Source: Candidatus Avoscillospira avicola
Lineage (GTDB): Bacteria; Bacillota; Clostridia; Oscillospirales; Oscillospiraceae
DNA length: 64,000 nucleotides
Reading direction: 5' to 3'
NCBI GenBank assembly: GCA_018712245.1
Contig: DVHE01000007.1
Span: forward strand, 1 to 64,000
Part shown: positions 1 through 64,000 of the stretch, one piece after another
Position numbering within the stretch: position 1 is the stretch's first letter
Layout: the number at the start of each line of letters is the position of its first letter
Notes under the pieces: generated by a model
Seen by the model: the letters and a program-made list of their open reading frames with translations, nothing else
Database searches by the model: none
What the model was told of the DNA's origin: nothing
Made by a program: the position numbers and the translations under genes

Positions 1-2
1 CA

Positions 3-290
3 GTTAAGCGTAAGGAAAATGGATATCGTGTCTATACAGACGAGGACATTAAAAGGTTAAAGGTTATACGTGCCCTGCGCTGTGCTAAATATTCTTTGGA
101 AGCAATTTTGCGGATGCTCCGCCAACTATCTAAAAATCCAGATCTGGATATTAAAGCTGCGTTGAATACCCCCTTACAGTCGGAGGATATTATTTCAGTT
201 TGTGACCGTCTAATTATATCTTTGACGACGGCAGAATACAACGCAAAAAAAATCATGGAAATGTTACAAGAAATGAAGGAAAATTATTAA
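3..290 (+). CDS. MerR-like transcriptional regulator, 3' fragment (gene starts upstream of window)
   Basis: Open frame from the window edge: VKRKENGYRVYTDEDIKRLKVIRALRCAKYSLEAILRMLRQL, MerR-type HTH. Confidence 0.75.
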   Translation, partial: VKRKENGYRVYTDEDIKRLKVIRALRCAKYSLEAILRMLRQLSKNPDLDIKAALNTPLQSEDIISVCDRLIISLTTAEYNAKKIMEMLQEMKENY

Positions 291-356
291 AACCCTCCAT
301 TTTGCCACCAGTCTTTGAACTGGTGGTATTCTTTTTCTATCAAAGGAGGTATAGTG

Positions 357-1082
357 ATGAAAACAATTATCCAAGTGCGGGGGCTTACAAAAGCCTATGG
401 TCAACTTCCAGCGGTAGATCATGTGAGTCTATCGGTAAAGGCAGGTACCGTGTTCGGTCTGCTGGGGGCAAATGGAGCTGGAAAAAGCACAACGATTGAG
501 TGTATTTTAGGAACAAAGAAAGCTGACAGCGGTGAAATATCTATTCTTTCTCTTGATCCTCAAAAGGACAGACGCCACCTTTTCCAAAGAGTTGGTGTTC
601 AATTTCAAGAGTGCGATTATCAACCAGAGATTAAAGTTTCGGAGCTGTGCGAAGAAACCGTTTGTCTGTATAAGAACCCGGCTGACTGGAAAAAGCTGTG
701 TACACAGTTTGGACTTGCGAACAAAACAAATTCAGCAGTCAAAAGTTTGTCCGGGGGAGAACGTCAACGGCTTTTTATCGTACTTGCCCTAATTCCCAAT
801 CCGCAGGTTGTTTTTCTGGATGAATTAACCACCGGACTTGATACAAAGGCCCGGCGTGATGTTTGGAAAATCCTCGAAGGACTAAAAAATCAAGGAATGA
901 CAATTTTCCTAACTTCTCACTTTATGGATGAAGTTGAGGCCTTGTGTGACGAGATTTGCATCCTCAAAAAGGGTCGAATTGCCTTTTATGGGACGATCAT
1001 GCAGGCCATAGACAAGAGTGGTTGCGAAAAATTTGAGGATGCGTATTTAGCACTTGCTGGTGAGGAGGTCGATGCGGAATGA
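357..1082 (+). CDS. ABC transporter ATP-binding protein
   Basis: Walker A GANGAGKST, signature LSGGE, Walker B VVFLDE; RBS AAAGGAGG before ATG 357. Confidence 0.95.
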   Translation: MKTIIQVRGLTKAYGQLPAVDHVSLSVKAGTVFGLLGANGAGKSTTIECILGTKKADSGEISILSLDPQKDRRHLFQRVGVQFQECDYQPEIKVSELCEETVCLYKNPADWKKLCTQFGLANKTNSAVKSLSGGERQRLFIVLALIPNPQVVFLDELTTGLDTKARRDVWKILEGLKNQGMTIFLTSHFMDEVEALCDEICILKKGRIAFYGTIMQAIDKSGCEKFEDAYLALAGEEVDAE

Positions 1083-1822
1083 GGTCTTTGGCTGTGCTCT
1101 TAAAAAATGAGCTGAAATTGAATATCCGAAATATGAACATGGTAATCTTTGCTGTTATATTGCCTTTGGTAGTGCTGGTGATACTTGGCTTTCTGTACGG
1201 GACAAGTCCAGCGGCAGAAGGGGCTGGCTTTACGTTTTTGGAGCAATCTATTGGTGCGCTCTGTACCATTTCTATTTGCGCTGGCGGTTTGATGGGTCTG
1301 CCTTTGGTGGTATCGGAATACCGGGAAAGAAAAATACTTAAACGGTTCAAGGTAACTCCGATTAGCCCCATTATGCTTTTGATGGTGGAGTTTTTAATCT
1401 ATGTTATTTATTCTGCTGTTTCCCTTGCTACGATAATTCCTGTGGCGATGCTGTTTTGGAAAGTGGAGATGCATGGATCATGGATTGCTTTTCTCGGTAG
1501 CTGGCTTTTGACTATGGTTTCTACTTTGAGCATTGGAATGATGGTAGGAGGTGTTGCCAAAAACGCTAAGACTGCAAGTGTAATTGCCTGTATTTTATAC
1601 TTTCCTATGCTTATTTTTTCCGGCGCCACTTTACCGTTTGAGGTAATGCCGGAGACAATGCAAAAAATCGTACAGTTTTTCCCCATGACACAAGGCATCC
1701 AACTTATGAAGGCAACTTTTTTGGGAACACCATTCCATAATATATGGCTGCCTGTTCTTGTAATGCTTGGCGTTACTATTCTTTGCTTTGGTGTTGCAGT
1801 CAAGTGCTTTAAGTGGGAATAG
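1079..1822 (+). CDS. ABC-2 type transporter permease
   Basis: Overlaps the upstream ATPase by 4 nt; about six hydrophobic segments. Confidence 0.92.
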   Translation: MRSLAVLLKNELKLNIRNMNMVIFAVILPLVVLVILGFLYGTSPAAEGAGFTFLEQSIGALCTISICAGGLMGLPLVVSEYRERKILKRFKVTPISPIMLLMVEFLIYVIYSAVSLATIIPVAMLFWKVEMHGSWIAFLGSWLLTMVSTLSIGMMVGGVAKNAKTASVIACILYFPMLIFSGATLPFEVMPETMQKIVQFFPMTQGIQLMKATFLGTPFHNIWLPVLVMLGVTILCFGVAVKCFKWE

Positions 1823-1876
1823 AGAAATAGGGATCGTCACAATGAAACCGTTGTAGAAACGGCGATATTGGGGCCG

Positions 1877-1922
1877 AAAACGGCGGTTTTGAAATAACAA
1901 ATTTCAAGCCGCCGTTTTCTTT
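1877..1922 (+). terminator. Rho-independent terminator after ABC operon
   Basis: AAAACGGCGG...CCGCCGTTTT stem followed by TCTTTTC. Confidence 0.8.
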
Positions 1923-2160
1923 TCAAAAATGAGATTGCGGGGGGTGTGTTAAAGTCGCCCTTTTTTAAGGATACGGCGGTGTCCAGGAGGTATCGCCGTG
2001 TCCTTTTTCCCTTTCCATCCCCCTAACCTGTCAAAAAAAGCCCACCCGCCCAGCAGGATCAGTCCGGCGGTAGATGTGCAATTTGGCAGTACATAAATGG
2101 ATTTATCATTTCATGCGCTTGCGTGGCTTTGTGTCGCGCAGGCGTTTTTTGTTATCCGTA

Positions 2161-2183
2161 CTTCGAGACAAAGTGTCCCGAGG
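2161..2183. repeat. Dyad repeat copy 1: CTTCGAGACA-AAG-TGTCCCGAGG
   Basis: Arms TCGAGACA/TGTCCCGA identical to copies 2 and 3. Confidence 0.85.
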
Positions 2184-2267
2184 TACAGAGTGGCTCCCCA
2201 GGGTGCCGTTCCCCGCCGAGCCCCGTTTCGGTCACTTATTCACCCAACACCGAAACGGAGGTTTATT

Positions 2268-2690
2268 ATGGCTACAATCAATCTGAAAGATTTTTATTAT
2301 TGGTACACACGAGATCAGTTTATCGAGGTTTCTGACGAGGTGGCCGAAGTGTTTCTGGCCGATACCCGCCACGAGATGGCTTATCAGCGGCGGCTCTCCC
2401 GACACAAGGCGCAGTATTCTTTGGACTGTGATGACGGGATCGAATACTCGGCTTGCCTGCATGAGCCCACACCCCAGGAACTCTTGGAACGCATGGAACT
2501 CTTTATCCGTCTGTGGAACGCGCTTAACTCTCTGCCCGAAGCCCAGGGCCGCCGTGTGGATGCCTGTGTCATTCTTGGCAAGACCTATTCTGAAGTGGCC
2601 GAAGCGGAAGGCGTTCACGAAAGCGCGGTGCGGCGGGCTGTGGAGCGTGGTTTGGAGAACATGAAAAAATACTTAAAAAAATCTCGCTGA
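2268..2690 (+). CDS. RNA polymerase sigma-like factor (mobile-element type)
   Basis: C-terminal sigma-4-like HTH (KTYSEVAEAEGVHESAVRRAVERGLENMKKYL); ATG preceded by CGGAGG. Confidence 0.8.
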   Translation: MATINLKDFYYWYTRDQFIEVSDEVAEVFLADTRHEMAYQRRLSRHKAQYSLDCDDGIEYSACLHEPTPQELLERMELFIRLWNALNSLPEAQGRRVDACVILGKTYSEVAEAEGVHESAVRRAVERGLENMKKYLKKSR

Positions 2691-3024
2691 ACCAGTCCGA
2701 ATATCATCTAAAAATGTCTCGGTTTATGAGAGGAGGTTTTCTTTTCTCCGCAGATGAACAAGGGCGGCCCCGAGCGCAATCCGGGGAGCCAGGCGGCGGG
2801 TGCGCGGTGACCTTTCCTAAAAGAAAATGAGCGAACAACACCAGCGCCGCAAGTGGGCCGGGCTATCCCACGGCCACGATCCGGCAGTGGACAGGCTGGC
2901 TGCCTGTCCCTCCGGGCCGCCCTCTCGTCTGCGTGGGAGCGCCGCGCCGAGTATAGTTGTCTTTGGACAGGTCAAGGAAATGGGCGTGGCGTTCCCTAAA
3001 TTTTATCAAAGGGGGAATTAGAAA

Positions 3025-3225
3025 ATGAAATACGATCCCGTATTGGCCGCTATGCTGGCCGAGCCGTGGAGCAACAACGCCTGCCGGGGATATGTGATCT
3101 ATGCGATGGAAAACTGCGGTTTTTCCCCCGAGGACATCCGGCGCGTTGTCGGTGAGCTCCATTATGTATTTGATTTCAAAACGCTGGGCGAGGCCCAGCA
3201 CCATTACGAAAACGGCCCCTATTAA
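3025..3225 (+). CDS. Small conserved mobile-element protein (66 aa), function unknown
   Basis: RBS-like AAAGGGGG before ATG 3025; intact ORF between element genes. Confidence 0.65.
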   Translation: MKYDPVLAAMLAEPWSNNACRGYVIYAMENCGFSPEDIRRVVGELHYVFDFKTLGEAQHHYENGPY

Positions 3226-3248
3226 CTTCGAGACATTGTGTCCCGATG
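3226..3248. repeat. Dyad repeat copy 2: CTTCGAGACA-TTG-TGTCCCGATG
   Basis: Same 8-bp arms as copy 1. Confidence 0.85.
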
Positions 3249-3351
3249 TGAGGACAGGCCAAAGGGCGGCACTTGTGCAGTGCCGCCTTTTCGCGTTTCC
3301 CCACAGGACAACCGGGAGGCGTTTATCAATCTGAACAAAGGAGGTTTTACC

Positions 3352-3618
3352 GTGAGATTAACCGCACAGGAACTGGAACGAATGAAAAGCGTTGACATTG
3401 GCGCAGTCTCCCCCGAGTCTCTGCCCGATGTGAGCGGTATAACCTTTGATAATGCCCTTTCCCGAAAAGAGCGAGTCATAAGGTTTTTGCAAGTTGCCCA
3501 AAATCCGTACTGCTTCAGCATCGGCGGGATCGGCGTGAAAATGGAATTTACAGAAAACGGGCCACCCCTCCAGGATATTTTGACGGACTTTTTGATCCGT
3601 CAAAAAAGCGGGCTGTAA
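3352..3618 (+). CDS. Small mobile-element protein (DUF6870-like?), GTG start
   Basis: AAAGGAGG 8 nt before GTG 3352; RLTAQELERMKSVDIGAVSPESLPDV. Confidence 0.6.
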   Translation: MRLTAQELERMKSVDIGAVSPESLPDVSGITFDNALSRKERVIRFLQVAQNPYCFSIGGIGVKMEFTENGPPLQDILTDFLIRQKSGL

Positions 3619-3640
3619 CTTCGGTTACGGCCTGCGCCTA

Positions 3641-3663
3641 CTTCGAGACAAAATGTCCCGAGG
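3641..3663. repeat. Dyad repeat copy 3: CTTCGAGACA-AAA-TGTCCCGAGG
   Basis: Same 8-bp arms as copies 1 and 2. Confidence 0.85.
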
Positions 3664-3734
3664 CGGAGCCATCCTTGTTGTCCCTACGGGACAGAGGTAT
3701 AATATAAATGTAATGTGATAGGGAAGGAGGAACA

Positions 3735-5417
3735 ATGCCACGAACAAAAAACAGAGGGGTTCAACAGAGTTTCTCCCCCTCTTATACAATCCGGCGCTGG
3801 CGGCTGGGCGAATATATCCGGCTTTCCAAAGAAGATTTGAAAAAAGGAAAAGACGATAGCAACAGCGTTAAAAACCAGCGCGACCTGCTGAATGACTTTT
3901 ATCAAAAGCACATCGAGGAATTTGAAAGCGTTTCCGAATATGTGGACGATGGACACACGGGAACGGATGCCAACCGCGAAGATTTCCAACGGCTCCTGGC
4001 CGATGTAATGAGTGGGAAAATCAACTGTGTTGTGGTAAAAGACCTTTCCCGTTTTGCCCGGAATTACAGCGATGCGGGAAGTCTGATTGACAACCTGTTT
4101 GTACAGATGGGTGTCCGGTTTATCAGTCTTGCGGAAAATGTGGATAGCTTTACAAACCCGGATAGCGTTTCTAATATTATCGTTCCGATAACAAATGTAA
4201 TGAATGATAACTATTGCTATCAGACTTCAAAGAAAATCCGCCAAGTATTTGACTATAAGCGGCGCAACGGTCAATACATCGGAGCTTTCGCTCCTTATGG
4301 GTACATTAAACACCCAAAAGACAAACACAAACTGATTGTTGATCCAGATGCTGCTGAAACAGTCAAACTCATTTTCTCGTTATTCTTGCAAGGAACATCA
4401 AAACGGGCCATCGCTCTGCATTTGAATGAGCATGGCGTCCCGAGTCCCTCTGCGTATAAACTACTCAAGGGCCTGCCTGTTTCTACAAGAGGTTATGACG
4501 AACCTATGTGGGGCGGCAGGATGATCCATGCAATACTTACCAATCCCACTTATACCGGGGATTTGGCACAAGGCCGTAGCCGGGTAAAAAGTTATAAGGT
4601 ACACCAGATTGAAACGGTTCCCCGTGAAGAATGGGTAGAGGTGGCTGGAACACATGAAGCCATTATCAACTATGAAACCTTTGACAAGGTGCAGGCTCTG
4701 TTAAAGCGTGACACCCGAACTTCTCCCGAAGGCCGGAAAGTCCATTTGTTCAGCGGCTTTCTGAAATGTGCCGATTGTGGCCGGGCAGTCACTCGTTGCG
4801 TTAGTAAAAACAATCATGTGTATTATGCCTGCTCTACTTACAAAAACCGTTCCCGGACAGCCTGCACCATGCACTCAATCAAGCATGAACGGCTGGAGGC
4901 CGCTGTTCTATTCGGTATTCAGTACCAGGTACATTTAGCCGTTTCTTATTCTGAGGCGATTACCTGTATCAATTCGGCTCCAACGAAAAAAAGCCAGTCT
5001 TTCAGACTGGACGAGCTGATTACCACAAAGGAAAAGGAACTGGCGAAAATCACCCGCTACAAGCAGTCTCTTTATCAAGACTGGAAAGACGGGGAAATTA
5101 CCCAGCAGGATTATCGAAGCATGAAAGCCGACTATGAACGGCAGGTAGCGGCCCTCTCTGATGTGTTGGAACGGTTGACCGCTGAACGGGCAGAACTGGC
5201 AAACGGTGTTGACAATGAGCACCCGGCGCTGGTGGCCTTTATGAAATACCAGAACATCGACAAACTAACCCGGGAGGCTCTCATTGATCTTGTAGACCAT
5301 ATCAAGGTTTACGAAAATGGAAATATCAGCGTTAAATGCAAATTCGCTGATGAATTTCGTAAGATAGCAGAATACATTGAAATCAACACTTCTGAAATTC
5401 CCGCCGTGGCGGGCTGA
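3735..5417 (+). CDS. Large serine recombinase (TnpX/TndX-like)
   Basis: Resolvase-type catalytic domain (YIRLSKED...VVKDLSRFARNY), recombinase domain, zinc-ribbon CADCGRAVTRCVSKNNHVYYAC, coiled coil. Confidence 0.95.
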   Translation: MPRTKNRGVQQSFSPSYTIRRWRLGEYIRLSKEDLKKGKDDSNSVKNQRDLLNDFYQKHIEEFESVSEYVDDGHTGTDANREDFQRLLADVMSGKINCVVVKDLSRFARNYSDAGSLIDNLFVQMGVRFISLAENVDSFTNPDSVSNIIVPITNVMNDNYCYQTSKKIRQVFDYKRRNGQYIGAFAPYGYIKHPKDKHKLIVDPDAAETVKLIFSLFLQGTSKRAIALHLNEHGVPSPSAYKLLKGLPVSTRGYDEPMWGGRMIHAILTNPTYTGDLAQGRSRVKSYKVHQIETVPREEWVEVAGTHEAIINYETFDKVQALLKRDTRTSPEGRKVHLFSGFLKCADCGRAVTRCVSKNNHVYYACSTYKNRSRTACTMHSIKHERLEAAVLFGIQYQVHLAVSYSEAITCINSAPTKKSQSFRLDELITTKEKELAKITRYKQSLYQDWKDGEITQQDYRSMKADYERQVAALSDVLERLTAERAELANGVDNEHPALVAFMKYQNIDKLTREALIDLVDHIKVYENGNISVKCKFADEFRKIAEYIEINTSEIPAVAG

Positions 5418-5465
5418 GTCCCGCTACATCCTTTCTGGCAGTGTGTTTTCCTAATAAGATTTAAT

Positions 5466-5876
5466 CATATCGTATTTGCACCGAAGTACAGAAGGAAAGT
5501 ATTTTTTGCAGAAAAACGGGAAGCAATTAGAGAAATATTGAGGATATTATGCCAGTGGAAGGGTGTAGAGATCATAGAAGGAGAGGTATGCCCAGATCAC
5601 ATCCATTTACTAGTAAGTATCCCACCCAAAATGAGCATATCGGGATTTATGGGATATCTAAAGGGGAAAAGCAGCTTAATGATATTCCAGAAGTTCGGGA
5701 ATATGAAATTTGCATATCGGAACAGGGAATTTTGGTGCAAAGGGTATTATGTAGATACGGTGGGAAAGAACACAAAAGCCATAAAAGAGTACATAGAGAA
5801 CCAGCTAAAGGCAGATAGAGAAAGCGATCAGTTAAGCATATACGATCCGCGCGACCCGTTTACGGGTAGCAAGTAA
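5466..5876 (+). pseudogene. tnpA: IS200/IS605-family transposase TnpA, 5'-truncated
   Basis: In-frame HIVFAPKYRRKVFFAEKREAIREILRILCQWKGVEIIEGEVCPDHIHLLVSIPPK...DPRDPFTGSK; N-terminus missing before HIVF. Confidence 0.9.
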
Positions 5877-5957
5877 CCCTATGCGTGGCTGGCAGGCCAA
5901 CTCATAAACGCACTTGTGCGTTGCCTGTAATTTAGGGCTATGCCCGAAACTGAAATA

Positions 5958-5976
5958 CCCCCCGCTTCGCGGGGGG
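5958..5976 (+). repeat. Hairpin, probable IS200-type right-end structure
   Basis: CCCCCCGC TTC GCGGGGGG downstream of tnpA fragment. Confidence 0.5.
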
Positions 5977-6000
5977 ATCATTATTGTTCTGCAAGCCAAG

Positions 6001-6036
6001 ACCGGGCAGCGCCGTCAGGGGCTGCCCGGTCTTTGT
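6001..6036 (+). terminator. Terminator-like hairpin
   Basis: ACCGGGCAGC...GCTGCCCGGT followed by CTTTGTTT. Confidence 0.65.
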
Positions 6037-6058
6037 TTGGGATGCATTTTGCAGTGGT

Positions 6059-8458
6059 TTACTCCAGGTGGAGATACCAGGCAAAGCCGTAGGGATACAG
6101 CTCCACATGGTCCAGGGCGTCCGCCTCTCCACCGTAGACCAATTCCTTGTAGGGACCCTTCTCCCAGCTGGTGGCTGAGGCAAATTCCCGGCTGAAGTTG
6201 AAGAAGGCGATGAGCTTGCGGCCCTGGTACCACCGGCCAATGCCCAGCACATGGGGGTTGCCGGTGTCGAAGGTCCAGACGTCTGCCCGGGTGTCAAACA
6301 CCGGCTCCGCGGCCCGAATCTCCTCCAGATGGCGCAGCCCCTGGAACTGCTTGCCCTGGCGCGTGGTCTCGTCATGGCGCATTTCTGCCAGATCCCACTG
6401 GAAGTTGCCGCGGTGGAGGTAGCGGCTGTCGTCCCACTTCTCGCCGTCCTGGTGGTAGGAGTAGTCGTTGAGCTGGCCCACCTCGTCGCCGCTGTAGAGG
6501 ACGGGGATGCCGCTCTGGGTCAGCATCCAGGCGTGGAGCATCAGGTCGCAGGCCACGGCCCGCTCCAGCTTGGTCGAATCCCGCTCAAATTCCGCGGCTT
6601 CGACGCCGCAGAGAGAGGCGGTGGTGCCGCACAGCCGGGCGTCGCCCAGGCGGGGATCGTCGTTGTAGAGCTCGCCGCGGCTGTTGCTGCCGGGGAAGCG
6701 CCCGGTGAAGTAGTCGTTGAGGTACTTCTTGTGGGGCACCTCGGCAAAACCGAAGCGGCCATAGAGCCAGGGATAGTCCAAGCCCCAGCCGATGTCATCA
6801 TGGCAGCGGAGATAGTTGAGGAACAAAAAGTCGCGGGGCAGGGCGCAGACGCTGTTCATCTGGTGGCGCAGCAGTGCCACATTGCCGGTGGCCAGGGTGT
6901 GCCAGGTAGTGGCCATGGTGGTGACGTTGTAGAGCATATGGCACTCGGGCTTCTCCGGCGTGCCGAAGTAGGGGGCCACCTTGGCCGGCTCCATGACGAC
7001 CTCGCCCAGCAGCAGCACGCTGGGGCAGACGATCTCGGCCACCATGCGCATCATCCGCACCAGGGTGTGGACCTGGGGCAGGTTGCGGCAGGTGGTGCCC
7101 AGCTCTTTCCAGATGTAGGGTACTGCGTCGAGGCGGATCACATCGATGCCCCGGTTGGTGAGATAGAGGAGGTTTTCGGTCATGTCGTTGAAGACCGTGG
7201 GGTTGGCGTAGTTGAGGTCCCACTGGTAGGGATAGAAGTTGGTCATGACCACCTGTTGGGCATCCTCCAGCCAGGTGAAGCTGCCGGGGGCCGTGGTGGG
7301 GAAGACCTGGGGCACGGTCTTTTCAAACTCCCGGGGAATGTCCCAGTTGTCGTAGAAGAAGTACCGATCCCGGTAGCCTGGCTCTCCGGCCCGGGCCTTG
7401 CGGGCCCACTCGTGATCCTCGCTGGTGTGGTTCATCACAAAGTCCAGGCAGAGGCTCATGCCCTTGGCCCGGCAGGCGTCGGCCAGATGCTCCAAATCGT
7501 CCATGGTGCCCAGCTCCGGCTGCACCTTGCGGAAGTCAGCGACGGCATAGCCGCCGTCGCTGCGGCCCTTGGGGCTCTCCAGCAGGGGCATCAGATGGAG
7601 ATAGTTGACGCCGCACTCGCTGAGGTAGGGGAGCTTCTCCTCCACCCCGCGGAGCGTGCCGGCAAAGGCATTGACATAGAGCATCATGCCCAGCAGATCC
7701 CGGCGGCGGTACCAATTCGGATCGGCTTCCCGCAGGGCATCCTGGGCGCGGAGGTCCTCCTTGCGATCCGCCCAGCAGCGGCGCAGCATGGAAATAAAGT
7801 ATTCAAAGGCGCCCATGTCGTTGTGGTAGAGCTCGCAGTAGAGCCACTTCAGCTCGTCATAGTGCCGGGCCAGGCGCCGTTCAAAGACATCGTCCTTGGC
7901 GGGAGCGGGCGTTTTGACGGGAGCAGCTGCTTTCGCGGGGGTGGACTTTTTGGCAGGCGCGGCGGCTTTTGCGGGAGCGGGTTCTTTTACGGGAGCAGCG
8001 GCTTTTACGGGAGCGGGCTCTTTCATGGGAGCAGCTGCTTTGACGGGAGCGGGTTCTTTCACGGGAGCAGCCGTTTTCACGGGAGCGGGTTCTTTCATGG
8101 GAGCAGCTGCTTTGACGGGAGCGGGTTCTTTCACGGGAGCAGCTGCTTTGACGGGAGCGGGTTCTTTCACGGGAGCAGCCGTTTTCACGGGAGCGGGTTC
8201 TTTTACAGGAGCAGCCGTTTTCACGGGAGCGGGTTCTTTTACAGGAGCAGCCGCTTTGACGGGAGCGGGTTCTTTTACGGGAGTGGCGGTTTTCACGGGA
8301 GCGGGCTCTTTCACGGGAGCGGGCTCTTTCACGGGAGCAGCCGCTTTCACCGGAGCAGCGGCTTCGGCAGAGACATTGACAGGCTTCTCGCTGGACGCCG
8401 CCTTTTTTGCCGGTGCATGTGCGGCCTTGGCGGCAGTCTTTTTCTTTTTCTGAGTCAA
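6059..8458 (-). CDS. Amylosucrase (GH13) with long N-terminal xxxPVK repeat extension; TTG start
   Basis: GH13 motifs (DFVMNHTSEDHEW, GIDVIRLDAVPYIWKELGT, LLLGEVV, YLRCHDDIGWG); AAGGAGG before TTG. Confidence 0.88.
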   Translation of the reverse strand: MTQKKKKTAAKAAHAPAKKAASSEKPVNVSAEAAAPVKAAAPVKEPAPVKEPAPVKTATPVKEPAPVKAAAPVKEPAPVKTAAPVKEPAPVKTAAPVKEPAPVKAAAPVKEPAPVKAAAPMKEPAPVKTAAPVKEPAPVKAAAPMKEPAPVKAAAPVKEPAPAKAAAPAKKSTPAKAAAPVKTPAPAKDDVFERRLARHYDELKWLYCELYHNDMGAFEYFISMLRRCWADRKEDLRAQDALREADPNWYRRRDLLGMMLYVNAFAGTLRGVEEKLPYLSECGVNYLHLMPLLESPKGRSDGGYAVADFRKVQPELGTMDDLEHLADACRAKGMSLCLDFVMNHTSEDHEWARKARAGEPGYRDRYFFYDNWDIPREFEKTVPQVFPTTAPGSFTWLEDAQQVVMTNFYPYQWDLNYANPTVFNDMTENLLYLTNRGIDVIRLDAVPYIWKELGTTCRNLPQVHTLVRMMRMVAEIVCPSVLLLGEVVMEPAKVAPYFGTPEKPECHMLYNVTTMATTWHTLATGNVALLRHQMNSVCALPRDFLFLNYLRCHDDIGWGLDYPWLYGRFGFAEVPHKKYLNDYFTGRFPGSNSRGELYNDDPRLGDARLCGTTASLCGVEAAEFERDSTKLERAVACDLMLHAWMLTQSGIPVLYSGDEVGQLNDYSYHQDGEKWDDSRYLHRGNFQWDLAEMRHDETTRQGKQFQGLRHLEEIRAAEPVFDTRADVWTFDTGNPHVLGIGRWYQGRKLIAFFNFSREFASATSWEKGPYKELVYGGEADALDHVELYPYGFAWYLHLE
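7895..8362 (-). repeat. 468-bp in-frame tandem repeat: 26 hexapeptides xxxP(V/A/M)K, mostly alternating EPAPVK / (A/T)AAPVK (36-bp higher-order period)
   Basis: Read directly from the nucleotide and protein sequence. Confidence 0.95.
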
Positions 8459-8503
8459 CGGAGATTCCTCCTTGTCATAATGATTGGCAAATGAATAATT
8501 GGC

Positions 8504-9820
8504 TTATGAAACGGTGGTCATATCGTCAATGGGCCCGGAGAAGCTGCCCCGAAGGCCGTAGACGACGTGGCTGAGGACGTATTGGCCGTGGTTTACGAAA
8601 ATTTCCACCAGATTGGGTTCTACATAAATCTCCAGGGGGCAGCACGGAGCGGAGATGGGCGGAGTGCTGGCGGTCATCCGGTAGCCGGGGATTTGGTCGA
8701 ACACTTGGCTGCGATCTGCCGTGACGGCGCCTCTTTCCCGGCGGATTTGATAACCGAAGAGGTCCAGGGACGCGCCTTCTGGGAGAGAGGCCAGGATTCG
8801 CAGCGGCATTGTGGGCCGCGGGGAAGACACCGGCTGGGTGAACTGCGCGACCACCTGGGGGTGGGGCCGGAAGAAAACGCGCCCGTTCTCCCACTCCGCC
8901 ACCCGGGGCAGAGACATCATCCCACGCCAAGGACCGCGGCCGTCGGCCTCGCCGCGCACCGCTTGAGGCATCCGCATCCAGCCGATCAGGACGCGGCGGC
9001 CTTGGTCGTCCAGCGTGGACTGGGGCGCGTAGAGATCCAGGCCCCAGTCGAGATACGTGAAGGGCGCCAGAAGCCGGAGCGTACAGGTGTCCTCGGCAAA
9101 GTCCGCCGGGGCGTACATGGTCTGGTCGGCATACGGAAGGCCATCCTGTATCACTCCCATGGGTGAACCCACCAGCAGGTAGCTGCTGCCCAGGGGGAAG
9201 AGATCGGGACACTCCAGCATCGATCCAAAGGACGGATCGGTATAGCTGTTGGCGTAATTCCAATGCGTGCCGTCCCCGCTGCGATAAAAGAGAACCTTGC
9301 CCTGCCCCTGGGCTTTGCTGCCCAGGATCATGTAGTAGCCGCCGTCCGAGGCCCAGACCTTGGGGTCGCGGGTGTCGGCGGCGTCGCCCAGGGCCGGGTC
9401 CTCCAGCACAGGGATGATCTGCCGCTTGGACCAGTTGTCAAAGGTTCTGCCGTCCGGGGAGACGAGCATGGCCTGGCTGGTCTGCAGACCTCCGCCGCGG
9501 GCCAGATGAATATCCTCCGGCTCTTCCGCCAGATAGCGCACCGCAGAATAATAGAGATGCAGCTTACCGTCAAGTTCCAGGGCGCTGCCGGAGAAGACGC
9601 CGTTTCGATCGTATGCTTTTGAGGGAAACAGCGCGATCCCCAGGTGCGTCCAATGGACCAGATCGTGGCTGACGGCGTGGCCCCAATGCATGGTGCCCCA
9701 GCGGGGGGCGTAGGGGAAATGCTGATAAAACAGGTGATATGCCCCGTGAAAATAGAGAAACCCGTTGGGATCATTGATCCAATTCCCCGGAGCTTTCAGA
9801 TGGAGAAAGTCGGTAATCAT
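8504..9820 (-). CDS. Glycoside hydrolase family 32 (sucrose / fructan hydrolase)
   Basis: NWINDPNG, FSGSA, RDPKVW, ECPDLF GH32 motifs; ATG 9820 with AGAAGG RBS. Confidence 0.92.
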   Translation of the reverse strand: MITDFLHLKAPGNWINDPNGFLYFHGAYHLFYQHFPYAPRWGTMHWGHAVSHDLVHWTHLGIALFPSKAYDRNGVFSGSALELDGKLHLYYSAVRYLAEEPEDIHLARGGGLQTSQAMLVSPDGRTFDNWSKRQIIPVLEDPALGDAADTRDPKVWASDGGYYMILGSKAQGQGKVLFYRSGDGTHWNYANSYTDPSFGSMLECPDLFPLGSSYLLVGSPMGVIQDGLPYADQTMYAPADFAEDTCTLRLLAPFTYLDWGLDLYAPQSTLDDQGRRVLIGWMRMPQAVRGEADGRGPWRGMMSLPRVAEWENGRVFFRPHPQVVAQFTQPVSSPRPTMPLRILASLPEGASLDLFGYQIRRERGAVTADRSQVFDQIPGYRMTASTPPISAPCCPLEIYVEPNLVEIFVNHGQYVLSHVVYGLRGSFSGPIDDMTTVS

Positions 9821-9965
9821 AGAACACCTTCTCACAAAATAGGCGCCGGCGGAATGGCTCCGGCGCAAAATCCATTGCGCCGCTGGAGTGTCTGCTGCCG
9901 GGGCGCATATCATGCCGGGCTGCAACTCGTTCCATGAAACGACCATTTGGCCGGCACAGCAAAAT

Positions 9966-9988
9966 GGAACCGGTTACGTTCCGGTTTA
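9966..9988. promoter_or_regulatory. Candidate LacI-family operator
   Basis: AACCGG-TTACGTT-CCGGTT dyad in the divergent intergenic region between the GH32 gene and the LacI-family gene. Confidence 0.55.
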
Positions 9989-10281
9989 TTGTAACACTCA
10001 TGAGGAGAGCAGGTCAACTGCTTCCGGCGTAAAAAACGATTTTTGTCAATTCTGTACCAATGGGCTGGCGCCAATAGAGCCGCGCTTCCAAAGACGGGTG
10101 GCTGCCATCTTGCGGTTGCGTCCGGCGTGGCTCTTTGCTATAATATTGTCTACTGAATAAACCGCTGCGCGGCTGATTTGTGCGGCAAAGCCCGTGTAAT
10201 CCCACAAAAACAGTACCTTTTGCTGTTTTAACCAAACGCGGGAGACATATAAGTTGCAGATTTCCAAAGAAGGGCCATTCT

Positions 10282-11307
10282 ATGGAGATAAAAAAGAACG
10301 CTACATACGGCGATATTGCCAAATACACCAAGTTCTCAAAAACCACGATCTCCCGTTATTTCAATGACCCCGACACGTTGGCACCGGCCAGCCGGGAGAT
10401 TATCGCCAAAGCACTGGTCGACCTCGACTATCAGGAAAACAAGGTGGCGCGGATTTTAGCCAACGGCCAGACGGAATTCATTGGCGTGATTGTGCCGGAC
10501 TTCTATCACCACTTTTTTTATGAGATTCTCAACCGTATTCTCGGAACTTATGAGAACAATGGCTATAAATTTCTGGTTTTTGTAGGCAACAAAAAGGGGG
10601 AGATGGAGCGGCGGTACATCCAAGAGCTGATGGCCTACCAAATCGAGGGGTTGATTGTCCTCAGCCACACCCTCCCTTCCCAGGAATTGGCCGAACTGCA
10701 GATTCCCGTCGTCACCATTGAACGGGAGGACCAGTTTGTCTCCAGCGTCAACACCGATAACGAATTGGGCGGCCGGCTGGCTGCGGCGCATCTGGCGGAG
10801 CTGGACTGCGACGTGCTGATTCACATCAACTCCCATTCCTCGGAAGGTATCCCGGCTTACGACCGCGTCTCTGGCTTCTCCCAATACTGCCGGGAAAACG
10901 GGCTCCGCCATCAGGTGATCATTCGGCCTCTGGACGTCTCCTATGAGGCGGACAAGCAGACCCTGACGGAAATTCTGGAGCAAGTGGAGGCGCAGTATCC
11001 GGGCCAGCGGAAGGGAATCTTTATTTCCAACGACACCTTGGCCAACGGCTTTTTGAATGTCTTGTTCCACAAATTCGGCTGCCTGCCGTCCACATATCGC
11101 CTCATCGGCTTTGATGACTCCCCGGCTTCCCGGGCGGCAGTTGTGCCCATCAGCACCGTGGGTCAGCGGCTGGAACAGTTGGCGCAAGAGGCCATGGCGC
11201 TGCTGTCCGACCAAATCCGGGCAAAGAAAAGCGGCGCTGCTTCCAGCGCCCCCGTACATCGGGTGGTGGAGCCGGTGCTGATCCGGCGGGATACCACTGC
11301 CGGCTGA
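10282..11307 (+). CDS. LacI-family transcriptional regulator
   Basis: N-terminal HTH TYGDIAKYTKFSKTTISRYFNDPDTLAPASREII followed by sugar-binding domain. Confidence 0.93.
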   Translation: MEIKKNATYGDIAKYTKFSKTTISRYFNDPDTLAPASREIIAKALVDLDYQENKVARILANGQTEFIGVIVPDFYHHFFYEILNRILGTYENNGYKFLVFVGNKKGEMERRYIQELMAYQIEGLIVLSHTLPSQELAELQIPVVTIEREDQFVSSVNTDNELGGRLAAAHLAELDCDVLIHINSHSSEGIPAYDRVSGFSQYCRENGLRHQVIIRPLDVSYEADKQTLTEILEQVEAQYPGQRKGIFISNDTLANGFLNVLFHKFGCLPSTYRLIGFDDSPASRAAVVPISTVGQRLEQLAQEAMALLSDQIRAKKSGAASSAPVHRVVEPVLIRRDTTAG

Positions 11308-11319
11308 GTTGTGCCATAT

Positions 11320-11363
11320 CACAGAGAACCGCCCCTGCCAGATGGCAGGGGCGGTTCTCTGTG
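11320..11363. terminator. Bidirectional terminator between convergent genes
   Basis: 20-bp perfect stem CACAGAGAACCGCCCCTGCC / GGCAGGGGCGGTTCTCTGTG. Confidence 0.85.
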
Positions 11364-11378
11364 ACTTTATCGACTTTA

Positions 11379-13426
11379 TCAGCCTTCTTCGGCCTTCTTG
11401 GCTTCTTCGATGATCTTGGCCTGGTTCATCTGCGGCACTTCCTCATAGCGGACAAACTTGAGGCTGTAGGAGCCACGACCCTGGGTCATGGACCGCAGAT
11501 CGATGGCATAGGAGGACATTTCGCCCATGGGCACTTCAGCGTCCACCACCTGCTGGCCGTCGCCGGTGGGGGTCATGCCCATGACGCGGCCCCGGCGCTT
11601 GTTGAGGTCGCCGATGATGTCGCCCAGGTTAGCATCGGGGATGTAGACCTTCAGCTCGCCGATGGGCTCCAGCAGGGTGGGGGCAGCGGTGGGGATGCCT
11701 TCCTTATAGGCAATGCCCGCGGCGGTCTGGAAGGCCATATCGGAGGAGTCCACCGGATGGTAGGAGCCGAAGTACAGCGTAGCCTTCAGGAACACCAGGG
11801 GATAGCCGGCCAGGACGCCCTTGCCGATGCAGTTGCGCAGGCCCTTTTCGACGGAGGGGATGAAGTTCTTCGGCACGCAGCCGCCGACGGTCTCATCGGC
11901 AAAGACGAGGTCCTCGGTCTCGGTCTGGGGCTCGAAGCGGATGTAGACGTCGCCGAACTGGCCGTGGCCGCCGGACTGCTTCTTGTGCCGGCCGTGGACC
12001 TCGACCTTTTTCTTGATGGTCTCGCGGTAGGCAATCTTGGCGGGCCGCAGTTCAGCCTCCACCTTGAACTTGCTCAAGAGCTTGGAGCAGATGACGCCCA
12101 GGTGGATATCGCCCACGCCGGAGATGATCATTTCCTTGGTCTCGGTGTTGGTGCCGAAGCGGAAGGAGGCGTCCTCCTCGTTGAGCTTGGTGAGGCCGGC
12201 GGCGATCTTGTCCTCCTGGCCCTTGACCTTGGCGTAGATGGCCATGGTATAGCAGGGCTCGGCGTATTCCATGGGCTTCAGAGCCGTGACCTTACCGGCG
12301 AGGCCCAGGGTGTCGCCGGTCTTGACGCTGCCCAGCTTGGTGGCGACGCCGATGTCGCCGCAGCAGACTTTTGCGGTCTTCGTGAGGCTCTTGCCCTTGG
12401 CGAAGAAGATGTTGCTGAGCTTTTCGGTGGAGCCGGTGCGGGCGTTGACGACGCTCATGCCCTCGGTGATATCGCCGGAGATGACCTTGAAGTAGGAGTT
12501 TTTGCCGAACTGGTCGGAAATGGTCTTGAAGACGAAGAGCGCAGGGCTGCCCTTGGGATCCAGCAGCAGCTCGCCGCCGTCTGCGGTCTCCATGGCACGG
12601 CCCTCCAGCGGGTTGGGGCAGAACTTCACCAAATATTCCATCACGCGCTTGCTGCCGTAGCCGGCCAGCGCGCTGCCGCAGAATACCGGCGTGATGGACC
12701 GCTGACGCATACCGTCTTTGACGCCCTGAATGAGTTCCGCCTCAGTGAAGGGCTCCTCCATGAAGAACTTCTCCATAAATTCCTCGCTGGTCTCGGCCAC
12801 CTGCTCGGAAAGCTCTGCCAGGTACTCGTCGCAGCGGGCCTCTGCCTCGGGAGTCAGCGCCGCGGAATTGCCTTCGGTGTCCCGGGCGGTGCGGCTCAGG
12901 AGGTCCACCAGGCCGACGCACTTGTCGCCCTTCATCATGGGGAAGATCAGCGGCACGACGGTGTTGCCGAAAGCGGCGCGCATATCGTCCACGACCTTGT
13001 AGTAGTTGGCGTGATCCTCGTCCATCTTGGAGATATAGAACATAGTGGGCAGCTTGGCGTCCTTGAGGGACTTCCAGGCCTTCTCGGTGCCGACGGAGAT
13101 GCCGCCCTTGGCCGAGAGGACGATCAGGCCGGCGTCGGCCACGCGGAGGGACTGGACGATCTCGCCGGCAAAGTCGAAGAAGCCGGGATTGTCCAGAATG
13201 TTGATCTTGCAATGATCAAACTCCACCGGGATGATGGAAGTGGAAATAGAATACTGCCGCTTGATCTCCTCGGGGTCAAAGTCAGAAACGGTATTGCCGT
13301 CGGCAATGGAGCCCAGACGGTCGGTGCCGTTGGTTAAAAACAGCATATCCTCAGCCAGGATGGTCTTTCCGTCTCCACCATGTCCCAGCAGGCAAATCGT
13401 GCGAATGTCCTTGGCAGTGTAGCTCA
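11379..13426 (-). CDS. Elongation factor G-like GTPase paralog with atypical G motifs
   Basis: Full-length EF-G domain order; G1 GHGGDGKT, G3 DNPGF, G4 SKMD; RBS GGAAAGGAG before ATG. Confidence 0.9.
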
Positions 13427-13615
13427 TAACGATTGTTTCTCCTTTCCGTGGGCCTGTCAATTGAGGGGAAGCGGCCCTGCTTGCGGCAAAAGCTTTTTAC
13501 CGCCTAACAGAATAAATTATAATTCATTCCCAAAACGAATGCAATTACAATCTGTCTTGTCCGGCGTAGTGCCCAAATATTTGTGCCATTTGGAGAAATT
13601 GAGCCTTAAAATTTA

Positions 13616-15751
13616 TTAGCTTTTCCCAACAAACCCTGTCACCATCAAGGTGGGAACCTGCCAAAGAAGCTGATAGAGAAGTAGATTGAGGGCAGAGGCA
13701 GAGGCTGTGGAGTCCAGGTAAGTGAGGATGCACATCAGCGCGGTACCCAAAATACCGGAAAGGATCGACAGGACCAGCGCCCCGTGGACCGTCCGGCGCA
13801 GCTGCCGTCCGCCGGTGACGGCGGCGGCAAAGCTCACAAAGCTGTCCCGGGCCATCAGCGCCCCCTGGCGTCCGTGTTCCCCGGCCTCCTGGCTGGAGAG
13901 GCGGGCCCGCTCGGCCACCACCGGGAACTCCAGCCGGTCGGTGGAGATCTTATAGCGCTTTTTCACCAGTGCAGGCGTGATCATAAAGTCCCGCGTGGCC
14001 AGCACCGGCGTGAGGCCGGGGCTGCGCAGCACTGCCGTGAGTCCGGCGCGGCAGGTGGACGCCGGCGCATAGGTCAGGGCGAAGACGCCCACCAGCTCCT
14101 GGTTCACCGAGATATACACCGCCGACTGGACCCGGGTGCCCTCGGGCACGTGGACGCCCATCAGCCGCATAAAGGGGAGGGAGCCCAGCAGCACCACATC
14201 GCCGCGAATCTCGGCGCCCAGGCCGCCGCCCTCGTACTGGCGGAAGGAGTCGGCGCTGTAGCGCCGGCCGTTTTCGCTTTTCATCACCTCTTCAAAGAGG
14301 GGGACAAGGCCGCTGCCGGCAGCCTGCAGCACGGCGGTGGCGTAACCCACCACTTGGCGGATGGGCATGTCGGAATACATCTTCATGCCGTTCATGGAGA
14401 TGTTGGATTTGGGAAAGAGGTCGGCGTCCTCGATGACGATGCCGCCCTCGCCACTGAGAATCTTGGCGCCGCGCCAGCCGCAGATGGCGGCGCCGGCCCG
14501 GTTCAACCGGCGGGCCAGCAGGGCAAAGGGCCGGGCACAGCTCAGGAAGGCGCCGGCGGGCAGTGCCGCAGAGAGGAGCGCTGCCCAGGCCCAGAGGAAG
14601 TTGCTGCCGCCCTGTATCGCGGCAAACACCGCCAGGCCTGCTGTCACCACCAGCATCAGCGGGGCGTAGACCCGCATGGCCTTCTGGGCGGCGTCGGGCG
14701 TTTCCAGCATGGCGGTAAAGTCCTGCAGGCTGCCCTCCCGGCGGAAGATGCAGTCGAGGCCATGCCAGGCTTTTTCTTCTTTGACGGCTGCCACCGGTGC
14801 GTCCATGGACAGGACCGTCTTCAGAGTGCGCCACTTGGCGCGCTTTTCCAGGGTGATACTCCAGAGCGCCAGCAGCAGCATCAGAGCCGGAGCGGTACAG
14901 AAGGGAAGCCGTTGGGCCGGAATGGCAAAAAACGCATCGGCCACCGTCACCAATACCGTCACGGTCAGCAGAGACATCAAGTCGAATTTCAGCCGCAGGG
15001 CCTGATAAATGCCCCGCAAAAACACTTCCGCCGTCAGGAGACTCTGCACCAGCAGCAGCGCCAGCATGGCCACGGAGAGCCCCCAGGTGCTGCCGGTGAG
15101 ATCCAGCCCGCCCACGGGGAAGCTGGCAAGGCACAGCAAAACGGCCGAAGCGATGGTCAGAAAGACGTTGGTCATCAGGCGGATGCGCAGTGTCCCGGCC
15201 TTGGCGTAGTCGGCACAGGCATCCTCCGGCGAGGGGTAGACGATCTCGGGCTCCTCCCGCTTCCGGGCTTTTTCCGCGGCCCGCTGGGCACGCCGCTCCT
15301 GGCTCTCCAGCCGGCGCCGGCGTTTTTCCTCCCGCTTCTGGGCGAGGAGCAGCTCTGCTTCGGGAATCGGCGGCTCCTCGGGCATTTCCACCGGGGTAGA
15401 GGGGGCCGGAGGCTCTTCTTCCGCGTCTTCCTCCGTCACAGGGCCGAAGCGGATGGTGTCGCCGGAGAGATCGGTGATTTTAAACCGGGGCTTTTCCCGC
15501 TGTTCTGCCGCCACCCGCATCACCGCAGGGAGCTGCTGTGCGGGCTCGGCCGGGGACTGCGCTTCGGGTACGGGCTCCGGTTCCGGCGTCGGTTCGGGCG
15601 CCGGGGCCGGCGCAGGGTCCGGTTTGGACGCGGGCTCCGGCGGTGTGGTCCAGGAACCGAATTCCCGCATGATGTCCTCCAGCGAGTATTCTTCCTCCGA
15701 AACAGGGGCATCGTTATAAAATTGTTCCTCCTGCTCCAGGTGCTTGTCCAT
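13616..15751 (-). CDS. Membrane protein resembling a degenerate P-type ATPase, with Pro/Glu-rich cytoplasmic N-terminus
   Basis: TM segments, AAICGWRGAKILSGEGGIVIEDADLFPK aligns by eye with the GGxALExL..VVFDKTGTLT region; GGGLGAEIRGDVVLLGSLPFMRLMGV resembles N-domain GxGVxAxVxGxxVxVGS. Confidence 0.6.
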   Translation of the reverse strand: MDKHLEQEEQFYNDAPVSEEEYSLEDIMREFGSWTTPPEPASKPDPAPAPAPEPTPEPEPVPEAQSPAEPAQQLPAVMRVAAEQREKPRFKITDLSGDTIRFGPVTEEDAEEEPPAPSTPVEMPEEPPIPEAELLLAQKREEKRRRRLESQERRAQRAAEKARKREEPEIVYPSPEDACADYAKAGTLRIRLMTNVFLTIASAVLLCLASFPVGGLDLTGSTWGLSVAMLALLLVQSLLTAEVFLRGIYQALRLKFDLMSLLTVTVLVTVADAFFAIPAQRLPFCTAPALMLLLALWSITLEKRAKWRTLKTVLSMDAPVAAVKEEKAWHGLDCIFRREGSLQDFTAMLETPDAAQKAMRVYAPLMLVVTAGLAVFAAIQGGSNFLWAWAALLSAALPAGAFLSCARPFALLARRLNRAGAAICGWRGAKILSGEGGIVIEDADLFPKSNISMNGMKMYSDMPIRQVVGYATAVLQAAGSGLVPLFEEVMKSENGRRYSADSFRQYEGGGLGAEIRGDVVLLGSLPFMRLMGVHVPEGTRVQSAVYISVNQELVGVFALTYAPASTCRAGLTAVLRSPGLTPVLATRDFMITPALVKKRYKISTDRLEFPVVAERARLSSQEAGEHGRQGALMARDSFVSFAAAVTGGRQLRRTVHGALVLSILSGILGTALMCILTYLDSTASASALNLLLYQLLWQVPTLMVTGFVGKS

Positions 15752-15836
15752 GGTGGTTCTCCAATCTGATAAAGGTAACGGGACACGCAAAGGCCGCTGG
15801 CATCGGGGCATAAACCCTTTGCCAGCCGCGCTTGCT

Positions 15837-16628
15837 TTATCGAGCGGCGGTATATCGCTGCCGCACGGCCTCGTAGAGCAGCACGGCGGCGGCGGACGAG
15901 GCGTTGAGGGAGTTGATTTGTCCCTTCATGGGGATGGAAAGCAGCAGATCGCACCGCTCCGCCACAAGCCGGCTCATGCCGAAGCCCTCCGAGCCGATGA
16001 CGATGGCCGTGGGGCCCTGGAAGTCGGCGTGGTAGAGGTCGGTGGTGCCGGCGGCGTCAGTGCCGAAGACCCAGATGCCCTGGCGCTTTAAATCCTCAAT
16101 GGTGGAGGCCAGGTTGGAAACCCGGGCCACCGGCATGTGCTCTACGGCGCCGGCGGAGGTCTTGGCCACCACGGCGGTCAGGCCTACGCTGCGGCGCTTG
16201 GGGATGATGACGCCGTGGGCGCCGGCGCACTCGGCGGTGCGGAGGATGGCGCCCAGATTGTGCGGGTCGGACAGCTCATCGCAGAGAATCAGCAGCGGCG
16301 CTTCGCCCCGGTCCGCCGCCCGCTGGAGGATCTCCTCCACCGTGGCGTAGCTGTGGGCCGCGGCCTGGGCGATGATGCCCTGGTGGGCATGGGTCTGGCT
16401 CATCTGATCCAGTCGGCGCCGGTCCACCTGCACCACGGCGGCGCCGGCTTCCCGGGCCAGAGCTGCCAGGCGGGAGAGCGCCCGGTCTGTGTCGCCGTCG
16501 GCCACAAAGACCTTGTCCAGGGTTCGGCCGGATTTCAGCGCCTCGGATATGGCGTTGCGACCTTCAATCAAATCCGTCGCTTCCGCCCGTTCCCGGGGCT
16601 CGCGGCGGGAATAGTTCTTTTTATCCAT
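15837..16628 (-). CDS. rlmB: 23S rRNA (guanosine-2'-O-)-methyltransferase RlmB / TrmH family
   Basis: LIEGRNAISEAL..., DPHNLGAILRTAECAGAHGVI, VIGSEGFGMSRLV, IPMKGQINSLNASSAAAVLLYE. Confidence 0.93.
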   Translation of the reverse strand: MDKKNYSRREPRERAEATDLIEGRNAISEALKSGRTLDKVFVADGDTDRALSRLAALAREAGAAVVQVDRRRLDQMSQTHAHQGIIAQAAAHSYATVEEILQRAADRGEAPLLILCDELSDPHNLGAILRTAECAGAHGVIIPKRRSVGLTAVVAKTSAGAVEHMPVARVSNLASTIEDLKRQGIWVFGTDAAGTTDLYHADFQGPTAIVIGSEGFGMSRLVAERCDLLLSIPMKGQINSLNASSAAAVLLYEAVRQRYTAAR

Positions 16629-16902
16629 GTTCGTCTCCAACTTGATCTTGGGGGATTTTTCCCAGATTATTGACAAGATACCAACATATAGTATAGCAGG
16701 ATTGCCGACAGGATACAAGGGAAACGGTCAAAATTCTCGGGAATTTCAAAGCTGGGATATTCATAGAAAATTTACAGGAAGTTGCAGCTTTCTCCTTGTA
16801 TCCGTGGGATTTTTATGCTAATATGGATACGATTTTATGGTGCCCCGCTTTTGACCATCTGCGGCGGCTCCTTCTCTTTCTTTGCAAAAGGAGGCGCAGG
16901 CC

Positions 16903-18858
16903 TTGAACAACGATCCGAAAAAAAATCACTCCGGGCGGGACCCGCAGAACGACCCGGATCAGAGTAAACGCACCAAAAGCATCCTCACCATGGTCGTGGT
17001 GGCGCTGGTGTTTACCGTCATCATCAACCTCATTTATACCAGTATATCCAATTCTTACCTCAAGCAAATCACTTACACCGAATTTACCGATATGCTGGAG
17101 GCAGGGCAGGTTCAGGCTGTCGACATTGACACCGACCGCTTTCTGATCCTCACCAAGGAGGAGGCCGAGAAGCCCTCGGCCAAGCAGATCATTTATTATA
17201 CGGGCCGCGCCTCCGGCTGGGACTATTCGGCGCTCGACGCCGAGCTGGACGCCCAGGGCGTGGAGAAGGACGTGCCCATCGTCGAGGAAATGAGCCCGCT
17301 GCTCTCCATCCTGCTCACCTGGATCTTGCCGCTGGCGATCTTCTACCTGGTCATCAGCCTCTTTATGAACTCCATGAGTAAGCGCATGGGCGGTGGCGGC
17401 GGCATCGGCGGCATCGGCCAGAGCAAGGCTAAGGTCTATATGGAAAAGGAGACCGGCGTCACCTTTGCCGACGTGGCCGGCCAGGACGAGGCCAAGGAAT
17501 CCCTGGTGGAGATCATCGACTTCCTCCACAACCCCCAGAAGTACGCCGCCATCGGCGCCAAGCTCCCCAAGGGCGCGCTACTGGTGGGCTCCCCCGGTAC
17601 CGGCAAGACGCTGCTGGCCAAGGCCGTGGCCGGCGAGGCCAAGGTGCCCTTCTTCTCCATCTCCGGCTCGGACTTTGTGGAGATGTTCGTGGGCGTCGGC
17701 GCCAGCCGCGTCCGGGACTTGTTCCAACAGGCCGCCAAGGTGGCTCCGGCCATCGTGTTCATCGACGAGATCGACGCCATCGGCCGCACCCGGGATTCCC
17801 GCTTCGGCGGCAACGACGAGCGCGAGCAGACCCTCAACCAGCTGCTGGCCGAGCTGGACGGCTTCGACTCCAGCAAGGGCGTCGTCATCCTGGCCGCCAC
17901 CAACCGGCCCGAGATTCTCGACAAGGCCCTGCTGCGGCCCGGCCGCTTTGACCGGCGCATCACGGTGGACCGGCCCAACCTGGCCGGACGGTATCAGACC
18001 CTCCGGGTTCACACCAAGAACATCAAATTGGCCGAGGACGTGGACCTCAACAAGATCGCCCAGGCCACGGCCGGCGCCGTGGGCGCGGACCTGGCCAACC
18101 TGGTCAACGAGGCTGCTCTCCGGGCCGTGCGCATGGGCCGCAAGGCCGTCAATCAGGAGGACCTGATGGTCTCCTTCGAAGTGGTCATCGCCGGCACGGA
18201 GAAAAAGGGCACCGTCCTCACCGACATGGAAAAGCGCATGGTTGCCTATCACGAGGTGGGCCACGCCCTGGTCGCTGCCCTCCAGAAGCACTCCCAGCCG
18301 GTGTCTAAGATCACCATCGTGCCCCACACCTCCGGCGCGCTGGGCTACACGCTCCAGATGCCCGAGGAGGAGAAGTTCCTCAGCTCCAAGGAAGAACTCA
18401 TCACCGAGCTGGAGACACTGCTGGGCGGCCGCGCCGCCGAGCAGGTGGTCTTCGGTTCCATGACCACCGGTGCCTCCAATGACATCGAGCGGGCCACAGA
18501 GTTGGCCCGGCGGATGATCACCCAGTACGGCATGAGCGAGCGCTTCGGCCTGATGGCGCTGTCCACGGTGTCCAACCCCTATCTGGACGGCAGCACCATG
18601 ATGAACTGCGCCGACGTCACCGCGGCCCAGGCCGACGAGGAGATCAAAGAGCTGCTGGCCAAGTGCTATGCAAAATCCTGCCAGGTGCTGCGGGAAAACC
18701 GGGGCCTCCTGGACGAGATCGCGCTGTTCCTTCTGCAGAAGGAGACCATTACCGGCGACGAGCTGATGGCCTATGTCAACGCCGACAAGCAGCAGCTGCC
18801 GCCCGCCGAGGAAGAGACCACGGAGGAGCCGGAAGCCCCCCAGCAGCCCGAGGCATAA
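16903..18858 (+). CDS. ftsH: ATP-dependent zinc metalloprotease FtsH (probable TTG start after AAAAGGAGG)
   Basis: AAA Walker [17 protein letters not shown] zinc motif. Confidence 0.96.
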
Positions 18859-18955
18859 ATAGAAATGCCGCCGTACGGATTCGTAGGGGCCGATGCCCAC
18901 ATCGGCCCACCGCCGTAAGGCGGCATTTTCCGGCATCTGTGAAAGGAGAACGCCT

Positions 18956-19807
18956 ATGCTCACCACGACGCTGATTCCCGATACCGCCGAGGTGGAAAAG
19001 AACCTCAGCGCCTTGCAGAAATTTCTAGACTCCATCAGCCTCACGAAAATCGTCACCGCCCTGGTGCTGCTGGCCGTGTGCCTGCTGATGACGAAGCTCA
19101 TCTTGAAGGGGCAGGACAAGCTCCTGGGCCGCTCCAAGCTGGATAAGAGCCTCCACGGCCTCACTCGCTCCTTTACCAAGATCCTCCTCCTCTTTATCAC
19201 CGTCATGGTGGTGGCCGGCAGTCTGGGGATCGACACCTCGTCCCTGCTGGCCGTTTTAAGCGTCGCCGGCCTGGCCGCGTCCCTGGCGCTCCAGGATTCC
19301 CTCTCTAATCTCGCCAGCGGCATCAACATCCTTCTCACTAAGCCCTTCGTGGTGGGCGACTTTGTCACTGCCGGCACCTACAGCGGCACGGTCCAGGAGA
19401 TCCGCATCGCCTATACCCAGCTCAGCACCCCGGAAAACCAGGTGGTGATGATCCCCAACCGCACCGTCACCGCCTCAGTGATCATCAATTACTCCACCCA
19501 GAGCAAGCGGCGGCTGGATCTGACGGTCTCAGCCTCCTATGACGCCCCCACGGAACTGGTGCTGGAGGCCCTGCGGGAAGCCGCTGCCATCCCGCAGGTG
19601 CTGCCGGACGAACCCTCCATGTTCCGCCTGAGCGGCTATGGCGACAGCGCCATCAACTATTTGCTCCGGGTGTGGACCACCACGGCGGACTACTGGGACG
19701 CCTATTTCGACATCCTGGAGCGGGTGCGCACCAGCTTCGAGGCCCGTGGGATCGAGATGACCTACCCCCATCTCAACGTCCATATGGCCCCCACGGAAAC
19801 GTCGTGA
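18956..19807 (+). CDS. Small-conductance mechanosensitive channel (MscS family)
   Basis: LAVLSVAGLAASLALQDSLSNLASGINILLTKPFVVGDFV; RBS GAAAGGAG. Confidence 0.93.
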   Translation: MLTTTLIPDTAEVEKNLSALQKFLDSISLTKIVTALVLLAVCLLMTKLILKGQDKLLGRSKLDKSLHGLTRSFTKILLLFITVMVVAGSLGIDTSSLLAVLSVAGLAASLALQDSLSNLASGINILLTKPFVVGDFVTAGTYSGTVQEIRIAYTQLSTPENQVVMIPNRTVTASVIINYSTQSKRRLDLTVSASYDAPTELVLEALREAAAIPQVLPDEPSMFRLSGYGDSAINYLLRVWTTTADYWDAYFDILERVRTSFEARGIEMTYPHLNVHMAPTETS

Positions 19808-19882
19808 GCCGGCGCAGACCGCCACTTTCCAGGGCTTGTTTCCCATCCCTGACCCCCTCAGGGGGATATCTCCATGATCTTT

Positions 19883-19922
19883 GCCCCGAAAACCCGGAAA
19901 CCCCGGTTTTCGGGGCTTTGTT
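19883..19922 (+). terminator. Rho-independent terminator
   Basis: GCCCCGAAAAC...GTTTTCGGGGC + TTTG. Confidence 0.8.
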
Positions 19923-20113
19923 CATTCTTACCAATTCGGAAAAGTTTAGCGAATCACGTTGACTTCCCTCAGAGAACTTGATAAAATAGGGCCAGTGAAA
20001 CGGAGTGTCCAGAGGCCCAAGGGGGCAGTCTGGCCATTCTCTATGCGGTAAACAGACCGCCCTGTTTCCCGCAGTGCAAAGCGCTACTATTATGAAAGTA
20101 GGAGGACACTACA

Positions 20114-22024
20114 TTGAAGGATTGGAAGGATTGGGATCGCCTAATCACAGTCGATCAGATGGAAGAAGCGACTGCCACCCTTTTGGAAACCGGCGCCAAG
20201 GTCGGCGCGGATTCCTGGCAGCAGCGCGTCAAGAACCAGACCCCCCACTGCGGCTTCGGCGAGGCAGGTACCTGCTGCCGGATCTGCTCCATGGGCCCCT
20301 GCCGCATCACCAAGAAGGCCCCTCGCGGCATCTGCGGCTGCGACGTCCATGGCATCGTCGCCCGGAACTACCTGCGGTTTACCGCCGGCGGCTCCGCCAC
20401 CCACTCGGATCACGGCCGTTCCATCGCCCATACCCTGTACCTGGCCAAAGAGGGCGGCTCCTATCAGGTCAAGGACCCCGAGAAGCTCAAGAGAATCGCC
20501 AAGGAGTGGGACATCGAGACCGAAGGCAAGGACATCTATGATCTGGCCCACGAGGTCGCGCTTACCGGCCTGATGGAGTACGGCAAGCCCTTCGGCACCC
20601 AGCGCTTCGCCAAGCGCGCCCCCGAACATACCCAGGAGCTGTGGGACAAGGCCGGCATCACCCCCCGCGCCATTGACCGCGAGGTCTCCCAGTCCATGCA
20701 TATGACCCATATGGGCTGCTCCTCCCTGCCTGAGGCCCTGATCCGGCAGTCTCTGCGCGCCGGCCTTTCCGACGGCTGGGGCGGCTCCATGATGGGTACC
20801 GAGCTCTCCGACGTCCTCTTCGGCACCCCCAAGCCTGTTGACACCGAGGCGAATATCGGCGTCATGGAGAAGGACATGGTCAACATCGTCGTCCACGGCC
20901 ACGACCCCTCCCTCTCTGAGATGGTCGTGTTCTATGCCCAGGACCCCGAAATGATCGCCCTGGCCAAGCGTTACGGCGCCAAGGGCATCAACGTCTGCGG
21001 CGTCTGCTGCACCGCCAACGAAGTGGCCATGCGTCACGGCATCCCCATGGCCGGTAACTTCCTGCAGCAGGAGAACGTGGTCCTCACCGGCGCCTGCGAG
21101 GCCATTGTCGTGGACGTCCAGTGTATCTTCCCCGCTCTGGGCCCCCTCTCCAAGTGCTTCCATACCAAGTTCGTCACCACCTCTCCCATCGCCCGGATGC
21201 CCGACTCCGAGTACATCGAGTTCCACGAGGAGACTGCGGCTGACAACGCCAAGGCCATCGTGAAGATGGCGGTGGAGAACTTCCAGAACCGCAACCAGGA
21301 TCTGGTCAACATTCCGCAGCTCAAGAGCAAGGCCCGCGTGGGCTACTCCGTCGAGGCCATCAAGAAGTGCCTGGACGGCGTCACCAACTCCCATGTGGAC
21401 GAGCTGGGCACACTGAAGCCTCTGGCCGACGTCGTCAAGGCCGGCGTCCTCCGCGGCGCTGTGGCCATGGTCGGTTGCAACAACCCCAAGGTCCGCCCCG
21501 ACACCGCGCACATTGAGCTGATGAAGAAGCTCCTCAAGAACGACATCATCGTCATCGTCTCCGGCTGCTCCGCCCAGGCTGCCGCTAAGGCCGGCCTCAT
21601 GGACCCCGAAGCCAAGGAGTTCTGCGGCGAGGGCCTGAAGCGTGTCTGCGAGCTGGTGGGCATTCCTCCTGTGCTGCACATGGGTTCCTGCGTGGATATC
21701 TCCCGTATGATGGTTCTGGCCTCCGACCTGGCCAAGGACTGGGGCTGCAACATCTCCCAGATCCCGCTGTGCGGCTGCGCGCCCGAGTGGATGAGCGAGA
21801 AGGCCGTCTCCATCGGCAACTACGTCGTTTCCACCGGTATCGACACGTTCCTCGGCGTTGATCCCTACTCCAAGGGTTCCGAGGAAGTCACCGAGCTGCT
21901 CCAGGGCGAAACCGGCATCAAGCAGTGGGTCGAGGCCAACTACACCGTGGAGCTGGACATCGAGAAGATGGGCGACATGATGATCGAGCGCATCGAGCAG
22001 AAGCGCGCCGCGCTGGGCATCTAA
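20114..22024 (+). CDS. cooS: Anaerobic Ni-type carbon monoxide dehydrogenase catalytic subunit (TTG start)
   Basis: CGFGEAGTCCRICSMGPCRI, GINVCGVCCTANEVAMRHG, full-length; RBS AGGAGG. Confidence 0.95.
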   Translation: MKDWKDWDRLITVDQMEEATATLLETGAKVGADSWQQRVKNQTPHCGFGEAGTCCRICSMGPCRITKKAPRGICGCDVHGIVARNYLRFTAGGSATHSDHGRSIAHTLYLAKEGGSYQVKDPEKLKRIAKEWDIETEGKDIYDLAHEVALTGLMEYGKPFGTQRFAKRAPEHTQELWDKAGITPRAIDREVSQSMHMTHMGCSSLPEALIRQSLRAGLSDGWGGSMMGTELSDVLFGTPKPVDTEANIGVMEKDMVNIVVHGHDPSLSEMVVFYAQDPEMIALAKRYGAKGINVCGVCCTANEVAMRHGIPMAGNFLQQENVVLTGACEAIVVDVQCIFPALGPLSKCFHTKFVTTSPIARMPDSEYIEFHEETAADNAKAIVKMAVENFQNRNQDLVNIPQLKSKARVGYSVEAIKKCLDGVTNSHVDELGTLKPLADVVKAGVLRGAVAMVGCNNPKVRPDTAHIELMKKLLKNDIIVIVSGCSAQAAAKAGLMDPEAKEFCGEGLKRVCELVGIPPVLHMGSCVDISRMMVLASDLAKDWGCNISQIPLCGCAPEWMSEKAVSIGNYVVSTGIDTFLGVDPYSKGSEEVTELLQGETGIKQWVEANYTVELDIEKMGDMMIERIEQKRAALGI

Positions 22025-22052
22025 ATCTGACAATATCCGAGGTCTTTGCAGT

Positions 22053-22820
22053 ATGAAAATCGCATTCACCGGCAAGGGCGGCGTGGGTAAAACCACCCTG
22101 GCCTCCACGCTGGCACGGCTCTACGCCGACGAGGGCCGCCCGGTCCTAGCCGCCGACGTGGATCCGGACGCCAACCTGGGGTTGGCGCTGGGCCTCTCTG
22201 AGGAGGAGGTCAACGCCATAGTGCCGGTCTCCAAAATGAAGGAGCTGGCCAAGGAGCGCACCGCCGCCAACGAAAGCAACACCTTTTATAAGCTCAACCC
22301 CCAGGTCTCCGACCTGCCGGACAAGCTGAGCAAGGATATCAACGGCGTCAAGCTCCTGGTGATGGGCACCGTGGATACCGGCGGCAGCGGCTGCGTCTGC
22401 CCCGAGCACGTGATGCTCAAGGCCATCTTATCTAGCCTGGTCTTCCGCAAGGATGATGTGGTCATCATGGACATGGAGGCCGGCCTGGAGCATCTGGGAC
22501 GCGGCACCGCCAGCATGATGGACCAGTTTATCGTGGTCATCGAGCCCGGCGCCCGGTCGGTCCAGACCTATGGCCGCATCAAGGAGCTGGCGAAGGACAT
22601 CGGCGTCACCAAGGTCCGGGTGGTGGCCAACAAGGTCCGCGACGAATCCGACGAGGAATTCGTCCGTACCCACATCCCCCCCGAGGACCTGCTCGGCATG
22701 ATCCACTACAACGCCGAGGTCATCGACGCTGACCGCAAAGGCCTCTCTCCCTATGATCTCAGCCCCAAGGCCGTGGAGGAAATCCGCGCCATCAAGGCTG
22801 TGATCGACTCGCAAGAATAA
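22053..22820 (+). CDS. cooC: CODH maturation / nickel-insertion ATPase
   Basis: MKIAFTGKGGVGKTTLASTLARLYADEG P-loop MinD/CooC type, adjacent to cooS. Confidence 0.92.
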   Translation: MKIAFTGKGGVGKTTLASTLARLYADEGRPVLAADVDPDANLGLALGLSEEEVNAIVPVSKMKELAKERTAANESNTFYKLNPQVSDLPDKLSKDINGVKLLVMGTVDTGGSGCVCPEHVMLKAILSSLVFRKDDVVIMDMEAGLEHLGRGTASMMDQFIVVIEPGARSVQTYGRIKELAKDIGVTKVRVVANKVRDESDEEFVRTHIPPEDLLGMIHYNAEVIDADRKGLSPYDLSPKAVEEIRAIKAVIDSQE

Positions 22821-22881
22821 CAAAGGCAACACCGCACAATTGTGTCTGCGGCCTTCACCCAATCTTTTGCCCCATCCGTAC

Positions 22882-22929
22882 AGTTTTAAAAGGGGGAAAT
22901 ACATACAGTATTCCCGCCCTTTTAAAACT
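22882..22929. repeat. Long inverted repeat between cooC and acsB
   Basis: AGTTTTAAAAGGGGGAAATAC...GTATTCCCGCCCTTTTAAAACT. Confidence 0.85.
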
Positions 22930-23013
22930 TTCGGCTGAGACAAAACCTTTGGCCGAACGCGCTTGCCAAATCATGCGCTGCCGCCTTGAAACTTCGAAAG
23001 GAATGAACATAGA

Positions 23014-25152
23014 ATGGCATTATTTGAACGCGTATTCCGCGGCTCCGACGAGATGTTCGCCAAGGCCGAGGCCGACGTCAACCAGCTTGTGGCCGAGCTG
23101 GGCGCCGACGCTCCCCTCGCCATGCCCAGCACCGCTTACTACCTGGCCTGTATCTATGCCTACATCGGCAAGAAAGTGACCACCGTCGGCGAACTCCAGG
23201 CCGCGCTCCAGGACGTCAAGGCCATGATGCTCCGCGAGCCCAGAACCAACTCCATTTTCTCCTCCGGCGTCGGCACCGCCATCGCCGCCGAGATGATCGA
23301 GGCCTGCAAGTATGCCCGCTCCGCCGCCCCCTATGAGGGCACCCACTACCACGGCCACTTTGTGGACGCCGAGGTCCGTGAGCTGGGCGTGCCCCTGGTC
23401 ACCGGCGATATCCCCGGCTTCGTCGTTATGATCGGCCCCGCCCCCTCCGCTGAAGAGGCTGTGGAGACCATCAAGGGCTATCAGTCCCGCGGTATTTTCG
23501 TCTTCCTGATCGGCGGCATCATCGAGCAGGCCGTGGAGAAGGGCGTGTCCATGGGCTTCCCGGTCCGTGTGGTCCCCGTGGGCGAGGACATCTGGGCCGT
23601 CGGCCATGTCATCAGCCTGGTCGTCCGTGCCGCCATGATCTTCGGCAACATCCAGCCCGGCGATTGGGACGGCTTCCATAAGTACACCTTCGACCGCATC
23701 AACGCCTTCGTCAACGCCTACAAGCCCGTCAACGACATCACCGTGGCCTGCGGCGCCGGCGCCATCAAGATGGGCTTCCCTGTCATCACCAACGACCACG
23801 ACGATATGTGGGCCGTGCCGAAGAGCCTGATCATCTACGACAATACCCAGGACTGGATCGACACCTCCCTGGAGGCCCGCGGCATCAAGCTGAAGATCAC
23901 CAAGATCGACATCCCCGTGGCTTACTCTTCCGCCTTTGAGGGCGAGATCATCCGCCGCGGCGATATGCAGATCGAAATCGACGGATCCCGGAAGGACTGC
24001 TTCGAGCTGGTCCGCACCAAGGACGCCTCCGAGATCGAGGACCACAAGATCGAAGTGGTCGGCCCCGAGATGGACGAGTTCGAGGTCGGCGCCAAGATCT
24101 CCCTGTCCTACACTGTCGAGGTTGCCGGCAAGACCATGCAGCCCGACTTCGAGCCCGTGTTTGAGCGGAAGATCCACCAGTTCCTCAACTGCGTTGAGGG
24201 CCTGATGCACACCGGCCAGCGCGATATGATCCGCATCCGTGTCTCCAAGGCTGACTTTGAGGCCGGCTTCCGGTTCAAGCACATCGGCGAAGTCCTCTAC
24301 GCCAAGATCAAGTCCGAGTTTGATACCGTCGTGGACAAGTGCCAGGTGCGCATTGTGGTTGGCGACGAGGCCAATGCCGAGCTGCGCAAGGAGGCCAACG
24401 AGGTCTTCAATGCCCGTGACGAGCGCCTGAAGACCATGACCGATGAGTCCGTGCCGGTGTTCTACTCCTGCATCATGTGCCAGGCTTTCTCCCCCAGCCA
24501 CGTCTGCATCGTCACCCCCGAGCGTCTGGGCCTCTGCGGCGCCGTCAGCTGGCTGGACGCCAAGGCGACCAATGAGCTGGATCCCCAGGGCCCCTGCCAG
24601 GTCGTCACCAAGGAGCGCTGCATCGACGAGCGCACCGGCCGCTACGAGGACGTGGACGAGGCCGTCGCTGAGTACTCTCACGGCGCGCTGGAGCACGTCA
24701 CCCTGTACTCCCTGCTGGAGGACCCCATGACCTCCTGCGGCTGCTTCGAGTGCATCTGCGGCATCGAGCCCTGCTCCATGGGCGTGGTCATCACCTGCCG
24801 TGAGTACGCCGGCATGACGCCCCTGGGCATGACCTTCTCCGAAATGGCCTCCATGACCGGCGGCGGCGTGCAGACTCCCGGCTTTATGGGCCACGGCAAG
24901 CACTACATCGCCTCCAAGAAGTTCCTCAAGGCTGAGGGCGGCGTCGTCCGTCTGGTGTGGCTGCCCAAGGATCTGAAGGATCAGATCCGCGACAAGCTCA
25001 ATGAGACCGCCAAGGAACTCTTTGACATCGACAACTTTGCCGACATGGTGGCAGACGAGACCAGCTGCCCCAACGGCGACCCCGAAGAGCTGATGACCTT
25101 CCTCTCCGAGGTGGGCCACCCGGTTCTGGGCCTGGAGCCTCTGGATATGTAA
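23014..25152 (+). CDS. acsB: Acetyl-CoA synthase (CODH/ACS alpha subunit)
   Basis: A-cluster region CIMCQAFSPSHVCIVTPERLGLCGAVSWLDAKA ... CGCFECICG. Confidence 0.95.
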   Translation: MALFERVFRGSDEMFAKAEADVNQLVAELGADAPLAMPSTAYYLACIYAYIGKKVTTVGELQAALQDVKAMMLREPRTNSIFSSGVGTAIAAEMIEACKYARSAAPYEGTHYHGHFVDAEVRELGVPLVTGDIPGFVVMIGPAPSAEEAVETIKGYQSRGIFVFLIGGIIEQAVEKGVSMGFPVRVVPVGEDIWAVGHVISLVVRAAMIFGNIQPGDWDGFHKYTFDRINAFVNAYKPVNDITVACGAGAIKMGFPVITNDHDDMWAVPKSLIIYDNTQDWIDTSLEARGIKLKITKIDIPVAYSSAFEGEIIRRGDMQIEIDGSRKDCFELVRTKDASEIEDHKIEVVGPEMDEFEVGAKISLSYTVEVAGKTMQPDFEPVFERKIHQFLNCVEGLMHTGQRDMIRIRVSKADFEAGFRFKHIGEVLYAKIKSEFDTVVDKCQVRIVVGDEANAELRKEANEVFNARDERLKTMTDESVPVFYSCIMCQAFSPSHVCIVTPERLGLCGAVSWLDAKATNELDPQGPCQVVTKERCIDERTGRYEDVDEAVAEYSHGALEHVTLYSLLEDPMTSCGCFECICGIEPCSMGVVITCREYAGMTPLGMTFSEMASMTGGGVQTPGFMGHGKHYIASKKFLKAEGGVVRLVWLPKDLKDQIRDKLNETAKELFDIDNFADMVADETSCPNGDPEELMTFLSEVGHPVLGLEPLDM

Positions 25153-25211
25153 TGTCCCTGCTGCCGGTGCGGCGCGGGCCGTGAGCCCGCGGCTGCCGGC
25201 GAAAGGGCGCC

Positions 25212-25260
25212 AATCCCCCTTTGCGTAGGACGGACACCTATGCAAGGGGGGATTGTTTCT
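25212..25260 (+). terminator. Rho-independent terminator after acsB
   Basis: AATCCCCCTTTGCGTAGG...CCTATGCAAGGGGGGATT + GTTTCT. Confidence 0.8.
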
Positions 25261-25470
25261 ATGCTTGGCATATGCCGAGGCGGGGGAGCGGCGTCCGGAC
25301 TGCCGACCCGGATGGGAGAATTTACAGCGAGCAGGAATTTTAGTTGACGCAGACCAGGTTGTATTGTAAGATAATAATGAGAAACTACAGCTCTTTTTAT
25401 ACTGATTCTCTTTTAAAATGTTTCATCAACTCGGATAAAAGATTTTAATGAGAGAATCACATGAGACGGG

Positions 25471-25560
25471 AACCTGTGATTTTCGACCGCGAAAATCACA
25501 GGTTTGGCAGCGCCGCAAGGCGATGCCTTTTTGATTAAAATCAAAGATTTTAATCAAAAA
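25471..25560 (+). other. Three consecutive hairpins directly upstream of the LysRS gene
   Basis: 15-bp perfect stem/4-nt loop; 4+4 bp stem with GCAA loop; 15-bp perfect stem/3-nt loop. Confidence 0.85.
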
Positions 25561-25591
25561 ATAGTATTAGTATTTTTTGAGGTGATAAGCA

Positions 25592-27616
25592 ATGCATTGG
25601 TCGGAAAAAATCGCGCAGGAGATTATCCGGCGCCGTCCTGAGAAAGAGGAGTACGTCTGTGCCGCGGGCATCAGTCCTTCCGGCACTGTCCACATTGGAA
25701 ACTTCCGGGATGTGGCCACCAGCTACTTTGTGGTAAAGGCCCTGCGGAAGATGGGCAAGAAGGCCCGCCTGCTCTTCAGCTGGGACGAATATGACCGGCT
25801 TCGGAAGATCCCTGTGGATGTGGCCAAAGTGGACGGTGATATGGAGCAGTATATCGGCCGGCCCTATGTGGATGTTCCCAACCCATTTGAGGACCGGGAG
25901 CAGTTTCCCAACTACGCCGCCCATTTTGAGCATATCTTTGAAACGTCCATGGAGCGCTTCGGCATTGAGATGGACTACCGCCGCCAGGGTGAAATGAACC
26001 GCTCCGGCAAGTATGTAGACCTGGTTCTTCGTGCGCTCTCCAAGCGCGGCGAGATCTTCGACATTCTCGACAGCTTCCGCACCCAGGAGGCCCAGCCCGG
26101 CGAGCGGGAGGCGTATTATCCCGTTTCCATCTACTGCCCCTGCTGCCGGAAGGACACCACCACCATTGTCTCCTACGACGACGAGACCCATGTCGCCCGC
26201 TACCGCTGCGCCTGCGGCCACGAAGGCAACTTTGACTTCACCAAGGACTTCCACTGCAAGCTGGCCTGGAAGGTAGACTGGCCCATGCGCTGGCTCTATG
26301 AGGGCGTGGACTTTGAACCCGGCGGCAAGGACCATGCTTCTCCCACCGGCAGCTACCAGACCTCCCGCGTCATCTCCGAGAAGATCTTCGGCTATGAGGC
26401 CCCGCTGTTCCAGGGCTATGAGTTCATCGGCATTCGGGGCTCCACGGGTAAGATGTCCGGCTCCTCCGGCCTCAACCTCTCGCCCGACGCGCTGCTGAAA
26501 ATTTACCAGCCGGAGGTAATTCTCTGGCTCTACTCCAAGACGGAGCCTACCCGGGCCTTCGACTTCTGCTTCGACGAGGGCATTCTCAAGCAGTACTTTG
26601 AATTTGACCGGATGCTGGAATCCTGCCGCAGCGGCAAGGCCGATGAATTGACCCAGGCTATCATGTATAACTGCACCGTGGCTGGCCGGGAAATTCACAC
26701 GGTGCCCATGAGCCTGCTGGTGCAGATGGGGTCTGTGGTGGACTTCAACGTGCCCATGCTGGAGACGGTCTTTGAGAAGATTGGCACGCCTTATAAGGAA
26801 GCGGACTTTGCCGACCGGCTGGAGCGGGCCAAATACTGGCTGGAGCAGTGCGCCCCGGATCAGGTTAACCGCCTGCGGACCACCCGCAACTGGGAGGTCT
26901 ATGAGGCCCTGGACGCGCAGGGAAAACAGGAGGTTGCGGACCTCTTTGCCTACCTATCCGCCGACGGCTACAGCCTGGACGAACTCAACACCGCCATCTA
27001 TGCCATTCCTGCCAAGGTGCGGGGCCTGGAACCCGGCACTAAGGAGCTGAAGGCGGCCCAGAGCGTATTTTTCCAGAATGTCTATCAGCTGCTGATCGGC
27101 AAGACCAAGGGCCCCCGGCTTTATCTGTTCCTCTACGCCATTGATAAGGCGCGGTATTTGAAGCTCCTGGACTTCTCCACGCCCAAGACCGAGGAGGAAG
27201 CCGCGCCCCCGGCGGCGGAGGAGGCACCCGCGGTGGAGGAGGCCCCAGCCCGGGTTTACGGCGACCCCGACCCGGTGGAGCCCATCAAGCCCGAGATCGA
27301 CATCGATCACTTCCTCACCATGGATTTGCGGGTCTGCAAGATCCTCAAGTGCCAGGAAATCCGCAAGAGCCACAGCAACTACAAGATCACGCTGGACGAC
27401 GGGCTTGGCGAGCGGGTGATCGTCTCTTCCATCAAGCACGACTATACGCCGGAGCAGCTCATCGGGCGCAAGATCATTGTGGTTGCCAATTTGAAGCCCA
27501 CCCGCTTCACCGGCGTCACCTCCAATGGGATGCTTTTGGCTGGTACCAACAATGCCTGCGGCTGTCAGGTAATCTTTGTGGACGATTCCATTCCCTGCGG
27601 AACCCAGATCAAATAA
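25592..27616 (+). CDS. lysK: Class I lysyl-tRNA synthetase with C-terminal EMAP/Trbp111-like tRNA-binding domain
   Basis: GISPSGTVHIGNFRDVATSYFVVKALRKMGKKARLLFSWDEYDRLRKIPVDV, GKMSGSSG; C-term IDHFLTMDLRVCKILKCQEI...RKIIVVANLKPTRFTGVTSNGMLLA. Confidence 0.88.
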   Translation: MHWSEKIAQEIIRRRPEKEEYVCAAGISPSGTVHIGNFRDVATSYFVVKALRKMGKKARLLFSWDEYDRLRKIPVDVAKVDGDMEQYIGRPYVDVPNPFEDREQFPNYAAHFEHIFETSMERFGIEMDYRRQGEMNRSGKYVDLVLRALSKRGEIFDILDSFRTQEAQPGEREAYYPVSIYCPCCRKDTTTIVSYDDETHVARYRCACGHEGNFDFTKDFHCKLAWKVDWPMRWLYEGVDFEPGGKDHASPTGSYQTSRVISEKIFGYEAPLFQGYEFIGIRGSTGKMSGSSGLNLSPDALLKIYQPEVILWLYSKTEPTRAFDFCFDEGILKQYFEFDRMLESCRSGKADELTQAIMYNCTVAGREIHTVPMSLLVQMGSVVDFNVPMLETVFEKIGTPYKEADFADRLERAKYWLEQCAPDQVNRLRTTRNWEVYEALDAQGKQEVADLFAYLSADGYSLDELNTAIYAIPAKVRGLEPGTKELKAAQSVFFQNVYQLLIGKTKGPRLYLFLYAIDKARYLKLLDFSTPKTEEEAAPPAAEEAPAVEEAPARVYGDPDPVEPIKPEIDIDHFLTMDLRVCKILKCQEIRKSHSNYKITLDDGLGERVIVSSIKHDYTPEQLIGRKIIVVANLKPTRFTGVTSNGMLLAGTNNACGCQVIFVDDSIPCGTQIK

Positions 27617-27648
27617 GCTCCCATTGGACAAATAAGGAGGTAGCGTTT

Positions 27649-29607
27649 ATGAGTGTCACGGAAGCAACCGACCAATATAAGCGTGCCCTGAAGCAGGGAC
27701 AGAAGGACTACCGAGCCGACGTGCTTCGGGGCCGGTATCCTTATCCCCAGGTCCTGGACGAGATTTTGGTAGAGACCATGTGTGCCGGCCGGGTAGATCT
27801 GGGACTCATTGAAATCCCCACCGATCAGATCGTGGGAACCAAGAGCGCCGGACGAAAATCCGCCTTTGCTTCCAGCTTTATGCCGCTGCTGTCACTGGAC
27901 ACGGAGTTTGCCGTAAAATGGGTCAGGTTATGCGAGGCGCATCTGGGAAGCGAGGGGATTCGCGATCCCATCAAGTGCTACGAATATATGGGGCGCTTTT
28001 ATGTGGAGGAGGGCAACAAGCGTGTCAGCGTTCTCAAAAGCTATGGCGCGCCCACGATACCAGGCTTTGTTACGCGCATGATCCCGGTGGAGACCCAGGA
28101 CCTGGCGGTACAGCAGTACTATGAGTTTATGCGTTTCTACCGCCTGGCTGGGATCTACCAAGTACAGTTTAACCGCCTGGGCGGTTATGCCAAGCTGCAG
28201 GCGGCGCTGGGGTTTGAGGCGGGCCATATCTGGACCAAAGAGGAGCGAAAGGCGTTTCTCTCCAGCTTTGCCCGCTTCCGGGACGCCTTTGAAAAGCAGG
28301 GCGGGAAAGAGCTGGGGATTACCACTGCCAGCGCGCTTTTGATGTGGCTGGGGGTAAATGAATTCCAGGATCTCCGGGAGATGACGGCTTCCGAGCTGAC
28401 CAAGAGCATCACCGCCATCTGGCCGGACCTGAAACTGACTGCCGCTGGCAGCCCGGCCACAATCAGCACGGTGCCGCCGGAGGGCGAGAAGGGCGGTATC
28501 CTGGCCAAGGTGTTTGACAGCAAGCCAACGCACCTGAAAGTGGCTTTTGTCCATACTTCCAACCCCAAGGAGAGCGTCTGGACCCGGGCGCACGACGCGG
28601 GACGGCAGTATTTGGAGGAGGCGATGGGAGAACGGATTACCGTGCGCAGCTATGAGGACGTCCGCTCTGCCCAGGAGGCCGATAGAGTCATGGAGCAGGC
28701 TGTAACGGATGGCGCGCAGGTGATTTTTGCCACTGCGCCGCCGCTGATCGGCGCCTGCCGCAAGGTGGTGGCGCGGCATCCCCATGTGAAGGTGCTGGTC
28801 TGCTCGCTGGATATGTCTTATGCGGGCCTTCGCACCTACTACAGCCGCATCTATGAGAGCAAATTCATCACCGGCGCCATCGCCGGCGCCATGGCCCGAG
28901 AGGATACCATCGGCTATATCGCCAATTACCCCATTTTCGGCGTGCCGGCGGGGATCAATGCCTTTGCCCTGGGCGCCCAGATGGTCAATCCCAATGCAAA
29001 GATTTTGCTCCACTGGTCCTGCACAGCGGGAGACCCGGGAGACCTCTTCGAAAAGCGGGGCGTCACGGTGATCTCCAACCGGGAGAGCCCATCGCCGGAG
29101 CAGGCCGCCGCCGGTTGGGGCTGGGGGCTGAGCCTCTTTACCCCGGAGCGGCAGGAGATTCCCCTGGCGGCGCCTTGCTGGAATTGGGGTACCTTCTATG
29201 AAAAGGTCATCCGCGGGATTTTCCAGGGCACCTGGGACAGCGTCAAGGAGAGCGGCACGGCCATTAACTATTGGTGGGGCTTGAGCAGCGGCGTTATCGA
29301 CGTGCAGCTGGGCCAGGACCTGCCCGAAGGCGTGGCGCGTATGGCGCGGCTTCTCAAGCAGGCCATCGCCTCCGGCGCACTGGACCCCTTTGCCTGCAAA
29401 ATCTTTGACCAGGATGGGCACATGCGCTGTGACGGCAAAGCGCCGCTGACGCCGGAGGAGATCGTGAAGATGGACTGGCTCTGCCAGGGGGTAGAAGGCA
29501 GCATCCCGGGATTTGAAGAGCTTTTGCCGATGTCCCGGAGCATGGTGCGGCTGCTGGGGCTCTATCGGGACTCCATTCCGCCGGAGACCGAGGGGGCCTT
29601 GCTGTGA
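27649..29607 (+). CDS. BMP/PnrA-like ligand-binding domain protein without signal peptide, with N-terminal ParB/sulfiredoxin-like segment
   Basis: N-term IRDPIKCYEYMGRFYVEEGNKRVSVLKSYGAPTIPGFVTRMIP; C-term HLKVAFVHTSNPKESVWTRAHDAGRQYLEE... GYIANYPIFGVPAGINAFALGAQMVNP. Confidence 0.75.
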   Translation: MSVTEATDQYKRALKQGQKDYRADVLRGRYPYPQVLDEILVETMCAGRVDLGLIEIPTDQIVGTKSAGRKSAFASSFMPLLSLDTEFAVKWVRLCEAHLGSEGIRDPIKCYEYMGRFYVEEGNKRVSVLKSYGAPTIPGFVTRMIPVETQDLAVQQYYEFMRFYRLAGIYQVQFNRLGGYAKLQAALGFEAGHIWTKEERKAFLSSFARFRDAFEKQGGKELGITTASALLMWLGVNEFQDLREMTASELTKSITAIWPDLKLTAAGSPATISTVPPEGEKGGILAKVFDSKPTHLKVAFVHTSNPKESVWTRAHDAGRQYLEEAMGERITVRSYEDVRSAQEADRVMEQAVTDGAQVIFATAPPLIGACRKVVARHPHVKVLVCSLDMSYAGLRTYYSRIYESKFITGAIAGAMAREDTIGYIANYPIFGVPAGINAFALGAQMVNPNAKILLHWSCTAGDPGDLFEKRGVTVISNRESPSPEQAAAGWGWGLSLFTPERQEIPLAAPCWNWGTFYEKVIRGIFQGTWDSVKESGTAINYWWGLSSGVIDVQLGQDLPEGVARMARLLKQAIASGALDPFACKIFDQDGHMRCDGKAPLTPEEIVKMDWLCQGVEGSIPGFEELLPMSRSMVRLLGLYRDSIPPETEGALL

Positions 29608-30236
29608 AAATCTTGATCGTTTCGGATGAAGAGAGCAAATATTACTGGGACTACTACCAGCCGGGCCGGCTGGATGAAGTCGACTTGATTCTGTCCTGCG
29701 GGGATCTGAAACCGGATTATCTCACGTTCCTTGTTACCATGGGCCATGCGCCGCTGCTCTATGTCCATGGCAACCACGACGGGATTTATGAGCGGCGCCC
29801 GCCGGAGGGCTGCGTGTCTGTAGAAGACCGGATCCTAAATATCGCGGGCTTGCGAATACTTGGCCTGGGAGGGAGCCTCCTCTATAGCGGCGGACCACAC
29901 CAGTATTCTGAGCGGCAGATGCGCCGGCGCATCAATAAGCTCCGCTGGAAGCTCCTGCGGGCCGGAGGCGTGGATATTGTTCTGACCCACGCCCCGGCTC
30001 GGGGCTACGGTGACGCCGATGACCTGGCGCACCGAGGCTTTGAGGCGTTTTTGCCCCTGCTGGACAAGTATAAGCCGCGGTACCTGATCCACGGCCATGT
30101 TCATATGTCCTATGGAGCGGATATCCCGCGGATGCGGAGCTATGGAGAGACGACGCTCATCAACGGCTATGAGCGCTATATCCTGGACCTGCCGGACATC
30201 CAGGTTTCCGGCTTCCTGATGCCGGCTAATTGGTGA
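29604..30236 (+). CDS. Metallophosphoesterase (GTG start overlapping upstream stop)
   Basis: LILSCGDLKPDYL, YVHGNHDG, HAPARG, YLIHGHVHM. Confidence 0.88.
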   Translation: MKILIVSDEESKYYWDYYQPGRLDEVDLILSCGDLKPDYLTFLVTMGHAPLLYVHGNHDGIYERRPPEGCVSVEDRILNIAGLRILGLGGSLLYSGGPHQYSERQMRRRINKLRWKLLRAGGVDIVLTHAPARGYGDADDLAHRGFEAFLPLLDKYKPRYLIHGHVHMSYGADIPRMRSYGETTLINGYERYILDLPDIQVSGFLMPANW

Positions 30237-30323
30237 ACTGGCGGAGCCTGGAGAAGGGAAGGCGCGAGGCTGTCAATAAAACGATGAGACTTGTTTCCCG
30301 ATTCCGTGGTTTTCGACGCGTTG

Positions 30324-30380
30324 ACGCCCTGCCCCGGCGCCTGCCGAATGACTGTTCGGCAGACGCCGGGGCAGGGCGTT
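30324..30380. terminator. Long GC-rich hairpin, terminator
   Basis: ACGCCCTGCCCCGGCG(c)CTGCCGAA...TTCGGCAG(a)CGCCGGGGCAGGGCGT. Confidence 0.75.
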
Positions 30381-30641
30381 ATATGGGATGATGGATTGCC
30401 GGCAGCGGAAGGGAACCGGAGGGGCGGTCTGCCGGAGAGAGCCCCAAGGGCGGCGGGGTGAATTGGAGCAGCCAAAGCCTGCCGCATGGACAGCGGGAGG
30501 CGCATGCGCCCGTCGGGGTTGTGACGCCGCAGCGATTGCATTGGAATTACAATGCCAAGGTTTTTCACAAAACACCATAGGCAAACGGGCGAAATTGCGA
30601 TATACTAAAGGCAGCAATCCAATGGAGAAAGGAGCACTGGT

Positions 30642-32240
30642 ATGAAGCTTGCATTTTTGGGCGCGGCTCACGAGGTGACAGGATCCAGAACGCTGCTCAG
30701 CGCGGCTGGCCACAACATTCTCATCGACTACGGCATGGAGCAAGGGGTGGATCTTTATGAAAACCCGCAGCTGCCCATGGCCGCCGGGGAGATCGAATGC
30801 GTGCTGCTGACGCATGCGCATATTGACCACTCCGGCATGATCCCGGCCTTGGTGAAGCAGGGATTCCACGGCGCTATCTATGCTACCGAGGCCACCACCA
30901 AGCTCTGCAATATCATGCTGCTGGATTCGGCGCACATCCAGGAGTCAGAGACCCAATGGCGCAACCGCAAGGCCCAGCGCTCCGGCGGCGACCTGGTCGA
31001 GCCGGTCTACACCGTTGCCGACGCGCAGGCGGCGCTGCGGCTGTTCCGCCCCTGCACCTACGGCCCCACGTATCCCATCCTGGACGGCGTGTCAATTTCC
31101 TTCCAGGATGCAGGCCACTTGCTGGGTTCTGCCAGCATTACCGTCACCGTGACGGAAAATGGAAAAACCGAGACGCTGCTTTTCTCCGGAGACTTGGGCA
31201 ATGTGAACCGCCCGTTGATCCGGGATCCGCAGATGCCCCAGGGCGCGGACTTTGTGGTGATCGAATCAACCTACGGAGACCGGCTCCACGGGCCGCGGCC
31301 GGATTACGCCGCCCAGCTTACCCGCATCCTTCAGGAGACCCTGGATCGTGGCGGCAATCTGGTGATCCCGGCCTTCTCTGTGGGCCGCACCCAGGAGCTG
31401 CTGTTCCTCCTGCGGGAGATCAAGCAGAAGGGCCTGATCCACGGCCACGACGGATTTCCGGTGTATGTGGACTCGCCCCTCTCGGTGGAGGCTACCAACA
31501 TCTATTCCGGCGGCATGATGGAGTATTACGACCAGGAGACGCTGGATCTGCTGGCCGCCGGTGTCGACCCCATTCACTTCCCGGGGCTGCGGACTTCTGT
31601 TACCAGCCAGGATTCCATGAACATCAATCTGGACCCGGAGCCCAAGGTCATCCTCTCGGCCAGCGGAATGTGCGAGGCGGGCCGCATCCGTCACCATTTG
31701 AAACATAACCTGTGGCGGCCGCAGAGTACCGTCTTATTCGTGGGCTATCAGTCCGAGGGCACCCTGGGCAGGAAGCTCCTCAACGGCGTCGCTTCCGTCA
31801 AGCTCTTTGGCGAGGAAATCCAGGTCAACGCCAAAATCGAGCAGATGGAGGGCATCAGCGGCCACGCCGACCAGAGTATGCTCCTCAAGTGGCTCTCGGC
31901 CATGACGTATAAGCCGAAAAAGGTCTTTGTCAACCACGGCGGCGACACGGTCACCGACAGCTTTGCCGCCCTGATCCGGGAAAAGCTCTCCATGGATGCC
32001 GAGGCGCCCTATAACGGCAGTATTTTCGATTTGGAGGCCATGGAGTGGCTGGCCATGGGCTTCCGCACCAAGATGGAAAAGCGCAAAGTCTCGGTGCGCA
32101 CCAATGCCGTGTTCCAGCGGCTCTATCAGGCCGGCCGGCGGCTGCTCAATGTCATCGAGAAAAACCGCGGCCTCGCCAACCGGGAGTTGGGCAAGTTTGC
32201 CGACCAGGTCACGGCGCTGTGCGACAAGTGGGATCGCTGA
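30642..32240 (+). CDS. MBL-fold beta-CASP exonuclease / RNA-processing-type hydrolase
   Basis: GAAHEVTGS, LTHAHIDHSG, ESTYGDRLH, ILSASGMCEAGRIRHHL, GISGHADQ. Confidence 0.92.
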   Translation: MKLAFLGAAHEVTGSRTLLSAAGHNILIDYGMEQGVDLYENPQLPMAAGEIECVLLTHAHIDHSGMIPALVKQGFHGAIYATEATTKLCNIMLLDSAHIQESETQWRNRKAQRSGGDLVEPVYTVADAQAALRLFRPCTYGPTYPILDGVSISFQDAGHLLGSASITVTVTENGKTETLLFSGDLGNVNRPLIRDPQMPQGADFVVIESTYGDRLHGPRPDYAAQLTRILQETLDRGGNLVIPAFSVGRTQELLFLLREIKQKGLIHGHDGFPVYVDSPLSVEATNIYSGGMMEYYDQETLDLLAAGVDPIHFPGLRTSVTSQDSMNINLDPEPKVILSASGMCEAGRIRHHLKHNLWRPQSTVLFVGYQSEGTLGRKLLNGVASVKLFGEEIQVNAKIEQMEGISGHADQSMLLKWLSAMTYKPKKVFVNHGGDTVTDSFAALIREKLSMDAEAPYNGSIFDLEAMEWLAMGFRTKMEKRKVSVRTNAVFQRLYQAGRRLLNVIEKNRGLANRELGKFADQVTALCDKWDR

Positions 32241-32313
32241 TGCGGCGCAAAATGCCGCCGGGTCGCCACGGGAGACCCGGCGGCCCGCTGCCCGTACCGC
32301 GCAGCAATAAAAA

Positions 32314-32341
32314 TTCGCCCGGCGCTTTTGCGCCGGGCGAA
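32314..32341. terminator. Bidirectional terminator
   Basis: TTCGCCCGGCGC TTTT GCGCCGGGCGAA between convergent genes. Confidence 0.85.
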
Positions 32342-32358
32342 GTATCTTTATGGGTGGA

Positions 32359-34002
<1,644 letters not shown>

Positions 34003-34201
34003 TCAATCTCCTTTGGATATTTCTACAATGTTGCTTCCGGAATGCGCTTGCAGGAGCCGATGCATCGGCCCGCGCCGCGTCAGCTGCCTTTGCAGCGGCG
34101 ATCTCCGCTGCATCTCACGGCAGTTCCCGGAAAGACCTGCCTCCGGCGGGTTCGGGCTGATGTGGGCATCAGCCTCTGCGGTATCCGGCTTGCGGCTCGG
34201 A

Positions 34202-34474
34202 TTACTCCACCACAGCCAGAATGTCGCCGACCTTAACGATGCTGTAGTCCACGTTATCCAGCTTGATTTCCTGCCCGGCGTACTTGCCGACCACTACCCT
34301 GTCACCGACCTTGACGGTCATGGGATGTTCCTCGGTGCCGGGGCCCACGGCCACGACATCGCAAATGAGGGACTTTTCCTTGGTGGAAGTGGAAAGGATG
34401 ATGCCGGAAGCGGTGGTCTCTTCCTGCTGGGCGCTCTTGACCAGCACGTTATCGGCCAACGGATTGAGTTTCAT
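34202..34474 (-). CDS. groES: Co-chaperonin GroES
   Basis: MKLNPLADNVLVKSAQQEETTASGIIL...GDRVVVGKYAGQEI. Confidence 0.97.
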   Translation of the reverse strand: MKLNPLADNVLVKSAQQEETTASGIILSTSTKEKSLICDVVAVGPGTEEHPMTVKVGDRVVVGKYAGQEIKLDNVDYSIVKVGDILAVVE

Positions 34475-34535
34475 AGTTTGGTGCCTCCTAATGTAATTCA
34501 ATATCAAGACGGGCCTATGCCCACGATCTACTGAT

Positions 34536-34562
34536 TTAGCACTCACTTACCTGGAGTGCTAA
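34536..34562 (-). promoter_or_regulatory. CIRCE element (HrcA operator)
   Basis: Perfect TTAGCACTC-N9-GAGTGCTAA. Confidence 0.97.
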
Positions 34563-34569
34563 CATGTAT

Positions 34570-34598
34570 ATAATAGTGCAGACTGCCTTATAGTTCAA
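34570..34598 (-). promoter_or_regulatory. Sigma-A type promoter of groES-groEL
   Basis: Minus strand TTGAAC-N17-TATTAT immediately upstream of CIRCE. Confidence 0.85.
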
Positions 34599-34681
34599 GG
34601 GCAAAAATTCAGAGAATTTCTGCTGAATTCACTAAATTTCCGATTGTAATCAATTTAAGAGCGGGTTATCTAAGGCACGCT

Positions 34682-35635
34682 TCAAATTGCTTCGATTATC
34701 TCGTGATCTCTCGCTTTCGACAAAAGCTGAACACCCTGCGGGGTAAAAAAGCGCAGTTTTCGGGGCGCCACGGAGAGCGAGACCTCCTCGGATGTGATGG
34801 CCTCGCCGTCCAGGTTGACGACGCTGGGCGACTGGCAGGTGATATGCAGACGATCCGTGCGGCAGTATTCAATGAGGTTGGGGTAGCGGCGATACGCTCC
34901 GCGCTTATAGTGGCCAATGGCGGTGGCCAGGCGGAAGAGATTTACCGGTTTGACCAGCAGCACATCCAGAAGGCCGTCGTCGGGCCGGGCCTCGGGCGCG
35001 GGGTGGAAGGAGCCGCCGTACCAGCAGCCGTTGCAGACGCAGACGAGGGTCTGATTGCCTTGCACGCGGCGGGCGCCGAAGTCGATGGTGTAGGGCTGGT
35101 GGATACCGCGGAAGACGTTGACCGCAGTGGAGAGGAGATACGCGCTGGAGCCGCCCACCAGCGGCAAACGGCGATAGGCCGCGATCTGGGTGCCGATCCG
35201 GGCGTCCAGGCCCAGGGAGCAGACGTTGACGCCGTAACGCTTTTCCGCGCCGGTCTTGCAAAGGATCAGGTCCAGATGGGTCTCGCAGCCATCCAGCAGC
35301 CGCTGGAGATCCCGGAAGGCGTCGGGCTGGTCAAAGAGCTTGATAAAGTCGTTTCCGGACCCGGCGGGGAAGTGGGTCACAGCGGCGTTGTCAAACTCCA
35401 CCGCGCCGTTGACCACTTCGTTGAGAGTACCGTCGCCGCCGCAGGCATAGAGGCGAATGTCGTCTCCGGCGGCAGCTGCCGCTCTGGCCCGGGTCATCAG
35501 GTCTCCTGGCCCCCGGGAGACGGCAATGGCATACGGAATGCCCCGGGCTCCCAGCACGGCGTTGGCCGCGGCTTTGATTTGGGCGGTCCGGTCACAGAGT
35601 CCGGCGGCAGGGTTGACGAGAAAGAGATGTTTCAC
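34682..35635 (-). CDS. Diacylglycerol/lipid kinase family protein (DagK/YegS-like), GTG start
   Basis: KHLFLVNPAAG, YACGGDGTLNEVVNG, FPAGSGNDFIK. Confidence 0.9.
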   Translation of the reverse strand: MKHLFLVNPAAGLCDRTAQIKAAANAVLGARGIPYAIAVSRGPGDLMTRARAAAAAGDDIRLYACGGDGTLNEVVNGAVEFDNAAVTHFPAGSGNDFIKLFDQPDAFRDLQRLLDGCETHLDLILCKTGAEKRYGVNVCSLGLDARIGTQIAAYRRLPLVGGSSAYLLSTAVNVFRGIHQPYTIDFGARRVQGNQTLVCVCNGCWYGGSFHPAPEARPDDGLLDVLLVKPVNLFRLATAIGHYKRGAYRRYPNLIEYCRTDRLHITCQSPSVVNLDGEAITSEEVSLSVAPRKLRFFTPQGVQLLSKARDHEIIEAI

Positions 35636-36759
35636 CGCGGCACCTTCTCTCCGTATAGGTAGACATAGCACAAAAGCCGTCCGTTGTAGAGCTTGCGCTT
35701 TTTGTCGGCTTTGAAACCGTAGCACCGCTCAAACTCCGGCTCTGAGGAGATGATGACTTTTTTCCAGCCATCGGCGTAGCGAAGGTGACGGCCCAGAGCG
35801 TGATAGAGCTGCTGGGCGCTCTTCTGCTCCAGCATCCGTTCCCCATAGGGCGGGTTGCAGCAGATGGTGCCCTTGTCGCAGGGCAGAGGCAGGCGAGTGG
35901 CGTCTCCCTGGCGGAAGTCGATGTACTTGGAGACGCCGGCTTTCACGGCGTTGGCCCGGGCGATCTCCAGGGAGTTTTCGTCGATATCTGTGGCCAAAAT
36001 CCGGTATTCCCCCCGGTATTCCAGGTCCTTGGCCTCGGCCCGGGCCTGCTGCCAGATCTCCTTGGGCACCGTGGGCCACCGCTCCGCGCCGAAGCTCCGG
36101 CCCAGGCCGGGGGCGCGGTTGAGCGCTGCCAGAGCCGCTTCAATGGCAATGGTGCCGCTGCCGCAGAAGGGGTCCCAGAAGAAGTCACGGCCCCGGTACC
36201 GGGCCAGGTTCACCATGGCGGCGGCCATGGTCTCGTGGAGGGGCGCTTCGTTGCCCACGGCCCGATAGCCCCGCTTGTGGAGGCTCAGGCCGGAGGTGTC
36301 CAGGAATACCTCGCAGACGTCTTTCATCAGGGAAAAGCGAATCTGGTAGATTGCGCCGGTCTCCGGCAGCCAGGTGAGACCGTATTGGGCGCCCAGCCGG
36401 TCCACAGCGGCCTTTTTCACGATGGACTGGCAGTCCGGCACCGAGTGGAGCTGGCTCGAAAGGCTGTAGCCCTTGACGGGGAACTGGCCGTCCCGGGGGA
36501 TCACCGCCTCCAGCGGCAGGGCCTTGACGCCCTGGTAGAGTTCTTCAAAGGTGCGGGCCTCAAAGCGGCCCAGCAGCAGCATTACCCGTTCGCCCATGCG
36601 AAGGCGCAGATTGGCCCGGGCCATGTCTAAAAAATCGCCGGTAAAAAAGGCGCGCCGGTCCTCCACCTTGACATCGGCAAGGCCCATGCGGCGCAGCTCA
36701 TCTCCCACCAGGCCCTCCAGGCCAAAGAGGCAGGGTACGGCAAAGGTAAATTTCTCCAT
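35632..36759 (-). CDS. THUMP-domain class I methyltransferase (RlmL/YpsC-like 23S rRNA methyltransferase)
   Basis: MEKFTFAVPCLFGLEGLVGDELRRMG, DPFCGSGTIAIEAAL, CNPPYGERM. Confidence 0.9.
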   Translation of the reverse strand: MEKFTFAVPCLFGLEGLVGDELRRMGLADVKVEDRRAFFTGDFLDMARANLRLRMGERVMLLLGRFEARTFEELYQGVKALPLEAVIPRDGQFPVKGYSLSSQLHSVPDCQSIVKKAAVDRLGAQYGLTWLPETGAIYQIRFSLMKDVCEVFLDTSGLSLHKRGYRAVGNEAPLHETMAAAMVNLARYRGRDFFWDPFCGSGTIAIEAALAALNRAPGLGRSFGAERWPTVPKEIWQQARAEAKDLEYRGEYRILATDIDENSLEIARANAVKAGVSKYIDFRQGDATRLPLPCDKGTICCNPPYGERMLEQKSAQQLYHALGRHLRYADGWKKVIISSEPEFERCYGFKADKKRKLYNGRLLCYVYLYGEKVPR

Positions 36760-36953
36760 AATCTCTCCATTCCGGCGGCGCTGCGCGCCGCGGCTTCAAA
36801 AAATGACGATTTCTTCTATGATTATAGGAGAAAACCGGTCATTTGGCAACCGTTTTCTTTGAAGGATTTTGGTTGGATACCGCTGTGCCGCAGGGCATGG
36901 ACTTTTGTCAAAAACCGTGGTAAAATGAAAAAAATCAGAAAGGGGCGTTGGGG

Positions 36954-37769
36954 ATGAACTGTATCAAATGTGGGAAAGAGATCCCGGATGGTGAACTGTT
37001 TTGCGTGGAATGCAGCCTCAATCTTCCCACAGACCGGCAGGCAGTCTCGGAAGCGCCCCGTTCGGCGGCGCCCCAGAGACGGATGCAGAAGCCTGTGCCG
37101 GTGCGCCGCACCGCGCCCCAGATGGTGGGCCCCCAAGTGCAGGCACCCAGGCGCACAGGCCTGCGGACGGCTTTGGTGATCGTCAGCTTGCTGCTGGCGG
37201 CATCGCTGGGGTTCCTGGCCTGGCAGTACGGCAACATTTTGGTGGAGCGCAACCGCCTGCGCACCAGAGCAGCCGCCCTGACTGCGGAAGAGAACCACGT
37301 CGCCGCCCTGGAAGAGCAGATCGAAACCGTCACCAAAGAGCTGGAGGAGACGGAGCAGATGCTGGCCGCCCGGAATGAGACCATCCGGGAACTGGAAAGC
37401 CAGCTTTCCGGCAGTCAGAGCAGCCAGAGCCAGAGCGAATATGACCTGACCACCGCCCAGTCCCAGTTGGATCAGCTGACGGAGGAAAACCGGCAGCTTC
37501 TGACCATGACCGAGGACCTGGAAAAAGAGCTGGAAGCGCTGGAGGATGAGCGGGATACGCTGGAAAATGCGCTGCAGCAGGCAGAGACCTACCGGGAAAA
37601 GGCTGACTTTATGGACAGCTACGTGGTGTTTGTGGAGGATGACGGTACCGGCTACTACCACACCTATTCCTGCCGGAACTTCCTCCGCAGCAAGTTCTGG
37701 GCCTACAGCCGCCGCCTGGCTGAGTCCAATGGCTATACACCCTGCCCCGTCTGCGGCGGAAAGCCTTAA
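36954..37769 (+). CDS. Zinc-ribbon / TM / coiled-coil protein with C-terminal HxxxC...CPVC motif
   Basis: CIKCGKEIPDGELFCVEC N-term; TM LVIVSLLLAASLGFLAW; long coiled coil; YYHTYSCRNFLRSKFWAYSRRLAESNGYTPCPVC C-term. Confidence 0.8.
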   Translation: MNCIKCGKEIPDGELFCVECSLNLPTDRQAVSEAPRSAAPQRRMQKPVPVRRTAPQMVGPQVQAPRRTGLRTALVIVSLLLAASLGFLAWQYGNILVERNRLRTRAAALTAEENHVAALEEQIETVTKELEETEQMLAARNETIRELESQLSGSQSSQSQSEYDLTTAQSQLDQLTEENRQLLTMTEDLEKELEALEDERDTLENALQQAETYREKADFMDSYVVFVEDDGTGYYHTYSCRNFLRSKFWAYSRRLAESNGYTPCPVCGGKP

Positions 37770-37800
37770 AGGGCTGCCCATTGGGGGATGAATAAAATTG

Positions 37801-38036
37801 CGCCCCCGGCTCTCGTGGAGAGAGCCGGGGGCGCGAGACTTTCAAAACTACAAAAAGCTTCCGCGACAGAGCAGCGGGGGATGGGTAACAGGGGGCAAAG
37901 AACCCCCGAAGGTGAATTGCCCGCAGGGCAAGAGAAGCTGGCCTGGGCCATGCGCGTTCAATCAGGGTGTTTTTGCAACTTTAAGAAAGTTGCAAAAACT
38001 AAGGCAGCGTGGAGAAAACACTTTTTCGACACGCTG
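37801..38036. other. Hairpin island in convergent intergenic region (five hairpins)
   Basis: Stems at 37801-37833, 37891-37907, 37917-37931, 37969-37999, 38005-38036. Confidence 0.8.
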
Positions 38037-38042
38037 GGGCGG

Positions 38043-38744
38043 TCAGCCGCGGGCCAGCGCTTCCGCCAGCGCCTCCGCCACCCGGGCGCAGTGGGCGGCA
38101 GCGGCGGCTTCAAAGGTGGGGTAGTCCACCTCTGCTGCGCCGTCGGCCTGGTCGGAGATGGCCCGGAGGATCACAAAGGGCAGGCCATTGCGGACGGCGC
38201 CCTGGGCGATGGCGGCGCCCTCCATCTCGGCGCAGTCGCCGTGGAACTGCTCTACCAGCCGCGTCTTGACCTCTCGGCTGCAAATGAACTGGTCACCGCT
38301 GACCACGCGGCCCGGGATTGCCTGACGGCTGGGGTCCACGATGCGGCTGGCCTCCAGCGCCAGCTGGGAGAGCGTTTCGTCGGCCGGGAAGGACGGCGCC
38401 TGTCCCGGCACTTGGCCGGGGGCGTAGCCGAACACGGTGACGTCCACGTCGTGCTGCACGGCGTCGGTGGAGACTACAATGTCGCCAATGCGCAGGGCAG
38501 GGCTCAGGGCTCCGGCGATGCCGGTGTTGACGAGATGGGTTACGGCAAAGCGGTCACACAGGCACTGGACGCACAGCGCGGCGTTGACCTTGCCCACACC
38601 GCACTGCACCACCACGGCCGGAGTGCCCCGGAGCGTGCCCTCATAGAAGGTCATACCGGCGGCGCGGGTGACGGTCGGCGCGTCCATGGCGGCCTGGAGC
38701 GTCTTGACTTCCTGCTCCATGGCGCCGATGATTCCAAGTTTCAT
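38043..38744 (-). CDS. mtnN: 5'-methylthioadenosine/S-adenosylhomocysteine nucleosidase
   Basis: MKLGIIGAMEQEVKTL, GVGKVNAAL, VNTGIAGAL, EMEGAAIAQ. Confidence 0.93.
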   Translation of the reverse strand: MKLGIIGAMEQEVKTLQAAMDAPTVTRAAGMTFYEGTLRGTPAVVVQCGVGKVNAALCVQCLCDRFAVTHLVNTGIAGALSPALRIGDIVVSTDAVQHDVDVTVFGYAPGQVPGQAPSFPADETLSQLALEASRIVDPSRQAIPGRVVSGDQFICSREVKTRLVEQFHGDCAEMEGAAIAQGAVRNGLPFVILRAISDQADGAAEVDYPTFEAAAAAHCARVAEALAEALARG

Positions 38745-38753
38745 GGGTTCACC

Positions 38754-39230
38754 TCATTCAGGATACCGGAGCGTCTCCGGCGCGGCTTTTTCCAATACCT
38801 CCAGGTATCGTGCGGCGTGGTACCGGGCCATGGGCAGATTCATATCCAGGTAGTTTCCGCAGTCCTGGGCGGCAGCGCCGGGAATCTCCCCGGTGAAGTC
38901 CCGGATGAACCGGAAGGTCTCCCGCAGCAGCGGCAAAATACCCGCTGGGGTCTCGTCTCCGGCCACCAGCAGATAAAATCCGGTTCGGCAGCCCATGGGG
39001 CCGAAATAGATGATGCGATCTTTCCAAACCGGATGGTTGCGGAGGAAGGTGGCGCCCAGGTGCTCCAGGGCGTGGACTTCGGCGGTGTTCATCACCGGCT
39101 CGAAGTTGGGGCGCGTCATGCGCAAATCGAAGGTGGTCACGGTCTCGGCGCCCAGCTGATCCTGCCGGGAGACGTATACACCCGGCAGCAGACGCAGGTG
39201 ATCCACCGTAAAGCTGGCAATTTTCTCCAT
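38754..39230 (-). CDS. luxS: S-ribosylhomocysteine lyase
   Basis: SFTVDHLRLLPGVYVSR, EVHALEHLGATFLRN, IIYFGPMGCRTGFYL. Confidence 0.95.
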   Translation of the reverse strand: MEKIASFTVDHLRLLPGVYVSRQDQLGAETVTTFDLRMTRPNFEPVMNTAEVHALEHLGATFLRNHPVWKDRIIYFGPMGCRTGFYLLVAGDETPAGILPLLRETFRFIRDFTGEIPGAAAQDCGNYLDMNLPMARYHAARYLEVLEKAAPETLRYPE

Positions 39231-39233
39231 AGC

Positions 39234-40337
39234 TTACACCGTCACCAATTCATAGTCCATGGAACCCAGGCCGATTTTTTCCGCGTGTTCCGTACCGGAG
39301 CGCCAGTTGGTGGTGGGATGGGTGCCGCTGAAGCGATCCGGCGCGCCGGCCCGCTCTGCTAGAATGCTCATGGGATTCACCGGCTGGCGATTGACCGCGT
39401 CGGCACTGGCCACATCCACGGCCACCGGGTCGAAGGAGGCGAACATACCGACGTCGGGGACGATGGCGGCGTCGCTCTCGGGGTGGCAGTCGCAGTTGGG
39501 GGAAACCTGGTTGACGATATTGATATGGAAGTTGGGGCGTCCGTCCACTACGGCCTTGGCGTATTCCGCGATTTTGCAGTTGAGGTTCTCAAAGGTTTCG
39601 TCGTGGGCGGGGGTGATGGCGTCCTTGGGACAGACGCCGATGCACCGTCCGCAGCCGGCGCAGCGGGTGTGGTCGATGGTGCAGCGCTTGTCGGCGATGT
39701 GGGGCGCGTCATGGGCGCAGATTTTGACGCAGGCGCCGCAGCCGATGCACAATTCCTGATCCACCGTGGGCTTGCCGGCGGAGTGCATCTCCATCTTGCC
39801 GGCCCGGGAGCCGCTGCCCATACCCAGGTTTTTGAGGGCGCCGCCGAAGCCGGTACACTCATGGCCCTTGAAGTGGTTGAGGGAGATGACGATGTCGGCG
39901 TCCATAATGGCCCGGCCGATTTTGGCGGTCTTGCAGAGGATACCGCCGTTGACCGGCACTTCTACATCGTCGGTGCCCTTGAGGCCGTCCCCGATGAGAA
40001 TCTGGCAGCCGGTGGCGTAGGGGCTGAAGCCGTTGCGCAGCGCCGTGTCCAGATGGTCCAGGGCGTTCTTCCGGGAGCCGACATAGAGGGTGTTGCAGTC
40101 GGTGAGGAAGGGGTATCCGCCCAGCTCCTTGACGTAATCGGCGACGTACCGGGCAAAGTTGGGGCGGAGAAACGCCAGATTGCCCAGCTCGCCGAAGTGG
40201 ATTTTAATGGCCACATATTTTCCATGGAAATCGATCTTGTCCATACCTGCGGCCTGCATCAGCTTCCGCAGCTTCGTCTCGTGATTCTGTCCGTTTTTCA
40301 TGCGAAAATCGGTAAAATATACAGTTGAACGTTCCAT
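39234..40337 (-). CDS. DUF362 domain protein with two 4Fe-4S motifs
   Basis: CIGCGACVKIC and CAGCGRCIGVCPKDAI; RBS GGAGGG. Confidence 0.9.
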   Translation of the reverse strand: MERSTVYFTDFRMKNGQNHETKLRKLMQAAGMDKIDFHGKYVAIKIHFGELGNLAFLRPNFARYVADYVKELGGYPFLTDCNTLYVGSRKNALDHLDTALRNGFSPYATGCQILIGDGLKGTDDVEVPVNGGILCKTAKIGRAIMDADIVISLNHFKGHECTGFGGALKNLGMGSGSRAGKMEMHSAGKPTVDQELCIGCGACVKICAHDAPHIADKRCTIDHTRCAGCGRCIGVCPKDAITPAHDETFENLNCKIAEYAKAVVDGRPNFHINIVNQVSPNCDCHPESDAAIVPDVGMFASFDPVAVDVASADAVNRQPVNPMSILAERAGAPDRFSGTHPTTNWRSGTEHAEKIGLGSMDYELVTV

Positions 40338-40500
40338 TTTGGACCCTCCCGGCATATGGATTTCTTTTTATACTATACCCCATGCGCGGCCCCTCTGTCA
40401 AATCTGCGGCCGCAAAAAAAGAGATAGCTATTCTGCCGCGGCTTTGGTATAATATAATGGAATCTGCCATACTGGGCCTCCGGGCCGGAAAGGAGCCGCC

Positions 40501-41463
40501 ATGGGCTTTGATGCGTTGCTGGGCAACCAGGATTTAAAGCGGCGGCTCTCCGGCACGCTGCACCAGGGGAAGGCTGGACACTGCTTTTTGATCGCCGGAC
40601 CGTCCGGCTCCGGAAAGCGGACGCTGGCCCGGCTGCTGGCCGCGGCGCTGGAGTGCGAGGGGCGGGATCAGCCCTGTGGCTGCTGCGGCCCCTGCCGGAA
40701 GGTCATGGCGGATATTCATCCCGATGTGATCACGGTGGACACGCCGGAGCGGAAAACCGTTCCGGTGGAACAGATTCGCGCCCTCCAGGCCGACGCCTAC
40801 ATCCGTCCCAATGAGGGGCGGCGGAAGGTCTATTGCTTCCCCCGGGCCCAGGCCCTGACGGAGAGCGCCCAAAACGCCCTTTTAAAGCTCATTGAGGAGC
40901 CGCCGTCCTACGGCGTATTTTTGCTGCTCAGCGACAATCCGGAAAAGCTATTGCCCACGGTGCGCAGCCGCTGCGCCATGCTGCGGCTGGAGCCTGTACC
41001 CCGGGCGGAAGCGCTAGAGTGGCTGGAGCGTCGGTTCCCGGACAAAAGCCCTGGGGCGCGGCTGGCGGCCTACGACCGCAGCGGCGGCTATCTGGGGCAG
41101 GCTGCGGAGCTGCTGGAGCGGGAAACTGCGGCGCCGGAAACGGCGCAGCTGCTGGAATTGCTGGTGCGGCGGGATTCCCTGGCGCTGGTGTCCCTGGCGG
41201 CGTCGCTGGAGCGCAAGAGCCGGGAGGAATTTTTGACGCTTCTGGCCGCGTGGAAGGAACTCTTCTCCCTGGCGCTGATGGCCCGCGCCGGTGCGGCTGC
41301 CCCGGAGGATGCCGTACGCATGGCCGGGGCACTGGCAGGTGCCGCACTGATGCAGTGCGTCCGTGCGATGGATACGTGCTTGGACGCGGCCAACGCCAAT
41401 GTGGGGCAGGGCCATCTGTGCGGTTTTCTGGCCGCGTTGCTGGGCGAGGTCATGGCAGGCTGA
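40501..41463 (+). CDS. holB: DNA polymerase III delta-prime subunit
   Basis: IAGPSGSGKRTLARLLA, CGCCGPCRKV, NALLKLIEEPPSYGVFLLLSDNPEKLLPTVRSRC. Confidence 0.9.
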   Translation: MGFDALLGNQDLKRRLSGTLHQGKAGHCFLIAGPSGSGKRTLARLLAAALECEGRDQPCGCCGPCRKVMADIHPDVITVDTPERKTVPVEQIRALQADAYIRPNEGRRKVYCFPRAQALTESAQNALLKLIEEPPSYGVFLLLSDNPEKLLPTVRSRCAMLRLEPVPRAEALEWLERRFPDKSPGARLAAYDRSGGYLGQAAELLERETAAPETAQLLELLVRRDSLALVSLAASLERKSREEFLTLLAAWKELFSLALMARAGAAAPEDAVRMAGALAGAALMQCVRAMDTCLDAANANVGQGHLCGFLAALLGEVMAG

Positions 41464-41541
41464 CGGCCTGGTGCGCGCGTACGATATTTTGATAGAAGTA
41501 TTTTGGATATCCACTGCGGTGGACGGAGTAAGGAGCGACCC

Positions 41542-42924
41542 ATGTTAGAACAAGAAAACACCACCCTCAGCCAGGAGCAGACCGAAATTCCTGCGGACCT
41601 GCTGCCGGAGGCGGAAGGGGAGAAGCCGGAGGCGGATGCGCTGCCTGCGGAACCGGAGAAAGCGGCAGAGCCGGAAGAGCGGCCGGAAGAACCGGTGCAG
41701 GTGGCGGATATCCATTTCCGCACCAACAGTAAGGTCTATTTTTTTGACCCCGGCGACCTGGAACTGAAGGCCGGGGATCATGTCATCATCGACACGGCCC
41801 GGGGCCAGGAGTACGGCATCTGCGCCGCGGGAAATCACCTGGTGGCGCCCAAGGATATCGTTGCACCGCTGCGCAAGGTGCTGCGGATCGCCACGGAAAA
41901 GGACGAGCGAATCAACGCGGAAAACGAGCAGAAGGAAAAGCGGGCCTTCGAGGTCTGCCAGCAGAAAATTCAGGCCCACGGCCTGGATATGCAGCTGGTG
42001 TCGGCAGAGTGCGCCTTCGACGGCAGCAAAATCCTCTTTTTCTTCACCGCCGATGGACGGGTGGATTTCCGGGAACTGGTGAAGAACCTGGCTTCGGTGT
42101 TCCGCACGCGCATTGAGCTGCGGCAGATCGGCGTGCGGGACAAGGCCAAAATGGTCGGCGGCCTGGGCATGTGCGGACGGCCCTTCTGCTGCCGGGAGTT
42201 CCTGGAGGACTTCCAGCCGGTGTCCATCAAGATGGCCAAGACCCAGAACCTCAGCCTCAATCCCACCAAGATCTCCGGCACCTGCGGCCGGCTGATGTGC
42301 TGCCTCAAATATGAGCAGGAGGCCTATGAGGACCTGCTGAAAACCAGCCCGAAGAATGAATCCTTTGTGGATACGGTGGATGGACGGGGCACGATTGTAG
42401 ACGTCAACTTGCTCAAGCAGACGGTTCGGGTGCGGATGGAGGACGAGCCGGACACGATCAATACCTATAAAAACACCGAGATCGTGGTGCTGCGCAGCGG
42501 AAAGGCCAAAAAGACCGATCCGCCCATTCCCAAGGACCTGGCGCCCCTTTCCTCGCTGCCCAAGCCGCTGCGGCGGGTGGAGGAGGTGGCGGAGACGCTG
42601 CCGGAGGTGATGTTCCGCGGCCAGTCTCTGACGTCGGAGCAGCCCCGAAGCGAAGCGTCTGAAAAGCCGGAGGAGAGCCCGAACCGCAGCCGGCGCCGTC
42701 GGCGCAAACCGGCTGAAAAGCAGGAAGGCGGTGCCAAACCGCAGCAGAAACAGGAAAAACCACCACAGCAAAAGCAGGAGCGGCCGGAGCGGGATAACCA
42801 GCCCCGGGAGAAAAAGCTCCGCCCCGAGGGAGCAGAAGCGTCTTCTGCCCCGGATGCGCCGCGCCATCGCCGTCGCCGCCGTCCCAGAGGCAAAGGCGGA
42901 GAGGGGAAACCCCAGGCTGAATAA
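41542..42924 (+). CDS. PSP1-domain protein (RicT/YaaT-like) with basic C-terminal tail
   Basis: VDFRELVKNLASVFRTRIELRQIGVRDKAKMVGGLGMCGRPFCCREFL...GTCGRLMCCLKYEQ; downstream of holB as in other Firmicutes. Confidence 0.92.
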   Translation: MLEQENTTLSQEQTEIPADLLPEAEGEKPEADALPAEPEKAAEPEERPEEPVQVADIHFRTNSKVYFFDPGDLELKAGDHVIIDTARGQEYGICAAGNHLVAPKDIVAPLRKVLRIATEKDERINAENEQKEKRAFEVCQQKIQAHGLDMQLVSAECAFDGSKILFFFTADGRVDFRELVKNLASVFRTRIELRQIGVRDKAKMVGGLGMCGRPFCCREFLEDFQPVSIKMAKTQNLSLNPTKISGTCGRLMCCLKYEQEAYEDLLKTSPKNESFVDTVDGRGTIVDVNLLKQTVRVRMEDEPDTINTYKNTEIVVLRSGKAKKTDPPIPKDLAPLSSLPKPLRRVEEVAETLPEVMFRGQSLTSEQPRSEASEKPEESPNRSRRRRRKPAEKQEGGAKPQQKQEKPPQQKQERPERDNQPREKKLRPEGAEASSAPDAPRHRRRRRPRGKGGEGKPQAE

Positions 42925-42941
42925 CGGAAGACAAACAATGT

Positions 42942-42985
42942 GGCTCTGCACAGTAGGTAAACCACCTACTGTGCGGAGCCTTTTG
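42942..42985 (+). terminator. Rho-independent terminator
   Basis: GGCTCTGCACAGTAGGT...ACCTACTGTGCGGAGCC + TTTT. Confidence 0.85.
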
Positions 42986-43210
42986 GTACTCCGCCGCCGC
43001 TATGCAGCCTAAGTGCGGGATGCTGCCGACGGCCCGAACCAGATGTGAAGGCAGCCCGGAAAGCCAAAAAATGCATCCAATTTGCAAATTTTTTGCTTTG
43101 AGGCGGGGAATATTGCTCTTGCAGGAACGTTTTTCCCGCGGTTTCCGTCCTATAATCAGACAACTTCCGCGCCTGCTGGGCGCGACCCCATTTGCAAGGA
43201 GGGACCTGTG

Positions 43211-44560
43211 ATGGATCAGGAAAGAAATCGGCGGCCTGGAGGCGTCGGGAAGGCGCTGCTGGGGGCCTTACTGGTACTGGTGCTGGCGGCAGAGCTGGGA
43301 GCTGCCGGCCTGTTGGTTTGGTACCTGCGCTTGCCCAAAGAGACGGAAGCCATCACGGTCCCGGTCACACCGCTTCAACCGACGGAAGAGACTGCGCCGG
43401 AGCCCGCGCCGACGCCGGACCCCGAGCCGGACCCGGCCCAACAGGAGCTGCTCCAGGCCCGCCAGGCGCTGCTGGAGCGGGCCTACAGCCTGGCCCAGGG
43501 CTATTACTACACCGAAGCGCTGGCGCTGCTGGACCAGGCCGACAGTCTGCGCAATCCGCAGACCGAAGCCCTCCGCCAGGAGATCGCGCAGAAGCAGGCC
43601 GAGCTGGTGCCCTATGAGGGCGATCAGTTTTACCATATTTTCTTCCACAGCCTGATTGTGGACACAGATCGTGCGTTCGATGGCGATTACGATTCAGCTG
43701 GATATGATCTCTATATGACCACGGTTTCTGAATTCAAGGCCATGCTGCCCAAGCTCCAGGCGGCGGGATTTATCCTCTATGACATCACCGATTTGGTGGA
43801 GTTCCGGGACGGCAAGGCGGTACGTCGGGAGATTCTGCTGCCGCCGGGGAAAAAGCCGCTGGTGATCTCCGTGGACGATGTGAATTATTATAAGTATATG
43901 GAAGGCGACGGCTTTGCCGAGCGGCTGGACGTGGACGAAACGGGACGGGTGGTGACGGTGGTGGACGGTCAGCCCACCTATGACGGCGACGTCATGCCCA
44001 TCCTGGACCAGTATGTGGCCGAGCATCCGGAATTTTCCTGGCAGGGCGCCAAGGGCGTTGTGGCCATCACCGGCTATGAGGGCGCCTTTGGCTATCGCAT
44101 CACCGACCTGGAGGATTACGACGCCGAGACCCAGGCATGGATGCTCCAGAAGACCCAGGATGTGGCGGAGGCCCTCCGGGGGAGCGGCTGGCAGATCGCC
44201 TGCCACAGCTATACCCACAACCAGTATTGGAGTGACCGCACCATCACCGACCAGCAGGAGCAGTACGACATTGGCCGGTGGAAGCGGGACATTGCCCCCT
44301 ACGTGGGAGAGACCAACATTTTCATCTCGCCCTTCGGCGTCTCCTTCGCCGACGACGATCCCAGGCTCCTCTACCTCAAGGAGCAGGGCTTCACCATCTA
44401 CTGCCCGGTGGAGGCCAATATGACCACCCGCTGGGAGAACGGGATGCTGTTCCAGGGGCGGCTCAACCTGGATGGACTGGTGATGAAAGACTATCCCGAG
44501 CGGGTCAAGCGGTTCTTTTTTGACCCGGCGGATCTGCTGGACCCGGCCCGTCCCGGCTGA
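43211..44560 (+). CDS. Membrane-anchored polysaccharide deacetylase-like protein
   Basis: N-term TM; KPLVISVDDVNYYKYM, WQIACHSYTHNQYW, FISPFGVSFADDD. Confidence 0.75.
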   Translation: MDQERNRRPGGVGKALLGALLVLVLAAELGAAGLLVWYLRLPKETEAITVPVTPLQPTEETAPEPAPTPDPEPDPAQQELLQARQALLERAYSLAQGYYYTEALALLDQADSLRNPQTEALRQEIAQKQAELVPYEGDQFYHIFFHSLIVDTDRAFDGDYDSAGYDLYMTTVSEFKAMLPKLQAAGFILYDITDLVEFRDGKAVRREILLPPGKKPLVISVDDVNYYKYMEGDGFAERLDVDETGRVVTVVDGQPTYDGDVMPILDQYVAEHPEFSWQGAKGVVAITGYEGAFGYRITDLEDYDAETQAWMLQKTQDVAEALRGSGWQIACHSYTHNQYWSDRTITDQQEQYDIGRWKRDIAPYVGETNIFISPFGVSFADDDPRLLYLKEQGFTIYCPVEANMTTRWENGMLFQGRLNLDGLVMKDYPERVKRFFFDPADLLDPARPG

Positions 44561-44603
44561 CACGGGGATGCAGAGCAGATATGGCAGAGCAGACGGTCTC
44601 AAA

Positions 44604-44883
44604 GGCAGCCGGGGCGCAAACACTGCGCCCCGGCTGCCTCAGCGTGTCGAAAAACCCCCGGAAGCGGGAAACAAGCCTCGCAGAGTTTCGCCGCCGCAGC
44701 GGCGAAATAAAATTAAAATGGCGATTTCCGGGGACATGCGCATCGGAAATCGCACTTTACACCTCCAAAGGTTCGACAGCTTTTCGAAGAAAACCGAGAA
44801 CCTTTGGAGGTGCAATCCCCTTTGTCAAAAAAGCAATGCTTTTTTGACAGTTTCAAAGAGCCCCGGTTTTGGCACCGGGGCTC
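44604..44883. other. Hairpin island in convergent intergenic region (six hairpins)
   Basis: Stems at 44604-44638, 44686-44707, 44721-44753, 44760-44812, 44824-44848, 44858-44883. Confidence 0.85.
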
Positions 44884-44900
44884 TTGCGTATTGCGGGAGT

Positions 44901-46289
44901 TTACTTCGCCTGCATAGCCTGGTCGATGGCGGCGGCGGCTTCCTTGCCGGCGCCCATGGCCAGGATGACGGTGGCAGCGCCGGTGACGGCGTCGCCGCCG
45001 GCGTAGACCTGGTCGCGGGTGGTCATGTGGTTCTCGTTGACCACCAGGCAGCCCTTGCGGTTCACTTCCAGGCCGGGGGTGGTGGAGCGAATCAGCGGGT
45101 TGGGGCTGGTGCCCAGGGACATGATGACGGTGTCCACATCCAGGACGAACTCGCTGCCTTCCACGGGGATGGGACGGCGGCGGCCGGAGGCGTCGGGCTC
45201 ACCCAGCTCCATCTCGATGCAGGTCATGCCCTTGACGCGGCCATCCTCGTCGCCCAGAATTTCGGTGGGGTTGGTGAGGGTCTTGAAGATGATGCCCTCT
45301 TCCTTGGCGTGGTGCTGCTCCTCCAGACGGGCAGGCATCTCAGCCTCACCGCGGCGGTAGACGATGTACACGGTCTCGGCGCCCAGACGCTTGGCGCAGC
45401 GGGCGGCGTCCATGGCCACGTTGCCGCCGCCGACCACGGCCACGGCCTTGCTGACGATGATGGGGGTATCGCTGGCATCTTCGTAGGCCTTCATCAGATT
45501 GACACGGGTCAGGTACTCGTTGGCGGAGTAGACGCCGCGGAGCGCCTCGCCGGGGATGTGCATGAACATCGGCAGGCCGGCGCCGGAGCCGACAAAGACG
45601 GCCTTGAAGCCCATCTCCTCGAACAGCTCGTCGATGGAGAGGACCTTGCCGATGACCATGTCGGTCATCACGGTGACGCCCATGGCCTGGAGCTTTCTCA
45701 CTTCGTTGGCCACGATGGCCTTGGGCAGACGGAACTCGGGAATGCCGTAGACCAGCACGCCGCCGGCGGTGTGGAGAGCCTCAAAGATGGTGACGTCGTA
45801 GCCCTTCTTGGCCAGCTCGGCCGCGCAGGTGAGGCCGGCGGGGCCGGAGCCCACCACGGCCACCTTGATGCCGTTGCTCTGGGGCTTTTCGGGCATGGCG
45901 TTGACGTTCTCGCGGTACCAGTCGGCGACGAACCGCTCCAGGCGGCCGATGGCCACGGGCTCACCCTTGACGCCGCGGACGCACTTGCTCTCGCACTGGG
46001 TCTCCTGGGGACAGACGCGGCCGGAGAGGGCGGGCAGGGCGTTGGTGGAGGTGACGATCTCATAGGCGGCCTGGAAGTCGCCCTCGGCCACCTTGGCGAT
46101 GAACTCGGGGATGTGGATGTTGACGGGGCAGCCCTCGACGCACTTGGGCTTCTTGCACTTAAGGCACCGCTTGGCCTCTTCCACAGCCATTTCGGCGGTG
46201 TAGCCCAGGGCGACCTCCTTGAAGTTGTGGTTGCGGACGTTGGGGTCCTGCTCCGGCATGGGAGTCTTGGTCAAAGTCATATTAGCCAT
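44901..46289 (-). CDS. NADPH-dependent glutamate synthase-like flavoprotein (GltA/NfnB-type)
   Basis: CLKCKKPKCVEGCPVNIHIPEF, VGSGPAGLTCAAELAKKGYDVTIFE, VVGGGNVAMDAAR. Confidence 0.92.
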   Translation of the reverse strand: MANMTLTKTPMPEQDPNVRNHNFKEVALGYTAEMAVEEAKRCLKCKKPKCVEGCPVNIHIPEFIAKVAEGDFQAAYEIVTSTNALPALSGRVCPQETQCESKCVRGVKGEPVAIGRLERFVADWYRENVNAMPEKPQSNGIKVAVVGSGPAGLTCAAELAKKGYDVTIFEALHTAGGVLVYGIPEFRLPKAIVANEVRKLQAMGVTVMTDMVIGKVLSIDELFEEMGFKAVFVGSGAGLPMFMHIPGEALRGVYSANEYLTRVNLMKAYEDASDTPIIVSKAVAVVGGGNVAMDAARCAKRLGAETVYIVYRRGEAEMPARLEEQHHAKEEGIIFKTLTNPTEILGDEDGRVKGMTCIEMELGEPDASGRRRPIPVEGSEFVLDVDTVIMSLGTSPNPLIRSTTPGLEVNRKGCLVVNENHMTTRDQVYAGGDAVTGAATVILAMGAGKEAAAAIDQAMQAK

Positions 46290-46301
46290 GGTTGCTCTAC
46301 C

Positions 46302-47156
46302 TCACTTAATCAGGTCCTGGCCCAGCTTTTCCAGGCGGCACATATGGGTCTTGTTGGTCTCGGCCTCGCGGTCCCGGTAGACGCCGTTGCGGCTCATCAG
46401 CTCGGCGAAGTCCACCTTGTGGCCGTCAAAGTCGGGGCCGTCGACGCAGGCAAACTTCACTTCGCCGCCCACGGTGACGCGGCAGCCGCCGCACATACCG
46501 GTGCCGTCCACCATGATGGGGTTGAGGCTGACGATGGTCTTGACGCCGAAGGGCTCGGTGGTCTTGGCCACGAACTTCATCATCGGGATGGGGCCGATGG
46601 CCAGCACTTCGTCGTACTGGTTGCCGGCTTCCAGCAGCTCCTGGAGCTTCACGGTGACGAAGCCCTTTTCGCCATAGGAGCCGTCGTCGGTCATCAGGTA
46701 GAGGTTGTCGCTGGCGGCCTTGAACTCGTCTTCGAGGATGACGATGTCCTTATTGCGGAAGCCGACGATGACGTCCACTTCCACGCCGGCCTCTTTGAAG
46801 GCCTTGGCGGAGGGGTAGGCGATGGCGCAGCCCACGCCGCCGCCGACGACGCACACCCGCTTCATGCCCTCCACTTCGGTGGGCTTGCCCAGAGGACCGA
46901 CAAAGTCCTGGATATAGTCGCCTTCGTTCATCTGACCCAGCATATTGGTGGACAGGCCCACCTTCTGGAAGATGATGCTGACGGTGCCCTTCTCCCGGTC
47001 ATAGCCGGCGATGGTCAGCGGCACCCGTTCGCCCCGCTCGTCGATGCGGAAAATAATGAACTGGCCGGCCTTGGCCTTGCGGGCCACGAACGGCGCTTCG
47101 ATCTCCATGTAAGTGACCGAAGGATTCAGCTCCTTTTTGCACACAATCTTGTACAT
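46302..47156 (-). CDS. Ferredoxin-NADP reductase-like subunit (NfnA-type / PyrK-like)
   Basis: YKIVCKKELNPSVTYMEIEAP...CVVGGGVGCAIAYP...MVDGTGMCGGCRVTVGGEVKFACVDGPDFDGHKVDF. Confidence 0.92.
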   Translation of the reverse strand: MYKIVCKKELNPSVTYMEIEAPFVARKAKAGQFIIFRIDERGERVPLTIAGYDREKGTVSIIFQKVGLSTNMLGQMNEGDYIQDFVGPLGKPTEVEGMKRVCVVGGGVGCAIAYPSAKAFKEAGVEVDVIVGFRNKDIVILEDEFKAASDNLYLMTDDGSYGEKGFVTVKLQELLEAGNQYDEVLAIGPIPMMKFVAKTTEPFGVKTIVSLNPIMVDGTGMCGGCRVTVGGEVKFACVDGPDFDGHKVDFAELMSRNGVYRDREAETNKTHMCRLEKLGQDLIK

Positions 47157-47266
47157 ATTGTTTCCATTCCTTCCTTGCGGCAGTTCAGATGAACGCCTCT
47201 TTGTCATGGTGATTATACCAGTATCCCGGGAAAAAGTAAAGGAATGCCGGATATAAATTTGGTCAA

Positions 47267-48172
47267 TTAGTCGGATGCTGCCACACCCGCCCGATGGGCG
47301 ATCATCTGCGCCGTGATGGAGACGGCGATCTCTGCCGGGGTCTCCGCGCCGATGGCGAGGCCGATGGGGGAGTGGAGAGATTGGATGCGCGCTTCATCGA
47401 TGCCGGCTTCCCGGAGCCGCGCCTGGGTGGCGGCCACTTTCTTGCGGCTGCCGATGCAGCCGACGTAGGCGGCGGGGCTCTGGAGGAGCTGCCGGAGGAT
47501 CTCAAAATCGCCCTGGTGGCCCCGCGTCATCACCACGGCGTAGTCGTCCGGGGTCATGGTGATGAAGTCGGAAAGCCGCAAATAGTCCGCATGAATCAGC
47601 GCCTGGGCGTCGGGGAAGAGCGCGGGGGTGAGGAACTCGGTCCGCTCCTCCAGCACCGTCACCGAAAAGTCCACCCGGGCCAGGGCCGGTACCAGCGCCT
47701 GGGACACGTGGCCGCCGCCGAAGACATAGACCATCCCGGGCCGCTGCAGGGCCACGGAGAACCGGCCGCCGTGGACGCCGGGTTCGCTGTGGTCCGAGAC
47801 GGCTGCCCCGCCGCCCTCCGTGAGGGTGAGATACCGCCCGGCGGCCAGGTCCGGGATGTCCGCCGGAGCCAGATAGTGGAACCACACCGTCACTTCGCCG
47901 CCGCAGATCATCCCCAGGTCCGCTGCGCTCTCGTTGGTCAGGCGGTAGGTCCGCTGAGTGAAGGTTTTCGTCCCCAGCACCCGCCGGGCCTCCTGCTGGG
48001 CCTCGTACTCCACCAGCCCGCCGCCGATGGTGCCGGCCACCTGGTGGGCAGTCACGGCCATCATGGCGCCGGGGCCCCGGGGCGCGGAGCCGCGGCGCTC
48101 CACCACAGTGCAGAGAACCGTCGCTTCGCCCGCCGCTCTGGCCCGGGCCAGCGCTTCAAAGACTTCTTTCAT
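47267..48172 (-). CDS. XdhC/CoxI family protein
   Basis: ERRGSAPRGPGAMMAV, GTIGGGLVEY, YVFGGGHVSQALVPAL, YVGCIGSRKK. Confidence 0.92.
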   Translation of the reverse strand: MKEVFEALARARAAGEATVLCTVVERRGSAPRGPGAMMAVTAHQVAGTIGGGLVEYEAQQEARRVLGTKTFTQRTYRLTNESAADLGMICGGEVTVWFHYLAPADIPDLAAGRYLTLTEGGGAAVSDHSEPGVHGGRFSVALQRPGMVYVFGGGHVSQALVPALARVDFSVTVLEERTEFLTPALFPDAQALIHADYLRLSDFITMTPDDYAVVMTRGHQGDFEILRQLLQSPAAYVGCIGSRKKVAATQARLREAGIDEARIQSLHSPIGLAIGAETPAEIAVSITAQMIAHRAGVAASD

Positions 48173-48241
48173 GCTGCTGCCTCCCGTTTCGCTTGATTGT
48201 TTTTATCATACCATACCCCGTGATGGGCCGCAAGGCAATGT

Positions 48242-48300
48242 CCTGTTGCAACTGGCCGCAGAACCTGATAAAATGCCCTTGAGGGAATATTTGCAACAGG
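48242..48300. promoter_or_regulatory. Promoter TTGCAA-N17-TAAAAT (48246-48274) flanked by inverted repeat CCTGTTGCAA / TTGCAACAGG
   Basis: Sequence inspection upstream of degV-family CDS. Confidence 0.6.
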
Positions 48301-48346
48301 CAAAAGGTGTGTGCCTGTTCCAATCGAAAGGAGACTGGAACTTGTA

Positions 48347-49195
48347 ATGAACATTCAAATCACGTCCGACTCCACCTGCGATCTCAGCCCGGAGCAGCTG
48401 AGGCAGTATCGGATCGTTCTGATGCCGCTGGCCGTGGCCATGGACGGGCGGGACTATCACGACGGGGTGGATATTCAGCCGCAGGATATTTACGACCACG
48501 TGGCCAAGGGCGGCGGCCTTCCGGTGACGGCGGCGGTCAACGCGGCCCAATATGAGGCGGTCTTCGCCCAGTACGCCCGGGATTACGACGCGGTGATCCA
48601 TGTCAACATCAGCGCGGAGTTCAGCTCCTGCTACCAAAACGCCTGCCTGGCGGCGCAGCAGTTTGACAACGTCTACGTGGTGGACTCCCGCAATCTCTCC
48701 ACCGGCCACGGCCTGGTAGTCCTCCGGGCCGCAGAGCTGGCCGAGCAGGGCGTGCCGGCGGCGGAGATCGTGGAGACCCTGCGGGAGATGACGAGCCGGG
48801 TGGAGGCCAGCTTTATTCTGGACCAGCTTCAGTATCTCAAGAAGGGCGGACGCTGCTCCGCCGTGGCGGTGCTGGGGGCCAACCTTTTGAAGCTCAAGCC
48901 CTGCATCGAGGTGCGGGACGGCAAGATGGGCGTGGGGAAGAAATACCGCGGCAGCTTTGACCACTGCCTGGAGGCCTATATCACCGACCAGCTCTCGGGC
49001 CGGGAGGACCTGGAGCTTTCCAGAATTTTTATCACCCACTCCGGTGTGGAGGAGCACACGCTCCAGGTGGCCCTGGACACGGTGCGGCGGCTCCAGCCCT
49101 TTGCGGAAATCTGCGTCACCCGTGCCGGGTGTACCATCTCCAGCCACTGCGGCCCCGGCACCATCGGCGTGCTGTTCGTGCGAAAGAATTCATAA
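48347..49195 (+). CDS. DegV family fatty-acid binding protein
   Basis: MNIQITSDSTCDLSPEQL, VVDSRNLSTGHGLVVL, GRCSAVAVLGANLLKLKPCIEV. Confidence 0.92.
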   Translation: MNIQITSDSTCDLSPEQLRQYRIVLMPLAVAMDGRDYHDGVDIQPQDIYDHVAKGGGLPVTAAVNAAQYEAVFAQYARDYDAVIHVNISAEFSSCYQNACLAAQQFDNVYVVDSRNLSTGHGLVVLRAAELAEQGVPAAEIVETLREMTSRVEASFILDQLQYLKKGGRCSAVAVLGANLLKLKPCIEVRDGKMGVGKKYRGSFDHCLEAYITDQLSGREDLELSRIFITHSGVEEHTLQVALDTVRRLQPFAEICVTRAGCTISSHCGPGTIGVLFVRKNS

Positions 49196-49294
49196 TTCGC
49201 CGGGAAATTCCATATCATTTGTGCAGCGCCGAGCCACCTTTGCGGCCCGGCGCTGCGGCAGTATCGGGCGCGGACAGAGAGGAGGCGCGGCGCC

Positions 49295-50359
49295 ATGGTA
49301 AAATTGCTCCACACGGCGGACCTGCACTTGGATTCGCCCTTTTCCGGCCTGCCGCCGGAGGAAGCGCTCCGGCGGCGCCGGCTCCAGCGGCAGATTCCCA
49401 TGGCGCTGGCGGAGCGCTGCCGGGCCGAGGGCTGCGGCCTCTGGCTGGCGGCAGGGGATGTGTTTGACGGCGGACGCCTGGCCCCGGAGACCGTGGAGGC
49501 TCTCCAGGCGGCCTGGGAGCATTGCGCCGTGCCGGTGCTGGTGGCCCCGGGTAACCACGATCCCTATACCTCGGCTTCTCCCTGGGCCAGGGTAAAATGG
49601 CCGGGGAATGTCCACGTGTTTTCCGGCCCGTGGGAGGCAGTGGAGCTGGAGGCCCTGGGCTGCCGCATCTGGGGCGCGGCCTTTCAGGGCCGGGAGGCCC
49701 GGGGGCTGCTGGGCGCCGCGGCGGCCGGGAGCGGCCTCTGGGAGATCGGCGTCCTCCACGGCGAGGTGGCCGCCAGCGGCGCGTATAACCCGATGACCGA
49801 AGGGGACATCGCCGCCAGCGGCCTAAACTACCTGGCCCTGGGCCATGTCCACCGGCCCCTGCTGCCCCGCCGGGCGGGGAAGACCTGGTACGGCTGGCCC
49901 GGCATCACGCTGGGGCGGGGCTTTGATGAGACTGGCAGCCACGGCGTGCTGCTGGTGGAGCTGGCGGGATCGGACTGCCGCAGCCGGCTGCTGCCGCTGC
50001 CCGGCCCGCAGTACCGCGTCGTTTCGGTGGCGGCGGGAGGGAACCCCCTGGCCGCGGCGGAGGCGGCGCTGCCGGCAGACTGGGGCGAGGACTATGTGCG
50101 CCTGGTCTTCACCGGCGAGGCGGAGGGCGTGGACTGCGAGGCAGTGGCGGCGGCGCTGGCGGGCCGGTGTCGGAGCCTGACCGTAATAGATCAGACGACG
50201 CCCCGGCGGGACCTGTGGGCCGATGCCGGCGACGGAAGCCTCCGAGGCCTGGCGCTCCAAAGGCTCCAGGCAGCCCATGCCGCCGGAGAAGCGGCGGCGG
50301 AGCTGGCGGCCCGGTATTTGATCGCGGCCCTGGAGGGGAGGGACGGCCCATGGAGCTGA
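49295..50359 (+). CDS. SbcD/YhaO-like DNA exonuclease (metallophosphoesterase)
   Basis: KLLHTADLHLDSPF, AAGDVFDG, VAPGNHDPYT, YLALGHVHRP. Confidence 0.9.
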   Translation: MVKLLHTADLHLDSPFSGLPPEEALRRRRLQRQIPMALAERCRAEGCGLWLAAGDVFDGGRLAPETVEALQAAWEHCAVPVLVAPGNHDPYTSASPWARVKWPGNVHVFSGPWEAVELEALGCRIWGAAFQGREARGLLGAAAAGSGLWEIGVLHGEVAASGAYNPMTEGDIAASGLNYLALGHVHRPLLPRRAGKTWYGWPGITLGRGFDETGSHGVLLVELAGSDCRSRLLPLPGPQYRVVSVAAGGNPLAAAEAALPADWGEDYVRLVFTGEAEGVDCEAVAAALAGRCRSLTVIDQTTPRRDLWADAGDGSLRGLALQRLQAAHAAGEAAAELAARYLIAALEGRDGPWS

Positions 50360-52269
50360 TTGAGATGCAGGCCACCTTCGGCTGCCTGGACGGCGCGGTG
50401 CTGCGGCCAGCGCCGGGGCTGGACGTGCTGTGCCTGCCCAACGGCGCGGGGAAAAGCACCTGGACGGCCTTTCTGGTGGCCATGTTCTACGGCGTGGATG
50501 CCTCGGAGCGCAGGAGCCGGGACCGGCTACCGGTGAAGACCCGCTATCTCCCCTGGAACGGCAAACCCATGGCCGGGACGGTGCGGCTGCGCCACGGCGG
50601 GCGGGAGATCGTCCTCCAGCGCACCAGCGAGGGCGGAAGGCCCATGGACACCTTCCGGGCCTACGACCCGGCCACGGGCCGGGCCATCGAAGGCCTCACC
50701 GGGGAAACCTGCGGGAAATACTTTTTCGGCGTGGAGAAGGCTGTCTTCCTGCGCACCGGGATTCTCTCCGGGGAGGCTTTGGCGGTGACGCCGGACCGGG
50801 CGCTGGAGCAGCAGCTGCAAAATCTGGCGGCCACCGGACGGGAGAGCGACAGCGGCCGGGCGGCGGCGCAGACGCTGCGGCGCTATAAAAACCGCTGCCG
50901 CTATCATCAGAGCGGGCGCATCCCCCAGGTGGAGGCCCAGCTGCGGGAGACGGAGGCGGCGCTTTCCCAGGTGCAGGCGCTGCGCCGAGAGCGGCTCCAA
51001 ACGGCAGAGGCGCTGGCCGAAGCGGAGGAGACGCGGCGATTGGAGAAGACCCGCGCCGAGGCGGCCAGGGCGGCCCGGGCCGAGGCCCTGTCCCGGCTCG
51101 AGACGGAGGCCCGGCAGGCCGCAGCGGCTGCCGGAGACTGCCCGCCCTGGGAGACGCTGCTGCGGCTCCGGGCGGAATTGGACGCCTGCGCCGCGGAGCC
51201 GGCGCCGCTGCCGCCGGCGCTGGACGGTCTGGGACCCGAGGAGATTTTGCCGGCGGCCCAGCGGGCGCTGGAGGCGCTGCGCAAGCCGCTGCCCCAGCCC
51301 TGGCGGCAGGGGATTACGGCGGCTGTATGCGCTGCCCTGGGGGCGGCGCTGTTGGCCCTCCACTGGACGGCGGCAGGCCTGGCCGCGCTGGCCCTGGCGG
51401 CGGGCGCGGCGGTCTGGGGCGCGCTGGTCCTGGGCCGGCGGCGGCGGGAATTGGCCCGGCGGCGGCAGCTTCTGGCCCGGTGGCAGATACCGGCGCCGGA
51501 GGCGATGATGCAAAAGGCTGTGGCCTGCCGCGACAGCCTCACCGGCGCCTGGCGGCGGGAAGTGCTGCTGGAGGAGCTGCGGGCGTACTTCCCGCGGGTG
51601 GCGTCGGTGGAGCAGGGGGCTGCGGCGGTGGAGGAGGCCCTGCACCGCCTGCGGGAGGCCCAGGCGACCCGGGAAAAGCTGCAAGCAGCCCAGAGCCAGC
51701 CGATGACCGAAGCGGCTGGGGACGGCGCGGCGCAGCTGGCCGCGCTCCGCACGAAACTGGAGGTCTGCCGGGCCCGGGAAGCGGACCTGGGCGGATTTGA
51801 TACCCTGGAGGCCCGTCGCCAGGCTTTGGAGGCGGAGCGGGCGCGGCTTTTGCACCATGAGCGGGCGCTGGCGCTGGCTTTGGAAGCCCTGGAGGCTGCC
51901 GCAGCGGCACTGGCCGATGCCTATGGGCCGCGGCTCTCGGCCCCGGCGGGGGCGTATCTACAGTGCCTCACGGCGGGGCAGTGGGATTCCCTGGTGCTGC
52001 AGGAAGACGGCGCGCTGCAGCTGCGGGAGGCGAAGAGCGGCCTGCTGCGGCCGCTGGTGTCGCTGAGCCGGGGCACCCAGGACCAGGCGTGGCTGGCGCT
52101 GCGGCTGGCGCTGGCGTCGCTGTTGCTGCCGCCGGACACGCCCTTGATTTTGGACGACGCGCTTTTGACCTTTGACCAGGGCCGCACCCGGGCGGCTTTG
52201 GAGCTGCTGCGGCGCTTGAAGCGGCAGGTGCTGCTGTTTACCTGCCGCCAACTGGAGGAATCACAGTGA
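50350..52269 (+). CDS. SbcC/YhaN-like AAA ATPase with hydrophobic hairpin between coiled coils
   Basis: NGAGKSTWTAFLVAMFYG Walker A, LVSLSRGTQDQAWLALRLALA signature, PLILDDALLTFD Walker B; central GITAAVCAALGAALLALHWTAAGLAALALAAGAAVWGALVLG. Confidence 0.82.
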   Translation: MELIEMQATFGCLDGAVLRPAPGLDVLCLPNGAGKSTWTAFLVAMFYGVDASERRSRDRLPVKTRYLPWNGKPMAGTVRLRHGGREIVLQRTSEGGRPMDTFRAYDPATGRAIEGLTGETCGKYFFGVEKAVFLRTGILSGEALAVTPDRALEQQLQNLAATGRESDSGRAAAQTLRRYKNRCRYHQSGRIPQVEAQLRETEAALSQVQALRRERLQTAEALAEAEETRRLEKTRAEAARAARAEALSRLETEARQAAAAAGDCPPWETLLRLRAELDACAAEPAPLPPALDGLGPEEILPAAQRALEALRKPLPQPWRQGITAAVCAALGAALLALHWTAAGLAALALAAGAAVWGALVLGRRRRELARRRQLLARWQIPAPEAMMQKAVACRDSLTGAWRREVLLEELRAYFPRVASVEQGAAAVEEALHRLREAQATREKLQAAQSQPMTEAAGDGAAQLAALRTKLEVCRAREADLGGFDTLEARRQALEAERARLLHHERALALALEALEAAAAALADAYGPRLSAPAGAYLQCLTAGQWDSLVLQEDGALQLREAKSGLLRPLVSLSRGTQDQAWLALRLALASLLLPPDTPLILDDALLTFDQGRTRAALELLRRLKRQVLLFTCRQLEESQ

Positions 52270-53816
52270 ACGAAAAAGAACTCTATACCGTGGTCGTGAC
52301 GGACGACGAGCCGGAGCTTCTGGAGGCTGTCTGCACGATGATCCGCTGGGAGGAAATCGGCTTCCGGCTGGTGGGCAGCGCCGGCAACGGCCTGGATGCC
52401 TTGCAGCTGGTGGAGCAGCTCCAGCCGGACCTGCTGCTCAGCGACATCCATATGCCCTTTATCTCCGGTGTGGAGCTGGCCAGGCAGGTGCGGGAGCTGC
52501 GGCCCATGACCCATATCGCGTTTTTGAGCGGTTACGACGACTTCGAGTACGCCCAAAAGGCCATTGAATACAACGTCATCAGCTATCTCCTGAAGCCCAT
52601 CGGCATGGCGGACCTCACCGAGGCGCTGCGGGAGATCCACAAGAAGATCCGCCGCCATTACCAGTCCCTGCTGGCGCCCCGGAGCGGGCAGCAGGGCTGG
52701 GAGCCCTTCCTGGCGCCGCTGCTGCTGGACGATTTTACCGACGAGCAGGAGCTGTCCGAAGAGGCGCTGGCGGCGGCGGGCAAGGCTGCCGGGCTGTTTC
52801 CGGATGTGCCGGAGCCGACGTTCGTGGTGCTGGCCACGCGGATGGGGCAGGAAGCCGCCACGGTGGAGATGGCGGGCGCGGTGGACCTCATCCTTGCGCA
52901 GTACTATCCGGCCAAGAGCCTGTGTGCCGGACGCCAGGTGCTGACGCTGTTGGCCTCGGCGGGGGACTTTGCTTGGCTGTCCATCGCGCTGGACGAGCTG
53001 GGCCAGGCGGTGGGCCGGGTGTGGGGCTGTGCCTGTACCACCGGCGTCAGCCGCCCCTTCCATCACTGGGCCAAATGCCACAGCGCGGCCCGGGAGGCGG
53101 TGGACGCGCTGCGCTTTGCCGCGCCGGGCGCCGACGGCCTCCGGCGTCTGCCGGAGGCGGAGGCCGGAAGCGGCCGGAAGACGGACTACAGCGCGCTGAC
53201 GGATCAGCTGGAGAGCCTGCTCCGCAGTGGCAGCCGCATGGAATTGGAGCAATATCTCCATGAACTGCGGGGCAGCCGGGAGGACGTGACGCTGCTGCAG
53301 ATTTTGGCCACGGCTCTGCGGGTGCTGGGGGCCGCCGCCAGCGACGCGCAGGTGCAGGAGCTGCGCCGCCGCTGCCACCTGGAGGAAAGCCCCTTCTCCG
53401 CCGTGCCGGAGGAGGAACGATGGAAGCGGACCGCCCAGCTGTGCCTGGCGGCCCGAGAGCTGCTTTCCAGCCAGCGCCAGGGCGGCGTGAGCCTCCTGTG
53501 CGACAAGGCTTTGGAGGACATCAACCGCAACTATATGGATGAACAGCTCTCCCTCAGCACGGTCAGCGAGCGGCTCCATGTGAGCCCGAACTACCTCAGC
53601 GCCAATATGAAAAAGTACGCCGGGGACACCTTTATCAATCTGCTCATCAAGAAGCGCATGGAGGTGGCCTGGGAGCTGCTGAAGACCACCAACTGGAAGA
53701 TTCTCGAGGTGGCCAAGCGGTGCGGCTACTCCGACCAGCACTATTTCAGCTACTGCTTTAAAAAGTATTACGGCGTTTCGCCGGTGGCCCTCAGACGGAG
53801 CGGAGGTGGGACATGA
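52266..53816 (+). CDS. AraC-type response regulator (YesN-like), GTG start
   Basis: VVVTDDEPELLEAVCTMI...PDLLLSDIHMP...; C-term AraC HTH VSPNYLSANMKKYAGDTFINLLIKKRM. Confidence 0.93.
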   Translation: MNEKELYTVVVTDDEPELLEAVCTMIRWEEIGFRLVGSAGNGLDALQLVEQLQPDLLLSDIHMPFISGVELARQVRELRPMTHIAFLSGYDDFEYAQKAIEYNVISYLLKPIGMADLTEALREIHKKIRRHYQSLLAPRSGQQGWEPFLAPLLLDDFTDEQELSEEALAAAGKAAGLFPDVPEPTFVVLATRMGQEAATVEMAGAVDLILAQYYPAKSLCAGRQVLTLLASAGDFAWLSIALDELGQAVGRVWGCACTTGVSRPFHHWAKCHSAAREAVDALRFAAPGADGLRRLPEAEAGSGRKTDYSALTDQLESLLRSGSRMELEQYLHELRGSREDVTLLQILATALRVLGAAASDAQVQELRRRCHLEESPFSAVPEEERWKRTAQLCLAARELLSSQRQGGVSLLCDKALEDINRNYMDEQLSLSTVSERLHVSPNYLSANMKKYAGDTFINLLIKKRMEVAWELLKTTNWKILEVAKRCGYSDQHYFSYCFKKYYGVSPVALRRSGGGT

Positions 53817-55534
53817 AGCGCAGAAAGCCCTGGAGCATGACTGCCGTGCTGGTGGTGGTGATGACCGGCGTGGTACTGGGGATGGTCCTCTGTACCGTGG
53901 CGCTGTTCCTGGGGACCTATCGCCGGTCCATCCAGCGCAGCGCCCAGACCTCCTCCCGCCAGGCTGTGGATCAGGTCAGCAACACCGTGGCGGGCTATGT
54001 CGACGATATGGGCGGCGTGATGTCCCTGGTGGAGGCGACGCTCCAGACAGCGCCCCAGGGCTCTGCGGTCAGAGAGGAGTTTTTTGACAACCTCCTGAAA
54101 ATCCGATCCGATGTGGCAGCCGTCACCACCTACAGCGCGGACGGGGAGCTGCTCAACTGCTGGGCGCTGGACCACACGCCCCGGGAGGAGATCCATGAAA
54201 ATCTCTCTTTCAACCGGGAAACGCTCACGGACTACGCCGGGGGGTATATCTCCCAGCCCCATGTGGAATCGATCTTCGAGGGATGGTATCCCTGGGTTGT
54301 CACTATGCTGACGCCGCTGGAGGCCGGCGGCGAGGAAGCTTGGGTGGCGGTGGACCTGCGCTTTGGCAGCATCTCCTCTTACATCAACAACGTGGGCATC
54401 GGCCAGCACGGCTACTGCTTCCTGATGGACCAGAGCGGCGGGATTCTCTATCACCCCCAGCAGCAGCTGATCTACTCCCGGCTCAAGACCGAGGACACCG
54501 GCGCGCTGGCCTCCCGCCCTGACGGCGTTTACGGCGAGAACAACGTCATCTACGCCGTCCAGACAGTGGAGGGAAGCCCCTGGCGGGTGGTGGGCGTCAG
54601 CTATGTGGACGAACTGGTCACGGCCAACGTCTGGGAAGTCACCCGGCTGCTGGTACTGTCGGCCATGGCGATTTTGCTGGCGGCCCTCATCAGCAGCATT
54701 GTGATTTCCCGCGCCCTGTCCCGGCCCCTCAAGGGCCTCTCGGCGGCCATGCGGCAGTTTGAAAGGCGGGCCGACAGCTTCACCTATGCCCCGGTGGGCG
54801 GCGCGCTGGAGGTGCAGGAGCTCTCGGAATCCTTCGGCCACATGGTGGTGAAAATCCAGCAGCTGATGGACACGGTCCGCCGGGAGGAGATCAACCTCCG
54901 GAAGACCGAACTCAAGGCCCTCCAGGCCCAGATCAATCCCCACTTCCTCTATAATACCCTCGACTCCATCGCCTGGATGTGCGAGCAGGGGCGCAATGCC
55001 GAGGCGGTGCAGATGGTCAACGCCCTGGCGCAGCTGTTCCGCATCAGCATCAGCCGCGGTCACGAGCTGATCCCCATCCGCTCCGAACTGCGCCACGCCG
55101 AGAGCTACCTGAAAATCCAGAAGCACCGCTATAAAAACCAATTTTCCTACCGTTTTGACGTGGAAGAGGGATGTCTGGACTTTCTCTGCAACAAGATCAC
55201 ACTCCAGCCCATTATTGAGAACGCCATTTACCACGGCATCAACGGCCTGGTGGATGAGGGGGAGATCGTCATTACCCTCCGGGTGGAGGGGGCGGACGTG
55301 ATCTTCACGGTTTCCGACAACGGCGTGGGCATGGACGCCGAGCAGATCGAGGCCATTTTGCGCAAGGAACGCAGCGACCACACCGGCATCGGCATCAAAA
55401 ATGTCAATGACCGTCTGAAGATCTATTTCGGCGAGGGATACGGGATCACCATTCACTCAGAGCCGGATGAGGGCACCGTCGTCACCATTCGGATGCCCCA
55501 GGTGCGGGAGGAGGGCGAATATGAAAACCGCTAA
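53813..55534 (+). CDS. Sensor histidine kinase (YesM-like)
   Basis: ALQAQINPHFLYNTLDSIAWM, HATPase_c VSDNGVGMD...TGIGIKNVNDRL. Confidence 0.93.
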   Translation: MKRRKPWSMTAVLVVVMTGVVLGMVLCTVALFLGTYRRSIQRSAQTSSRQAVDQVSNTVAGYVDDMGGVMSLVEATLQTAPQGSAVREEFFDNLLKIRSDVAAVTTYSADGELLNCWALDHTPREEIHENLSFNRETLTDYAGGYISQPHVESIFEGWYPWVVTMLTPLEAGGEEAWVAVDLRFGSISSYINNVGIGQHGYCFLMDQSGGILYHPQQQLIYSRLKTEDTGALASRPDGVYGENNVIYAVQTVEGSPWRVVGVSYVDELVTANVWEVTRLLVLSAMAILLAALISSIVISRALSRPLKGLSAAMRQFERRADSFTYAPVGGALEVQELSESFGHMVVKIQQLMDTVRREEINLRKTELKALQAQINPHFLYNTLDSIAWMCEQGRNAEAVQMVNALAQLFRISISRGHELIPIRSELRHAESYLKIQKHRYKNQFSYRFDVEEGCLDFLCNKITLQPIIENAIYHGINGLVDEGEIVITLRVEGADVIFTVSDNGVGMDAEQIEAILRKERSDHTGIGIKNVNDRLKIYFGEGYGITIHSEPDEGTVVTIRMPQVREEGEYENR

Positions 55535-56489
55535 ATTTCTCGGCTTGGGAATTTTGTGCCTGGGACTGCTGACGGGCTGCGCGGCCAATACCCTTTCCGC
55601 CGCGCCCAGGGACATCACCCTGGTGGCCAAATCCACCGAGACGGAGTTCTGGCAGTCGGTGTTTGCCGGAGCCAGGGCGGCGGCTTCGGAGTACAATGTG
55701 AACCTCACCATTGTCGGCCCCGAGACAGAGGAGGACTATGAGACGCAGAACGCCTTGATCAAATCTGCCGTTGACCAGGGCGCCGAGGCGCTGGTCTTCT
55801 CCGCCATCAGCTATACGGAGAATGCCCCGGCCATCGACGCCGCCGCCGAGGCCGGCGTCAAGATCGTGGTCATCGACAGCGACGTGGATTCCGAAGCGGT
55901 GGGCGTCCGGATCGGAACGGACAACATCGAGGCCGGCTACATGGCGGCGCAGGCGGCGCTGGATGCCCGGGAGGGAGAGCTGATTGTTGGGATCATCAAC
56001 TACGACCTGGGCAGCCGCAACGGGCAGGAGCGGGAGCAGGGGCTTCGGGAACGGCTGGCCCAGGAGGCAAGAGTGGGAGAAATCTACACCCTAAATGTCC
56101 TGGCGGAAGAGGATGACGCCCGGGAGAAGACCATGGCGCTGCTCCAAGCGCACCCTGAGATCAACGTGGTGGTGGGGTTCAACGAGCCGACCGCCGTGGG
56201 CGCCGCCCAGGCAGTGGAGGCGCTGGCTTTGGGGGAGACGGTGGACGTGGTGGGATTTGACAGCAACGTGAAAACCGTCGACCTGATGCAGACCGGTGTC
56301 GTATCGGCGCTGATCGTGCAAAACCCTTATGCCATGGGATATCTGGGCGTGGAGGCAGCCTGCGATATCCTCGGTGGCGAGAGCTTTGACCCTGAGCAGC
56401 TGGTTGATACGGCAACGCAGATCGTCACCCAGGAGAACATGTTCTCCCTGGAGGGGCAAAAAGCCTTGTTTCCCTTTGACACGCCTTGA
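55521..56489 (+). CDS. Sugar-binding lipoprotein (periplasmic-binding-protein type)
   Basis: Lipobox LLTGC; WQSVFAGARAAASEYNVNLTIVGPETEEDYETQNALIKSAVDQGAEALV. Confidence 0.9.
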   Translation: MKTAKFLGLGILCLGLLTGCAANTLSAAPRDITLVAKSTETEFWQSVFAGARAAASEYNVNLTIVGPETEEDYETQNALIKSAVDQGAEALVFSAISYTENAPAIDAAAEAGVKIVVIDSDVDSEAVGVRIGTDNIEAGYMAAQAALDAREGELIVGIINYDLGSRNGQEREQGLRERLAQEARVGEIYTLNVLAEEDDAREKTMALLQAHPEINVVVGFNEPTAVGAAQAVEALALGETVDVVGFDSNVKTVDLMQTGVVSALIVQNPYAMGYLGVEAACDILGGESFDPEQLVDTATQIVTQENMFSLEGQKALFPFDTP

Positions 56490-56668
56490 CATATTGCACA
56501 AAAAATAGGAGATATTTTTGGCATGTAGAGAATGTGGGGGTAAGATTTTCAACTTTCTCCATAAGAAATCCCATTGTTTTTTCAAAGAAATTTCGATATG
56601 ATAGTATTATCACAGAGGCTCTCGAAAGGGGCCTGTGAAAATCTATACATATGGAGGAATACCAAGTA

Positions 56669-57883
56669 ATGAAAAAGATCATCGCTTTGCTTCTGGCTTT
56701 GGTTTTGGTGTTCAGCCTGGCCGCCTGCGCTGGCGACACGGCCAAGGATACCACGACCGACAACAACACGACCACCGATGATGCCGCCACGACGGACGAC
56801 ACCACCACGGACGACGCCGCTACCGACGACGCCGCCACTGACGACACCGCTGCCGCTTCTGACCTGAACGTCGGCGTGTTCTACTACACCTATGACGACG
56901 TTTACATCTCCAGCGTCCGCGCTGCCCTGGACGAAGCCTGGGCTGCCGCCGGCATCACCTACACCAACAACGACTGCAAGAACGACCAGGCCACCCAGAA
57001 CGACCTGATCTCCACCGCTGTCACCAACGGCTGCAACCTGCTGGTTGTCAACCTGGTCAACTCCGGCTCCGCCGAGGCTGCCCAGAAGGTCGTTGAGCTG
57101 GCCGGCGATGTGCCCGTTGTCTTCTTCAACCGCGCCGTGGAAGGCGAGGGCCAGGAAGGCACCGTCCTGGGCGCTTACGAGAACGTCTGCTTCATCGGCA
57201 CCGACGCTCCCGAGGCTGGCCACCTGCAGGGCCAGATGATCGGCGAGTACCTGCTGGCCAACTACGACACGGTTGACCTCAACGGCGACGGCGTGATCTC
57301 CTATGCCATGTTCAAGGGCCAGGAAGGCAACGCTGAGGCTGAGTACCGCACCCAGTTCGGCGTGGAAGACGCTGACGCTGTCCTGACCGAGGCCGGCAAG
57401 CCCGCTCTGGAGTACTTCGACGCCAACAACACCGCCAAGTATCAGGTCGACCAGAGTGGCGCTTGGTCCACTCAGGCTGCCCTGGACTACATGTCCACCA
57501 ACCTGTCCCAGTTCAACGAGGCCAACGGCAACATGATCGAGCTGGTTATCTGCAACAACGACGGCATGGCTGAAGGCGTTGTCAAGGCTCTGAACGCTGC
57601 TGGTTACAACAACGCTGACGGCGGCACCACCATCCCCGTCTTCGGCGTGGACGCCACCGACTCTGCCAAGACTCTGATTGCCGACGGCAAGATGACCGGC
57701 ACTGTCAAGCAGGACGCCGAGGGCATGGCCAGCGCCATCTGCTCCGTCGTCACTTCCCTGGGCCAGGGCACCGCTATGGCTGACTCCGTCGCCGCCGCTG
57801 CTGCCACTGACGCTGAGAAGTTCTCCGTGGCTGAGGGTGTGGACACCAAGCTGTACGTCGCTTACGCGCCCTATACTGCCTAA
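56669..57883 (+). CDS. mglB: Galactose/methylgalactoside-type ABC substrate-binding lipoprotein
   Basis: Lipobox SLAAC; DLNGDGVISY Ca-binding loop typical of MglB; followed by mglA, mglC. Confidence 0.9.
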   Translation: MKKIIALLLALVLVFSLAACAGDTAKDTTTDNNTTTDDAATTDDTTTDDAATDDAATDDTAAASDLNVGVFYYTYDDVYISSVRAALDEAWAAAGITYTNNDCKNDQATQNDLISTAVTNGCNLLVVNLVNSGSAEAAQKVVELAGDVPVVFFNRAVEGEGQEGTVLGAYENVCFIGTDAPEAGHLQGQMIGEYLLANYDTVDLNGDGVISYAMFKGQEGNAEAEYRTQFGVEDADAVLTEAGKPALEYFDANNTAKYQVDQSGAWSTQAALDYMSTNLSQFNEANGNMIELVICNNDGMAEGVVKALNAAGYNNADGGTTIPVFGVDATDSAKTLIADGKMTGTVKQDAEGMASAICSVVTSLGQGTAMADSVAAAAATDAEKFSVAEGVDTKLYVAYAPYTA

Positions 57884-57904
57884 TCTATTCGCTGCATAAC
57901 CCCC

Positions 57905-57939
57905 AAACGCAGCTGCCGCAACGGCGGCAGCTGCGTTTT
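57905..57939 (+). terminator. Intra-operon terminator/attenuator between mglB and mglA
   Basis: AAACGCAGCTGCCGC...GCGGCAGCTGCGTTTT. Confidence 0.8.
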
Positions 57940-58057
57940 CAGTCATGTCTTGCGCGGGTGCGTTGAAGCGCTCCCCCGAAGGGGCCTCCGGCAGGCCCAC
58001 TGGGGGGAAGGCTTTAGCCCCCGGCAAGCAATTACGAAAAAGGAGGAGAGGAAAGCT

Positions 58058-59557
58058 ATGGATCAGAATGTCTTGCTGCAAATGAAAGACATTACAAAGA
58101 CATTCCCCGGCGTCAAGGCTCTGGATCACGTTTCCTTGACGGTCAAGGCCGGCACGGTTCATGCCCTGATGGGCGAAAACGGTGCCGGTAAATCCACGCT
58201 GATGAAGTGCCTCTTCGGCATCTATGCCAAAGACGGCGGACAGATCTTCCTGGACGGCAAGGAGATCAACTTCAAAAACAGCAAAGAAGCCCTGGAAAAT
58301 GGCGTGGCCATGGTGCATCAGGAGCTGAACCAGGCCCTGAAGCGCTCGGTCATGGACAACCTGTGGCTGGGCCGCTACCCCAAGGTGGGCGGCCTGATGG
58401 TCAACGAGCGGAAGATGTACAAGGACACCGTCAAAGTCTTCGACGAACTGGGCATCAAGGTGGACCCCCACCGGATTATGAGCACTATGCCCGTTTCGCA
58501 GCGGCAGATGGTGGAAATCGCCAAGGCCGTCTCCTATAACTCTAAGGTCATCGTCTTTGACGAACCCACCTCCTCCCTCACCGAAGAGGAAGTGGAGCAT
58601 CTCTTTAAGATCATCAATATGCTCCGGGATCGGGGCGTCGGTATCATCTACATTTCCCATAAGATGGCCGAGATCAAGCGCATCTCCGATGAGATCACCA
58701 TCATGCGCGACGGCACCTGGGTCGCCACCCGCCCCGCCGCTGAGCTGGAGATGCAGGACATCATCCGCCTGATGGTGGGCCGGGAACTCACCAACCAGTT
58801 CCCGCCCAAGACCAACAAGCCCGGCGAGACGTACCTGGAGGTCAAGAACCTCACCGCGCAGTACTCCCTGCTGAAGGACGTCTCCTTCAAAGCCCGCCGG
58901 GGCGAAATTCTGGGCCTGGCCGGCCTGGACGGCAGCGGCCGTACCGAGACGCTGGAGAACATCTTTGGCGTGGCTACCCGCAAGTCCGGCACCATCACCC
59001 TGGGCGGCAAACCCTGTAAGAACCGCAACGCCCGGGAGTCCATCAAGAACGGCTTTGCGCTCCTTACTGAGGAACGCCGGGCCACGGGCATCTTCGGTGT
59101 ACTCAGCATCCGGGAGAACACTGTCATTTCCAGCCTCAAAAAGCATCTGCGTCTGGGCCTGTATCTTTCCAACGCTTCTATGAAGAAGGATACCCAGTGG
59201 TCCATTGACGCCATGCGCACCAAGACCCCCACCCAGGAGACCAAAATCCGCAGCCTCTCCGGCGGCAACCAGCAGAAGGTCATTCTGGGCCGCTGGCTCC
59301 TCACCGAGCCGGAGGTCCTGCTGCTGGACGAGCCCACCCGCGGCATCGACGTGGGCGCCAAGTACGAGATCTATCAGCTGATCATCGATCTGGCCAACAA
59401 GGGCAAGACCGTTCTGATGGTCTCGTCCGAAATGCCGGAACTGCTCGGCGTCTGTGACCGGATCCTCGTCATGTCCGGCGGACGTCTGGCTGGCGAAGTG
59501 GACGCTAGAAACACCACCCAGGAAGAAATTATGACCCTGGCTGCGAAATATGTTTAA
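58058..59557 (+). CDS. mglA: Sugar ABC transporter ATP-binding protein
   Basis: Two ABC cassettes: GENGAGKST...; [36 protein letters not shown]. Confidence 0.95.
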
Positions 59558-59569
59558 GGAGGCTGTACC

Positions 59570-60649
59570 ATGGCAAATCCGATTAAAAATCTGCAACGCA
59601 CCGCTGCCGACTACCGCCAGATGGACGCGAAGGACAGAAAGCGCTTCTGGACGGACGGAATTCTCAACAATGCCCTGTACATCATCATGGCCATCTTCAT
59701 CATCTATACGGCCTTTGCCAATGAGAACTTCCTGAAGATCGGCTCCATCACCAACATCCTCTCCCAGGTTGCCGCGTACCTGCCCATCGCACTGGGCATC
59801 GGCGGCTGTATCGTTCTGACCGGTACCGACCTTTCTGCCGGCCGCGTGGTGGGCCTGACCGCCGCCATTTCCGTGGCCCTGCAGCAGGTGGGCGATCGCC
59901 GCATCCTCAGCTTCCTGCCCTCCTATCCCGGCTGGGCCGGCATCCTGATCGCGCTGGTGGCCGTTATCGTCGTCGGCGGCCTCATCGGCCTGGTCAACGG
60001 CTTCTTCGTTGCCAAGTATAAGCTGCATCCCTTCATCGTCACCCTGGCCACCCAACTCATCACCTATGGCCTGATCGTCATCTTCTTCATGACCAACGGC
60101 AACAACGGCCAGCCCCTCTCCGGTCTGAGCCCGGAGTACAACAACTTTATCACCGGCAAGCTGATCACCTTCGACAAGGCCAGCCTGCCCATGTACGTAC
60201 TCTATGCGGTGATCTTTATCATCATCATGTGGTTCATCTGGAACAAGACCACCTTCGGCAAGAATATGTTCGCCGTCGGTTCCAACGCGGAAGCTGCCAA
60301 CGTCTCCGGCGTTAACGTCTTCAAGACCACCATGCTGGTTCACACCCTGGCCGGCGTCATGTACGGTCTCACCGGCTTCATCGAGGGCTCCCGGATCGGC
60401 TCCATCACCACTTCTACCGGCCTCAACTACGAGTGCGACGCCATCGCGGCCTGCGTCATCGGCGGCGTCTCCTTCGTCGGCGGCACCGGTAAGATCAGCG
60501 GCATCGTCCTGGGCGTCTTCATCCTGCGTATTATCTTCGTCGCTCTGACCATGCTGGGCATCGACCCCGCCATGCAGAACATCATCAAGGGCGCCATCAT
60601 CCTGATCGCCTGCTCCCTGGATATGCGTAAGTACCTGGTCCGCAAGTAA
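59570..60649 (+). CDS. mglC: Galactoside ABC transporter permease
   Basis: Hydrophobic; LGIGGCIVLTGTDLSAGRVVGLTAAISVALQQ. Confidence 0.93.
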   Translation: MANPIKNLQRTAADYRQMDAKDRKRFWTDGILNNALYIIMAIFIIYTAFANENFLKIGSITNILSQVAAYLPIALGIGGCIVLTGTDLSAGRVVGLTAAISVALQQVGDRRILSFLPSYPGWAGILIALVAVIVVGGLIGLVNGFFVAKYKLHPFIVTLATQLITYGLIVIFFMTNGNNGQPLSGLSPEYNNFITGKLITFDKASLPMYVLYAVIFIIIMWFIWNKTTFGKNMFAVGSNAEAANVSGVNVFKTTMLVHTLAGVMYGLTGFIEGSRIGSITTSTGLNYECDAIAACVIGGVSFVGGTGKISGIVLGVFILRIIFVALTMLGIDPAMQNIIKGAIILIACSLDMRKYLVRK

Positions 60650-60678
60650 TTTTCATAGCTTCCCCGCGCTTCTTGCAG

Positions 60679-60714
60679 CCCCGAAGAACACATCCTTGTG
60701 TTTTTCGGGGTTTT
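60679..60714 (+). terminator. Rho-independent terminator after mglC
   Basis: CCCCGAAgAACACA...TGTGTTTTTCGGGG + TTTT. Confidence 0.85.
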
Positions 60715-60755
60715 GTGATAGACTAAATGGGACAAATTACGTGGAGGACGAACGA

Positions 60756-61352
60756 ATGGCCGACTTTTCCAAGTTCCGCTCCTCCCTGGGGGGCTTCAAC
60801 CGGGGAGACGTGGCGACATATATTGAAACGCTCTGCCGGACCCATGGCGCGGAGCTGAAGGAGCGCGATGGCCGCATTGAGAGCCTCACTGCCGCGCTGG
60901 CGGAGGCCCAGGGCCAGCGGGAGGAGGCCATCGCCCAGGCGGAGGCGCTGCGCCGCCAGGTGGAGGAGCTGGAGACCCAGCTGGAGGCCGCCACGGCCCC
61001 GCCGCCGGAGGAGGACGAGGCGCTGGAGGAAGCGCTGTCCGAGGACGCGGCGGACGAGACCGAGGTCCCTGACTACCCCACTCTGGAGCTGGAGGCCTAT
61101 CGCCGGGCCGAGGCCACTGAGCGCCTGGCGTCGCAGCGGGCCCAGCAGCTCAAGCGGGAACTGGTGGACTTTTTGGAGAACACCACCGCCCGCTACCAGC
61201 AGACCGGGGAGGACATTGCCGCCCTGGCCGAGGATCTCAAGCGCGGCCTGCTGCGGCTGGAGGAAAACCTCTCGGAGCTGGATCTCCTGTTCCATGAGAC
61301 GACGGAGCATCTGGAGACCATCACCCCCGCCGAACCGCTGGAAGTGGGATAA
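60756..61352 (+). CDS. Coiled-coil DivIVA-like protein, unknown function
   Basis: N-term FRSSLGGFNRGDVATYIETLCRTH then long coiled coil; RBS GGAGG. Confidence 0.65.
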   Translation: MADFSKFRSSLGGFNRGDVATYIETLCRTHGAELKERDGRIESLTAALAEAQGQREEAIAQAEALRRQVEELETQLEAATAPPPEEDEALEEALSEDAADETEVPDYPTLELEAYRRAEATERLASQRAQQLKRELVDFLENTTARYQQTGEDIAALAEDLKRGLLRLEENLSELDLLFHETTEHLETITPAEPLEVG

Positions 61353-61367
61353 AGACCGCAAATTGCT

Positions 61368-61400
61368 TTGCCCCCTGGCTCCACGGAGCCAGGGGGCAAG
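61368..61400. terminator. Bidirectional terminator
   Basis: TTGCCCCCTGGCTCC ACG GAGCCAGGGGGCAA. Confidence 0.8.
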
Positions 61401-61424
61401 CTGCTGTTCAGGAAAGGGTTCAAG

Positions 61425-61868
61425 CTAGGAAAACCACTTGTCAATCAGTACATCCACTACGGAGTTCGACACCTTGTATGTCGTCTCCCCCACCGTCATC
61501 CAGTCCTCGGCCAGCCAAATCCGAGACGTGGTGGCCTCGGGTGGAATGGAGGTTTCCAGCGTTGGTTCCGCATCGCTGTTCCAGATCATATTGTCTGACA
61601 GCGTAATTCGCAGAATCCAATCGTCCGACGGCGGCGCGTCTGTCTCTTCCGGCACCAAACTGTTGAAGAAACGGCTGATATCGTAAATATCCAGGCTGAT
61701 TGCGGCGGTGTGACCAGCTTGTCGGTACTCCACCACCCCGCCGACATAGTCTTCCTCGCGTACAATGCGAGAATCTTCTTGCTTCTGCTCTGTTGGCCGA
61801 GGCCATAAGAGAAGAACCGCAAAGAGAGCCACGCAGAGCGCGGCCAAAACACCAATCCATTTTTTCAT
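61425..61868 (-). CDS. Membrane-anchored/secreted hypothetical protein
   Basis: MKKWIGVLAALCVALFAVLLLWPRP N-terminal hydrophobic segment; extends in-frame from ATG 61868. Confidence 0.6.
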   Translation of the reverse strand: MKKWIGVLAALCVALFAVLLLWPRPTEQKQEDSRIVREEDYVGGVVEYRQAGHTAAISLDIYDISRFFNSLVPEETDAPPSDDWILRITLSDNMIWNSDAEPTLETSIPPEATTSRIWLAEDWMTVGETTYKVSNSVVDVLIDKWFS

Positions 61869-62087
61869 GCTGCGTGGTCTCTTCCTATTTATAAACGGTA
61901 TCACCAAGTACCACCAACTTTCCGCTGGAAAAGTAGACTGGCCCGAAGAGCGAAATTGGAACCTTTCTACTTCATTATAACAGATTTTGTAAAACGCGTA
62001 CAGATGCGATCCCGGAATCATGGGCTTTATTTCCGGGCTGATTTTGTGTATAATAAAAAACAAGTTCCCATGGAGAGGAGGTGCGGG

Positions 62088-63692
62088 ATGTACCAGGCGC
62101 TTTATCGAAAATACCGGCCCCAGACCTTTGACGATGTGGTGGGGCAGCACGCCGTCACCCAGACGCTGCGGACGCAGCTGATGACCGGGCGCATCAGCCA
62201 CGCCTACCTCTTCACCGGCACCCGCGGCACCGGCAAGACCTCCTGCGCCAAGATTTTGGCCAAGGCCCTCAACTGTACCGACCTCCAGGACGGCAGCCCC
62301 TGCGGCCACTGCGCCGCCTGCCGGGCCATCGACTCAGGCAGATGCATGGACGTTTTGGAGATCGACGCGGCCTCCAACAACGGCGTCGATCAGGTCCGCG
62401 CCCTCCGGGACGACGCGGTCTACACCCCGTCGGAGGTCAGCAAGCGGGTGTATATCATCGACGAGGTGCATATGCTCTCCATGGCGGCCTTCAACGCCCT
62501 GTTGAAGATCATTGAGGAGCCGCCGGAGCATCTGGTGTTTATTCTGGCCACCACGGAGCTGCAAAAGGTTCCGGCGACCATTCTCTCCCGGTGTCAGCGG
62601 TTTTCCTTCCGGCGGCTGCTGCCGGAGGACATCGCCGGGCGCCTCAACTATATCGCCTATCAGGAAAAGATCGACCTGGAGCCGGAGGCCTGCCGTCTGC
62701 TGGCGCGCCTGGCCGACGGCGCCCTGCGCGACGGCGTGAGCCTGCTGGACCAGTGTGCTTCGGCGGCGGAGGGCGCGGTGACGGCGGAGCTGGTCTGCGA
62801 GGCCCTGGGCCTGGCGGGGCAGCAGCGCACCGGTTCGCTGATGGAGGCCGTGGCCCGGCAGGACGCCAAGACGGCGCTGTCCCTCTTCGCCGGCCTCTAC
62901 GCCGCCGGCAAGGACATCGCCGCCATGCTGGATGAGCTTTTGGCCCTCAGCCGCGACCTGCTGATTTTGAAGGCGGCGCCGGAAAGCGGCCTTGCCATGC
63001 TCTCGGGCGTGGCCTCGGAGCAGGAGGTGGACCGGCTGCTGGCGGCGTTCACCGCCGGGGAGCTGCTGCGGATCACCACGGTCCTCCAGGAGACGGCGGC
63101 TGGCTTTGCCAAGAGCGCCAACCGCCGCATCGACGCGGAGCTGTGCCTGCTGCGGCTGTGCCAGCCGGCCCTGGACCAGGACCTCTCAGGCCTCACGGCC
63201 CGGGTCAGCCGGATGGAGAGCCAGCTGGCCTCCGGCGTTTTGCCGGCGGCCCCGGCAGCCCGGCCCCAGCCGGAGGCGGAGGAGCTGCCGCCGCCCCCGG
63301 ACGACTGCGACGCCCCGCCCGAGACGCCCCAGGCTGCCGAGACGCCGCCGCCCGCCGCGCCGGAGGGCTTCTGGCCCGACCTGGTCGCGCAGCTCAAGCG
63401 GGAAATCCCCAGCAAGTGCAAGGGCTTTTTCGCTGTGGAGGGGCCGGTGCGGCCCCAGCTGGAGGGGCAGCTGCTGACCCTGGTGGCCGAGAGCGGCTTC
63501 GTCAAAAAGGTAGTGGACATCCCGGAGGTGCTGGAGCCGGCGGCCCGCATTGCCTCGGGCCTGCTGGGCGGAAGCATCCGGGTGCGGTGCGTCCAGCGGG
63601 GGAAGCAGACCGCCGCCGGCGCGGACGATCCCATGCGTGCGCTCCTCTCCTTCGGGCAGGAGCATAGCGATATCATCACGATCAAAGAATAA
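62088..63692 (+). CDS. dnaX: DNA polymerase III gamma/tau subunit
   Basis: MYQALYRKYRPQTFDDVVGQHAVTQTLRTQL, GTRGTGKTSCAKILAKALNC; RBS GGAGAGGAGG. Confidence 0.96.
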   Translation: MYQALYRKYRPQTFDDVVGQHAVTQTLRTQLMTGRISHAYLFTGTRGTGKTSCAKILAKALNCTDLQDGSPCGHCAACRAIDSGRCMDVLEIDAASNNGVDQVRALRDDAVYTPSEVSKRVYIIDEVHMLSMAAFNALLKIIEEPPEHLVFILATTELQKVPATILSRCQRFSFRRLLPEDIAGRLNYIAYQEKIDLEPEACRLLARLADGALRDGVSLLDQCASAAEGAVTAELVCEALGLAGQQRTGSLMEAVARQDAKTALSLFAGLYAAGKDIAAMLDELLALSRDLLILKAAPESGLAMLSGVASEQEVDRLLAAFTAGELLRITTVLQETAAGFAKSANRRIDAELCLLRLCQPALDQDLSGLTARVSRMESQLASGVLPAAPAARPQPEAEELPPPPDDCDAPPETPQAAETPPPAAPEGFWPDLVAQLKREIPSKCKGFFAVEGPVRPQLEGQLLTLVAESGFVKKVVDIPEVLEPAARIASGLLGGSIRVRCVQRGKQTAAGADDPMRALLSFGQEHSDIITIKE

Positions 63693-63704
63693 GGAGTTTT
63701 TTCT

Positions 63705-64000
63705 ATGGCAAAAGGTGGATACCGGGGCGGGATGCCCATGGGCGGCATGAATATGAACATGATCAAGCAGGCCCAGAAGATGCAGCAGGAAATGCTGAAA
63801 ATGCAGCAGGAAATGGAGACCCGGGAGTATGAGGCCACCGCCGGCGGCGGCATGATTACGGCGGCGGTCAACGGCAAGTATGAGCTGCTGCGGCTGACCA
63901 TCGACCCCGAGGCGGTGGACCCGGAGGACGTGGAGATGCTCCAGGACATGGTCATCGCCGCCGTCAACGAGGCCATGCGCAAGGCCCAGGCCGAATCCGC
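63705..64000 (+). CDS. YbaB/EbfC family nucleoid-associated protein (3' end outside window)
   Basis: Directly downstream of dna[56 protein letters not shown]. Confidence 0.92.

Follow-up and report, generated by a model that had tools for sequence, protein, structure and literature searches.

Chromosomal parS sites can be located in or near parB. Distributed ParB sites are already known from conjugative elements, with KorB, the IncC plasmids (12–14 sites) and the copies on SGI1 as examples (PMC10954446). The KorB protein of RK2, a CTP clamp of the ParB family, silences promoters as far as 1.5 kb away from its binding sites. These OB sites are found at 4–10 bp or at 45 to >1,000 bp in front of promoters (PMC11790492). 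A survey of orphan ParBs encoded by mobile elements also exists (PMC12704722).

The stretch of DNA analysed here (the window, 64 kb) contains the right end of a serine-recombinase ICE, and the dyads found there are probably parS- or operator-like sites of the ParB-family product of this ICE's first gene, as members of a distributed set. KorB/OB of RK2 is alike in that a ParB-family protein of a conjugative element is accompanied by about 12 spread palindromes, some near promoters (PMC11790492, PMC10954446); the many ICE sites are similarly spread over the conjugative element, near promoters or gene junctions. Unlike OB, the ICE site has a different sequence and length (25 bp with an N3 centre), no ParA was found, and the element is a Gram-positive ICE read from sequence. 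IncC ParB with SGI1 shows a comparable number of distributed sites and related copies on mobilizable elements (PMC10954446), but IncC has ParA and a par operon, whereas the ICE is without ParA and its site sequence is different. With chromosomal ParB/Spo0J-parS and Noc-NBS, the ICE system shares ParB_N with a putative HTH after it, a palindromic site and a predicted specificity at the equivalent helix position (PMC7383237). In contrast to those 16-bp fixed-sequence sites, the 25-bp site here has at least 40 natural arm variants, each in its own parB. A literature search that covered only a minority of subscription papers returned no account of this ICE array, of the fixed in-parB palindrome or of a code of at least 40 variants.

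The scan of the window located TCGAGACA-N3-TGTCCCGA at 2163–2181 (spacer AAG), 3228–3246 (TTG) and 3643–3661 (AAA) and nowhere else; allowing up to three mismatches on both strands added no match beyond these three sites (0.57 such matches are expected by chance, with a maximum of 3 in 100 shuffles). The arms are the same in all three copies, the spacers vary, and pairing is complete except for one A/C position, which confirms the three-copy dyad described in the initial annotation. The sites exist where it placed them, although each had been drawn 2 bp too far on either side, and its distance of about 70–105 bp upstream of three genes is measured as 86 bp (sigma-like gene, ATG 2268), 105 bp (DUF6870 ORF, GTG 3352) and 73 bp (recombinase, ATG 3735). 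Once the flanks are included, the true length of the dyad is 25 bp (Table 1), and the A/C arm of the window represents an off-consensus form of a perfect palindrome that is present in related elements. Dyad 2 overlaps by one base the stop codon that ends the 66-aa ORF; no family match was found for this ORF.

Table 1. Coordinates of the putative ParB sites and neighbouring features in the window
Feature	Position	Strand	Remarks
Dyad 1, ACTTCGAGACA-AAG-TGTCCCGAGGT	2160..2184	+	Putative ParB site upstream of the sigma-like gene; equivalent place in related ICEs
Sigma-70 region 4-like regulator gene	2268..2690	+	
66-aa ORF	3025..3225	+	Adjoins dyad 2 in related ICEs too
Dyad 2	3225..3249	+	Putative ParB site upstream of the DUF6870 gene; equivalent place in related ICEs
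DUF6870 gene, GTG start	3352..3618	+	
Dyad 3	3640..3664	+	Putative ParB site upstream of the recombinase promoter
Promoter-like TTGTTG-17-TATAAT	3675..3703	+	Conserved; relatives' sequences compared by eye
Large serine recombinase gene, ICE right end	3735..5417	+	

The window starts at the start of its contig (G000:C68) and thus shows no more of the ICE than its right end. The left end coincides with the end of contig C75, where the first gene is parB-like and carries a fourth dyad copy in its coding sequence. When the outer flanks of C75 and C68 are joined, they form one open IS200-type transposase frame (window 5417–5876; L006 around 10993–11062), and the two ends are therefore those of a single ICE that interrupts the transposase gene. 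The middle of this ICE was not found in the assembly. The ParB fragment of the genome, at the opposite end of the same ICE, is 67% identical to the ParB of a relative and is truncated by the contig end before the HTH; its helix is predicted from the relatives. The ICE cargo at window positions 3–1822 comprises an ABC-2 type efflux pair and a MerR-family regulator truncated where the contig begins. Outside the ICE, a large ORF on the minus strand (6059–8458) has a long N-terminal repeat of the APVKEPAPVKTA type, presumably followed by an alpha-amylase-family domain.

Complete relatives of the ICE carry about 13–15 palindrome copies each, from parB, the first gene, to the recombinase, with a median spacing of 1.5 kb. 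The underlying motif in these relatives is the perfect palindrome ACTTYGGGACA-N3-TGTCCCRAAGT, and a dyad search of five ICE regions that used no prior input ranked GGGACA-N3-TGTCCC first among the recurring dyads. The gene order, taken from G003 and G004, is parB, DUF7768, ArdA, DUF3801, VirD4, Maff2, TrbL, methylases, PrgI, a VirB4-like ATPase, NlpC/P60, DUF4315, CD1107-like, NikA/MobC-like, relaxase, XRE regulator, cargo, sigma-like, DUF6870 and recombinase. A scan of genome contigs returned at least 120 stretches with the motif, mostly from gut Clostridia. Genomes with such ICEs, some of them with two elements, contain 14–24 motif matches, which are clustered in the elements and rare in the remaining 3–5 Mb. 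Exact matches among 391 Clostridia genomes are few, and two of them lie within distant parB homologues.

Mapping the copies relative to genes in related ICEs, as the initial annotation had proposed, showed that the sites recur at the same places with a bias towards junctions. The palindromes occupy largely matching gene junctions in each ICE; of about 70 sites, 58 were counted after a strand-dependent filter, and 37 of these are intergenic compared with 7.9 expected (p about 1.5e-18). Among the in-gene copies of the array, 19 of 21 are close to a gene end, and one array site lies within the ICE parB itself. Translated in one particular frame, the site gives the peptide GQSVPKS in proteins that are otherwise unrelated (methylase, NlpC/P60 and DUF4315), which indicates constraint at the DNA level. 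The same maps bear on an origin of the dyads as REP or miniature transposon copies, perhaps tied to the neighbouring IS200-type transposase. An IS200/Y1 transposase gene does flank the ICE, but it is the interrupted insertion target; moreover, the places of the dyads are kept in related ICEs, copies within one element do not share duplicated flanks, and the motif matches are mostly confined to mobile elements. This origin was rejected on these grounds and is extremely improbable.

Sites of the one-sided A/C type dominate both ends of the ICE, and internal sites mostly carry GGGACA in both arms (arrays in L133–L142). The orientation of the A/C-type sites tracks transcription in 122 of 126 cases. 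The initial annotation had also offered an RNA hairpin, and as leader RNA hairpins (attenuators or processing signals) the dyads could form a stem of 8–11 bp with a 3-nt loop, with a terminator-like stem just before dyad 1. However, the orientation of the 122 sites puts an A.C mismatch into the mRNA and disrupts the stem, though the opposite orientation would keep G.U. Some copies also lie in coding regions, and the arms change in step with a DNA-recognition helix (see below). We rejected the hairpin on these grounds as highly unlikely; an Rfam search of the dyad region returned nothing relevant.

In all relatives compared, dyad 3 is located at a fixed 10 bp upstream of TTGTTG-17-TATAAT (variants TTGCTG and TTGTCG) before the recombinase. 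A consensus promoter scan around the dyads gave no useful site, with the recombinase promoter below threshold. The initial annotation had read the three copies as a shared operator coordinating element genes. The constant gene-relative places, the intergenic excess and the position of dyad 3 near a promoter agree with this reading and would suggest a regulatory role. Missing from it were the scale of about 13–15 sites, the actual palindrome and ParB as the probable binder.

The ParB of a relative matches PF02195 (ParB_N) with an E value of 9.2e-17; a putative HTH follows, which in a profile alignment with the HTH of Spo0J gives a second domain of low score (12 bits). The ICE ParB sequence contains GHRR and NSNKQR motifs, which bear on a possible CTP clamp activity, and KorB is among its PDB relatives. 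The AlphaFold model, computed with 19 close relatives, has a mean pLDDT of 41 and is unusable. In one ICE ParB (L135:8099–9550), the N terminus is extended by a long segment in which RRGRPPK/RKGRPPK motifs resembling AT-hooks recur, next to the in-gene site. Among 61 genomes of the same family, the ICE-type ParB and sets of at least three sites occur in exactly the same two genomes.

Because of the exact matches within distant parB homologues, ParB homologues from other elements were aligned, first 67 and then 107. In 94 of the 107 genes, the best palindrome of the entire gene is located at one aligned codon position, between ParB_N and the HTH, and the codon phase is identical in all 95 homologues that have at least 7 of 9 pairs at this position. 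In the first set, 59 of 65 alignable genes have at least 7 of 9 pairs there, compared with 97 of 19,000 codons elsewhere. The arms of these 59 in-gene palindromes fall into 40 distinct sequences, with the outer ACTT, the inner CA and the N3 centre mostly kept. A search for de novo dyads within at most about 10 kb to either side of the distant ParB loci found no further cognate copies or arrays, only the single in-gene site. The ICE ParBs are without an in-gene palindrome at this HTH-side position.

The arm bases covary with the ParB recognition helix. In ICE ParB numbering, the strongest specific signals link K344 to base 6 (z 15.3) and base 5 (z 9.5) and R330 to base 3 (z 13.5), followed by Y343 with bases 5–6 (z about 5). 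Nearly invariant alignment columns, which have inflated z-scores and little mutual information, were ignored, and a few other ParB columns score high with the innermost arm base without explanation. Helix residue x1 is aligned with the Arg of Spo0J GKARSTV, the place of R173 in Caulobacter ParB, a specificity residue proven by mutation (PMC7383237). Protein pairs with less than 45% identity that share both helix residues have 3.76 of 5 core matches, compared with 2.50 in shuffles, and none of 500 shuffles reaches 3.76. Within each identity band from 25 to 60%, sharing both residues gives 3.8–4.2 matches of 5 and sharing none gives 2.2–2.5. The helix effect holds at matched protein identity and therefore reflects more than shared ancestry alone.

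The two helix types show the same correspondence for the sites within parB genes as for two kinds of ICE array: YK goes with GGGACA, and VK with GGGCCA or GGGTCA. GGGACA is present in all four counted YK ParBs that carry an in-gene site and, in the same region, in a fifth (L149). In the ICE ParBs, Y and K are invariant across 19 relatives and the array is GGGACA; in two ICEs with a VK ParB, the arrays are GGGCCA. The covariation strongly suggests that R330, Y343 and K344 set ParB-site specificity, and the ICE ParB very likely binds the putative sites. Recognition of the dyads as operators by another regulator, such as the XRE, sigma-like or DUF6870 protein, would fit the sites upstream of these regulator genes and the mobilizable elements that have sites and XRE genes with no ParB nearby. 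It does not account for sites within parB or for the covariation between arms and recognition helix in more than 90 ParB proteins, and we consider it improbable. The host genome also carries a second ParB of the family (L170, G000:C23, 3673–4668) with a YK helix, an in-gene GGGACA palindrome and a ParA-like gene upstream; two ParBs of similar predicted specificity may thus coexist in the host cell.

A gene-regulatory role of the ICE ParB is slightly favoured. A KorB-like silencer is preferred here because no ParA is found in the ICEs, dyad 3 lies by a promoter and the spacing of about 1.5 kb fits the reach of KorB; a role in partition or DNA compaction is the alternative. ParB would load at each site and then slide or spread as a CTP clamp. 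The clamp would coat the transfer region and keep RNA polymerase off promoters such as that of the recombinase, 10 bp from dyad 3. ParB would thus work from distributed sites, without ParA, as a KorB-like factor that silences or gates excision and transfer. It may also aid the maintenance of the excised circle.

If the sites were centromeres only, ParB would recruit a ParA of the host or of another element to partition the excised, replicating ICE, and regulation would be incidental. In 29 of 67 homologous loci of other elements, a ParA-like motif is located just upstream of a parB with the single in-gene site, and the 12–14 distributed ParB sites of IncC plasmids support partition (PMC10954446). 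In contrast, the ICEs examined are without the ParA of classical ParABS partition, a search of five ICE regions for a ParA-like Walker motif (KGGxGKT-type) being negative. The preference of the sites for gene junctions and the fixed 10 bp between dyad 3 and the promoter also argue against centromeres, and we regard this explanation as unlikely, though clearly more plausible than a different regulator.

With the KorB-like silencer as the preferred role, a tentative history of the family can be drawn. The mobile-element ParBs would have their own site in parB at a fixed position; in one ICE lineage, the site would have moved and multiplied to about 14 copies with loss of ParA, the partition protein would have become a clamp that silences the entire transfer region, and small mobilizable elements with copies of the site would respond to or ride on the ICE ParB. 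A minimal element (L254 in G419, 1300–5200) consists only of parB (YK helix, 56% identical), a 66-aa ORF, a short DUF6870-like ORF and a recombinase, with palindromes at two of the site places of the large ICE. Palindromes near ACTTCGGGACA-N3-TGTCCCGAAGT also occur, one to three each, in L259 (G160), L262/L263 (G070), L257 (G080), L258 (G306) and L255 (G436). These mobilizable or mobile elements include a Mob_Pre relaxase in L259, RepA_N in L257 and a serine recombinase in L259 and, by sequence, in L255; no ParB homologue was found near the palindromes in the stretches fetched. Judged from their site copies, mobilizable elements with palindromes possibly respond to or hijack the ICE ParB.

These results name a probable master regulator, a ParA-less ParB, together with its full site set for an ICE family that is widespread in gut Clostridia, and control of transfer thereby becomes testable. 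The embedded self-sites provide a natural ParB recognition code, in which the site would be predictable from two or three helix residues. The site copies on mobilizable elements suggest cross-talk between the ICE and its satellites, as for SGI1 and IncC.

Follow-up and report, generated by a model that had tools for sequence, protein, structure and literature searches.

A genome-wide family of gene-less transposons, many flanked by duplicated terminator hairpins, in Candidatus Avoscillospira avicola

Hairpin island B (44604-44883) lies between the gene at 43082-44560 and gltA in the 64,000-nucleotide stretch of Candidatus Avoscillospira avicola DNA analysed here ("the window") and raises the question of what placed six consecutive hairpins there. 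A first-pass annotation had connected it through a 14-mer with a second cluster, island A, and had proposed an undescribed MITE-like family, possibly acting as a transcription barrier or structured RNA.

Island B and its repeat family

All six stems of island B are present in the window sequence, although the fifth has 12 bp rather than the 11 bp first reported. Folded as RNA, the island had an MFE of -143.9 kcal/mol versus a shuffle mean of -89 (z = -10.9), and 0 of 200 shuffles equalled it. The 14-mer CAGCGTGTCGAAAA is indeed common to both islands (44640-44653, plus strand; 38023-38036, minus strand), but it is not restricted to them: there are 38 further sites, making 40 in the 2.4-Mb genome, versus 0 for the reversed pattern. 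From aligned copies, the left end was determined as (T)CAGCGTGTC(G/A)AAAAA and the right end as TTTTTTGACAGTCT(G/C), an imperfect inverted repeat of the left; the right-end pattern had 50 genome sites (control, 0). BLAST with island B returned ~40 scored copies with 86-96% identity (105 first-look candidates), and BLAST with island A returned a second, distinct set, also of ~40 scored copies. Members of subfamily B measure ~214 bp, or 275 bp where 61 bp are inserted internally; for subfamily A the lengths are ~161 bp and, with an insert, 204 bp. Complete copies of 157-275 bp consist mostly of hairpins and contain no transposase gene. We concluded that island B belongs to a family of non-autonomous transposons (MITEs) spread over the whole genome, and that the 14-mer is its left transposon end, not a regulatory motif. 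Islands A and B are different MITE subfamilies with common ends. The features of the two islands are listed by window position.

44604-44638, plus strand: predicted host terminator hairpin of the 43082-44560 gene, external to the element (stem 1, 44604-44618/44624-44638, 15 bp); the flanking stem varies from copy to copy
44640-44853, plus strand: subfamily-B MITE copy, island B proper, 214 bp; genome copies 86-96% identical, ends common to 39 complete copies
44640-44654, plus strand: left terminal inverted repeat CAGCGTGTCGAAAAA; 40 exact 14-mer sites; resembles the ends of IS1182-family insertion sequences
44686-44707, plus strand: internal hairpin TTTCGCCGC/GCGGCGAAA, part of core AGCCTCGCAGAGTTTCGCCGC (stem 2, 44686-44694/44699-44707, 9 bp); 98.9% of cells paired
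44721-44753, plus strand: internal hairpin GCGATTTCCG/CGGAAATCGC (stem 3, 44721-44730/44744-44753, 10 bp); invariant, paired in every aligned copy
44760-44812, plus strand: internal hairpin CACCTCCAAAGGTTC/GAACCTTTGGAGGTG (stem 4, 44760-44774/44798-44812, 15 bp); 98.6% paired, 5 pairs changed on both sides
44823-44849, plus strand: sub-terminal hairpin TGTCAAAAAAGC/GCTTTTTTGACA (stem 5, 44823-44834/44838-44849, 12 bp); invariant in aligned copies
44838-44854, plus strand: right terminal inverted repeat GCTTTTTTGACAGTTT(C); TTTTTYGACAGTYT occurs 50 times in the genome, its reversed control never
44856-44885, minus strand: predicted host terminator hairpin of gltA (44901-46289, minus strand), external to the element (stem 6, 44858-44867/44874-44883, 10 bp); an identical hairpin flanks an element on contig C8
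37836-38036, minus strand: subfamily-A MITE copy, most of island A, 201 bp
37800-37834, unstranded: predicted host terminator hairpin adjoining the island A element; the opposite flank has no hairpin to match it

The outermost two hairpins of island B had been counted with the other four. Because they lie beyond the fixed ends and vary in sequence from copy to copy, we assign them outside the repeated element, as probable intrinsic terminators of the host genes. A third region grouped with the islands, 25471-25560, matched neither subfamily. Its paired hairpins lie in the leader of a gene for a class-I lysyl-tRNA synthetase that carries a tRNA-binding domain at its C terminus. Rfam gave 0 matches above the gathering score in the window, and no description of these MITEs, of IS1182 MITEs or of palindromic MITEs of Oscillospiraceae was found in open-access papers. 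To that extent the proposal of an undescribed MITE-like family stands, with the supposed conserved module being the transposon end.

Maintenance of the hairpins by compensatory change had also been anticipated. In shuffles that ignore kinship among copies, the 6 pairs with two-sided changes in subfamily A compared with a mean of 2.6 (0 of 500 as high), and the 5 pairs in subfamily B, all in the 15-bp hairpin, with a mean of 1.9 (2 of 500 as high). The palindromes of the MITEs are kept. Template-switch repair of palindromes can also yield two-sided changes, and because it can restore palindromes, these changes do not show RNA to be the reason. Copies of the element lay between convergent genes in 19 of 36 cases (co-directional, 16; divergent, 1) compared with 4 of the 35 gene pairs in the window (co-directional, 26; divergent, 5), orientations for which we used a simple, rough codon-usage gene caller, so that only the direction of this bias is reliable. 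IS1182 insertions have been reported to be over-represented between convergent genes (PMC9208149).

Hairpins at the insertion sites

Neither the repetition of terminator hairpins on the two sides of the element nor a link to IS1182 appeared in the first-pass annotation. For each of 39 complete copies, we matched the 50-base flank preceding the left end against the 50-base flank following the right end, with a score threshold of 15. The same hairpin was present on both flanks in 26 copies, over 23-39 bp (median, 32.5), whereas 0 of 1482 mismatched flank pairs reached the threshold (best score, 12). Duplicated hairpins were mostly flush with the element, within 0-2 nt, and up to 39 bp were identical; a stem of at least 8 bp lay within 3 nt of the left end in 32 of the 39 copies and of the right end in 31. 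The length of the duplication tracked the span of the hairpin (r = 0.80; mean difference, -0.7 nt). Most transposons, by contrast, make target duplications of fixed length. Since the same terminator flanks 26 of 39 copies and none of the mismatched pairs, we concluded that insertion duplicates the whole target hairpin. A clear duplication was absent in 13 of the 39, both window copies included.

At one occupied site (L282), the element is missing from the congeners G001, G003 and G007, in which the same gene is followed by a single terminator. Because their terminator sequences differ, they represent an unoccupied site rather than a base-for-base empty one. At another locus (L128, in genome G088), the loop of one duplicated hairpin appears inverted relative to the other, and L074 (contig C76 of the present genome, G000) looks similar; these inverted loops could reflect cruciform processing.

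Island B itself has different hairpins on its two flanks. The right-flank, gltA-side hairpin recurs at the end of contig C8 (C8:1-210, L319), next to a truncated element, and gltA of congener G007 adjoins the orthologue of the C8 gene; no second copy of the 44604-44638 hairpin was present among the fetched loci. The repeated hairpin and the gene order in G007 indicate that the window is probably mis-joined at island B, and the join in its contig, C68 (window 44638-44885), probably reflects either chimeric assembly across the repeat or recombination between copies. Contigs C3, C11, C16, C45, C51, C57, C63, C65 and C83 end inside an element. Contig ends broken within an element pair up by their matching duplicated hairpins, as in C11-C57 and C51-C45, and such matching could serve to scaffold this genome.

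Candidate mobiliser and mode of insertion

Full-length IS1182-family insertion sequences (ISs) of related Oscillospiraceae (L122, L128 and L136) have the same ends as the MITEs and the same hairpin on both flanks. Their transposases, which have DDE and DUF772 domains, reach 385-401 bits with NF033551, the IS1182 model, whose cutoff is 270. The MITE ends also occur at L096, an IS1182-family locus of a congener, and in congener G004, which also has MITE copies, a partial IS1182 with this end lies next to a terminator. The likeness between MITE and IS is confined to ~15 terminal bases; beyond the ends, we found no sequence similarity between the MITE interior and the IS body. Other IS1182 subgroups, such as L092, were rejected as partners because their ends differ. 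As the full-length ISs combine the same ends with duplicated hairpins, an IS1182-family transposase is the likely mobiliser. An intact matching transposase was not found in this genome (84% complete), which has only degenerate IS1182 matches; its elements may thus be stranded, or the IS may lie in the missing 16%.

We consider it very probable that island B is a gene-less MITE moved in trans by an IS1182-family transposase that targets and duplicates terminator hairpins. The data that support this are the fixed ends, the multicopy family, the duplications of hairpin length, the ISs that have these ends and duplications too, and the changes that preserve stems. We infer the following course. 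The DDE transposase would recognise the ~15-bp ends and move the MITE in trans, picking as its target an inverted repeat that as a rule is an intrinsic terminator. The 3' ends of the element would be joined at the two 5' feet of the hairpin, which is probably extruded as a cruciform, and gap repair would leave one full hairpin copy per flank. One complete terminator would stay with the upstream gene, and the other copy would go to the downstream or opposing gene. Insertion would be cheap for the host, so copies would build up between convergent genes.

An element maintained as a functional unit, as a bidirectional transcription barrier or structured RNA that spread through benefit to its host, would fit the two-sided changes by which internal stems keep pairing, the strong convergent bias and the recurrence of core AGCCTCGCAGAGTTTCGCCGC across genera. 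Placement, however, is explained by the transposon-type ends and the hairpin target duplications; host terminators already stand on the flanks, the element is absent from congeners at the one site examined, and template switching can give two-sided changes. We regard this alternative as unlikely. That the flanking hairpins belong to the element, or arose by recombination, rather than being target duplications would suit the copies with different hairpins on their two flanks, but the hairpins vary between loci, match within a locus and lie flush with both ends, and true ISs show the same pattern, which makes such an origin very improbable. An IS30-family mobiliser, for example of the IS1630 type, is equally hard to credit: the genome does contain two intact IS30-family transposases (G000 C76:1557-2423 and C49:9954-10823), yet neither has matching ends nearby, and it is IS1182-family ISs that carry these ends with the same duplications.

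IS1630 (IS30 family) of Mycoplasma fermentans reportedly targets and duplicates inverted repeats of variable length. It differs from the elements described here in transposase family, and the IS30 copies of this genome lack these ends. The IS1272 element of Staphylococcus aureus is one that, in line with the IS1182 model, we take to belong to the IS1182 family. It targets inverted repeats and replaces the target without duplication; the same study also drew another possible route, pathway b, in which the whole stem-loop is duplicated (Wan et al. 2017, PMC5678879). Like IS1272, the present system would use a DDE transposase, and its targets are inverted repeats of unrelated sequence with no sequence motif. 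Unlike IS1272, which replaces the target hairpin, it has the hairpin duplicated in 26 of 39 copies, and most copies are gene-less MITEs at terminators. IS1182-related transposases are noted to vary in how they act, target DNA structure being one factor and target duplication being present or absent (2025 paper, PMC12056078). As with other bacterial MITEs (review, PMC10969869), the elements are short, gene-less, multicopy, intergenic and hairpin-forming, with terminal inverted repeats, but what they duplicate at the target is an entire terminator (23-39 bp), not a short direct repeat. They resemble REP/BIME, pneumococcal BOX, RUP and SPRITE in being palindromic intergenic repeats and differ from them in sequence. 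We know of no association of those repeats with duplication of host terminators.

Occurrence across the Oscillospiraceae

The B element had matches, often partial, in 46 of 121 family genomes and 42 of 106 genera. Its 21-bp core was found in Papillibacter cinnamivorans, Pseudoflavonifractor, Candidatus Avoscillospira, Candidatus Pelethomonas and many Oscillospiraceae MAGs. Among 12 elements with recognisable ends from Papillibacter and other genera, 7 had duplicated hairpins (control, 0 of 132). A further 87 core matches had no recognisable end pair under the patterns used; some of those inspected have more diverged ends, and in others the ends were not definable. The core (window 44674-44694; loci L179-L276) is kept in otherwise diverged elements of many Oscillospiraceae genera.

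We lean towards a broader reading, in which an Oscillospiraceae branch of IS1182, with its MITEs, would recognise extruded terminator cruciforms, insert at their 5' feet and copy the whole terminator each time, a low-cost strategy pursued genome-wide and across a bacterial family. If this is true, cruciform-foot insertion with terminator copying is a route that had previously only been drawn as a hypothesis for the IS1182 family. The duplications described here provide natural evidence, controlled with mismatched pairs, for the whole-hairpin target duplication that the IS1272 study (PMC5678879) proposed but did not see for IS1182-family elements, and the question of hairpin or cruciform recognition becomes testable. 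They also explain the pile-up of hairpin repeats behind Oscillospiraceae genes, where assemblies break and mis-join, as has probably happened in the window.
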